A stretch of 39,638 nt of DNA, from NCBI GenBank assembly GCA_029557815.1, contig JAKQHX010000037.1, forward strand, positions 1 through 39,638. The letters run 5' to 3'. The translations under genes and the position numbers were made by a program. The notes beneath the pieces are model-generated. The model was given only the letters and a program-made list of their open reading frames with translations, had not been told where the DNA came from and made no database searches. Shown here piece after piece: positions 1-39,638 of this stretch (position 1 is the stretch's first letter; each line of letters starts with the position of its first letter). Source of the DNA: a bacterium (lineage in GTDB: Bacteria; Patescibacteriota; Saccharimonadia; Saccharimonadales; JAGQNK01).

Positions 1-1
1 G

Positions 2-1264
2 AAGCCGATTCAGCTCACAAATGATGCAAACCACGAACATGAGTGGTCGCGACCAAGCCCTGATGGAAACAAGATTCTATACATGAAAGCATCGGCCGGC
101 AGCAGCGTAAACTTCGCCATGGAGTCAAATGAACTATGGATTATGAATATAGACGGTAGCGATCAGCGCAGCATCATTGATAGAGCGAAACGCAACAGAT
201 TTGGATGGAGCGGCATGGGACACGCCGAATGGGCACCAGACTCCAGCAAGATTGTACTCGTAGCAAACATGCCGAACCAGACCAATCATATATTCGTTAC
301 TGACTCTTCCGGCAACAATCCGAAGCAGATAACTCAAGACGTACAAATAGACGGCCACAAAACATTGCCGCTCGATCCGTCCTGGTCGAACACCAACCAG
401 ATAGTCTTTGCCAGACAATGGAACTGTTTCTATATATGTGGCAGCCAAGACATCTTCAAGATTGACTACCTTAGCGGCAAGGAGACGCGAATAACAAATG
501 ATCCTCAGTGGAATTTTGATCCATACATATCACCAGATGGCCGTTACTACTTGTGGCTAAGCTTTAGGACAAGTCCTATCGTCTGCCCGTGCGACCTGAT
601 ACGCGGAAACACATCCGGTGACCTTAACCCACAGCCGGTAATAGCAGATGATGGCAGCAATGCCAATGGGACATTTTCGGCTGACAGCAAAACTATCCTA
701 TTCTTGAAATCAGACCTTAATAAGCAGGTGCTGCATAGTATCGGTATTGATGGCAAAGGCCTGAAGAAACTGGCCTTAACGAACGCTGGAGAAAGTGGAA
801 TCGCATCCTTCATTGAGAATAATCAGCAGAACCCAGGCGATTCTGCGCCCCAAGAACCGCCTGCCTCACCTCCTTCTACGGGCAATCCGACACAACCGCC
901 CGCAACGACACCCACCCAGACCTCACCGACAAATCCGGCACCACCATCTGCTCCAACCATCCCTCTTGAAACGGTCAAAAATGTTACTACAAAGCTTGAC
1001 TTTAGTTTATGGAGCGGATATTCCATAACACTAAACTGGAGCCCGCCTAGCGGAGGAAGTAGTGATTTAACATACAGTATTTTGCGCAACGGCACTACCC
1101 TATCAACAACTTCATCCACTTCTTACACCGACCGACAGGTAACCCCTAATACTACATATTCCTACGTCGTACAGGCGCAACAAAACCAAACAACGACTAC
1201 TTCGCCCGCCACAAAAGTGGCACTCGAATGTTGGTTTATATTCTGCTCCCTTAAGGACAAGTAG
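2..1264 (+). CDS. TolB-like beta-propeller protein with C-terminal fibronectin type III domain (5' partial)
   Basis: The reading frame is open from base 2, so the ATG at 83 used by the ORF track is internal and the true start lies outside the window. The visible part begins in a PD40/WD40-like blade (LTND then SPDGNKILYM) and shows further blades with the same pattern (WAPDSSKIVLVA, ISPDGRYYLWL, FSADSKTILFL), as in TolB-type propellers. A Pro/Thr-rich linker follows at about residues 275-320, then one fibronectin type III module (ITLNWSPPSG, YSILRNG, TYSYVVQA). The layout suggests an exported or surface protein that binds a ligand or partner; the signal sequence would be upstream. It converges on tsaB, with 37 bp between stops. 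The substrate is unknown. Confidence 0.75.
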   Translation, partial: KPIQLTNDANHEHEWSRPSPDGNKILYMKASAGSSVNFAMESNELWIMNIDGSDQRSIIDRAKRNRFGWSGMGHAEWAPDSSKIVLVANMPNQTNHIFVTDSSGNNPKQITQDVQIDGHKTLPLDPSWSNTNQIVFARQWNCFYICGSQDIFKIDYLSGKETRITNDPQWNFDPYISPDGRYYLWLSFRTSPIVCPCDLIRGNTSGDLNPQPVIADDGSNANGTFSADSKTILFLKSDLNKQVLHSIGIDGKGLKKLALTNAGESGIASFIENNQQNPGDSAPQEPPASPPSTGNPTQPPATTPTQTSPTNPAPPSAPTIPLETVKNVTTKLDFSLWSGYSITLNWSPPSGGSSDLTYSILRNGTTLSTTSSTSYTDRQVTPNTTYSYVVQAQQNQTTTTSPATKVALECWFIFCSLKDK

Positions 1265-1301
1265 TCGCTTAGTCCCGGCTGGCACATAGAGTGAAAGGTA
1301 C

Positions 1302-1694
1302 CTAGCGCCGCTTAGGCTTGGTTATATTTGCCGGACTTCCATATTCGGGCACTACTACGATGCCGCCACTACCGTTCTGCAGTGATACCACTCCATCGCG
1401 CAGCCAGTTGTCGCCACCGGCTCCAAAAACCGGTATGTTCAAGCCGTTTGCAAGCGCGTTTGCAACGCTTACACCAATACGCAGCCCCGTAAAGCTGCCA
1501 GGCCCGTTATACACAACAATTCCTGTTAAGTCGCCCAAAGTACCGCCCTGGGCAGTGAGGAGAGCATCTATTTTCTTGTTGATCGTCTCGGCAAGTTGCC
1601 GGTGCGCCTGCCATGTTTCGTACGCAAGTTCGGTTCCTTCCTCAAACAAACCGATTTCCGCTTCTGGCTTGTCAGTTCTGATAGTCAAGATCAT
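1302..1694 (-). CDS. tsaB: tRNA threonylcarbamoyladenosine biosynthesis protein TsaB, short form
   Basis: TsaB is an ASKHA-fold partner of TsaD and TsaE in making t6A37 on ANN-decoding tRNAs. The family signature YNGPGSFTGLRIG (residues about 62-74) and the N-terminal start MILTIRTD are clear. The protein is only 130 aa, whereas TsaB is usually 200-230 aa, so the second actin-like subdomain is missing. There is no frameshift remnant: downstream DNA converges directly on the neighbouring gene. Its ATG overlaps the tsaE stop by 4 bp (ATGA), so translation is probably coupled. tsaD is not in the window. Confidence 0.85.
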   Translation of the reverse strand: MILTIRTDKPEAEIGLFEEGTELAYETWQAHRQLAETINKKIDALLTAQGGTLGDLTGIVVYNGPGSFTGLRIGVSVANALANGLNIPVFGAGGDNWLRDGVVSLQNGSGGIVVVPEYGSPANITKPKRR

Positions 1695-2146
1695 AGGATA
1701 CCATCCACTGCATACGTTAGTGCCTTAGGAAATTCAACCTCCAGTTCACGGCTTTCGTGAGCCGTACGCTTCAGCCTGATGGCCAGACGCTGCTCTGGCA
1801 ACACATGTGACATCACCTCTCCCCACTCAACCACCGTTATAGCACCTTCCTCATCAATCACCTCTTGCAGTTCGTGTTCGACCAACCCAGGTTCGTGCAG
1901 CCTATAAAAATCAAAATGATGAAGCCTGAGGCTAGCACCCTGATATACCTTGCTGATAGTAAAGGTGGGGCTCGCCACCCGGTCAACGCTGCCGATTCCA
2001 CGTGCCAAGCCACGGACAAACGTTGTCTTGCCGCCCCCAAGGTCGCTCACGAGCTCGATAACCTCACCGCCGCGTAACCGCTGAGCCAACTGTTCAGCAA
2101 GCCGTTCGGTCTCGCTGGCACTTTTAGTTTCTATCTGTAGTTTCAT
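1691..2146 (-). CDS. tsaE: tRNA threonylcarbamoyladenosine biosynthesis ATPase TsaE
   Basis: TsaE is the P-loop ATPase of the t6A complex. Walker A is [18 protein letters not shown] (residues about 36-53), followed by the family block [12 protein letters not shown] and the HHFDFYRL motif; VVEWGE is near the C-terminus. The ORF track begins at 2311, but the first 55 codons do not resemble TsaE. The ATG at 2146 gives a normal 151 aa protein starting [16 protein letters not shown] hexamer lies 7 nt upstream of this ATG, which supports the start and suggests a leaderless message. It forms an operon with tsaB and is divergent from the PRC-barrel gene. Confidence 0.9.
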
Positions 2147-2194
2147 CTTAGATATTTTAATACATTCGCTACTGCCTACCATAAGCCAATACGG

Positions 2195-2206
2195 TATACT
2201 GAGGAG
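2195..2206 (+). promoter_or_regulatory. -10 hexamer and Shine-Dalgarno of the PRC-barrel gene
   Basis: TATACT at 2195-2200 is followed at once by GAGGAG (2201-2206), 4 nt before the ATG at 2211. If TATACT is the -10 element, transcription would start after the Shine-Dalgarno sequence, so either the message is leaderless or another promoter is used. No clear -35 is seen. Confidence 0.4.
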
Positions 2207-2210
2207 TACC

Positions 2211-2735
2211 ATGCTACAGCTTAGCGACTCACTGCTGCACAAACAGGTTATGTCACTCCGGACAGGCGGTCCGATTGCCACCATACTACAGCCAATTATC
2301 AACCCGAACAATCTGAAAATCGAAGGCTTCTACTGCGAAGACCGGTTTGATAAATCACAACTGGTTTTGCTCACCCAGGATATCCGGGATACGCTTTCGC
2401 AAGGCTATGTCGTTAACGACCACGAAGTACTTGTGCGCCCAGAGGAGCTCGTACGACTACAGAAAACCATACGGCTCAACTTTCAGTTGCATGGCAAGCA
2501 TGTCGTGACCGTGAACAAGCAAAAAGTCGGCAAGGTGACAGACTACGCCACCGAAACATCGACGTTCTATATCCAGAAAATCTACGTCGGGCAAAGCATC
2601 CTGAAAAGCCTGAGTGCGGGCCAGCTGAGCATCGATCGCAACCAGATTGTCGAGATCACAAACAAAAAGATTATCATCCAGGAAATCCTCAAAGGACACA
2701 AGGCGCCGCTCACCGCCACCTCGCCAGCTGCATAA
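2211..2735 (+). CDS. PRC-barrel domain-like protein
   Basis: The protein has 174 aa and no membrane segment or signal peptide. The N-terminal half (LHKQVMSLRTGGPIATI, NNLKIEGFYC) and a second segment (LHGKHVVTVNKQKVGKVTDYA) each resemble the beta-rich start of a PRC-barrel, suggesting two tandem barrels. PRC-barrels occur in RimM and in small stress proteins and usually mediate protein or RNA contacts. Nothing in the sequence gives a specific role. It starts at an ATG 4 nt after GAGGAG. It is divergent from tsaE and lies 72 bp upstream of an ABC exporter on the same strand. Confidence 0.6.
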   Translation: MLQLSDSLLHKQVMSLRTGGPIATILQPIINPNNLKIEGFYCEDRFDKSQLVLLTQDIRDTLSQGYVVNDHEVLVRPEELVRLQKTIRLNFQLHGKHVVTVNKQKVGKVTDYATETSTFYIQKIYVGQSILKSLSAGQLSIDRNQIVEITNKKIIIQEILKGHKAPLTATSPAA

Positions 2736-2764
2736 ATCATCTTTCCCGTTAGGCCCCAGGGGTG

Positions 2765-2800
2765 TACAATAGCCTTCTGAAGATTTTCTGAAAGAAGGAG
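2765..2800 (+). promoter_or_regulatory. Putative promoter and Shine-Dalgarno for the ABC exporter operon
   Basis: A TG-TACAAT -10 element (2765-2770) precedes a strong ribosome binding site, AAGAAGGAG, ending at 2800. This supports the GTG start at 2808. The -35 region (TTTCCC, 17 bp upstream) is weak. Confidence 0.4.
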
Positions 2801-2807
2801 CCCGATA

Positions 2808-3764
2808 GTGCCGAAATCTGCTATTGTCACAAAAAACCTGCATAAGTCATACGGAGAACTGAAAGTTCTCCAAGGTATCAACCTATCCGTTGAACCCGGC
2901 AGCATCACCGCGCTGCTCGGGCCAAACGGTGCCGGCAAAACAACTATCGTACGCATCCTTAGCACATTATTAAAAGCAGACAAGGGTACGGTGAAGGTCG
3001 GCGGCTTCGATGCGTCAAAAACACCCGAAAAGGTCCGCGAAGTCATCGGCCTAACCGGCCAGTATGCCGCTGTCGACGAATATCTCTCCGGCCGCGAGAA
3101 TCTGGAAATGATCGGACGCCTGTACCGTCTGAGCAAAAAAGATGCCGCCACACGGGCTCAGCAGCTACTTGAACAGTTCGACCTCGTAAAAGCGGCTGAT
3201 AGAATCACCAAAACGTATTCCGGCGGCATGCGCAGACGGCTCGACTTGGCAGCCAGCCTTATCGTAGCACCACCGATTCTCTTCCTGGACGAACCGACGA
3301 CCGGACTGGATCCGAGAAGTCGTATCGCCATGTGGGACATCATTAAAGACCTCGTAAATAATGGCACGACCATACTACTTACCACACAGTATCTCGAAGA
3401 AGCTGATCTGCTCGCTAACAAAATCGTCGTCATTGACGGCGGCAAGGTAATCGCCGAAGGAACAGCCGACCAGCTCAAGAAAAAGACCGGTAACGAACGG
3501 CTGGAGCTCACTATTAGTCGCAAGAGCAACTTCAAGAAGGCCCAGGAAATCGTCGACAGCGGATCACTACAAGTGGATGAGAAACAACGTATGCTTTCTA
3601 TTGCAAACAACCGTGGTGCGAGCCAAGTGGCGGATATACTTAACAAACTGGAAAAAGCCGGCATAAAGATCGACAGCCTCGCCCTACATAAGCCGACGCT
3701 CGACGACGTATTCTTGACGCTTACCGGCAAGCAAGCCACCGGCACTACAAAGGAGGATCAGTAA
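2808..3764 (+). CDS. ABC-2 type transporter ATP-binding protein (DrrA-like)
   Basis: This is the ATPase subunit of an exporter. Walker A GPNGAGKTT (about residues 37-45), the Q-loop region GLTGQYAAVDEYLSG, signature YSGGMRRRLDLAASL and Walker B ILFLDEPTTGLDP are all intact. The 'GMRRRLDLA' signature and the C-terminal extension (HKPTLDDVFLTLTG) are typical of DrrA/daunorubicin-resistance-type ATPases. At 318 aa it is full length. Translation starts at GTG after AAGAAGGAG. The stop overlaps the permease start (TAATG), so one half-size exporter of a drug, lipid or polysaccharide is likely. The substrate cannot be told from sequence. Confidence 0.92.
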   Translation: MPKSAIVTKNLHKSYGELKVLQGINLSVEPGSITALLGPNGAGKTTIVRILSTLLKADKGTVKVGGFDASKTPEKVREVIGLTGQYAAVDEYLSGRENLEMIGRLYRLSKKDAATRAQQLLEQFDLVKAADRITKTYSGGMRRRLDLAASLIVAPPILFLDEPTTGLDPRSRIAMWDIIKDLVNNGTTILLTTQYLEEADLLANKIVVIDGGKVIAEGTADQLKKKTGNERLELTISRKSNFKKAQEIVDSGSLQVDEKQRMLSIANNRGASQVADILNKLEKAGIKIDSLALHKPTLDDVFLTLTGKQATGTTKEDQ

Positions 3765-4576
3765 TGGCCAGTCCAGCAGACACAACGTTCAAACCACAGC
3801 AGCGCTCTGAGTTGTACTGGGCACTCAGCAATTGCGGCATACTGATTGTCCGCAGCGCCAAACACATTATAAAAAACTTCGATCAGCTGCTATCTGTCGC
3901 TTTTCAGCCAATTATGTTCATGCTGCTATTCCGGTATGTCTTTGGCGGTGCCATCAACACCGGCGGGACAAGCTACGTCAACTTCCTCGTGGCCGGTATC
4001 CTCATCCAGAGTGCCGCTTTTGGCGCCAGTTACACCGCCATCGGTATTGCGACCGACATGCAGCGTGGCATCATCGACCGCTTCAAGTCACTACCGATGC
4101 TGCCTTCTGCCGTGCTTGTCGGACACACCGTTGCCGATCTTGTGCGTAACACAGCATCCAGCATCATCATGATCTTGGTTGGACTAGCCGTCGGCTTTCG
4201 GCCGGAAGCCAACGCCTGGGAATGGACTTTGGTATTTGCAATCTTGCTCCTGTTCACATTTGCCATGTCCTGGCTTTCGGCCATCATGGGGCTACTTGCA
4301 AAAAGCATCGAAGCAGTCCAATGGATGACGTTCGTTTTTGTCTTCCCGATTACGTTTGCTTCGAGTGCATTTGTACCAACTGATGGTATGCCAAAATACT
4401 TGCGTATCTTTGCCGAAAATCAACCTGTTACGCAGGTCATCGAAGCGATTCGTGCACTGCTTGTCGGCACGCCGGTCGGTAGTTACGGCTGGAAAGCGCT
4501 CGCCTGGTGCCTGGGTATCTTGATAGTGAGTGTTGCGATCTCAATCAAGCTGTTCCGAAGCCGCACCCCAAATTAA
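3764..4576 (+). CDS. ABC-2 type transporter permease (DrrB-like)
   Basis: This is the 270-aa membrane partner of the preceding ATPase. There are about six hydrophobic segments, starting near LLSVAFQPIMFMLLFRYVFGG. The ABC-2 signature region (ITFASSAFVPTDGMPKYLR, then ENQPVTQVIEAIRALL) is typical of DrrB permeases. The ATG overlaps the ATPase stop by one base, with AAAGGAGGA upstream. It converges on recX with an 8 bp gap. Homodimeric assembly with two ATPase subunits is expected from the family. Confidence 0.92.
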   Translation: MASPADTTFKPQQRSELYWALSNCGILIVRSAKHIIKNFDQLLSVAFQPIMFMLLFRYVFGGAINTGGTSYVNFLVAGILIQSAAFGASYTAIGIATDMQRGIIDRFKSLPMLPSAVLVGHTVADLVRNTASSIIMILVGLAVGFRPEANAWEWTLVFAILLLFTFAMSWLSAIMGLLAKSIEAVQWMTFVFVFPITFASSAFVPTDGMPKYLRIFAENQPVTQVIEAIRALLVGTPVGSYGWKALAWCLGILIVSVAISIKLFRSRTPN

Positions 4577-4584
4577 TGCCTACC

Positions 4585-5190
4585 CTATTCCTCATTGTCT
4601 TCTAATGCGGATTTGATATCTCCGTAAGAGAAGCCTTGCCTAGAAAGGTATTGCATGAGTTTTATGTTGTCCTGGTACTTCGCTTGCCTGCGCTTTCGTT
4701 CGATGAGTTCGCGCAGTACCTGACGCTCATCAGTCTCATCTTCCTCTAGCACTTCACTGATTACTTCATCCGCTACTTTCTTTTGACGGAGCTCCTGGGC
4801 CAACCGGCGCTTGCTCGTGCTTTTCAACAAGCGACGGGTTGCAACCCACCGTGTCGCGAAATCGGCGTCATTCAAGTACGCCCTTTCGGTGAGTCTATTG
4901 ACAACTATGTTAATAACATGGTCTGTCAAGTCTTTTCGCCGCAAATAATCCCGTATTTCCCCTTCGCTCCTGGGACGATGGGAAATCAGGTTCAACGCCC
5001 TGTCGTACGCCTTATCAATACTGGCCGCACCCTGGAGCTCTGCCAGTTCTCGTTGTGATAGCTCTTGTCCGACCTTAAGACCAGAATTGAGCAGCTCGCT
5101 CTGCGAAAAGGAAAATAAATATTTACCGTCGACATATATCGAGTAGCGATCCTGCCGCTTCACCTGCTGCTTGATAGCCGTGATTTTCAT
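4585..5190 (-). CDS. recX: Regulatory protein RecX
   Basis: RecX binds along RecA filaments and modulates strand exchange. The protein has 201 aa and the three-helix repeats of the family: ALNLISHRPRSEGEIRDYLRRK, then VVNRLTERAYLNDADFATRWV, and RLAQELRQKKV. It lies downstream of recA on the same strand, a common arrangement, but two small frames (77 and 14 codons) separate them. The ATG at 5190 follows TTAATTA with no good Shine-Dalgarno. The TATAAT at 5193-5198 is only 2 nt away, too close to be its -10. Confidence 0.9.
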   Translation of the reverse strand: MKITAIKQQVKRQDRYSIYVDGKYLFSFSQSELLNSGLKVGQELSQRELAELQGAASIDKAYDRALNLISHRPRSEGEIRDYLRRKDLTDHVINIVVNRLTERAYLNDADFATRWVATRRLLKSTSKRRLAQELRQKKVADEVISEVLEEDETDERQVLRELIERKRRQAKYQDNIKLMQYLSRQGFSYGDIKSALEDNEE

Positions 5191-5193
5191 TAA

Positions 5194-5238
5194 TTATAAA
5201 TAACCATCAGTGCCGTGCAGCAATACCGCTTTCTTCAT
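5194..5238 (-). pseudogene. 14-codon ORF resembling the start of an alpha/beta-hydrolase
   Basis: An ATG 3 bp after the 77-aa gene's stop, preceded by GGAG, reads MKKAVLLHGTDGYL and then stops. The K-A-V-L-L-H-G-T-D-G pattern resembles the first strand and oxyanion loop of small serine hydrolases of the RBBP9/YdeN type. No continuation exists in any frame before recX starts, 3 nt later. It may be the leftover 5' end of a deleted hydrolase gene, or a leader peptide of recX. Both are inference. Confidence 0.3.
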
Positions 5239-5241
5239 TAT

Positions 5242-5475
5242 CTACTCCGAGCTGCTTTCACCTAGAGTTATATTCCGCCCTTCTATCGCAGCTTGTCTCT
5301 CTGCTTCACGGATTCGTGCAATGTTTCTCTGGAAGTCGGCTTCTTCTTGTGGGGTCGCCTCGTCGTATTTCGCAGCCTCGATTGCGCTTACCTCAACACC
5401 AGGAAGAAGCATCGGCCTTACTACACTGGAACCAACTTCTGAGGAGGACGCTTCGCTCGGCAGCTTCTCTGTCAT
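5242..5475 (-). CDS. Small hypothetical protein between recA and recX
   Basis: This 77-aa, Glu/Ser-rich soluble protein has no recognisable domain. Residues about 35-62 (YDEATPQEEADFQRNIARIREAERQ region) should form a charged helix. Its ATG is one base after the recA stop, and AAGGA sits 9 nt upstream, so it is very likely translated from the recA message. The conserved position between recA and recX hints at a link to RecA function or dosage, but the sequence does not show one. Confidence 0.65.
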   Translation of the reverse strand: MTEKLPSEASSSEVGSSVVRPMLLPGVEVSAIEAAKYDEATPQEEADFQRNIARIREAERQAAIEGRNITLGESSSE

Positions 5476-5476
5476 G

Positions 5477-6514
5477 TTATTTTTCCTTGGCGGCGATTTC
5501 GGCTTTTTCGGCTTCGCGGACTTTTTTCTCTATTTCATCCAATACTTTCGGATTAGCTTTCAAGTATTCCTTGGTGGCTTCGCGGCCCTGCCCAATCTTG
5601 GCATCATTATAGCTGAACCAAGCTCCGGACTTTTCGACGATACCTCTATCAGTCGCCAAATCGAGCACATCACCGGTTCGGGATATGCCCTCGTTGTACA
5701 TGATGTCGAACTCCGCCACTCGGAATGGCGGCGCAATCTTGTTCTTTACCACCTTCACCCGGGTACGGTTGCCAATGATATCTTCGCCCTTTTTGATCTG
5801 GGAAATACGACGTATGTCCATACGCGCACTGGCATAAAATTTCAGCGCATTACCACCAGTCGTCGTTTCAGGGTTGCCGAACATAACACCGATCTTCATA
5901 CGGATCTGGTTGATGAAAATAACCGTCGTCTTGGAGCGAGAAATAACGCCAGTCAGCTTTCGCAGCGCCTGGCTCATAAGACGAGCCTGTAGGCCTGGCA
6001 GGCTATCGCCCATGTCACCCTCGATTTCAGCTCTTGGTACAAGCGCCGCAACGGAGTCGACTACTACCAAGTCTACTGCGCTGGAACGCACCAATGTTTC
6101 GGCAATCTCGAGTGCCTGTTCGCCGTTATCCGGCTGAGAGATAAGCAAGTTTTCGATATCTACCCCAATCCGTTTGGCGTAGGCTGGGTCAAGGGCATGT
6201 TCGGCGTCGATAAACGCGGCTGTACCGCCTGCTCTTTGAACGGCAGCAATGGCATGCAGCGTCAGGGTAGTCTTGCCGGAGCTTTCTGGCCCATAGACCT
6301 CGATGATGCGGCCTTTTGGTAGTCCACCACCAAGTGCAATATCTAGACTCAGCGATCCAGTTGGTATGGTCTCTACTGCTGTCTTGTGAGCCTCGCCAAG
6401 CTTCATGATAGAGCCTTTGCCGAACTGCTTCTCTATCGTTTCCATGGCCAGACTGAGCGCCTTGCCCTTGCCTTCCGGTGCACCCTCGGTCTTTGGTTCC
6501 TTCTTTGTCGCCAT
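5477..6514 (-). CDS. recA: Recombinase RecA
   Basis: The DNA strand-exchange recombinase has Walker [10 protein letters not shown], Walker B region [12 protein letters not shown], the L1 segment [17 protein letters not shown] and the L2 region with [19 protein letters not shown]. From ATG 6514 the product is 345 aa, the normal size; the track's upstream ATG at 6553 adds 13 atypical residues. AAAGGGG lies 11 nt before the chosen ATG. The C-terminal tail is lysine- and glutamate-rich rather than purely acidic. The first gene of recA-77aa-recX, it is driven by a promoter divergent from pilB. No obvious LexA box was seen. Confidence 0.97.
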
Positions 6515-6567
6515 ATGTCGTACTACCCCTTTTACCACCCGTTTATTGCACAATATTTACGCCTATT

Positions 6568-6621
6568 AGTATAGCAAATATCTTACGCCTCTTTAAAATG
6601 CTCATGCCTTTCCTATATAAT
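6568..6621. promoter_or_regulatory. Divergent recA / pilB promoters with overlapping -35 elements
   Basis: Minus strand (recA): -10 TATACT at 6568-6573 with an upstream TGc, and -35 TTAAAG at 6591-6596 with a 17 bp spacer. Plus strand (pilB): -35 TTAAAA at 6593-6598, a 17 bp spacer and -10 TATAAT at 6616-6621, 11 nt before the pilB ATG. The two -35 hexamers share the same AT palindrome, so RNA polymerase should not occupy both at once. Confidence 0.65.
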
Positions 6622-6632
6622 GATGTGTAATT

Positions 6633-8453
6633 ATGCGCATATCAGACTCGTTGGTGGAAAAGTTGCTGGTGGCCGCAAAAAAGGTTACCCCAGAAAAACT
6701 CGCCGAACTCAAAGAGCAGGAAAAAACAGAGAAGAAGCCACTGCAGGATTTGGTCATAAAAGGCAGTGTCATTTCTGAAAAAGACCTCACCAAGCTCTAC
6801 GCCGCGGAAATCGACATCCCCTTTGCGGAAGTGAAAGCCAAAGAGATAAAGCGGGAAGTCCTGAAGCTTATACCTGAACGCATCGCCAAGCAGTATGGCG
6901 TGATTCTTTTCGGCGTCGAAGAAGATGGTTCAAAGCTGCTAGCCATGGAAGACCCCGACGATATCCAGGCGGTGAATTTTCTCCAAAAACAGCTCGGTGA
7001 TAACCTCAAGGTCCACGTCGCGACGTCTACAGATATTCGGACAGCGCTTGACCTCTATCGAGGTAATATCAGCAGCGAGCTCACCCAAGTAGTGACTGCC
7101 AGTGATGCCGATGAAGTACCGGAAGAGGAAGAAGACGTCAGCGAAGAAGATCTCGCTGAAGATTCACCGATAGCCCAAACGGTTAACTTGTTAATCGAAT
7201 ATGCCATTCGGTCAAGTGCAAGCGACATTCACATCGAACCACGCGACAGCTACGTCAGCGTCCGCTACCGTATTGATGGCATCCTGAAAGAGGCTAATAA
7301 ACTACCGAAAAAAGTCCATAGCGCTCTTGTGTCCCGCATCAAAATCTTGTCCAACCTCAAACTCGATGAACGCCGTGTGCCACAAGACGGCCGCTTCAAA
7401 ATCCAGATCGGTAGTGCCGTATATGCGCTGCGTGTTTCTACGCTGCCTATCAGCGAAGGTGAAAAAGTCGTTATGCGTATCCTCAGCGAGTCTTCGGAAG
7501 CGCTGTCACTCGAGGATCTTGGCTATTGGGGTGTCTCCCTCAAAAACATCAACGATGCTATCAAGCAGCCACATGGCATGATACTCGTAACCGGGCCGAC
7601 CGGCTCCGGTAAATCCACGAGCTTGTTCAGTATCCTGAGCCTTCTGAATAAACCGAGTGTTAATATCTCTACTGTCGAGGATCCGGTTGAATATAAAATA
7701 CCGGGGGCCAATCAAACGCAGGTCAATCCGAAGGCAGGCATGACATTCGCCAATGGCCTGAGGGCGCTGCTACGCCAAGATCCGAATATCATCATGATAG
7801 GAGAAATCCGCGATATCGAGACAGCCAGCCTTGCCGTCCAGGCAGCGCTGACCGGACACTTGGTGTTTGCGACGCTCCACACCAACAATGCCGCAACCAC
7901 CTTACCACGTCTGCTTGACATGGGACTGGAACCATTCCTCATCGCCAGTACTGTCCGTGCCGTAGTAGGTCAGCGCCTCGTGCGCAGACTGTGTCTGGAT
8001 TGCCGCGAATCTTACACACCTGACGCGGCTACCCTCAAACAAGTTGCTGAAATCTTCAAAACAGACGACAACTCTGTCATGGGCTACGTGCATGAACTAG
8101 AAAAGCAAGCGCTAGACGGCGGCATCGGTAAAGACAACCAAGGGAAATCATCAAAGACCAGCGACCTCAGTACGACAGCGACCAAAATCACACGCCTCTG
8201 GAAAGTACATAACAATGGCTGTGAGGCCTGCAACCATACCGGCTACAAAGGCCGCGTAGGCATCTACGAGGTATTGTCCAATTCCCAGGACATCCAAAGG
8301 CTTATCGTTGCCAATGCAACCAGTGGTGATATCCAAAACCAAGCCATCAAAGAAGGCATGGTTACCATGCAGCTAGACGGATTTATAAAAGCACTGCGCG
8401 GCCAAACCTCCATAGAAGAAATACTACGAGTAACCACGACCGGAGATAATTAA
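6633..8453 (+). CDS. pilB: Type IV pilus assembly ATPase PilB (GspE family)
   Basis: This hexameric ATPase powers pilin polymerisation. The N-terminal MshEN-like domain spans about residues 1-150. An acidic linker (PEEEEDVSEEDLAED) precedes the ATPase core with the Asp-box SSASDIHIEPR, Walker A GPTGSGKST (about 321-329), Walker B IIMIGEIRDIETA and the His-box GHLVFATLHTNNA. The tetracysteine zinc module is present (CLDC about 453-456, CEACNHTGYKGR about 531), but the two CxxC pairs are split by an unusually long insert of about 75 residues rich in polar residues. It is the first gene of the pil operon, with pilC starting 4 bp after its stop. No pilT retraction ATPase follows. Confidence 0.95.
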   Translation: MRISDSLVEKLLVAAKKVTPEKLAELKEQEKTEKKPLQDLVIKGSVISEKDLTKLYAAEIDIPFAEVKAKEIKREVLKLIPERIAKQYGVILFGVEEDGSKLLAMEDPDDIQAVNFLQKQLGDNLKVHVATSTDIRTALDLYRGNISSELTQVVTASDADEVPEEEEDVSEEDLAEDSPIAQTVNLLIEYAIRSSASDIHIEPRDSYVSVRYRIDGILKEANKLPKKVHSALVSRIKILSNLKLDERRVPQDGRFKIQIGSAVYALRVSTLPISEGEKVVMRILSESSEALSLEDLGYWGVSLKNINDAIKQPHGMILVTGPTGSGKSTSLFSILSLLNKPSVNISTVEDPVEYKIPGANQTQVNPKAGMTFANGLRALLRQDPNIIMIGEIRDIETASLAVQAALTGHLVFATLHTNNAATTLPRLLDMGLEPFLIASTVRAVVGQRLVRRLCLDCRESYTPDAATLKQVAEIFKTDDNSVMGYVHELEKQALDGGIGKDNQGKSSKTSDLSTTATKITRLWKVHNNGCEACNHTGYKGRVGIYEVLSNSQDIQRLIVANATSGDIQNQAIKEGMVTMQLDGFIKALRGQTSIEEILRVTTTGDN

Positions 8454-8457
8454 ACGT

Positions 8458-9669
8458 ATGGCAACCTTCACCTACACTGCACGTACCAAATCCGGTGACA
8501 CACAAAGTGGGGTCATTACCGCTAACTCGCAAGAGGCTGCCGTAGGCATACTGAAGCAAAAAGGCGTACACCCGATCGTCGTGAAACCTGCAGACGGCAA
8601 AGGCATGAATATGAATATAAAACTGCCCGGCAAAAAAGGCATAAAGTCAAAAGATCTCGTTATTTTCACACGGCAATTTTCGACCATGATAAATGCCGGC
8701 GTACCGATTCTGCGTGCCCTCACGACGCTGCGCGAACAAACCGACTCCGCGAACCTCAAAGAATCACTCGATCAAGTTATCGCGGATGTCCAAGGTGGCG
8801 CACAGCTCTCCGACTCAATGGCCAAACACCCTAAAGTATTCTCTGAAGTATATGTCAACATGGTGCGCGCCGGTGAAGCCGGGGGTATCCTCGACCAGAT
8901 CCTCATACGCCTTGCCAACCAAGTAGAGAAAGACAACAAAATCAAAAGCAAACTCAAAGGCGCCCTTGTCTACCCGGCAGTGGTTACGCTGGTCGCCATC
9001 GGCGCTGTAGGGTTTCTGCTCACCGGTGTAATTCCAAAACTCGCCGGTATCCTCACCGAAAATAACGTCGAGCTACCTATCTACACCAAGATTGTTTTAG
9101 GACTAAGCAACTTATTGGTGAATAGTTGGCCGATTCTGCTGGTCGGGCTGGTTGTCGGGATCGTTGCTTTTCGCCGCTATGTCAAAACACCGGGTGGACA
9201 ATATAATTTCCACAAACTTCTATTAAAAGTCCCGATTTTTGGCAAAATTGTCATGAAGGTCAATATCGCGCGCTTTGCCCGCACCTTTAGCTCGCTTGCT
9301 GCGGCCGGCGTATCCGTCTTGGAGGCACTGCATGTCACGAGCGGTTCACTTGGCAATGCGGTCATCAAAAAAGGTATCCAGGACAGTATGGTCCGTATCA
9401 GAAACGGCCAAAATATATCTGACAGCCTAGCCGAAAGTCATATCATGCCGCAGATTATCATTCAGATGACTGCCGTCGGCGAAGAAACCGGACAGCTGGA
9501 TACCGTACTAGAGAAGGTAGCCGAATTCTACGAAGAAGAAGTAGATACTGTCATCGACAGTATGGCATCCATAATCGAACCAGTCCTGATCGTTAGCCTA
9601 GGCGGTGTGGTCGGCGTGATAGTTTTGAGTGTACTCGGCCCAATATTCTCACTGCAGGGCGCTGTCTAG
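8458..9669 (+). CDS. pilC: Type IV pilus inner-membrane platform protein PilC
   Basis: PilC (GspF family) is the membrane platform that couples the ATPase to pilin insertion. At 403 aa it is full length, starting FTYTARTKSGDTQSG as usual. It holds two GspF repeats (about residues 65-190 and 270-395), each with FxRxxSxLxxAGV-type motifs (FTRQFSTMINAGVPIL, FARTFSSLAAAGVSVL). Three hydrophobic segments are visible (VTLVAIGAVGFLLTGVI, LLVGLVVGIVAF, VLIVSLGGVVGVIVLSVL). It follows pilB by 4 bp. A GGAG lies 12 nt before the ATG. Confidence 0.95.
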   Translation: MATFTYTARTKSGDTQSGVITANSQEAAVGILKQKGVHPIVVKPADGKGMNMNIKLPGKKGIKSKDLVIFTRQFSTMINAGVPILRALTTLREQTDSANLKESLDQVIADVQGGAQLSDSMAKHPKVFSEVYVNMVRAGEAGGILDQILIRLANQVEKDNKIKSKLKGALVYPAVVTLVAIGAVGFLLTGVIPKLAGILTENNVELPIYTKIVLGLSNLLVNSWPILLVGLVVGIVAFRRYVKTPGGQYNFHKLLLKVPIFGKIVMKVNIARFARTFSSLAAAGVSVLEALHVTSGSLGNAVIKKGIQDSMVRIRNGQNISDSLAESHIMPQIIIQMTAVGEETGQLDTVLEKVAEFYEEEVDTVIDSMASIIEPVLIVSLGGVVGVIVLSVLGPIFSLQGAV

Positions 9670-9691
9670 CTGAGATACCTTATAAATATTG

Positions 9692-9760
9692 TTGACAACC
9701 GTAACATAAGCAGTTACTTTAAGGGTATTACTAAAAAAGTAAAAACTGGCATTTAAGGAG
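9692..9760 (+). promoter_or_regulatory. Promoter, leader and Shine-Dalgarno of the major pilin gene
   Basis: TTGACA (9692-9697), a 17 bp spacer and TACTTT (9715-9720) predict a start near 9727. The 5' leader of about 42 nt carries AAGGAG (9755-9760), 8 nt before the ATG. A separate strong promoter inside the operon fits the need for far more pilin than assembly proteins. Confidence 0.65.
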
Positions 9761-9768
9761 TGGAATAA

Positions 9769-10152
9769 ATGCAAAAGAATCAAAAAGGCTTCACAATCAT
9801 CGAACTGCTGGTTGTGATCGTAATTATCGGTATCCTGGTTGCCTTGGCCTTGCCTAATCTATTTAGTGCACAGGCTCGCGGCCGCGACACTGATCGCAAG
9901 AACGAACTAAAGAACGCTCAGCAGCAACTGGAAACAAGTTTCAACGACACTGGCGTGTATCCAGCCGACTGGACAACTGTAGTAACCAATGCGGATGACC
10001 GTTCAGGTCCACGAAACGATGCTTACACATACACACCGACTCCATCTGGATGTACGGACGCCTGTGACGGCTACTCGCTTTCAGCAGACCTAGAAAACGA
10101 CAGCGATCCAGACGCTACGAACGGCAACTACGTACTCAACAGCGTAAACTAG
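9769..10152 (+). CDS. pilA: Major type IV pilin (PilA-like prepilin)
   Basis: A short basic leader (MQKNQKG) is followed by the class III signal GFTIIELLVVIVIIGILVAL. Cleavage by prepilin peptidase is expected between Gly7 and Phe8, and mature Glu5 is present. The mature protein is about 120 aa with a small globular head, containing a Cys pair (CTDAC) that could form a short disulfide loop. The head is rich in Asp, Asn and Thr. Strong promoter and Shine-Dalgarno elements precede it and a stable hairpin follows, both consistent with the major subunit. The prepilin peptidase gene is not in the window. Confidence 0.9.
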   Translation: MQKNQKGFTIIELLVVIVIIGILVALALPNLFSAQARGRDTDRKNELKNAQQQLETSFNDTGVYPADWTTVVTNADDRSGPRNDAYTYTPTPSGCTDACDGYSLSADLENDSDPDATNGNYVLNSVN

Positions 10153-10174
10153 TTCGTTTCGGCAAGATTCTACT

Positions 10175-10210
10175 ACCAGTCCCGATATCTCGGGACTGGT
10201 TTATTGTTGT
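10175..10210 (+). terminator. Hairpin after pilA, probable attenuating terminator
   Basis: ACCAGTCCCGA-TATC-TCGGGACTGGT forms a perfect 11 bp stem with a 4-nt loop (10175-10200), followed by a T-rich but interrupted run (TTATTGTTGT). It lies between the pilin and minor pilin genes, so it probably stops or stabilises most pilA transcripts. The next gene has an A/T-rich TGATAAAAT sequence upstream that might serve as a weak promoter. Confidence 0.7.
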
Positions 10211-10228
10211 GATAAAATAAGCACAAGC

Positions 10229-10633
10229 ATGATTCACCAGAAAGGACAAAAAGAAGAAGGTTTTTCGCTCGTTGAACTCGTAGTCGCTATAGCTGTAATT
10301 GGTTTGTTGGTTGTTGGGGTTACAAGCCTTTTCATAACTATTGAGTCAACCCAGCGCAAAACCCGGTTACTGGAAACTGCAACACGTGCCGGCGAAAAGA
10401 AAATCGAGGAGCTTCGCAACAACCACTACAATACGCTGGAAACCGACTCGGTCATAACGTTTACCGATGAGCTGCCTGACACGCTGCCCGCACCGCGCAC
10501 GGCAACCGTGGCCGTGAGTGAGCCTACGCCGGGCATTAAGCGAGTGGATGTAAACATTGCTTACAAAGATGGACGCGTAGATAAAGAAGTAGCATTGAGC
10601 TCACTCATAGGCGTGATAGGGATTGGGCAATGA
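10229..10633 (+). CDS. Type IV pilus minor pilin / pseudopilin (PilV-like)
   Basis: The prepilin signal EEGFSLVELVVAIAVIGLLVVG has Gly11 | Phe12 as the expected cleavage site and Glu at mature position 5. The rest (134 aa total) is a helix (IESTQRKTRLLETATRAGEKKIEELRNNHYN) and a small beta-rich head. The N-terminal pattern and size resemble PilV/GspI minor pilins that prime pilus assembly. It overlaps the next gene by 4 bp (ATGA). No Shine-Dalgarno is evident before the ATG. Confidence 0.85.
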   Translation: MIHQKGQKEEGFSLVELVVAIAVIGLLVVGVTSLFITIESTQRKTRLLETATRAGEKKIEELRNNHYNTLETDSVITFTDELPDTLPAPRTATVAVSEPTPGIKRVDVNIAYKDGRVDKEVALSSLIGVIGIGQ

Positions 10634-11310
10634 CACGGAGTTCGCGATATCACAACAACCAACGCGGATTTACGCTCATTGAAGTCATGGTAGCAACAGT
10701 TGTCGCCGGGATGCTGATCGTACTCATCATGACGTTCCTGGTCAACAGTGTCGCCAAAAACGCAATCGAAACCGCCCGGGCCGATATGCTTCGTGAAGCA
10801 CAGCTTACGCTAGACAATATCGGCCGTGAAGTTCGCCTCAGTGCCACCGCTGACGAGCAAAACCGCTGGGAAGACGATAACGCCCCCAACGCCCCAGCAG
10901 ACAAGTTGAGCTGGGAATCTGATGCCGATACGCTTATACTTGCCACCGCTGCTATGGACTCCAGCCAAAACATCCTCTTTGCTGACCCCTTACACTATGT
11001 CAGCAACAAAAATAACAACATCTACTTTGTCGAACACAATACATTGTACAAACGGGTACTTGCCGATCCGGTAGCAGAAAACGCAGCCGAGACTACCTGT
11101 CCACCAAATCCAAACGACTCATGCCCTGATGATCGCAAGCTTGTAGGGAACGTTACAGGCTTTGCCGTGAGGTATTTTGACAACGAGAACGAAGAAGTCG
11201 CACCATCCGCCGCCCGCTCCATAGAGCTGACAATCAACCTTGAGAGCGTCAAGTATGGAGAAACTATACAGGCAAACTTCACCACAAGGACGGTATTCCG
11301 CAATGAGTAA
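10630..11310 (+). CDS. Type IV pilus minor pilin (PilW-like)
   Basis: The prepilin signal QRGFTLIEVMVATVVAGMLIVLIM has cleavage expected after Gly13 and Glu at mature position 5. The 226-aa length and the beta-rich C-terminal head, with Cys pairs (ETTCPPNPNDSCPDD), fit PilW/GspJ-type minor pilins. It starts by ATGA overlap with the PilV-like gene and overlaps the next gene's start by 8 bp, so the three are probably translationally coupled and form one tip complex. Confidence 0.83.
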   Translation: MTRSSRYHNNQRGFTLIEVMVATVVAGMLIVLIMTFLVNSVAKNAIETARADMLREAQLTLDNIGREVRLSATADEQNRWEDDNAPNAPADKLSWESDADTLILATAAMDSSQNILFADPLHYVSNKNNNIYFVEHNTLYKRVLADPVAENAAETTCPPNPNDSCPDDRKLVGNVTGFAVRYFDNENEEVAPSAARSIELTINLESVKYGETIQANFTTRTVFRNE

Positions 11311-12724
11311 AAAAGTATTTTCCAGACTCAGCTTGGGCAAGGACACCAGAGGGGTCGTCTTGCTTACAGCGCTGCTCATTTTTTTGCTTCTGACTTTCGT
11401 CGCAGTCTCTTTGGCCGACCTCACGATTGCCCAGTACGGCAGAACAACGCGAAACGTTTCCATATCAAACTCTCTACTTACGGCAGAAGCAGGTGTGGAG
11501 GAGTCACTCTATAGCCTCAATGACAACAGTAACTTTACAGGTTTTGCAGAAACTGAATTCTTTAATAATGAGGCCCAGGGCAGAGGCACGTATCAAAGTA
11601 TCGTATCGAACGGATCAGGTCCCAACGAAAAGATCATCACGACGACAGGACGGGTCTATCGGCATAATGAATCGACAAATCCTATTAGCGAAAGAAAAAT
11701 AAAAGTTACGGTCGTCGGCACAAGCTCAAACGGCAATTCTGTGCATGCCGGAGCGGGCGGACTCATTCTATCCGGCAGTACGACTATCACAGGCTCCTCC
11801 GTCCATGTAAATGGCTTCATTGACCTACAAGGTGCCTCAAAGATTGGTACACAAGCCCAGCCCATACCAGTGAATGTTGCCAATTACAAATGCCCGAGTG
11901 GCAACAATCCTGGTCCAACATATCCGCAACTTTGCACGAGTGGTCAGCCAATAACTTTTGCGACCAGCACAAAGATATTCGGTCCCGTCTGCGCAACGGG
12001 ACAAACCAGTATCCGCGTTGCTGCATGGCAAACTGATCCAGTTATACCAAACCTACAGCCTGGCTGTATAGCACCGCATTTACCGCTCCCTACTTATGAC
12101 CGAAATGCGCACATTGCCGCCGTCACTACCACTGGCGCCGGAAATAATATCACCTATAACTGCAGTCAGTGGCAAAACCCAAATGGTTTTGTGCGAACGT
12201 GGCCTGCCAACCTAAAACTGACAGGTAACGTCTCAGCGAATAGTAGCTGTGACTTGACGATTACCGGTGACGTCTACATTACCGGTAACCTGGATATCGG
12301 TGGTTCAGCTAGAATCAGAATTGCAAACAGCCTAGGCACCAGACGTCCGGTTATCATGGTAGATGGTACCATTACCGTAGGCGGTAGCGCTACCCTGATA
12401 CCCAACAGTAATGGTACGAGTGCTCACTTCATCAGCTACCGCAGTAGCGCCGCATGTACGCCAAATTGTACAAATGTTACCGGCACAGATCTCAAGACTT
12501 CTCAAAACCTCCTAACCGTAGACGTTGCAGGTGCTGGCAACTTTCCAGGCGGGATATTCCATGCTGCGTGGGGTAAGGTTAGGATTGGCGGCAGCGGTAC
12601 AACCGGTTCAGCACTTGGACAGACCATTGAACTAAACGGTGCCGGTACCCTTACCTTTGGTACTGGCTTGTCGTCAGGGGAGAGTGTGTGGACCATACGT
12701 AGTTATCAGCAGGATTTCAATTAA
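11303..12724 (+). CDS. PilX-like pilus tip / minor pilin-associated protein with beta-helix-like repeats
   Basis: The chosen ATG at 11303 (473 aa) overlaps the PilW-like stop; the track's 11240 start lies inside that gene. The N-terminus has a PilX-type hydrophobic helix (RGVVLLTALLIFLLLTFVAVSL) without the canonical GFxxxE prepilin motif. Residues about 150-470 show repeated short Gly/Ser/Thr/Ile strands (LILSGSTTITGSSVHVNG, DVYITGNLDIGGSARI, TITVGGSATLIPN), suggesting a right-handed beta-helix or polymer-like fold. Six or more cysteines are spread through this part. It is likely an exported tip or adhesive component. This is inferred from position and N-terminus; the exact family is not recognised. 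Confidence 0.7.
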   Translation: MSKKVFSRLSLGKDTRGVVLLTALLIFLLLTFVAVSLADLTIAQYGRTTRNVSISNSLLTAEAGVEESLYSLNDNSNFTGFAETEFFNNEAQGRGTYQSIVSNGSGPNEKIITTTGRVYRHNESTNPISERKIKVTVVGTSSNGNSVHAGAGGLILSGSTTITGSSVHVNGFIDLQGASKIGTQAQPIPVNVANYKCPSGNNPGPTYPQLCTSGQPITFATSTKIFGPVCATGQTSIRVAAWQTDPVIPNLQPGCIAPHLPLPTYDRNAHIAAVTTTGAGNNITYNCSQWQNPNGFVRTWPANLKLTGNVSANSSCDLTITGDVYITGNLDIGGSARIRIANSLGTRRPVIMVDGTITVGGSATLIPNSNGTSAHFISYRSSAACTPNCTNVTGTDLKTSQNLLTVDVAGAGNFPGGIFHAAWGKVRIGGSGTTGSALGQTIELNGAGTLTFGTGLSSGESVWTIRSYQQDFN

Positions 12725-12769
12725 CGGTGGTATACTAGTTACAAAGCACTTGTGCTTAGATAGCAGAGA

Positions 12770-13849
12770 ATGTGGGCAATGAGTTCAAAACAGACATATT
12801 TTTACCACGACAAACCGGTTTTTGGGCTGGATATTGGCTTCAATAGCATCAAAGTGATGCAAGTGGAGGCCGGCAAGAAAAATAAGCACACCGTCCTTGG
12901 CTATGGAATAACCTCTTTTGACCCAGCTTCTATCAAAGACGGGGTAATTATAGATATTCCTGCTCTTGCTCAGTCAACGCAATCCCTGTTTGCCAAACAG
13001 ATTGTCGGCGATATCACGACCAGGCGGGTGGCAGTCGCAGTTCCGTCTACCCGAACTTTCAGTCAGTTATTATCGATGCCTAGGTTACCTAAAAAGGATT
13101 TACATCAAGCAGTTCTGTCCGAGATCGAACAATATATTCCAGTGCAGATTGAGGAGCTCTACATCGATTTTGATGTCATCCGGGAAACAGCCGAAGGCAT
13201 TGATCTGCAGATAGTAGCCGCTCCGAAAGCCATTATCGATTCGTACTTGGCTCTCATACGGGTGCTCGGCCTTGAAGCTGTTGCCATAGAAACCACTATC
13301 AATTCTTCGAGCAGGCTTTTCGTCCGGGCTGATCAAAGCAGCGTGCCGACTATCCTTATTGACTTCGGCTCCGTTTCGTCTGATATCACTATTTACGATA
13401 AAGGCCTGATAGCGACGGGCACTGTTCCGGGCGGCGGCGACAGCTTCACAAGCCTTATAGCCGACAAGCTGAAGGTAAGCCGGCAGGAAGCACATGTCAT
13501 AAAAACCCGATACGGCCTTGGTGTCAGTAAAAAGCAGCCAGAAATTACAGACGCGCTCAAACCTATGCTCGACCAACTCGGCAAAGAGATACGTCGTATG
13601 ATTCGATATTACGAAGAACGCTCAACCACACAAGGAAAAATCAGCCAAATAGTCACTATGGGCGGCGGCGCAAACATGCCTGGACTCAGTGAACACCTGA
13701 CTAACTCCCTACGACTTGCCACCAGGATGTGCGATCCGTGGCAAAACTTATCCTTCGACAAGCTTCAGCCTCCAAGCAGTTCAGAAAAAGCCATGTACAT
13801 AACTGCGACCGGACTTGCCATGATACAGCCAAAGGACGCCTTCGTATGA
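12770..13849 (+). CDS. pilM: Type IV pilus assembly protein PilM
   Basis: PilM is a cytoplasmic actin-like ATPase that binds the PilN N-terminus and links PilB/PilC to the alignment complex. ASKHA motifs are visible: GLDIGFNSIKVMQVE (phosphate 1), PTILIDFGSVSSDITIYDKG (phosphate 2) and VTMGGGANMPGL (adenosine). At 359 aa it is full length. ATG 12779 (MSSKQTYFYHD) is an equally plausible start, as Shine-Dalgarno evidence is weak for both. A TATACT (12731-12736) and a small AAGCA/TGCTT hairpin lie upstream and may be a secondary promoter. Its stop overlaps pilN by ATGA. Confidence 0.93.
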   Translation: MWAMSSKQTYFYHDKPVFGLDIGFNSIKVMQVEAGKKNKHTVLGYGITSFDPASIKDGVIIDIPALAQSTQSLFAKQIVGDITTRRVAVAVPSTRTFSQLLSMPRLPKKDLHQAVLSEIEQYIPVQIEELYIDFDVIRETAEGIDLQIVAAPKAIIDSYLALIRVLGLEAVAIETTINSSSRLFVRADQSSVPTILIDFGSVSSDITIYDKGLIATGTVPGGGDSFTSLIADKLKVSRQEAHVIKTRYGLGVSKKQPEITDALKPMLDQLGKEIRRMIRYYEERSTTQGKISQIVTMGGGANMPGLSEHLTNSLRLATRMCDPWQNLSFDKLQPPSSSEKAMYITATGLAMIQPKDAFV

Positions 13850-14451
13850 TTAACCTTCTCCCTCCAGCAGAAAAAGAAGCCATCACGTATGCACGCTATA
13901 ACACCCAGATACGAAGCTGGATTATTGGAGCGTTTGTTGGTCTTGCAGGAGTCGCGATCGTGGTACTCGGCGGCCAGATGATCCTAAGACAAAGCACCGA
14001 GAACTACCAGCAAGCAATCAACTCAAGCAAAGAACAGCTTCAACGACAAGACCAGAAGGAAACCCTTGAGCAAGTCAAAGGCATACAAAGCAGCTTCAAG
14101 CTGGTTGTCGATGTACTGTCCCGTGAAGTGCTGTTTTCCAAGCTTCTGCCTCAAGTTGGACAGGTAATGCCTAGTGGCACCGTACTGGAAGACTTAAGCC
14201 TCAACACAGATGCTGGCCAAACCGCCTTTGACCTTACTGCGAGCGCAAGAGACTTCACGAGCGGTTCACAAATACAAGTAAACCTTGTCGATCCCTCGAA
14301 CAAACTGTTTGAAAAAGCTGATCTCGTTAACGTATCCTGCCCTTCTGACCAGGAAGAACCCACTGAGTACCCGTGTCGTGTAACAATGCGAGTGCTGCCC
14401 GCCAAAGCGAACCAGTTCTTGCTCATCAATCCGGAGAGTAACAAAAAATGA
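13846..14451 (+). CDS. pilN: Type IV pilus assembly protein PilN
   Basis: The family hallmark MINLLPPAEK (the PilM-binding INLLP motif) is at the very N-terminus, so ATG 13846 is the start, not the track's 13729, which lies inside pilM. One membrane helix (IIGAFVGLAGVAIVVLGG, about 25-42) is followed by a coiled-coil (about 48-85) and a small alpha/beta domain. The protein is 201 aa. ATGA junctions join it to both pilM and the PilO-like gene. Confidence 0.9.
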   Translation: MINLLPPAEKEAITYARYNTQIRSWIIGAFVGLAGVAIVVLGGQMILRQSTENYQQAINSSKEQLQRQDQKETLEQVKGIQSSFKLVVDVLSREVLFSKLLPQVGQVMPSGTVLEDLSLNTDAGQTAFDLTASARDFTSGSQIQVNLVDPSNKLFEKADLVNVSCPSDQEEPTEYPCRVTMRVLPAKANQFLLINPESNKK

Positions 14452-15077
14452 GTAGCAAAAAAGCCTTCTACGCCTTACTTGGTACTCTCGCACTTGTTGT
14501 CATCTGCTCGATTGCTGGCACAATCTATGGTACTAGCATGCTGAAAAAAACTGGCGATGTTCTCCTTGAACGCAAGCTAGAAGAAGCCGTGCTCGAAAAG
14601 GACGAGGAGGCGCTCGCCCAAGCCAAGCAGGATATAGAAAAGTATAAAGAACTGGACCAGATCGCCCGGGCAATCGTGCCGCAAGAAAAGAACCAGGCTC
14701 GGACCGTACGAGAGCTCGTCGCTATCGCCGCACAGTCCGGCATCCAGATAGAGAGTATAAATTTTCCAGAGTCAACGCTGGGTCAGGAACCTGCGAAAAG
14801 CTCCAAGTCCAAAAGTTCTAAATCAACCCCTGCCGCACCACCCGGGACGACACAGCTCGTTCCCGTAGAGGGGTTGAGCGGCGTCTTTGCCATGCCGATA
14901 GATGTCCAGTTACGAGAAGATGCCCCTGTCACCTACTCGCAGCTGCTTGGTTTTCTGGAACGGCTCGAGCAAAACCGTCGAACGTCACACGTGACCAATA
15001 TCTCAATCCAACCCGACGAAGATAACCGGACACTTGTGCACTTCAGTTTACAAATTAATGCATATATAAAGCCATGA
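14448..15077 (+). CDS. pilO: PilO-like type IV pilus assembly protein
   Basis: The protein has 209 aa, with one N-terminal membrane helix (FYALLGTLALVVICSIAGTIYG), a heptad-like coiled-coil (about 28-75) and a C-terminal ferredoxin-like domain (FAMPIDVQLREDAPVTYSQLLGFLERLEQ) that matches the PilO core strand-helix pattern. A Ser/Lys linker (SSKSKSSKS) is inserted near the middle. Position directly after pilN with a 4 bp overlap supports the call. It should pair with PilN in the membrane. Confidence 0.8.
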   Translation: MSSKKAFYALLGTLALVVICSIAGTIYGTSMLKKTGDVLLERKLEEAVLEKDEEALAQAKQDIEKYKELDQIARAIVPQEKNQARTVRELVAIAAQSGIQIESINFPESTLGQEPAKSSKSKSSKSTPAAPPGTTQLVPVEGLSGVFAMPIDVQLREDAPVTYSQLLGFLERLEQNRRTSHVTNISIQPDEDNRTLVHFSLQINAYIKP

Positions 15078-15373
15078 AGTTAGATAAAACATACCTCTTA
15101 GATAAAATCAGCCTGCTCGCAGCCTTCGTCAAACGGTTCCGGTTCATAATTGTATTTGCCATATTCAGCACCATGTACGGCTACATACTCATGCAAGTGA
15201 ATGCCATTGACGCGAGACAGCCGAGCGAAAAGAAAATCAGCGACCAGGCCACGGCTGCACCACGGACAAAAGTTGACCCCGAGCTTGCCGAAAAAATTAT
15301 CTCACTGGAGGAGCAAAACGTACAAATACGGACCCTCTTCAACCAAGCTAGGAAAAACCCTTTCGCCGAGTAG
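15074..15373 (+). CDS. Small membrane protein ending the pil operon
   Basis: This 99-aa protein has one membrane helix (IIVFAIFSTMYGYILMQV, about 25-42) and a short charged periplasm-side tail ending in RKNPFAE. It starts by ATGA overlap with the PilO-like gene, so it is very likely part of the same complex. The terminal NPF resembles the motif near the start of mature PilP-type proteins, but there is no lipobox and no secretin to contact in a monoderm. A shortened PilP analogue is possible; this is inference. Confidence 0.65.
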   Translation: MKLDKTYLLDKISLLAAFVKRFRFIIVFAIFSTMYGYILMQVNAIDARQPSEKKISDQATAAPRTKVDPELAEKIISLEEQNVQIRTLFNQARKNPFAE

Positions 15374-15461
15374 AGTCCATAGGAGCAACGCACCCCTACG
15401 AGCGTGCCATCAAAATTAAATATACTGATTGATGAGCTGCTTGCCCTTTAATCTCATCTTG

Positions 15462-16052
15462 TTAGTTGCCGTGGAGCTTGAGATTCTCCTCGTGCGCACC
15501 GACAATTACTTTTGCAGTTTCGTAGGGGAAAGGTGTAAATGTGAAGGTGTAGTTTTGTTGTTCACCGGCCGTCTCGATTACAATTGTTCCATATTTGAAT
15601 AGGTGAGGGAAAATACCCTTCTGATGTACGCTTACATCCTGCACGTCACCAATGCTAAGTTGTGATATCTTGCGGTTAAAGAGGGTAATGTTTAGTAGTT
15701 GAGCAAGCTTTTCGGAGGTCACCAAAATGACATTTGACCTATACAGAAACGCACCGATAGCCGTACCGACGGCAGCAAGGATAGCCATGATAAAGCAGAT
15801 GAGTATTACGGGCATCTGCAGAGAGGTGAGACTGACTCCTGTGCCAAAATCAGACTCTTCGGTCATAACTGCCGCGCCCATAGCTACGACTATCAAGACA
15901 AGGGAGATAAACGTACCAACCGCATAAATTAGAAATAAGCCGAACCAGTGCTTACGTACCTCGTATAAAAGTGTCTCATCACTATCAAATTCAATGAGCC
16001 TAAACGCCTGCTTGGCGCTTGATGACAGCTGCGACGGTTCCATTGATTTCAT
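15462..16052 (-). CDS. Bacterial PH domain membrane protein
   Basis: The protein has 196 aa and two adjacent membrane helices (LFLIYAVGTFISLVLIVVAMGAAV and MPVILICFIMAILAAVGTAIGAFL). These are followed by a bPH2-like domain (NVILVTSEKLAQLLNITLFNRKISQLSIGDVQDVSVHQKG, TIVIETAG). The layout matches PH-domain (former DUF304) proteins of unknown function in many bacteria. A second ATG (16043) is possible. TATAAT at 16064-16069 is 11 nt before the first ATG. It converges on the pil operon and lies 21 bp after ruvB. Confidence 0.75.
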   Translation of the reverse strand: MKSMEPSQLSSSAKQAFRLIEFDSDETLLYEVRKHWFGLFLIYAVGTFISLVLIVVAMGAAVMTEESDFGTGVSLTSLQMPVILICFIMAILAAVGTAIGAFLYRSNVILVTSEKLAQLLNITLFNRKISQLSIGDVQDVSVHQKGIFPHLFKYGTIVIETAGEQQNYTFTFTPFPYETAKVIVGAHEENLKLHGN

Positions 16053-16073
16053 ATATAGGCCTAATTATACCAC

Positions 16074-17108
16074 CTAGACCAGTGATGCCTGTCCGTCGAT
16101 TGATGAACGTTTTCTGCCAAGGTGGGTATACGCTTTGTGTGTCACCTTTCGGCCTCGCGGCGTACGCTCCAGGAGGCCGATCTGCATAAGGTACGGTTCA
16201 TGAAAATCCTCAATCGTTCCCCGCTCTTCTGCCAGCAAAGCTGCAATTGTGTCTACACCAACCGGACCACCGTTATAGCTATCGATGATTGCCTCTAGCA
16301 TACGCCTGTCTGCCGGATCGAGGCCAAGCTCATCAACCTCAAGCAGCTCTAGTGCGCTACTACTGACGTAGTGATCAATAATACCGTCCCCATTAACGTC
16401 GGCATAATCTCGTACGCGCTTGAGCAGACGGTTTGCTATTCGCGGTGTTAGACGGGCCCGTCCGGCTAGTTTCTGGGCGGCATCATCACTAATCTCTACA
16501 CCCAGGATCTGTGCCGCCCGTTTGATAATGCGAGCAATCTCTTCAGGTGTATAGAATTCCAAACGGTGAATCATCCCAAAACGATCACGAAGCGGTGCTG
16601 CCAACGACCCCGTCCGTGTCGTAGCACCGATAATCGTAAACTTGGGCAGGTCGAGGCGCAGGCTCTTCGCGCTCGGACCTTTTCCAAGCATGATATCAAG
16701 CTTGAAATCTTCCATAGCGCTATAGAGTACCTCTTCGACACTCCGATGCAAACGATGGATTTCATCGATAAACAGTATGTCGCCGTCCTGTAAGTTGGTC
16801 AGCAAACTCGCCAGATCACCCGCTCGTTCAATAGCCGGACCTGATGTAATGCGAATTTGCGCGCTCATTTCATTCGCGATGACGCTGGCGAGCGTTGTTT
16901 TACCAAGCCCAGGTGGACCATGCAGGAGCACATGGTCAATCGGTTCGCCACGCTTTTTGGCCGCCGTAATCGCGAGCTGTAGGTTTTGTTTAATCCGCTT
17001 CTGACCGATGTAGTTGGCAAAATCATGCGGCCGCAGCGTCACCTCGAGTTCCTGCTCCTCTGGCGTACTGTCATCCGCACTGGTATGTATAATCCGCTCA
17101 ATCGCCAT
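16074..17108 (-). CDS. ruvB: Holliday junction branch migration ATPase RuvB
   Basis: RuvB is the AAA+ motor that drives branch migration on RuvA-bound four-way junctions. Walker [10 protein letters not shown], Walker [12 protein letters not shown], sensor 1 [11 protein letters not shown] and the arginine-finger region APLRDRFGM are intact. The C-terminal winged helix ends with [21 protein letters not shown]. The 344 aa length is normal. Its ATG overlaps the ruvA stop by one base (TAATG). Confidence 0.97.
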
Positions 17109-17689
17109 TATCTCACTCCCTTCAGAGCCATACGAACACGGTCCTCTATTGGCAGCTCCTGATCTATTTTATCGAGTGCGATGGTGGCATCTTGCGGTGA
17201 ATAGCCGAGACTCACCAGCGCTTCAACCGCTTCATCATGTAGCTGTACGCCTGCCCGGTGGACGATAGTATCTGCCCCTTCAGTCACGGCTGCACCGACT
17301 TTATCGCGCAGTTCCACCACAATCTGCTCAGCTGCGCGCCTACCGACACCTTTTGCAGTCTGTAGAAACTTTACATCACCGTTTGCAATGCTGGCTCGGA
17401 CAATGGCTGGCGCGGCTATATCCAATACGGCCATCGCCGCCTTTGGGCCAATATTTTTTACCCCCAAGAGCTGTTCAAATAGCTTCTTGGCATCCAGTTC
17501 TGAAAACCCGTACAAATCATGCGCATTCTCACGTATGTGTTCATAGATATAGTACTTCGTCGACTTATCCGGTGCCGCGCTGCCATAGTCAGCCGTCGTC
17601 ACGATTAGCCCATAGCCAATACCTTGGACGTCTAAAATGACCAACTCGCCAAGCTTTTCGCTTACCGTTCCAGTAAGTGTTGCAATCAT
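17108..17689 (-). CDS. ruvA: Holliday junction DNA-binding protein RuvA
   Basis: RuvA is the tetrameric junction-binding partner of RuvB. Domain I ([28 protein letters not shown]), the two helix-hairpin-helix motifs ([32 protein letters not shown]) and the flexible linker plus RuvB-binding domain III ([16 protein letters not shown]) are all present. It has 193 aa. Gene order is ruvC-ruvA-ruvB, with 24 bp after ruvC and coupling to ruvB. Confidence 0.97.
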
Positions 17690-17713
17690 GCAATCATTAT
17701 CTCACATATTAGT

Positions 17714-18196
17714 TTAAGCAGAAGCTTTTCGGCTCATACTACAACAGATGGCCGCAGCGAGAGCATCGGCAGCGTCATCCGGCTTTGGCACTGCCCCAAG
17801 CCCCAGAATTACCCGCACCATTTCCTGCACCTGCTTCTTATCAGCCTTGCCATAGCCGGTCACCGCCTGTTTGATCTGGAGTGGTGTGTACTCGTGTAAC
17901 TCTAGGTCATGCTGCTTGCCAAGCAGTAGCACCACACCTCGGGCCTGACTGACGCTCATTGCCGTCGTGACATTCTGGGCAAAAAATAACTTCTCGACGG
18001 CCATGACTTGTGGCTTTGTTTCCTGGATTATCTGCTTTAGCTCATCATATATAGTGAACAATCGGTCGCTGTCAGGCTGATTGACAGGCGTGCGGATGAC
18101 GCCAGCATCCACCAACTGAAGCTTGCCTCGTGCATCTATACCAATGACGCCGAAGCCCAAGATACCAGTACCTGGATCAATCCCAAGGATTTTCAT
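17714..18196 (-). CDS. ruvC: Crossover junction endodeoxyribonuclease RuvC
   Basis: RuvC resolves Holliday junctions. The RNase H-like core has the catalytic acidic residues in MKILGIDPGTG (Asp7), VMAVEKLFF (Glu) and KPDDAADALAAAI (Asp pair). QARGVVLLLG and LQIKQAVTGYGKADKKQVQ are family blocks. At 160 aa it is complete. A TATAAT lies 6 nt upstream of the ATG, predicting a leaderless transcript for the ruvCAB operon. Confidence 0.96.
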   Translation of the reverse strand: MKILGIDPGTGILGFGVIGIDARGKLQLVDAGVIRTPVNQPDSDRLFTIYDELKQIIQETKPQVMAVEKLFFAQNVTTAMSVSQARGVVLLLGKQHDLELHEYTPLQIKQAVTGYGKADKKQVQEMVRVILGLGAVPKPDDAADALAAAICCSMSRKASA

Positions 18197-18202
18197 ATAG
18201 GT

Positions 18203-18208
18203 ATTATA
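18203..18208 (-). promoter_or_regulatory. -10 element of the ruvCAB operon
   Basis: TATAAT on the minus strand, 6 nt before the ruvC ATG. The expected start site coincides with the A of ATG. No clear -35 is seen. Confidence 0.5.
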
Positions 18209-18217
18209 CCCTGTTGA

Positions 18218-19825
18218 TTATTTACTGCTTTTTCCAGTAAAGAAGCGGGCTTTGATGTTTGCGATCTTATTCCTCAGGTCGTTACGGTATTCATAAGCAC
18301 CATAGCCAAGCACCGATGCACCGATCAGAACCAAAATTCCGTAGTTAACCATATTTTTGCCCGCAGCGCTTTCCTTATTATCCGCATTTGCCGAAGCAAG
18401 CGTAGCCGTAACCTTCCGGCAACGATTGGTCTCGGGGTTTCGCTCTTCACCCGCATCACATGGCTTGAGTGTTGTGCTGGCAGCCAAAATACTTCGGCAT
18501 CTGTTTGTCGCTGGGTTGCGTTCCTGGCCGGCTTTGCACGGCTTGAGTGCCGCACTCGCAAGTACCGCATTGCGGCAACGGTTTGTATCTGGATTTCTTA
18601 CCTGCCCCGGTCGACATGGCGTTAAGGTGCTCGCTGCGGCTACGATATTTTTACATCTATTGGTTTCCGGGTTGCGAAATTTCCCTGGCGCACACGGCGG
18701 CAGCTCTTCGTCGCCACCGCCCCGATCATCAGCAGCCGGAGGCGTCATTGGCATATTCTCGACTCCAGGAGTGATATTGTCAGTCGCTTGCCAGGAGCTT
18801 CCAATCAGCGCCCAAGACTCATTGTCTTTCATCGCTTTTGGGTACGAAAAAGGATATTCCGTGTTGCCGTTGATGAATAGTACCTCGCCGCCCGCGGCAT
18901 TAGGCAATGTAATACCTGTTACGCTGTCATAAAAGGCCCTGTATTCGCCAGGCTCCAGAAGGATATTCCCTGCGAAGGCATACGTTTTGCTGGTACCGCT
19001 CAATCCAAGCAGGCAGCCGTCCAGCATGATTGCCTTGTCCGTCGGGTTGTGAAGTTCTATAAACTCTCTGGCAGCATCTGCGCCTTCTGGATTGGGCAAA
19101 ATCTCACTAACAATAGCTCCGTCGCAAGCTGGCTGCACGTCCGGGACAGGGGGTTCCTCTTCCTCTTCTTCGGGATCATCGGGTACTTCTGGCTGGTCGG
19201 GAGTAAACCCTTTGCCTTCGGGAGACGTTGGAAAAGTTGCCGGTGCGAACTTGATTCCTGATGCATACAGCGGATCATTCGGCAAAATCCTCTTGATGGA
19301 ATATTCCGGCAAGAGTACAGAAGTTTTGGGCCATGTGCCAGTTGCCGCGGCCGAACCCCAGCCTACCAAGTCGAGCACTTCACCATCTTTGACCAAGCGT
19401 ACATGTCCACCACTCTTTGCCAAGAGGCCGGTCGTATTGGTCTTGGCAAAAAACATATCTGGTATCACTTCGTTTGGTCGAAAACCGTCGTAACTAATCA
19501 ATACACTGCCGTCTGCGGCAACCCGACCGTTTAAAACCGCCAATTCAGTAATCGTCGCCCCACTGGCCGAAATATATTCCAGCCTCCAATTATCCAGCCA
19601 TATATCAATCGGCAGTAGGTTACGAAGTTCTACGAACTCCTTCTTGCCGTCTTCGCTCATGCAGACAGGAGGGTTGTCGCTGACAAACGCTGCACACCCG
19701 CCAGTTTGAACCTCACTAATGACCAACGTTTCTGTCATACCTTCGTTGGCAGCCACGCTCGGGGCCGGAATAATCGACACGAATATTGACAATACAAAGA
19801 TTAGTATACTTAACCATTTACTCAT
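18218..19825 (-). CDS. Exported lamin-tail domain protein with C-terminal cysteine repeats and membrane anchor
   Basis: The protein is 535 aa. A signal peptide (LSILIFVLSIFVSIIPAPSVAA) is followed by two lamin-tail (LTD) domains. The first is about residues 32-165 (LVISEVQTGGC, EFVELRNLLPIDIWLDNWRLEYIS), the second about 235-350 (AIVSEILPNPEGADAAREFIELHNPTDKAI). An acidic/Pro linker (PEEEEEEPPVPD region) separates them. Four 26-residue repeats with the motif PCxxGxxRNPxTNRC occupy about 377-480, followed by a membrane helix (YGILVLIGASVLGYGAYEY) and a basic tail. This reads as a surface-anchored protein with the LTDs outside. LTDs in bacteria often accompany nucleases or surface proteins; no catalytic domain is visible here. 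TTGACA with an 18 bp spacer and TACCAT lie just upstream. Confidence 0.8.
   Translation of the reverse strand: MSKWLSILIFVLSIFVSIIPAPSVAANEGMTETLVISEVQTGGCAAFVSDNPPVCMSEDGKKEFVELRNLLPIDIWLDNWRLEYISASGATITELAVLNGRVAADGSVLISYDGFRPNEVIPDMFFAKTNTTGLLAKSGGHVRLVKDGEVLDLVGWGSAAATGTWPKTSVLLPEYSIKRILPNDPLYASGIKFAPATFPTSPEGKGFTPDQPEVPDDPEEEEEEPPVPDVQPACDGAIVSEILPNPEGADAAREFIELHNPTDKAIMLDGCLLGLSGTSKTYAFAGNILLEPGEYRAFYDSVTGITLPNAAGGEVLFINGNTEYPFSYPKAMKDNESWALIGSSWQATDNITPGVENMPMTPPAADDRGGGDEELPPCAPGKFRNPETNRCKNIVAAASTLTPCRPGQVRNPDTNRCRNAVLASAALKPCKAGQERNPATNRCRSILAASTTLKPCDAGEERNPETNRCRKVTATLASANADNKESAAGKNMVNYGILVLIGASVLGYGAYEYRNDLRNKIANIKARFFTGKSSK
18386..18697 (-). repeat. Four tandem 78-bp coding repeats (26-aa Cys repeats)
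   Basis: Four consecutive in-frame units, each 26 codons with no gaps, encode PCxxGxxRNPxTNRCxxxxxAxxxLx. Codon choice differs between copies although the protein motif is strict. The array is therefore maintained by selection rather than being a recent duplication. Confidence 0.9.
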
Positions 19826-19874
19826 AAAAGTAATGGTAGTATATGCAACTACTTCATGTCAAAAAGCTTTTGGT

Positions 19875-20606
19875 TTACGGTTCCAGTAGCCCTTCAGGAA
19901 TATCAAAATTAGTGTGGGTCGCCGTTACGTCGTCCAGGTCATCAAGCATATCCATGAGGCGCATGACTTTCTCCGCCGTAGCTTTGTCGGTTACTTCAAG
20001 GGTATTGTTTGGTACGTACGTGAGCTCCGCTTCGAGTATTTCAACGCCGGCACTTTTGAGCGCATCACGGACTTTTGCCAACTCTTTGGGGTCAGTATAT
20101 ATAACCGACCCATCACCATCTTCCTGCATGTCTTCCGCGCCCGCTTCGAGTGCCTGCATCATCAGCTCATCACCCCTTCCAACAACACGAATCATACCCC
20201 TGCGATCAAACTGAAATGCCACCGAACCCTTCTCTGCAATACTTCCGCCCGTTTTGGAAAATGCCAGCTTTACTTCTGGGTATGTACGGTTCAGGTTGTC
20301 CGTCGCGCACTCAACGAGAACAGCTACACCACCAGGACCGTAGCCCTCGTACATGACTTCTTGGATTTGTTCACCGCCCAGCTTGCCAGAACCGCGATCG
20401 ATAGCCCGTTGAATATTGTTCGCCGGCATGTTCGCAGCTTTGGCCTTATCGATTGCCAGACGCAAAGCAAAGTTCATGTCAGGATCGGCACCCCCTTTTG
20501 CGGCAACCGCAATCGCATTCCCAAGCTTGGTAAAGACCGCACCTCGCTTGGCATCCTCGATAGCCTTACCGCGATGAATCTTTGCCCATTTAGAATGTCC
20601 AGCCAT
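19875..20606 (-). CDS. yebC: YebC/PmpR family protein
   Basis: The start MAGHSKWAKIHRGKAIEDAKRG is the YebC hallmark. GGADPDMNFALRLAIDKAKAANMPANNIQRAIDRG, YEGYGPGGVAVLVE and FSKTGGSIAEKGSVAFQFD are further family blocks. The 243 aa length is normal. YebC proteins were described as transcriptional regulators and more recently linked to ribosome rescue at poly-proline stretches. In some bacteria yebC lies near ruvC, as here with one gene between. An AAGGA Shine-Dalgarno precedes the ATG. Confidence 0.95.
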   Translation of the reverse strand: MAGHSKWAKIHRGKAIEDAKRGAVFTKLGNAIAVAAKGGADPDMNFALRLAIDKAKAANMPANNIQRAIDRGSGKLGGEQIQEVMYEGYGPGGVAVLVECATDNLNRTYPEVKLAFSKTGGSIAEKGSVAFQFDRRGMIRVVGRGDELMMQALEAGAEDMQEDGDGSVIYTDPKELAKVRDALKSAGVEILEAELTYVPNNTLEVTDKATAEKVMRLMDMLDDLDDVTATHTNFDIPEGLLEP

Positions 20607-20642
20607 GTACGTTCCTTGTTTAGCGTAATACCACTTAGCTAT

Positions 20643-20648
20643 ATTATA
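20643..20648 (-). promoter_or_regulatory. Extended -10 promoter of yebC
   Basis: TGA-TATAAT on the minus strand predicts a start near 20636 and a leader of about 30 nt that carries AAGGA before the ATG. The -35 is weak, as expected for an extended -10 promoter. It lies between the comEC stop and yebC. Confidence 0.5.
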
Positions 20649-20663
20649 TCACATCTACCCCTG

Positions 20664-22100
20664 TTATTCTACTACCGAGGGGAGCTTTTCAAATGCTACC
20701 TTTGATTTTTTACGCAAAACAAGTATCAAGCCAAGTGCAGCCATATACAATGCCACCAAAACGGCTAAGTTCACTCCCACTGCTTGTTGCGCCCAGGATG
20801 GCGAAGCAAAGAAACGGGTCGCCGAAACAATATAACCTAGCACCAGCTGCGCCGGAACTGCAAACCACGCCGCAATACTTCCAGACAGAATCAGCCCAGC
20901 CACGCCAGCTACAAAAGTTGCCAGCATGGCCAAGGGTATGAATGGTACAACGGCAATATTGGCGGCAAGGGCAACCAGCGACATATCACCAAACGTATAG
21001 AGGATGAGCGGCATCGCCATGATTTGGGCAGCCGTCGTTTCTATTGCAACCTGCATAAGCAGGGGCGGTAATTTCTGGCCGTAGAGTTGGGCTGACAACA
21101 ACGGCGCCAGGATCAGCACACCTGCAAAAGCCAAGAACGACAGCCACCACCCCAAATCGTACCAAATAAATAACGGGTTAAAGCCTGCCGTAAGGGCAGC
21201 CCCCAGTAAAATAATCAGCACTGGCTGGAAGCGCCTTCCGTAGTACCATGCGAGCAAGCTCAAAACCGTCACGACGCTTGCCCGTACCATCGACGGACTT
21301 GCGCCAGTGATTGCTAAAAACGTACATATCAGTACGATCGACCCGACAAATGCCTGGTACTTGGAATATTTTGCGAGCATCCGGCGAGCCAGTCGCACCA
21401 AGATCGTTAGGTTAAAGCCAGATGCCACCACGATGTGCGTCAAACCGGCAATCCGCAATTGCTCATCAAGGTCATCCGGCAAGGCAGAGCGAAGTCCGAC
21501 CAAAAACCCTAATCCTAGGCTCGCCTGTGGTTCCGGCAACACACTATACACAGCCGCAAAAAACTCTCGTCTGAGTGTCTCTATAGGTCCGCGTGCTCGC
21601 CCAACAATCTCAACGTCGGCAAAATACATCGAAGCTTGATAGTTCCCAAAACCCTCCAGCAGTTTACCCCCAATCCGCACCGTATCACCACGCCTCAAGC
21701 CGTTACTATGTGCCTTTACTCGTATCTGCCCCACCATGGCACGATCATTTATTACGACCGAGCCAACGCGGAAATCTTGCCGACCCTTATCGTCGTATAC
21801 CGGGTCGTCCAACACACGTCCGGCTACCACGACCTTACTATCAAAAAAAGCATCGTACTGAGCTACGTTCTGATACGCCATTTCTCCACGCCACAGCCCT
21901 AATGTAAAACCACACATAACCGCCAGGATGAGCGTCACGATTGTTCGCTGGCGGAATATCATTACGCCAACTACAGGTAGTAGCACTGTCACATAGGTCA
22001 GCGTACCGCCTGCTTGTTTTGCCCAGAAAAGCCCAACCAAAAACCCCAATAACCCAGCAGAAATAATGGTAGTTCTACGGAACCGCCGCCTTTGGTTCAT
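20664..22100 (-). CDS. comEC: ComEC/Rec2-type DNA uptake channel protein, lacking the C-terminal hydrolase domain
   Basis: ComEC carries single-stranded DNA across the cytoplasmic membrane in competent bacteria. The N-terminal OB-like region (DUF4131 type: GRVLDDPVYDDKGRQDFRVGSV, GGKLLEGFGNYQASMYF) is followed by the competence domain with GLTHIVVASGFNLTILV and GASPSMVRASVV and about ten membrane helices. The protein ends at 478 aa, directly after the membrane part. The metallo-beta-lactamase-like domain of the usual 700-800 aa ComEC is absent. With the pilus operon and recA nearby it points to natural transformation. TGA-TATACT lies 7 nt upstream of the ATG. Confidence 0.9.
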   Translation of the reverse strand: MNQRRRFRRTTIISAGLLGFLVGLFWAKQAGGTLTYVTVLLPVVGVMIFRQRTIVTLILAVMCGFTLGLWRGEMAYQNVAQYDAFFDSKVVVAGRVLDDPVYDDKGRQDFRVGSVVINDRAMVGQIRVKAHSNGLRRGDTVRIGGKLLEGFGNYQASMYFADVEIVGRARGPIETLRREFFAAVYSVLPEPQASLGLGFLVGLRSALPDDLDEQLRIAGLTHIVVASGFNLTILVRLARRMLAKYSKYQAFVGSIVLICTFLAITGASPSMVRASVVTVLSLLAWYYGRRFQPVLIILLGAALTAGFNPLFIWYDLGWWLSFLAFAGVLILAPLLSAQLYGQKLPPLLMQVAIETTAAQIMAMPLILYTFGDMSLVALAANIAVVPFIPLAMLATFVAGVAGLILSGSIAAWFAVPAQLVLGYIVSATRFFASPSWAQQAVGVNLAVLVALYMAALGLILVLRKKSKVAFEKLPSVVE

Positions 22101-22107
22101 ACGCTTA

Positions 22108-22113
22108 AGTATA
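22108..22113 (-). promoter_or_regulatory. Extended -10 promoter of comEC
   Basis: TGA-TATACT, 7 nt before the comEC ATG, predicts a leaderless message. A TTGACA is nearby but only 9 bp upstream, too close to act as the -35 of this element. Confidence 0.45.
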
Positions 22114-22129
22114 TCAATAGGTTGTCAAA

Positions 22130-22510
22130 TCACTTCTTTTTCTTGGCTGAACCTCTGTGCTGCATCTGTTTCTTTTCTTTCTCCAGTTTCTTATCGCTCT
22201 GATCCTCGGCTTCCAACAGATCTTTGCCCGTTACTCCCAGCTTCCTCATGATAGCGTCTTGTTTGATATTCAGGGCAAGATTATCACGGTTTTGGGTATT
22301 TTGGATTATAAATACCATAAGAAACGTAACAATGGTTGTACTGGTGTTGATTATGAGTTGCCATGTATCCGAAAATCCGAGCAGAGGCCCACTCAGTGCC
22401 CACAAGACAAGAGCCACCAACGCAGCTACAAAAACCCACGGCCGTCCAAGCGTCGCAGATGTCCTAGATGTAAATCGCGTGAAAATATCCGACTTCTTTC
22501 TGCTGTTCAT
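22130..22510 (-). CDS. Low-affinity iron permease family protein
   Basis: From ATG 22510 (AAAGG upstream) the protein has 126 aa; the track's longer frame adds 48 unlikely residues. The family pattern is FTRFTSRTSATLGRPWVFVAALVALVLWALSGPLLGFSDTWQLIINTSTTIVTFLMVFIIQNTQNRD, read in short blocks, with two membrane helices. It closely matches PF04120-type low-affinity iron permeases, whose transport role in bacteria is weakly supported. The C-terminal tail is strongly basic (KKLEKEKKQMQHRGSAKKKK). It lies 29 bp upstream of the comEC start on the same strand. Confidence 0.8.
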   Translation of the reverse strand: MNSRKKSDIFTRFTSRTSATLGRPWVFVAALVALVLWALSGPLLGFSDTWQLIINTSTTIVTFLMVFIIQNTQNRDNLALNIKQDAIMRKLGVTGKDLLEAEDQSDKKLEKEKKQMQHRGSAKKKK

Positions 22511-22655
22511 ACATATACCTTTGTGATTAATTTTTGCTATAAGTAACAATAGGATAGTATTCCTTCCGCAGGTATCGGACAGTAATATATTTAACAGCAT
22601 TAAATGGTTGTACGACCGCTCCTTCACTAGGCGTACGCGGGCAGCTAACGGCACA

Positions 22656-22683
22656 TTGACTTTTTGATAAAAATAAGGATAAT
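22656..22683 (+). promoter_or_regulatory. Putative promoter of tRNA-Lys
   Basis: TTGACT (22656-22661), a 16 bp spacer and GATAAT (22678-22683) predict a start near 22690, about 50 nt before the mature tRNA. The surrounding 230 bp gap between the iron permease gene and the tRNA shows no convincing ORF. Confidence 0.45.
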
Positions 22684-22739
22684 GTAAGGAGTTAAATTCT
22701 GGTATATTGCCATTTTAAACAAATTACATTATCTAATCC

Positions 22740-22816
22740 GGGTCCATAGCTCAGCCGGTTAGAGCACCTGCCTTTTAAGCAGGGTGTCGTGGGTTCGAGT
22801 CCCACTGGACCCTCCA
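22740..22816 (+). tRNA. tRNA-Lys (anticodon UUU)
   Basis: All four arms fold. The acceptor is GGGTCCA/TGGACCC, the D-stem GCTC/GAGC, the anticodon stem CCTGC/GCAGG with loop CTTTTAA (anticodon TTT), the variable loop GTGTC, and the T-stem GTGGG/CCCAC with loop TTCGAGT. The 3' CCA is encoded (22814-22816). The discriminator base is T, whereas bacterial tRNA-Lys normally has A (sometimes G). Confidence 0.97.
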
Positions 22817-22831
22817 ATCTAGAATCTAGTG

Positions 22832-22860
22832 AGAACCGTGCAAGCGGTTCTTTTGTTATT
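22832..22860 (+). terminator. Rho-independent terminator after tRNA-Lys
   Basis: AGAACCG (22832-22838) pairs with CGGTTCT (22845-22851) across a 6-nt loop, followed by TTTTGTTATT. It ends only 8 nt before the NUDIX ATG, so NUDIX transcription must come from read-through or from within this region. Confidence 0.75.
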
Positions 22861-22868
22861 ATTAGGTA

Positions 22869-23321
22869 ATGAACGACTTCTTTAAGGGAGATGATAATTT
22901 TGTTGGTACAAAAGGACTAGTATTTATTGGTAATAAAGTCTTAATCTACCGAAGAGACGCCCAAGCTCCTAAATACCCTCTTCATTTAGACGTGCCAGGC
23001 GGAGGTGCGGAACCTAACGAAACTCCTTTTGAAACTTTCAAACGAGAGGTTAAAGAAGAATTCGGCTTAGACCTTACAGCAGAACAAGTTGTTTATAGTA
23101 GGCGCTATCAGAGCAGTCTTAACGCCAACGAGTTCGGTTGGTATGCTGTGGCTAAATTGCCCGAAGAACAAGTTAACCGAATAAAGTTTGGGAACGAGGG
23201 GTTGGAATACTTGTTAATGACACTAGAGGAGTTTCTGAAACAAGATGATGCTTGGCCAGCTTACCAAAAACGAGCCGAAGACTACGCAAATTCTTTAATG
23301 AACAACCCTCTGTTAGATTGA
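22869..23321 (+). CDS. NUDIX hydrolase
   Basis: The protein has 150 aa with a perfect NUDIX box, GGAEPNETPFETFKREVKEEFGL (Gx5Ex7REUxEExGU, read from GGGAEP onward, about residues 43-65). It therefore should hydrolyse a nucleoside-diphosphate-linked substrate with Mg2+; the substrate is not predictable. Base composition and codons are more A/T-rich than in flanking housekeeping genes, and it sits just after a tRNA, so it may be acquired. Its ATG follows TTAGGTA without a strong Shine-Dalgarno. Confidence 0.9.
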   Translation: MNDFFKGDDNFVGTKGLVFIGNKVLIYRRDAQAPKYPLHLDVPGGGAEPNETPFETFKREVKEEFGLDLTAEQVVYSRRYQSSLNANEFGWYAVAKLPEEQVNRIKFGNEGLEYLLMTLEEFLKQDDAWPAYQKRAEDYANSLMNNPLLD

Positions 23322-23467
23322 AACTTAGTTGCAACAGTTTGCATCTTGCTCCTCTGCTTTCCCTTACTGACCCTGACGGGAAAGCCTGAACCAAAGAACC
23401 GACGGCAACTCTCTCTGCTCATGTACGTATCCAGAAGTTAATTGTTGGAGTTATTTCGATCGAGTAC
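23322..23467. other. Noncoding gap with an 8-bp inverted repeat
   Basis: No ORF with a plausible start is seen between the convergent NUDIX and unknown genes. GCTTTCCC (23356-23363) and GGGAAAGC (23378-23385) can pair around a 14-nt loop, but no T-run follows. It could be a structural remnant or a weak bidirectional terminator. Confidence 0.3.
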
Positions 23468-23767
23468 CTACTCAATCTGCCTGACGATAACAGCCACAGG
23501 CGTACTACTGTAGTTGGCAATATGCATAGTAAGCGCAAGCCCTCGTCTTTCGGCCATACTTGTTATCTGCGCTACAACCGAACCGTTAGGAAACGGTTCT
23601 GGTTCAAACTCAACCGAGAAACCTTTTAAATGTTCAGGTTCTTTAAAGATTCCGAGTGGGAGGCGTGATTGCTCTTGCGGTTCTATAGATATTTTTCCGA
23701 TTAGTTTGCCAGGAGTTTGGGGTGAGTAGCCCTTAATGAAGCCTGGATTATCGATATACTCGTGCAT
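23468..23767 (-). CDS. Hypothetical protein
   Basis: ATG 23767 gives 99 aa; the track's first codon (23779) is TTG in the same frame. The protein is soluble, with no recognisable domain. It has a Pro/Gly-rich N-terminal half (GYSPQTPGKLIGKISIEP) and a C-terminal half with alternating hydrophobic strands (GLALTMHIANYSSTPVAVIVRQIE). GGCGG lies 8 nt before the ATG. It is flanked by the NUDIX gene and the XRE regulator in an accessory-looking patch. I do not recognise it. Confidence 0.5.
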   Translation of the reverse strand: MHEYIDNPGFIKGYSPQTPGKLIGKISIEPQEQSRLPLGIFKEPEHLKGFSVEFEPEPFPNGSVVAQITSMAERRGLALTMHIANYSSTPVAVIVRQIE

Positions 23768-23817
23768 CGTTTCCGCCAATTTTTATTATTTGATACTAGT
23801 CATCGTCATCATATTAT

Positions 23818-23863
23818 GCGACAAGCTGTCTGTAGATACAAGTCTGAAATAGCGACAAACTGT
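23818..23863 (+). repeat. Direct repeats upstream of the XRE gene, candidate operator
   Basis: GCGACAAGCTGT (23818-23829) and GCGACAAACTGT (23852-23863) differ by one base. They are spaced 34 bp apart start to start and end 5 nt before the XRE ATG. Paired repeats just upstream of a Cro/C1-type gene are a usual place for autoregulatory operators. Confidence 0.45.
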
Positions 23864-23867
23864 ATGC

Positions 23868-24089
23868 ATGAACACCAAGGAGCGGTTCCTAAAAGATTTC
23901 GGCAAGAAACTAGCGGCTGCACGACATAAAAGAGGCTTGACCCAAGAAGAATTAGCGGATGTCATAGATGTACATCGAACGTATATCGGCTTTGTCGAAC
24001 AAGGAAAGCGCAACCCGACCATTGCAAACGTTCGGAAAATGGCCAAAGCCCTTAAGGTAGACCTGAGCGACTTGTTCAGGGGGCTGTAA
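23868..24089 (+). CDS. XRE-family helix-turn-helix regulator
   Basis: This 73-aa protein is a single Cro/C1-type HTH: FGKKLAAARHKRGLTQEELADVIDVHRTYIGFVEQGKRNPT spans the four helices, with TQEELADVIDVHRTYIGFVE as the helix-turn-helix. It has no sensor or catalytic domain. The size and the 'RTYIGFVEQGKRNP' pattern are like controller proteins of restriction-modification loci and phage-type regulators. No restriction enzyme, methylase or toxin lies beside it, so it is either an orphan or controls its divergent neighbour. Confidence 0.88.
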   Translation: MNTKERFLKDFGKKLAAARHKRGLTQEELADVIDVHRTYIGFVEQGKRNPTIANVRKMAKALKVDLSDLFRGL

Positions 24090-24169
24090 GAGATGACTCC
24101 TGCTGCTAGCTAAATTTTCTGCTCATGTCAGCAGATCATAGCTTACCTTTTGGGATTTTTGACGCTTAG

Positions 24170-24658
24170 CTAACGGTGTTTTTTGTGCTTTTTGTCTGCT
24201 TTGTGTCGGTAGGTCAGCCACATAATGAGGAGCGTCAGTATAGCCGCTACGCCCACGATAATATTCTGAGATTCACGCAGCAAAGCGCCATACTGGTTAG
24301 CAAATACCTTTTCCTGCGCATTGCTGTCGAGTAACGGTAGACTAAGCGCAGCAAGTGTCAAGCCAGTCGCAACCAACAACGGGACATGTAGCAGTACTTT
24401 TGATGTGGGTAGGGTCCTTTTGAGTAGAAATAGGCTTAGCCCGACCGGCAAAAGCAGTAGGATACATTGAGCGAGCATGTGCGCATTTTGGCCACGTACT
24501 ATCATGCCAAGCGCCAACCCTGCGTCGTCTCCCAAGTACAATACAAGTAAGTTTCCAGCTGCCACACTCAAGAAAAGAAATACACCGCTCACCCTAAATA
24601 GCAAGGCAAGTAACACCGGCACAATGGCAATTACCGCCAAAAGAATCAGAGAGTCCAT
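24170..24658 (-). CDS. Multi-pass membrane protein of unknown function
   Basis: From ATG 24658 the product has 162 aa and about five hydrophobic segments: LILLAVIAIVPVLLALLF, VFLFLSVAAGNLLVLYL, AQCILLLLPVGLSLFLL, VPLLVATGLTLAALSL and IIVGVAAILTLLIMWL. It ends with a His/Lys-rich tail (RHKADKKHKKHR). No family motif is recognised. TGc-TATCAT lies 6 nt upstream of the ATG, predicting its own leaderless message although it follows the DUF192 gene by 34 bp on the same strand. Confidence 0.65.
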   Translation of the reverse strand: MDSLILLAVIAIVPVLLALLFRVSGVFLFLSVAAGNLLVLYLGDDAGLALGMIVRGQNAHMLAQCILLLLPVGLSLFLLKRTLPTSKVLLHVPLLVATGLTLAALSLPLLDSNAQEKVFANQYGALLRESQNIIVGVAAILTLLIMWLTYRHKADKKHKKHR

Positions 24659-24664
24659 GAGCTC

Positions 24665-24670
24665 ATGATA
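24665..24670 (-). promoter_or_regulatory. Extended -10 promoter of the membrane protein gene
   Basis: TGC-TATCAT on the minus strand, 6 nt before ATG 24658. The same TGC-TATCAT occurs 8 nt before ATG 26666, which supports it as a real -10 element. Confidence 0.45.
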
Positions 24671-24692
24671 GCATAAGCACTTACTCAAATAC

Positions 24693-25241
24693 CTAGAACT
24701 TCAAGCGTTGCCCGACGTGCAGGTCAGCCGCCTTCACAATACCGCTATTCACTTCCACGACATAGCGCGCCGACTCCGGCCCACAGAAAGATTTCGGATA
24801 GGTATCTGGCGTGACGCCTTCTATCATGTATACGACTTCCTTCTGTTCACTTAGCCATAGTATGTCCAGGCTGAAGTTCATGTCCTTCATCCACATGCAA
24901 TACTCGGCCGGACGTATAAAATCAAACAACATGCCCTCGTCTTTGCCCATGGATTCGCGGCCCGAAAGTCCCAACGTACGCGCGCTGTTGGTTGAGGCTT
25001 TTTCCAGTCGGACACAATTGTCCAGCCTGTAGGCATCACCTTGTGTTTCAGGACTGAGAGCGGTCTTGGGTATACGAAAAGCACAGGCTGCATATGTCGA
25101 CTTAGGGCTAAAACGGTGAAAAACCAGCGCAACAAGCAACAGTGCCAATAGACTTGCCAGCACTACACGAACACGCCAATCACTGGCCCAACGCTTGATA
25201 CTATGCGCCAACTCGGTCGCGACGACGCTTGCCTCGTGCAT
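24693..25241 (-). CDS. DUF192 family membrane-anchored protein
   Basis: The protein has 182 aa, with an N-terminal membrane helix (VVLASLLALLLVALVFH, about 25-41) and an extracytoplasmic DUF192 domain (about 75-180). The family pattern is clear: GLSGRESMGKDEGMLFDF, then CMWMKDMNFSLDILWL, and VVEVNSGIVKAADLHVGQRL. DUF192 is a small beta-rich fold of uncertain role. Cysteines at the N-terminal part and in YCMWM could pair outside the membrane. The start overlaps the rimK-like gene by 41 bp; a TTG at 25211 would reduce this overlap. Confidence 0.82.
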   Translation of the reverse strand: MHEASVVATELAHSIKRWASDWRVRVVLASLLALLLVALVFHRFSPKSTYAACAFRIPKTALSPETQGDAYRLDNCVRLEKASTNSARTLGLSGRESMGKDEGMLFDFIRPAEYCMWMKDMNFSLDILWLSEQKEVVYMIEGVTPDTYPKSFCGPESARYVVEVNSGIVKAADLHVGQRLKF

Positions 25242-26106
25242 TTTGCTCTACGTAATCAATTATTTTGCCTGCGACATCGCGTCCAGTAATGAGCTCCGGC
25301 GTCTTGAGACTTGCCGACGAATTAACCTCGAGTACGAGTGGGCCACGTTCACTGCGCATCATGTCCACACCGCATATAGGAAGTCCCATGGCTTTTGCGG
25401 CTTTTTGGGCCGTTTTGCGCTCTTCATCGGTCAGCTTGACTGGCATACCTTCACCGCCCTGATGCGTGTTTGAGCGAAAGTCATCATCCAGGCTCTGGCG
25501 TTTTACGCTCGCGACGACCTTGCCGCCGACCACGAGTGCACGGATGTCCATACCGGCCGATTCCTCGACGAATTCCTGTACAAGGAAGTTCACGCCTTCC
25601 ACATAAAAAGCCTGCATTACAGCTTGCGCCGCCTTCTTGGTCTCCGCCAGTACGACGCCGTTGCCGTGCGTGCCGCGAGCCACCTTGATAATGAGCGGTG
25701 TGCCACCGGCAAGCTCAATAACCTCGTCAAACTCTGACGTCTCACGGGCAAACACTGTCTTCGGCACGCCGACACCGTATTTTGCCAGCAGCTGATACGA
25801 CCGCAGCTTGTCGCGCGAACGGTTGATTGCGATTGAGCTCGAGGTCGTAAAGATACCTTGCATCTCAAACTGGCGTACTACTGAAGAACCGTACTTGGTA
25901 AAACTCTGGGCAATGCGTGGGATGATCGCATCGACATCAGTCAGCGGCTCGCCGTTGTAGTACACAACAGGATTGTCCTTTTCGATGGTCATGTAGCACT
26001 TGTTGTAGTTGATGACCCGCACATTATGACCACGCGCCAGAGCCACCTCTTTGAGGCGCTTCGTGGAATAATTTCCCGGACCTTTGGATAAGATAATAAT
26101 ATTCAT
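25201..26106 (-). CDS. RimK-like ATP-grasp alpha-glutamate ligase family protein
   Basis: The protein has 301 aa. The ATP-grasp core shows the lysine-bearing strand LIIKVARGTHGNGVVL, the hinge strand FLVQEFVEESAGMDIRALVV, the RimK-type block DDFRSNTHQGGEG and the Mg-binding LEVNSSASLKTPE. RimK in E. coli adds glutamates to ribosomal protein S6, while relatives ligate amino acids to other peptides or cofactors. The target here is unknown. A basic tail (ARGKRRRDRVGA) is unusual. It lies 12 bp after the RimB-type protease gene and forms one operon with it. Confidence 0.88.
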   Translation of the reverse strand: MNIIILSKGPGNYSTKRLKEVALARGHNVRVINYNKCYMTIEKDNPVVYYNGEPLTDVDAIIPRIAQSFTKYGSSVVRQFEMQGIFTTSSSIAINRSRDKLRSYQLLAKYGVGVPKTVFARETSEFDEVIELAGGTPLIIKVARGTHGNGVVLAETKKAAQAVMQAFYVEGVNFLVQEFVEESAGMDIRALVVGGKVVASVKRQSLDDDFRSNTHQGGEGMPVKLTDEERKTAQKAAKAMGLPICGVDMMRSERGPLVLEVNSSASLKTPELITGRDVAGKIIDYVEQNARGKRRRDRVGA

Positions 26107-26118
26107 CGTCTTTGACTC

Positions 26119-26592
26119 TCAAGTTTCCTTCAGTTGCGACTGTAATGCCTGAGACCGGCTTTTTTCTCGTGCGGTAAGTGGTTTGCCCTTTTTGACATCC
26201 ACAATAAACTTTCCGTGTAGTACGTTGCGGCCCACAAGCACAGGATACACTTGTGAGCTTCTGTCTGCCAGCGTGAAAGTTGCCCGGATATTCTTTCCTG
26301 CTAATTTCGTGAGCAGTCTGACCTTGAAACGCTTCTCCGACTGTCCGTTAGAACTCGCCACAATCACCGACGCGTACTCATCAAATATATATACTTGACC
26401 GGAAAATGCTGGGTGTTCTTTTCCCAAAAAAACAACCTGCAATTTCCCATCAACTACCTTGGCACTCGATACCCAAATCGCCGACGTCTTTGCACCGGTG
26501 TCAATCCTAGCCGGCAAGCCATCAAGGCCAATTTCCGGAAAAGATATTGGCTCGGCACGTCCAATTACTTTTTTGGTAAGTTGCTTATCCAT
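26119..26592 (-). CDS. Retropepsin-like RimB-type protease (ATP-dependent zinc protease family)
   Basis: The chosen ATG at 26592 gives 157 aa. The family core is GLDGLPARIDTGAKTSAIW, containing the aspartic DTGA(K)TS motif of retropepsin-like enzymes, then RFKVRLLTKL and YPVLVGRNVLHGKFIVDV. These proteins were named ATP-dependent zinc proteases but look like single-lobe aspartic proteases. They commonly sit next to rimK-like genes (RimB in Pseudomonas), and this pairing holds here. A near-consensus promoter 10 nt before the ATG drives the operon. Confidence 0.88.
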   Translation of the reverse strand: MDKQLTKKVIGRAEPISFPEIGLDGLPARIDTGAKTSAIWVSSAKVVDGKLQVVFLGKEHPAFSGQVYIFDEYASVIVASSNGQSEKRFKVRLLTKLAGKNIRATFTLADRSSQVYPVLVGRNVLHGKFIVDVKKGKPLTAREKSRSQALQSQLKET

Positions 26593-26602
26593 ATTATCTA
26601 CT

Positions 26603-26631
26603 ATTATAGCATAATAAGCTGTATTTTTCAA
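26603..26631 (-). promoter_or_regulatory. Sigma70 promoter of the RimB/RimK operon
   Basis: TTGAAA (26626-26631), exactly 17 bp, and TGC-TATAAT (26603-26608) on the minus strand. The predicted start near 26596 leaves a leader of about 4 nt before ATG 26592 and no Shine-Dalgarno. Confidence 0.75.
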
Positions 26632-26648
26632 CATATTTTACGTTCATA

Positions 26649-26657
26649 TGCTATCAT
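26649..26657 (+). promoter_or_regulatory. Extended -10 promoter of the 307-aa gene
   Basis: TGC-TATCAT (TATCAT 26652-26657) on the plus strand, 8 nt before ATG 26666. The -35 region overlaps that of the divergent protease operon. The element lies over the track's upstream ATG (26648), so 26666 is the better start. Confidence 0.5.
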
Positions 26658-26665
26658 TACCCAGT

Positions 26666-27589
26666 ATGAACTTAATAAGCACTGTACGCCAGTATTACTT
26701 GGGGCATTTTGATGAGTTGCCGTCTGACAAACAGTTCCACTTTGCAAGTCGCTTAGCTGCCTGGGAAAACCTGCCGGCAGCCCATGACAAGCTAAAGTTA
26801 CTGCGCCAAACCATAGCTCCAGAGAAAGAGATTGAGAAAAGCTTGGCGGCACTCCTTCATAGCCCTCCGGAAGCAAAGATCAATGCTGCAAGTACGCGGC
26901 AAGCATACTTTGAGCAGTATTCTGAACTGCGACCCTTCATGCTTGCTCTTTTTAGGGTCCGACATTTGCGGGATATATACGGTATAGCTGCGAGAGAGAG
27001 CTTGTTAGAGCTGGTTTCCGAGGACCAGCTTGGCGACCTCGCATCCCAACTGATGGAGGACGAAAAAGCAATGCGTGTTCTTTCGACGTATGCCGTCAAC
27101 TACCTTTACCTTCTGGACCATATACTTTTTAAAGATAGGGACGGTACATGCCTTGATGTCCAACGACTTTACGATATTGGCAGAGCAGCCCAAGCGAACG
27201 ACCCAGAAGAAATACAGCTCTTCATATATTTCTATACGCACTGCATTATTGGTGAATCAAATTTCTACCTGTGGCAAACTAGATCAAGCTACAGGAGTAT
27301 ATACCAGCGAATGATAGAGGACCTGGAAAGTCTTATTGGCAAGAACTTCCGTAACATAAACCTTGATAACAAGCTTGAGTTCCTCGTATGTTGTCGGATA
27401 CTCAGTTACGCTTCAAAACTTGAATCCAAGATATATCAGGAGTGCACACAATCCATCAGTATCGAAGGAGACTTTCTTGTAGACACCCTGAACGACTTTG
27501 CTCAATCTGAAAAAACATCATTTTCCGACTCTGAGCATCGCAACGTACTCTTCATTATGAGTGGCTCGCCATACAGGCACGCCGCCTAA
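26666..27589 (+). CDS. Unrecognised alpha-helical protein in the ATP-grasp cluster
   Basis: The protein has 307 aa from ATG 26666 (MNLISTVRQYYLG). It is almost entirely amphipathic helix by inspection, soluble, with no membrane segment, P-loop or metal motif. Aromatic/acidic helices such as LRPFMLALFRVRHLRDIYG, FIYFYTHCIIGESNFYLWQ and LDNKLEFLVCCRILSYASKLE may form a helical repeat bundle. It diverges from the protease-RimK operon and its stop overlaps that of the second ATP-grasp gene by 4 bp (convergent). Position suggests a partner or substrate adaptor of these enzymes; the family is unknown to me. Confidence 0.7.
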   Translation: MNLISTVRQYYLGHFDELPSDKQFHFASRLAAWENLPAAHDKLKLLRQTIAPEKEIEKSLAALLHSPPEAKINAASTRQAYFEQYSELRPFMLALFRVRHLRDIYGIAARESLLELVSEDQLGDLASQLMEDEKAMRVLSTYAVNYLYLLDHILFKDRDGTCLDVQRLYDIGRAAQANDPEEIQLFIYFYTHCIIGESNFYLWQTRSSYRSIYQRMIEDLESLIGKNFRNINLDNKLEFLVCCRILSYASKLESKIYQECTQSISIEGDFLVDTLNDFAQSEKTSFSDSEHRNVLFIMSGSPYRHAA

Positions 27590-28488
27590 TCACCGATTTT
27601 GTCGAATAGTTGCCGAAGCAGCTGCTTCTTTTCCTCTAATAAAGCCCCTTTGCGAAGCTGGGGCTGCGTATTAACCTCCAAGAATATATATTCGTCTGAA
27701 TCATACCGCGGCATGATGTCAACTCCAGATATCATGAGATTGAGCCTGTCGCTAATACTCCGTGCTTTCTGAATAATATCATCTGGCAATGTATGGAGGG
27801 GTAACTTGGTTGCCTGGCCGCCTTTGGATGTATTGTTGATATGCGAAGTTATGTCGCCTCGTCTCTCAAAGAGCAACATATCGTCACCGACTATAAGTAG
27901 CCGATAGTCCCTATCGTTTTGGCAAAATTCTTGTAGCAAGAAGTCTGTGCCTGTCTCGCTTGAAAGTCTTGCCTGTATATCCTGCATATCACGTACTACG
28001 TAATTTGAATCGCCATGTGATCCCACATTTGTTTTGAGCACCGCCGGGAATCCAGAGGTGTGTTCGGCATATTCGGCCAGCAGTTGCTTGTCGACCGCAT
28101 AAACCGTCTTGAGAAAAGGTATGCCAAGCTCAAGAAAGTAGATTGCTTGTGCAAACTTTGTTCCTGGGTAATAGAGCGAGTAGTCATTTACGCAATCGAT
28201 TTTGTGCCATGCAGCAAAACGACTCATGTAGTAGGCGTATGCACTTCGTAGACGCATCTGTGGTCCGCGAATGTATATAACGTCAGAATCGCTCATCTCA
28301 ACATTATTTTTGGTGTCAAAAGCACGAAAGGTCCCTGGCTCTATAGTAAATACAATCTGGTCCAAAAAAGTAGCACGAATCGTTGCCTTGTCCGACAAGG
28401 TGTCTCTGGTATAACGCTCAAGCAGCGTAAACGACTCGTAGTCAATGGGATCACTACTAACCCCGCCAACAAGGTGGATTTTCTTCAT
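27586..28488 (-). CDS. Second, divergent ATP-grasp family ligase
   Basis: The protein has 300 aa. The ATP-grasp core is visible from about residue 135: FPAVLKTNVGSHGDSNYVV (ATP-binding lysine and Gly-rich loop), FLLQEFCQNDRDYRLLIVGDDM, the basic block ERRGDITSHINNTSKGGQATKL and the Mg site YIFLEVNTQPQL. The N-terminal 100 residues (MKKIHLVGGVSSDPIDYESFTLLE, VIYIRGPQMRLRSAY) differ from RimK, suggesting a different acceptor. A TATACT 9 nt before the ATG gives it its own promoter. It converges on the 307-aa gene with a 4 bp overlap. Confidence 0.8.
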   Translation of the reverse strand: MKKIHLVGGVSSDPIDYESFTLLERYTRDTLSDKATIRATFLDQIVFTIEPGTFRAFDTKNNVEMSDSDVIYIRGPQMRLRSAYAYYMSRFAAWHKIDCVNDYSLYYPGTKFAQAIYFLELGIPFLKTVYAVDKQLLAEYAEHTSGFPAVLKTNVGSHGDSNYVVRDMQDIQARLSSETGTDFLLQEFCQNDRDYRLLIVGDDMLLFERRGDITSHINNTSKGGQATKLPLHTLPDDIIQKARSISDRLNLMISGVDIMPRYDSDEYIFLEVNTQPQLRKGALLEEKKQLLRQLFDKIGD

Positions 28489-28497
28489 ATCAGAAGA

Positions 28498-28503
28498 AGT
28501 ATA
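28498..28503 (-). promoter_or_regulatory. -10 element of the second ATP-grasp gene
   Basis: TATACT on the minus strand, 9 nt before ATG 28488, with TAGGCA 17 bp upstream as a partial -35. The predicted leader is about 3 nt. Confidence 0.45.
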
Positions 28504-28528
28504 GATAAGAAGATGGGCTTTGCCTAGT

Positions 28529-28636
28529 CTAGCGGGCTTGGCTTACCCGGATATATGCAAAGTAGATGATAGCGATGACTATGGCCAATACCGTGAGGAG
28601 CAATGGAATCAAGCCTGATTCGTCAAGTTTTTTCAC
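28529..28636 (-). CDS. 35-aa single-pass membrane protein
   Basis: A GTG at 28636 starts MKKLDESGLIPLL, followed by a membrane helix (LLLTVLAIVIAIIYFAYI) and a short polar end. The track's longer frame (to 28765) reads antisense-like residues inside dnaJ and is not believable upstream of the GTG. The compact charge-helix layout is that of a genuine small membrane protein. It lies 43 bp after dnaJ on the same strand. The start codon and expression are inferred. Confidence 0.5.
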   Translation of the reverse strand: MKKLDESGLIPLLLTVLAIVIAIIYFAYIRVSQAR

Positions 28637-28679
28637 GCTTTTATTTTTACTCGTGCACAAGCGGTTTGTACAGAAAAAA

Positions 28680-29774
28680 CTAGAAAATGCCCCGTTTTTT
28701 GTGGTTTTTAAACTCTTCGAGCAGGGCTTGCTGCTTCTTGCTGAGCTTGGTTGGCGTTTCAACATGTACAGTCACGATGTGTGCGCCCCGGCTTTCACGC
28801 TTGAGGTGCGGGACGCCGTGGCCGGAAAGTTTGAAATCCGTGCCAGCCTGCGTGCCGGCAGGGACCTTCATCTTGACTGGCCCATCCACCGTATCGACTT
28901 CGATTGTCGTACCAAGCGCCGCATCTACCATGCCGACCGTTTCCTCGCTCAAAATAAGGTCGCCTTCTCGGGTGAACTTCTTATGAGGCTTAACACGTAC
29001 ATTTACGTAGAGGTCGCCTTTTGGCCCGTTCGCAATCGCCTCACCATGTTCGCGCAGCCGGATCGTTGCGCCGTCGTCTATGCCTGCTGGGATTTTCAGT
29101 CCAATTTTTTGGGATTTGCGCTGCGTACCCTTTCCGTGGCAGACCGTACATTCTTTTTCCGGGATTCTGCCGGCACCTTTGCACTTCGGGCAGACGGTGG
29201 CTTGCTGGATATTGCCAAAAACTGTGCGCATCACCCTCGTGACTTGGCCGCTACCACCACATTCGTCACAAGATTTCATCTCGTAACCTGGTTCAACAGT
29301 CTTGCCTTTGCAGTGTTCACACGTGTCTTCAAGGTTTAGGTTTAGATCTACTTCTGTGCCAAAAACAGCCTGTTCAAATGTGATGTCGACATTTGTTTCT
29401 ACGTCGCGGCCTCGCGTCTGACGGCTGCTGCGCGGGCCTGCTCCGCCGCCAAAAAAGCTGCTAAAGATATCACCCAGCCCCATATCACCAAAATCGAAAT
29501 TGATATTCTGTCCCTGGCCGCCGAAGCCGGCAAATGGATCACCTCCGCCACCGTTGCCGCCTACGCCCGCATGGCCAAACTGGTCGTAGCGCTGACGCTT
29601 GCTTGGATCCTTGAGCACCTCGTAGGCTTCGTTGATTTCCTTGAACTTGGCCTCATCACCGCCTTCTTTATCGGGATGGTACTGAACAGCGGCTTTCCGA
29701 AAAGCCTTTTTGATCTCATCCGCAGATGCGCCTTTGCTGATGCCTAGTACTTCGTAATAATCTCTTTTGGCCAT
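28680..29774 (-). CDS. dnaJ: Chaperone DnaJ
   Basis: DnaJ is the Hsp40 co-chaperone of DnaK. It has a J domain with HPD (VQYHPDKEGG), a Gly/Phe-rich region (about 72-110) and four zinc-binding CxxCxGxx repeats (CEHCKGKT, CDECGGSG, CPKCKGAG, CTVCHGKG). The C-terminal substrate domains follow (GDLYVNVRVKPHKKFTREGDLI). At 364 aa it is full length, class I. It ends in KKRGIF. It has a recognisable sigma70 promoter of its own in addition to possible read-through from dnaK. Confidence 0.97.
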   Translation of the reverse strand: MAKRDYYEVLGISKGASADEIKKAFRKAAVQYHPDKEGGDEAKFKEINEAYEVLKDPSKRQRYDQFGHAGVGGNGGGGDPFAGFGGQGQNINFDFGDMGLGDIFSSFFGGGAGPRSSRQTRGRDVETNVDITFEQAVFGTEVDLNLNLEDTCEHCKGKTVEPGYEMKSCDECGGSGQVTRVMRTVFGNIQQATVCPKCKGAGRIPEKECTVCHGKGTQRKSQKIGLKIPAGIDDGATIRLREHGEAIANGPKGDLYVNVRVKPHKKFTREGDLILSEETVGMVDAALGTTIEVDTVDGPVKMKVPAGTQAGTDFKLSGHGVPHLKRESRGAHIVTVHVETPTKLSKKQQALLEEFKNHKKRGIF

Positions 29775-29789
29775 ATCAATCTATTCTAC

Positions 29790-29818
29790 TTTATATGAAT
29801 ACGTTACGCTTGGTTCAA
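29790..29818 (-). promoter_or_regulatory. Sigma70 promoter of dnaJ
   Basis: TTGAAC (29813-29818), a 17 bp spacer and TATAAA (29790-29795) on the minus strand. The predicted start is near 29783, a leader of about 9 nt. The -35 overlaps the end of the 39-aa ORF. No CIRCE element is present. Confidence 0.5.
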
Positions 29819-29923
29819 TTTCGGTGGAGGCAAGGCTTTGTACAGTGAGTTTGGCCTTTGCGCCACAAATGATTCCCAGGTCGTCAGCCGGCCGCGATAT
29901 GCTTGACCGTCAAAGAAAGACAT
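29804..29923 (-). CDS. 39-aa small ORF between dnaK and dnaJ
   Basis: This ORF is not in the ORF track because of its length. The ATG lies 2 nt after the dnaK TAG, and AAAGG at the end of dnaK is well placed as a Shine-Dalgarno, so translation by coupling is likely. The peptide begins MSFFDGQAYRGRLTTW and ends LPPPKLNQA; it has aromatic residues and a Pro cluster and looks protein-like rather than random. No homologue is known to me. It could be a heat-shock small protein. Confidence 0.45.
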   Translation of the reverse strand: MSFFDGQAYRGRLTTWESFVAQRPNSLYKALPPPKLNQA

Positions 29924-29925
29924 AG

Positions 29926-31833
29926 CTAGCCTTTCTTGTCTTCGTCTACTACTTCACCTTCTACGGGTCCGTCTTTGTCACCTTTTTTGGGCTTCTCGTC
30001 TGATGATTCGGCATCAGCACCTTCTTTTTGCTCGTACAGCTTGGCGCCTATGGGCATCATCTTGTCAGTCAATTCTTTGGCGGCTGCCTCAATCGCATCT
30101 TTTTCGGCCTTTTCGTCAGCCACGACTTTTTTGGCTGCTTCGATAGCCTCGTCCAGGGTCTTTACGTCTTCTTCGGCAATCTTGTCCTTATTGTCAGACT
30201 TCAATTTTTCGGCCTGGTATACGGCACTATCCAGTTGGTTGCGGGCATCAATTGCCTCGCGCTTTTTCTTGTCTTCTTCGGCGTGAGCTTCGGCTTCCTT
30301 GGCCATTTTTTCGACTTCCGCTTTGTCAAGGTTGCCGCTGTTCTGGATAGTGATGGACTGCTCTTTGCCAGAGCCTTTGTCTTTGGCGGATACGTTCAGG
30401 ATACCATTGGCATCGATATTAAAGGTGACTTCGATCTGCGGCACACCGCGTGGTGCAGGAGGGATACCATCTAAGACGAATCGGCCTAGGGATTTGTTGT
30501 CGTTGACCATTTCGCGTTCACCTTGGACCACGTGGATCTCTACCTGTGGCTGATTATCGGCAGCTGTTGAGAACGTTTCACTCTTGCTTGTCGGAATCGT
30601 CGTGTTGCGCTCGATGAGCTTCGTTGCAACACCGCCGAGCGTTTCGATACCAAGCGATAGTGGTGTCACGTCTAGTAGCAGCACGTCTTTGACATCACCC
30701 TGCAGGACGCCACCCTGGATGGCTGCACCGATAGCAACAACCTCGTCAGGGTTCACACCCTTCATCGGCTCTTTACCAAAAATCTTCTTTACCTTTTCCT
30801 GCACGGCCGGCATACGGGTCATACCCCCGACCAACACAACAGCATCAATCTCACTAGCTTTGACACCGGCGTCTTTGAGGGCCTTCTCGCAAGGAATGGC
30901 CGTCTTATCAATGAGGTCACCCACCAAGCTTTCGAGTTTGGCACGGGTAAGCTTATGCTCAAAGTGCTTTGGGCCTTCGGCATCGGCTGTCAAGAACGGT
31001 AAGTTGATGGTAACTTCGTTGGTCGTCGAGAGTTCAATCTTTGCTTTTTCGGCCTCGTCACGCAAACGCTGCATAGCTGCTTTGTCATCGGTGATTGCAA
31101 CGCCATGTTCTTTTTTGAACTCGTCGGCAAAATAGTTGACCAACACGCGGTCAAAGTCCGCACCGCCAAGATGTGTATCACCATTTGTCGACTTCACTTC
31201 AAAGACGCCATCACCGAGTTCCAGGATAGAGACATCAAATGTACCGCCACCAAGGTCGTAGACCGCAATCTTTTCATCAGCCTTCTTCTTGTCCAAGCCA
31301 TAGGCCAGTGCTGCCGCGGTTGGTTCGTTGATAATACGCTTGACCTCCAGGCCTGCAATTTTGCCCGCATCTTTGGTGGCGTGGCGCTGAGAGTCGTCAA
31401 AGTATGCCGGCACGGTAATAACCGCCTCGGTTACTGGCTGGCCAAGGAACGCTTCGGCATCGGCCTTGAGCTTGCCGAGAATCATGGCGCTGATTTCTTC
31501 CGGGCTATATTCTTTGTCACCCATTTTGACCTTGACGCCACCATTGCTTTTGACAATTTCGTAGCCCATTAGTTTGAGGTCGCGCTGGACTTCTTTGTCA
31601 CTGAAATTGCGACCAATCAGGCGCTTGACTTCATAAATAGTGTTAGCAGGGTTAGTGACCTGCTGGCGACGCGCCACCTGGCCGACCAGGCGTTCACCAT
31701 TCTTATTGACCGCTACTACCGACGGTGTGGTGCGTTGCCCTTCAGAGTTGGCGACAATTTCCGCCTTGCCAGCCTGCATGACAGCCATGGCACTGTTCGT
31801 AGTACCGAGGTCGATTCCGATAATTTTACCCAT
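29926..31833 (-). CDS. dnaK: Chaperone DnaK (Hsp70)
   Basis: The Hsp70 signatures are all visible: [32 protein letters not shown] and [17 protein letters not shown]. The nucleotide-binding domain spans about 1-380, the linker is [12 protein letters not shown], and the substrate domain and helical lid follow. The acidic C-terminus is [14 protein letters not shown]. At 635 aa it is the normal size. AAAGGA lies before the ATG. Expression should be repressed by HrcA through two CIRCE elements. Confidence 0.98.
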
Positions 31834-31851
31834 AGATTTTGGTCCTTTCAG

Positions 31852-31878
31852 TTAGCAATAAGTATCTTTGAGTGCTAA
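31852..31878 (-). promoter_or_regulatory. Proximal, degenerate CIRCE element of dnaK
   Basis: TTAGCACTC-N9-TATTGCTAA on the minus strand. One arm is perfect and the other matches at 7 of 9 positions. It lies between the predicted transcription start (about 31881) and the dnaK Shine-Dalgarno, where HrcA binding would block elongation or initiation. Confidence 0.6.
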
Positions 31879-31887
31879 TACAATTCT

Positions 31888-31916
31888 ATCATAAAAAACT
31901 AGCACTCTGGTGTCAA
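31888..31916 (-). promoter_or_regulatory. Sigma70 promoter of dnaK
   Basis: TTGACA (31911-31916), exactly 17 bp, and TATGAT (31888-31893) on the minus strand, near consensus. The -35 lies entirely inside the 9-bp spacer of the distal CIRCE. Confidence 0.8.
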
Positions 31917-31929
31917 GAGTGCTAGTTTT
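31895..31929 (-). promoter_or_regulatory. Distal CIRCE operator, also a terminator-like hairpin
   Basis: CTAGCACTC-N9-GAGTGCTAG (31899-31925) is a near-consensus HrcA operator. The arms extend to 13 perfect bp (31895-31907 and 31917-31929), and on the minus strand the second arm runs into TTTTTT. It can therefore also end transcripts arriving from hrcA-grpE. Confidence 0.85.
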
Positions 31930-31947
31930 ATCTATTCTTTTCAGTAG

Positions 31948-32178
31948 TTACTCTACTATTTCATCAAGTGCGAGGCCGATAAGCGCTTGGGCAACGTCGT
32001 CTCCTTCTAAGTATGCCTCTGCTTCCTGGCGATGCAAACTGTCGATTATGCTACCTGGCATGCCTTCTCTGGGCGTATCAAGTACAGGCTCGCTGGAACC
32101 TGGTCGTGCCAAAGCATCTCCTCCTTGATCAAAAAGATTTTCTTCACTCATTGGGCCGCGGGGGCCGTATTCACTCAT
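31948..32178 (-). CDS. 76-aa hypothetical protein between grpE and dnaK
   Basis: This small acidic soluble protein has a disordered-looking Gly/Pro/Ser N-terminal half and a helical C-terminal half (GSIIDSLHRQEAEAYLEGDDVAQALIGLALDEIVE, read in parts). It is 14 bp after the grpE stop, and AAGGG lies about 13 nt before the ATG. It is followed by the CIRCE/terminator hairpin. It probably belongs to the hrcA-grpE transcript. No known domain. Confidence 0.6.
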   Translation of the reverse strand: MSEYGPRGPMSEENLFDQGGDALARPGSSEPVLDTPREGMPGSIIDSLHRQEAEAYLEGDDVAQALIGLALDEIVE

Positions 32179-32192
32179 TTCGCTCTACACCC

Positions 32193-32702
32193 TTACTTTT
32201 TAGCTTTTACTGACCGATTTCGCGGTTCTTCCATCTTTACCCGCACCATCGCATGCCGGATAACCTCATCACCAAGCCGATAGCCAGCCTGTAGCTCTTC
32301 GCTAACTATTTCTTCAGAACCAGACCCTTCTTCCATGCTGACAGCTTCGTGAAGTCTGGGATCAAACGCTTCACCGACGGTCTTGATACGTTGGACGCCG
32401 ATATCATTGAGCGTGGTTTCAAATTGTTTGACGATTGCCCGGACTCCTTTGACAAAGTCATTGTCCTCGAGATCCTGTGGCACATGACCGAGTGCACGTT
32501 CAAAGTTATCAATTACCGGTAGCAAATCCCGTACGATATTTGCTTTCACGATATTTTTTAATGAACCGATTTGCTCGTCGTGTCGGCGGCGAACATTGAT
32601 GACATCCGCACGCTCGCGTTGGAGAGCTTCTGTCAGCTCTGTGATTTGCGTCTGCAAATTTTCGACTGCTACGTCTTCGGTTTTTTTCTTGTCCTTACTC
32701 AT
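32193..32702 (-). CDS. grpE: Nucleotide exchange factor GrpE
   Basis: From ATG 32702 (GGAAGGAGC upstream) the protein has 169 aa. A long N-terminal coiled-coil (LQTQITELTEALQRERADVINVRRRHDEQ region) leads to the conserved LLPVIDNFERAL and the C-terminal beta domain signature GYRLGDEVIRHAMVRV. GrpE exchanges ADP on DnaK. Its start overlaps the end of hrcA by 8 bp. The track's 32741 start adds residues read inside hrcA. Confidence 0.95.
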   Translation of the reverse strand: MSKDKKKTEDVAVENLQTQITELTEALQRERADVINVRRRHDEQIGSLKNIVKANIVRDLLPVIDNFERALGHVPQDLEDNDFVKGVRAIVKQFETTLNDIGVQRIKTVGEAFDPRLHEAVSMEEGSGSEEIVSEELQAGYRLGDEVIRHAMVRVKMEEPRNRSVKAKK

Positions 32703-33402
32703 ACAAAGCTCCTTCCAGCGCTTGGCCAGCGTGACTGACAAGGCTCATCACGTCACGATAGCTTTGCCTCGTTGGGCCAAGTACGCCTATATAGCTGTGG
32801 TCGCTGTATGGGCTACGAAACCGACTGATAATCAGTGAACAACCGGCGTTGCGGCCGATGGGATTTTCCTTGCCAATAAACACATTCAGTGGCTCGTTTG
32901 GTGCCGCCTCGTGCAGCCACGGCTCCAGGTTGTCCAGCAGCCTCGCGACCTGCTGGACCTGTGATCCTTGCATAAACTCAGGCTGTCCGAAGAGATTTGA
33001 CAAGCCGCTCATATACAGCTGGTCGCCAATGGTCGCCATACCGAGATTTGAAGTCAATTCTACAAGCGTATCTACGGCGTTACGTATTGTCCTGTCGGGC
33101 ATACCACCACCATGCACACGCGCTGTCAGGGCGCGCTCTGCACGACGTCCTTCGGTACTCTCCTGTTGTGTCTCGTTTAGATAGTTGACGTAAAATCTGT
33201 AACCCTTATCCGTTGGTACGCGGCCAGCACTCGTATGCGGCTGCGTAATGAAACCCAGGCGCTCAAGTTCGACCATTTCAGTACGAATAGTAGCCGATGA
33301 TACTCCAAAAACTTTCGCCAACAAACTGGAGCCGACCGGACTAGCCACTTCGGCATACTGTTCAACAACGGCACATAAAATCTGTTTTTGGCGGTCTGTC
33401 AT
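32695..33402 (-). CDS. hrcA: Heat-inducible transcription repressor HrcA, short form
   Basis: HrcA represses heat-shock genes through CIRCE. The N-terminal winged helix is typical (MTDRQKQILCAVVEQYAEVASPVGSSLLA, SSATIRTEMVELERLGFITQPHTSAGRVPTDKGYRFYV). From ATG 33402 it is 235 aa, against about 340 for most HrcA proteins; the central GAF-like/dimerisation part is cut down, while the end motif (IGVLGPTRQSYRDVMSLV) is kept. It is preceded by its own CIRCE and a promoter that leaves almost no leader. The track's 33441 start lies inside the promoter. Confidence 0.93.
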   Translation of the reverse strand: MTDRQKQILCAVVEQYAEVASPVGSSLLAKVFGVSSATIRTEMVELERLGFITQPHTSAGRVPTDKGYRFYVNYLNETQQESTEGRRAERALTARVHGGGMPDRTIRNAVDTLVELTSNLGMATIGDQLYMSGLSNLFGQPEFMQGSQVQQVARLLDNLEPWLHEAAPNEPLNVFIGKENPIGRNAGCSLIISRFRSPYSDHSYIGVLGPTRQSYRDVMSLVSHAGQALEGALYE

Positions 33403-33412
33403 AATCTGTTTA

Positions 33413-33441
33413 AGTGTAAGATTTTGGCACTCGAAAGTCAA
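33413..33441 (-). promoter_or_regulatory. Sigma70 promoter of hrcA
   Basis: TTGACT (33436-33441), exactly 17 bp, and TACACT (33413-33418) on the minus strand. The -10 ends 10 nt before ATG 33402, so the leader is about 3-4 nt. As at dnaK, the -35 lies in the CIRCE spacer. Confidence 0.75.
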
Positions 33442-33450
33442 GAGTGCCAG
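33424..33450 (-). promoter_or_regulatory. CIRCE operator of the hrcA-grpE operon
   Basis: CTGGCACTC-N9-GAGTGCCAA, with only the outer bases differing from consensus TTAGCACTC-N9-GAGTGCTAA. It lies between the guanylate kinase stop and hrcA and shows autoregulation by HrcA. Confidence 0.85.
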
Positions 33451-33452
33451 TA

Positions 33453-34196
33453 TTAAGCTGGTGTTTCATTCAGATACGACTGGGTCTGGACAAGCAATCG
33501 CTCGATAACGTCCCGGCCATGGACTTGTGACTCAGTATCACTGCCTCCTCCGGTAACGTATCGGTGAATCTGTTCAACGGAGTGCTCGAACGTATCATTT
33601 ACGATGTACTTATAGTACCTATGTGTGAGCGCCGCCTCAAACTCCTTGACAGCACTTTCCATACGACGTCTTTTTTCGACTTCGTGCATTTTACCACGTG
33701 CGTCCATCCGATCCATCCAGACCCTAAAGCTTGGCGGCACTACAAAAAAGACAGATGCGTCCGGCTTGATCTGCACAATCTTGTGCGCGCCGACTGTCTC
33801 AACTTCGTTGACCGCAGTCTTGCCTTCTTCTTGCGCCCGTTTGAGTTCACGCAAGCTTATGCCGGAAACCTGTTGGTTGTGAATAAGGGCAGCTTCTAGA
33901 AACTTCCCTTCATGTAGTTCAGCGAGCACCTCTTCTTCTGTCCTAAACCAGTACTCGACGCCATCTTGCTCGAGGATTCCATTATTTACACGTGGCTGAC
34001 GAGTTGTGTCAGAAACGATAAAACGATAGTCACCGATTTTTGTAAGCGCATTTATGATCGTATTGCGCCCGGCCGAGCTCGGTCCTACCAAAAGAACAAG
34101 TCTGGTACTAGCCAAGATTTTTTTACTGGCTTCAGAGATATGATAGTCTTTCAGAATTTTCCGAAACTCAGCGAGATGTTCCAGCCTGTTTGTCAT
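33453..34196 (-). CDS. gmk: Guanylate kinase-like protein with altered Walker A
   Basis: The protein has 247 aa with the guanylate kinase layout: a P-loop region LVLLVGPSSAGRNTIINAL, the GMP-binding VSDTTRQPRVNNGILEQDGVEYWF, FLEAALIHNQQVSGISLREL and FVVPPSFRVWMDRM. The Walker A lysine-serine of GxxGxGK[ST] is replaced by Arg-Asn (AGRNT), confirmed in the DNA. About 30 extra N-terminal and 25 extra C-terminal residues flank the core. Activity is uncertain; it might be a variant kinase or a binding protein. A leaderless promoter (TTGACC, 17 bp, TATAAA) lies 6 nt before the ATG. Confidence 0.8.
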   Translation of the reverse strand: MTNRLEHLAEFRKILKDYHISEASKKILASTRLVLLVGPSSAGRNTIINALTKIGDYRFIVSDTTRQPRVNNGILEQDGVEYWFRTEEEVLAELHEGKFLEAALIHNQQVSGISLRELKRAQEEGKTAVNEVETVGAHKIVQIKPDASVFFVVPPSFRVWMDRMDARGKMHEVEKRRRMESAVKEFEAALTHRYYKYIVNDTFEHSVEQIHRYVTGGGSDTESQVHGRDVIERLLVQTQSYLNETPA

Positions 34197-34202
34197 AGGG
34201 TA

Positions 34203-34231
34203 TTTATAACAGAGGTGACGCTTTAGGTCAA
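34203..34231 (-). promoter_or_regulatory. Sigma70 promoter of the guanylate kinase-like gene
   Basis: TTGACC (34226-34231), 17 bp, and TGT-TATAAA (34203-34208) on the minus strand. The -10 ends 6 nt before ATG 34196, so the first transcribed base should be the A of ATG. The lepA stop is only 4 bp upstream of the -35. Confidence 0.75.
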
Positions 34232-34234
34232 AGA

Positions 34235-36016
34235 CTAATCTCGTTTGAGCATCACGGTGAATGCTTCGGCTGGGATGTCGACTTTGCCAAAACGTTTCAT
34301 ACGAGCTTTGCCTTTTCTCTGCTTCTCAAGCAACTTTTTGCGACGCGTCACGTCCCCTCCGTAAAGTTTGGCGGTCACGTCTTTGCGATACCCGCTGATG
34401 TCTTCACGAGCAATAAATTTGCCGCCGATAGCTGCCTGTAGAGCAACCTGGAAGTTCTGCCTGGGAATAACTTCTTTGAGCTTCTCGACAATCTGCCGGC
34501 CGAGTGCCTGCGATTCGCTACGATGCACCATAACGCTCAGTGCATCCACCCGTTCGCCAGCAATATAGAAATCGAGTTTGACCAAGTCTTCCGCACGGTA
34601 GTTGTCCAGCTCGTAGTTAAAAGAGCCGTACCCGGATGTCGCACTCTTGAGCTGGTCATAGAAGTCAGTCAAGAGGTTCGCCAGGGGTGCTTCAAAGGTC
34701 ACAATCGCCAACTGGGCATCAACGTAACTGAGATTTTTTTGCAGGCCGCGCTTGGATGAAATGAGCTGGATGACGGCGCCGACATATTCTTTTGGCACCA
34801 CGACTTCACCTTTTATCCACGGCTCACGAATCTCCAAGATAGTAGTCGGATCAGGCAGATCCACTGCGGATTTTATATCAATATCTTCGCCGCTCAGCAG
34901 CGTAACTTCATAATCAGTAGAGGGGTTAGTGACGACCAACTCAAGATCATACTCTCGCTCCAGGCGTTCTCTCACAATATCCATATGGAGCAAACCCAGA
35001 AAGCCAATACGCACCCCAAAACCAAGTACCGGGGAGTTCTCTGGCGTAAACTGCAGTGCGGAATCGCTAAGCGACAGTTTTTCTATCGCATCTTTGAGCA
35101 GCTGGTAATTTTCATTACTGTCTGGGAAAAAGCCTGCGTAGACAAATGGCTTCACGTCTTGGTAGCCCGGTAAGGCCTGTATCGCGGGAGACTTGGCAAG
35201 CGTAACAGTGTCACCGACTTTTGCTTCGCGCGTGCTGCGCAGGTTTGTCACGATATAGCCAATCTCCCCTGTACGCAAGTCTTTCGCCGGGACCATAGCA
35301 GGTTGCAAGGTACCGACCTCCAGTGCCAAACCCTCCGCGCTCGTTGCCATCATCTGTAAGGCATCATTTTTACCAATTGCGCCATCTACGATACGTACAT
35401 ACAGAATCACACCACGATAATCATCGTAGTAGCTGTCAAATATAAGAGCCCGTGCGGTGTCCGATCCGGAACCACGTGGCGGAGGGATATCACTAACAAC
35501 TTTTTCGAGTACCGCCTCTACGCCTTGTCCGGTTTTGGCGGAAATATGGAGGATATCTTCTTCTTTACAGCCGAGGAGTGAAATAATTTCTGCACTCACT
35601 CGCGCGACGTCGGCTGCCGGCAAGTCAATCTTATTAAGCACAGGGATGATTGTCAGTTCGGCTTCCAGGGCAAGGTACACGTTCGCAAGTGTCTGTGCCT
35701 GGATACCCTGTGATGCATCCACGACCAAAATAGCGCCCTCGCATGCCTCCAGGCTACGCGACACTTCATACGAGAAGTCCACATGCCCAGGAGTGTCTAT
35801 CAGGTTCAACTCATAGTCTTTGTATTGCATGCGTACAGGCGCAAGTTTAATCGTAATACCTTTCTCACGCTCCAGATCCATTTTATCCAAAAGCTGCGCT
35901 TTCATGTCGCGCTTCTGGACAGTGCCGGTCAACTCAAGCAGCCGATCAGCCAGCGTCGACTTGCCGTGATCAATATGCGCAATAATACAGAAGTTCCTTA
36001 TATGAGACTGATTCAT
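34235..36016 (-). CDS. lepA: Elongation factor 4 (LepA)
   Basis: LepA is the ribosome-associated GTPase. The G motifs are IAHIDHGKSTLADRLL (G1), DTPGHVDFSYEV (G3) and PVLNKIDLPAADV (G4). Domain II-IV blocks and the LepA-specific C-terminus (KFIAREDISGYRKDVTAKLYGGDVTRRKKLLEKQ) are present. From ATG 36016 it is 593 aa. The track's GTG at 36022 adds Met-Ser but would overlap the predicted transcription start, so the ATG is preferred. It lies 36 bp after murJ. Confidence 0.97.
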   Translation of the reverse strand: MNQSHIRNFCIIAHIDHGKSTLADRLLELTGTVQKRDMKAQLLDKMDLEREKGITIKLAPVRMQYKDYELNLIDTPGHVDFSYEVSRSLEACEGAILVVDASQGIQAQTLANVYLALEAELTIIPVLNKIDLPAADVARVSAEIISLLGCKEEDILHISAKTGQGVEAVLEKVVSDIPPPRGSGSDTARALIFDSYYDDYRGVILYVRIVDGAIGKNDALQMMATSAEGLALEVGTLQPAMVPAKDLRTGEIGYIVTNLRSTREAKVGDTVTLAKSPAIQALPGYQDVKPFVYAGFFPDSNENYQLLKDAIEKLSLSDSALQFTPENSPVLGFGVRIGFLGLLHMDIVRERLEREYDLELVVTNPSTDYEVTLLSGEDIDIKSAVDLPDPTTILEIREPWIKGEVVVPKEYVGAVIQLISSKRGLQKNLSYVDAQLAIVTFEAPLANLLTDFYDQLKSATSGYGSFNYELDNYRAEDLVKLDFYIAGERVDALSVMVHRSESQALGRQIVEKLKEVIPRQNFQVALQAAIGGKFIAREDISGYRKDVTAKLYGGDVTRRKKLLEKQRKGKARMKRFGKVDIPAEAFTVMLKRD

Positions 36017-36025
36017 GCTCACCAG

Positions 36026-36031
36026 ATTATA
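36026..36031 (-). promoter_or_regulatory. Extended -10 promoter of lepA
   Basis: TGT-TATAAT on the minus strand, 9 nt before ATG 36016, located in the gap after murJ. No good -35 is seen. Confidence 0.5.
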
Positions 36032-36052
36032 ACAGATAGAGAAATTACGACC

Positions 36053-37645
36053 CTAGAAGTCAATCTTGATGGGCCTTAGAACGAACCGTTTCACCCGATC
36101 AATAACTGGCCTCGCCTCTTCCAACCCAAGCGTGAGCGAAATACCCAAATAGACCAAGGCTGTTACGAGCGAAATGAAGCCTAACTTGAAGCCAAGCGTC
36201 ACAAAGCCACGATCGTCTGCATTGAGCGGCAAAAGTGAAACCATAATGAACGCCGCCAAGATGCTGAAACCCGTTACCGATGCAATGCGCACCAGGCCGC
36301 CCCAAAAGTGAATATCGAATAACTTGCGGTCGCGTACGAGCATTATGACCGCCAGAATCCCCACTTCGACGGCTGCGACTATTGATTGCGCCATTGCCAG
36401 TCCGGCGATACCGTACGCAGTAGGCCTAGACAGTACATAGGCAAGGTACACGTTCAAAGCGATGGTAAACAACGAGACATACAACGGTGTCCAGGTATCC
36501 TTTTGCGCGTAAAACCAACGGGAAATAATCGCGTAGATAGTTCTGAACAAAATAGCCCCGGCAAAGAAGCCAAAAACGACTGCGATTTCAGGAGCTCCGG
36601 TAGCAAAAATGAGACGAGCGAAATACGCCCGGGCGAAGTAGCAAACCACAACTATTGGCATAATAATCCAGATCATTGCCCGTAGGATTTGCAAGAAATC
36701 TTTACGGAATAGGTCGTATCGGTTTTGTGAAAGCCTTTCGGTAAGCCGAGGAAATGCTGCTGTTGCGATCGTAGTACCCACGAGAAGTGTTGGTGTGGTA
36801 TGCAGAATATAAGCGTTCTCGTAGTAGCTGACGTTCCCCACGCCAAGCCGTGTCGCCAAGTTGGTTTCGACGATCGAGTTTAGTGAATCGACGCCTTGAT
36901 CAATCGACCTTGGTGGCAACTGTCGTAGAATCTGCCGGAAGTCGCTATTCCGCCACATAATTTTTGGCCGCCAGTGATAGTTTGCGCCAAGTACACCTAG
37001 TGCCACGACCAGCAACTGTAATATCCCGCCAAGCAACGCCCCCAGCCCCAGGCCGACCAACCCAAAATTATTCTTGAACAGGAGCACGGCACCTATGATG
37101 GACAAGTTATAAAAGAGCGGCGCAATTGCATAAAAAAAGAACCGGCCGAATATTTGTTGGGCACTCGCCAAAACACCCGACATCGCAAACAACATCGGGT
37201 TAAAGGAGATGAACCGCATAATAATGACCGCATTGTGGAGTTGTTCAGGCGGTAGACCCGGTGCCACGATATACTTCAGTAATGGTTCGGCAAAAACGAA
37301 CATAATCACACCGACGACCGCCATAGCGACTGTTAACAGATTCATTAGACTGTTTGACAGATCCCACACCCCTTTACGGTCGCCGCGCTCCAGACGGTCG
37401 GACAGAAACGGCATAAATGCAACGCCCAACGCACCTGCTGCCAGGGTAAAATAAAAAAAGTCAGGAATCTTAAAAGCCGCAAAGTATGCGTCCGTACTCT
37501 CTGCACCAGTCAGCGGGAAGTTCGCGTTAATCATCTTGTAACGCAAAAAGCCGAGCACCTGGCCGATGAGTGATACTGCGACCAGCAGAGCAGCCGCACC
37601 ACTAACACCGACTTTTTTATTTGCGCGCCGAATCCATTTATTCAT
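36053..37645 (-). CDS. murJ: Lipid II flippase MurJ (MviN family)
   Basis: MurJ moves lipid II across the membrane for peptidoglycan synthesis. At 530 aa it has about 14 membrane helices and the conserved start (GAAALLVAVSLIGQVLGFLRYKMINANFPLTGAESTDAYFAAFKIPDFFY, in parts), including the charged residues of the central cavity in the first helix pair. SIDQGVDSLNSIVETNLATRLGVGNVSYYENAY is a family block. It indicates a cell with a peptidoglycan wall. TATAAT lies 9 nt before the ATG. Confidence 0.93.
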   Translation of the reverse strand: MNKWIRRANKKVGVSGAAALLVAVSLIGQVLGFLRYKMINANFPLTGAESTDAYFAAFKIPDFFYFTLAAGALGVAFMPFLSDRLERGDRKGVWDLSNSLMNLLTVAMAVVGVIMFVFAEPLLKYIVAPGLPPEQLHNAVIIMRFISFNPMLFAMSGVLASAQQIFGRFFFYAIAPLFYNLSIIGAVLLFKNNFGLVGLGLGALLGGILQLLVVALGVLGANYHWRPKIMWRNSDFRQILRQLPPRSIDQGVDSLNSIVETNLATRLGVGNVSYYENAYILHTTPTLLVGTTIATAAFPRLTERLSQNRYDLFRKDFLQILRAMIWIIMPIVVVCYFARAYFARLIFATGAPEIAVVFGFFAGAILFRTIYAIISRWFYAQKDTWTPLYVSLFTIALNVYLAYVLSRPTAYGIAGLAMAQSIVAAVEVGILAVIMLVRDRKLFDIHFWGGLVRIASVTGFSILAAFIMVSLLPLNADDRGFVTLGFKLGFISLVTALVYLGISLTLGLEEARPVIDRVKRFVLRPIKIDF

Positions 37646-37654
37646 TTACTACTT

Positions 37655-37660
37655 ATTATA
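37655..37660 (-). promoter_or_regulatory. -10 element of murJ
   Basis: TATAAT on the minus strand, 9 nt before the murJ ATG (37645). It follows the ftsH terminator, so murJ starts a new transcription unit. Confidence 0.5.
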
Positions 37661-37687
37661 TGGCTAATCCGGCTTGAAAAACACCCA

Positions 37688-37725
37688 CAAAAAAAGAAAA
37701 GCAGCCCTGATTTTGGCTGCTTTCA
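37688..37725 (-). terminator. Rho-independent terminator of ftsH
   Basis: On the minus strand AAAGCAGCC pairs with GGCTGCTTT around a loop AAAATCAG, followed by a T-rich run (TTTTCTTTTTTTGTG). It lies 18 bp after the ftsH stop. Confidence 0.85.
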
Positions 37726-37742
37726 CAAAACTGGCTCAGTAC

Positions 37743-39617
37743 TTAGTACAATGCCGCGGATTTCGGCATTGAAGACCCCTTGAGGATTTCTAACACTTCC
37801 TCGGCTTCGACAGTTTCTTTCTTGAGCAATGCATCTTTTAGTGCTGCCAGCTTATCCATATTGGCCCGGATAACAGCCCGGGCACGAGTGGCCGCTTCAG
37901 TAATGAGCGCCTCAACCTCATCATCAATAATCTTGGCTGTTTCATCAGAAAACTGGCGTTCATGGACCATTCGTTCGAGCATCATACCTTCCTCGACGTG
38001 AAAAACTTGGTCGCGCAGTTTTTTACCCATACCCTGATTGACGACCATTTCGCGGGCCAACTCAGCGGCTTTCTGCAAATCAGACCCGGCACCGGTAGTT
38101 ACCCGATCAGGGCCGTAGATGACTTCTTCGGCGATGCGGCCGCCCAGCATGCGAGCCAGAACGTCTTTGTATTCGATGATGCTGTGGTAACTCTTGTCTT
38201 CCGGAGGGATAAACCATGTCACGCCGCCTGTACCGCCACGCGGAATGATGGTCACCTTGTGTACCATATCGCTGTCGGGCAACACATGGCCGACGATAGC
38301 GTGGCCGGCTTCATGATACGCAGTCAATTCTTTTTCCTTTTCGCTCATGACCTTGCTCTTGCGCTCTGGGCCAATCGCAACTTTTTCGAATGCCTCTGTC
38401 ACGTCTTTTTGATTGATCTCATGACGGTTGCTGCGGGCAGCCACGATAGCAGCTTCGTTCGCAATATTAGCCAAATCCGCCCCTGATGAGCCGGCTGTCT
38501 TTGCCGCCAACGCGTCCAAGTCAACTGATTTTGCCAAAGGCTTCTTTTCGAAGTGCACCTTCAGGATAGCTAAGCGGTCCTTACGGTCAGGCAGCCCTAT
38601 GTTCACGCGACGGTCAAAACGTCCGGGCCGCAAGAGCGCCGGATCCAACACATCCTGACGGTTCGTAGCGGCCAGTACAATGACATTCGTGCCCTGTTCG
38701 AACCCGTCCATTTCTACCAATATTTGGTTGAGGGTCTGCTCGCGTTCGTCATGGCCGCCACCCATGCCAGACCCACGACGCCGGCCGACGGCATCGATCT
38801 CGTCAACAAAGATAATACAAGGTGAGTTCTTTTTGGCTTTGGCGAATAAATCACGTACACGGCTCGCGCCCACTCCAACGAACATTTCGACGAACTCCGA
38901 GCCAGAGATGGAGAAAAACGGCACATCAGCCTCTCCGGCGACGGCACGGGCCAGCATAGTCTTACCCGTTCCAGGAGGACCGACTAACAATACACCCTTA
39001 GGAATCTTGGCACCGACAGATTCAAATTTCTTTGGGAACTTCAGAAACTCCACAACCTCTTGCAAGTCAGTTTTGGCTTCGTCGGATCCGGCAATACTCT
39101 TGAAGGTGACCTTGTCTTTTTCGTTGCCATATAAACGAGCCCTGCTTTTACCAAAGCTCATCGCCTGATTGCCCTGACCCTGTGCGCTACGGAGCATAAA
39201 GAACAATATGCCACCAATCAAAATCACCGGCAGCAAGTTCAAGCCAATCGTCGCCCAGGTCGCTCCGGCGTTTGACTCTTCTTCGTACTTGACGGGCACT
39301 TTACTGGTATCAAGTCCTTCCTCTACGAGGCCGACTTCAGGGTCTTTACGAGATTTGATCGAGGGGTCCTCCTCACCGGTTTTAGTAATTTCAAGGGTAC
39401 TCCCTGTAACGGTAATCTCTTTGTACTTACCCTCATTAGCTTCCTGAATGACTTGTGTCAGCGGCTTTTCTTCTAGCTTCGGCTGGGACTGCTGAGAATA
39501 TGAGTAGAAAAACAACCCGAACAGCACCACAAGAGCTATGAATGCGGCGTTTTTAAAGCCTTTGCGTTTGGGGGCTCCTCCCCCTGGTATATTGCGAAAC
39601 GGTTTTTTTGAATCCAT
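37743..39617 (-). CDS. ftsH: ATP-dependent zinc metalloprotease FtsH
   Basis: FtsH is the membrane AAA+ protease. It has two membrane helices ([17 protein letters not shown], about 27-43, and [22 protein letters not shown], about 120-142) with an extracytoplasmic domain between. Walker A is GPPGTGKT (about 214-221), Walker [16 protein letters not shown], the second region of homology [20 protein letters not shown] and the zinc site HEAGH (about 434-438). At 624 aa it is full length. It is probably monocistronic: it has its own -10 upstream and a terminator downstream. Confidence 0.97.
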
Positions 39618-39625
39618 AAGAGTTT

Positions 39626-39631
39626 ATTATA
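39626..39631 (-). promoter_or_regulatory. -10 element of ftsH
   Basis: TATAAT on the minus strand, 8 nt before ATG 39617. The window ends 7 bp upstream, so the -35 cannot be seen. Confidence 0.5.
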
Positions 39632-39638
39632 CAGAGTG

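Follow-up and report, generated by a model that had tools for sequence, protein, structure and literature searches.

The locus described here is a real, conserved module and a variant of the Rim/Rlo-type ligase-retropepsin systems. It probably functions in the reversible tagging of C-termini with amino acids, which would probably be glutamates, and it differs from a plain RimB-RimK pair by an added subunit, formed by a second ATP-grasp ligase (GRASP2) and an all-helical protein (HEL).

The locus and its genes

The window, which is the complete stretch of 39,638 nucleotides that was analysed, lies on contig C12 of a genome of 933 kb. The named relatives having the same locus are Candidatus Saccharibacteria. 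The features of the locus are as follows.

24170-24688, minus strand: small multi-helix membrane protein, 3' of the DUF192 gene and kept in relatives, with a probable ATG at 24658
24693-25241, minus strand: DUF192 protein (PF02643, E 7.6e-27, Pfam)
25201-26106, minus strand: RimK, ATP-grasp alpha-L-glutamate ligase (RimK domain, 1.8e-54; Rimk_N, PF18030, 4.3e-37)
26119-26634, minus strand: RimB-type retropepsin-like protease (Zn_protease, PF05618, 2.4e-12; DTGA motif)
26648-27589, plus strand: HEL, all-helical protein by its model, placed in the DUF3541 superfamily by profile matches
27586-28488, minus strand: GRASP2, second ATP-grasp ligase (PF08443, 1.2e-15; PF18030 absent)
28680-29774, minus strand: dnaJ, a conserved anchor beside the module, by synteny in relatives, and outside the module proper

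The five open reading frames from the DUF192 gene to GRASP2 have the strands and coordinates given for them in the sequence-only reading, including the 41-bp overlap of rimK with the DUF192 gene (25201-25241) and the 4-bp overlap of the stops of the converging HEL and GRASP2 genes (27586-27589). The likely start of RimB is at 26592, giving a protein of 157 aa, and that of HEL is the ATG at 26666 (307 aa), which is backed by the relatives. Because the five-gene arrangement recurs in relatives, it is not due to chance. The DUF192 protein has a membrane helix at its N-terminus, and the small membrane protein was not assigned to a family in the Pfam search. No PADLOC model of a known anti-phage defence system was matched by six window proteins or by the fusion protein of locus L139, and the PHROGs matches are to RimK-type ligases only. 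Elsewhere in the window, there are type IV pilus-like genes at 9769-15077 (N-methylation motif proteins, PilM and a PilO-like protein) and a low-affinity iron permease family protein at 22130-22654 (PF04120, 4e-37).

The RimB-RimK-DUF192 unit

RimK scores 251 bits with TIGR00768 (cut-off 143.4) and falls narrowly under the stricter NF007764 equivalog (315 versus 331 bits). Its ATP-grasp metal-site motifs are preserved, and the nearest solved structures in the fold search are those of Pseudomonas RimK and E. coli RimK. The protease exceeds the cut-off of PF05618 (47.3 versus 27 bits) and stays under that of the NF052261 equivalog (56 versus 200 bits); judged by these profiles, it would be a RimB-like protein rather than RimB proper. 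Its assignment as a retropepsin-like protease is borne out by the D[TS]G motif, which is present in 88/88 RimB domains checked.

RimB occurs in 46 of the 61 genomes of the relatives sample. In the fetched loci, rimB adjoins rimK, usually followed by the genes of the DUF192 protein and/or the small membrane protein, and dnaJ is often adjacent. The DUF192 gene adjoins rimK in many relatives, with frequent overlap, and the small membrane protein is likewise kept 3' of rimK/DUF192 in many of them. The RimB-RimK-DUF192 unit (with the small membrane protein) is an ordinary, order-wide unit that is not specific to the HEL module. Several of the genomes covered have RimB-RimK fusions, which had been described before (PMC11957791).

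In Pseudomonas, RimK adds glutamates to ribosomal protein S6 and RimB trims poly-Glu tails (PMC11957791). The S6 protein of this genome ends in ...DDEKDEE, so that the terminal Glu asked about in the sequence-only reading is indeed present, as Glu-Glu; this tail would be compatible with glutamylation by RimK, and proves nothing. In an order-wide comparison, an S6 tail in EE is found in 13/19 genomes with RimK versus 3/10 without it (Fisher p 0.064, the genomes being related). A literature search on RimK in Saccharibacteria and on polyglutamylation in Patescibacteria found no paper.

HEL and its place in the DUF3541 superfamily

The 307-aa protein had been taken as unrecognised, which is not wholly so, as profile matches place it in the DUF3541 superfamily. 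When aligned with Vibrio DUF3541 by hhalign, HEL matches along its length (97.2% probability, E 3.3e-11, 277 columns). The window protein itself scores 18.9 bits with DUF3541 (PF12060), under the Pfam gathering score of 28.2, and three patescibacterial relatives exceed this score (L038, 31.5; L184, 51.4; L185, 157.3 bits). From these profile scores, HEL is assigned as a divergent member of DUF3541. The match is thus to a known family, but this family is itself of unknown function, and a literature search found no paper on DUF3541.

In an alignment of 33 HEL sequences, 14 positions, mainly polar, are invariant; numbered from 26666, these invariants include H25, R29, R78, Y188, T191, H192, Y201, D234, E238, D273, E290, H291 and N293. 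Most of them are also found in the residue table of Vibrio DUF3541, and about ten polar positions are in common (H, R, R, Y, T, H, Y, E, H, R, N). The invariant His, Arg, Glu, Asn, Tyr and Thr residues argue for a putative binding or active site. HEL differs from the Vibrio proteins in two respects: the latter are secreted, whereas HEL has no signal peptide (by eye), and HEL has ATP-grasp partners, whereas no ligase was found nearby in the Vibrio DUF3541 neighbourhoods.

The AlphaFold2 model of HEL (pLDDT 94.9, pTM 0.93) is almost wholly helical. A fold search of this model against the PDB and viral models gave nothing significant, and a profile search of HEL against the PDB gave no relative. 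An alpha/alpha-toroid-like fold, to which only weak matches pointed (complement C5 and intrinsic factor, TM-score about 0.35), was set aside.

Three further observations concern HEL-like sequences. A bona fide DUF3541 gene (5.8e-46) lies beside an ATP-grasp-Mur ligase fusion and two more ATP-grasps (L185:960-4622). In one genome, stop codons interrupt the HEL gene (L183:98-1187). The ATP-grasps of 419-541 aa in L022, L023 and L025 have a degenerate HEL-like C-terminus without the TH and EHRN motifs.

GRASP2 and its association with HEL

GRASP2 scores 78.2 bits with TIGR00768, under the cut-off of 143.4, and is, by its profile matches, only a RimK-like ATP-grasp, although it keeps the metal-site motif GVD...FLEVN. 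The difference of its N-terminus from that of RimK, seen in the sequence-only reading, holds, as this domain is divergent and PF18030 (Rimk_N) is not matched.

HEL is present in 22/393 genomes of the order sample (E<=0.01, weak or fragmentary matches counted) and in 7/380 genomes of the phylum sample. At most full-length HEL loci of the order sample, GRASP2 is convergent on HEL, with RimB/RimK alongside, and the stops of the convergent HEL/GRASP2 pairs of Saccharibacteria overlap in 17/19 cases. Across Patescibacteria, a GRASP2-type ATP-grasp is adjacent or fused to HEL at 29 of the 35 named HEL loci, a count that includes fused forms and the Gracilibacterium fusion described below. The remaining six are L115 and L125 (other ATP-grasps nearby), L119, L122 and L124 (none adjacent; L122 has rimBK) and L116 (on a contig of 3.6 kb). 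In genomes G037 and G188, there is only one RimK-family ATP-grasp each. GRASP2-type ligases are widespread in the order, also in the absence of HEL, and are often fused to RimB, in either order. The proposed co-occurrence of the genes is supported, with the qualification that the RimB-RimK-DUF192 unit and GRASP2 occur order-wide, also where there is no HEL.

In a simple distance test, made without reconciliation, the HEL and GRASP2 distances are correlated with r 0.67 (0/5000 permutations), as compared with 0.30 for HEL and RimK; the mutual correlation exceeds that of either of them with RimK. This is consistent with co-inheritance plus losses. In the GRASP2 domain tree, the fused domains cluster together with an SH-aLRT of 96 and are separated from the convergent domains; those of the latter that are linked to HEL are scattered over several places. 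HEL therefore partners more than one ATP-grasp lineage.

The grouping of the parts into one module, proposed in the sequence-only reading, is supported by fusions in relatives, in which they are joined as GRASP2-HEL-RimB, GRASP2-RimB and RimB-RimK; GRASP2-RimB exists as a single polypeptide. GRASP2-HEL fusions of ~590 aa, with HEL as the C-terminal half, are found in Moranbacteria and other lineages, Gracilibacteria also have a GRASP2-HEL fusion, and L118 encodes an ATP-grasp-GRASP2-HEL protein of 936 aa. In Saccharibacteria, L041 encodes GRASP2-HEL-RimB (773 aa), followed by rimK with a 4-bp overlap, and L127 encodes a second such protein, which is cut by the contig end after DSG. The ATP-grasp-HEL fusion of a Gracilibacterium (code 25) has lost the FLEVN metal motif in its ATP-grasp while its HEL is intact, and HEL may therefore not need ligase activity.

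The model of the GRASP2-HEL fusion, made from 8 sequences, has a pTM of 0.88 and a pLDDT of 88.9. As this pTM exceeds what is expected for freely placed halves, the model suggests that HEL docks rigidly on GRASP2. The best fold matches of the ATP-grasp half are ArgX/LysX and RimK, the identity with LysX/ArgX being only about 20%. These enzymes act on a C-terminal Glu, to which, in the case of LysX/ArgX, an amino acid is added on a carrier protein.

Neighbours in other lineages and known systems

In Moranbacteria and other lineages, GRASP2-HEL comes after an ATP-grasp_ST-retropepsin fusion, and in L139 and L181 the locus also holds a 7TM_transglut gene. MATCAP (PF08014) carboxypeptidase genes lie near HEL in three loci of other lineages (L125:4194-5162, L184:5273-6268 and L135:3993-5150); the Gracilibacterium fusion adjoins a gene of this family. 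Animal MATCAP-family enzymes are deglutamylases acting on tubulin (PMC10499314). That HEL is repeatedly found with partners of the ligase, protease and MATCAP types supports a role in tail tagging. A class A penicillin-binding protein gene is close 3' of GRASP2-HEL in five loci (L118, L129, L130, L139 and L140).

The likeness to RimB-RimK of Pseudomonas, and to its fusions elsewhere, lies in the RimK ligase adjoining a retropepsin-like protease, but the literature covered mentions neither a second ATP-grasp nor HEL, nor any GRASP2-RimB or GRASP2-HEL-RimB fusion. The rlo operon of P. aeruginosa encodes the retropepsin RloA, which cleaves poly-Glu substrates in vitro, the 7TM inactive transglutaminase RloB and the ATP-grasp RloC (PMC12239564). 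The Moranbacterial loci resemble it in having 7TM_transglut and the ATP-grasp_ST-retropepsin fusion, but RloA is a separate, secreted protein, whereas the Moranbacterial protease is fused to the ATP-grasp and GRASP2-HEL is extra. The window locus also differs from rlo, as a Pfam search found no 7TM_transglut among the module genes.

Discussion

The tagging reading draws on families, motifs, neighbourhood and fusions, all read from sequence, and on a predicted docking; from these we infer the chemistry, the residue, the substrate, the reversibility and the role of HEL. RimK and GRASP2 would be ATP-grasp ligases that extend acceptor proteins or peptides by residues at their C-terminus, with S6 most likely glutamylated by RimK. 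HEL would be a dedicated subunit of GRASP2, docked on the ligase, and it would either present the acceptor tail or bear a second active site for the same tail. The tagging may be reversible, and there may be two substrates or a two-step reaction. Against the tagging reading stand the few HEL loci with no adjacent GRASP2, the single RimK-family ATP-grasps of G037 and G188, the lost metal motif of the Gracilibacterium fusion, the secreted Vibrio proteins with no ligase nearby and the low score of RimB with its equivalog. We consider it possible, but doubtful, that HEL/DUF3541 is a new class of enzyme, such as a transferase or an editing hydrolase, whose substrate is the protein tail that the partner ligase also acts on, such that GRASP2-HEL has two activities and makes a reversible tag distinct from S6 glutamylation.

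A simpler explanation is that the locus is a plain RimBK pair for S6 glutamylation and that HEL and GRASP2 are unrelated arrivals in a conserved dnaJ-rimBK locus, as could be suggested by the order-wide dnaJ-rimB-rimK-DUF192 synteny, by the rarity of HEL and by the EE tail of S6. This explanation is largely contradicted by the fusions, since GRASP2-HEL-RimB and GRASP2-RimB exist as single polypeptides and GRASP2-HEL is fused in other Patescibacteria lacking the dnaJ-rimBK synteny, and it appears very improbable. Equally poor are the prospects of a cluster in which ligases make a small, perhaps graspetide-like, peptide and HEL is a tailoring enzyme of this biosynthesis: there are several ATP-grasps per locus, some with a protease, and fold matches to the graspetide ligase PsnB, but ArgX/LysX and RimK outscore PsnB in the fold search, the NCBIfam graspetide models remain far under their cut-offs and a non-systematic viewing of the loci brought up no short precursor ORF that recurs.

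Somewhat less improbable, but still unlikely, is an envelope module, comparable to Pseudomonas rlo, in which the ligases and HEL modify peptidoglycan or an envelope peptide. The 7TM_transglut and ATP-grasp_ST-retropepsin genes adjoining GRASP2-HEL, the adjacent penicillin-binding protein genes, the Mur ligase fusion of L185 beside its DUF3541 gene and the secretion of the Vibrio proteins all agree with it, as do the morphology and antibiotic-sensitivity defects of rlo protease mutants (PMC12239564). However, HEL, GRASP2, RimB and RimK of the window have no signal peptide (by eye), and some of the loci with a penicillin-binding protein neighbour also hold dnaN/dnaA-like genes (by eye), so that this adjacency may be mere origin-proximal synteny.

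In the tagging reading, the module supplies a functional context for DUF3541. Bacteria with reduced genomes would then have elaborated ligase-protease tagging by means of a second ligase, together with a helical partner that recurs.
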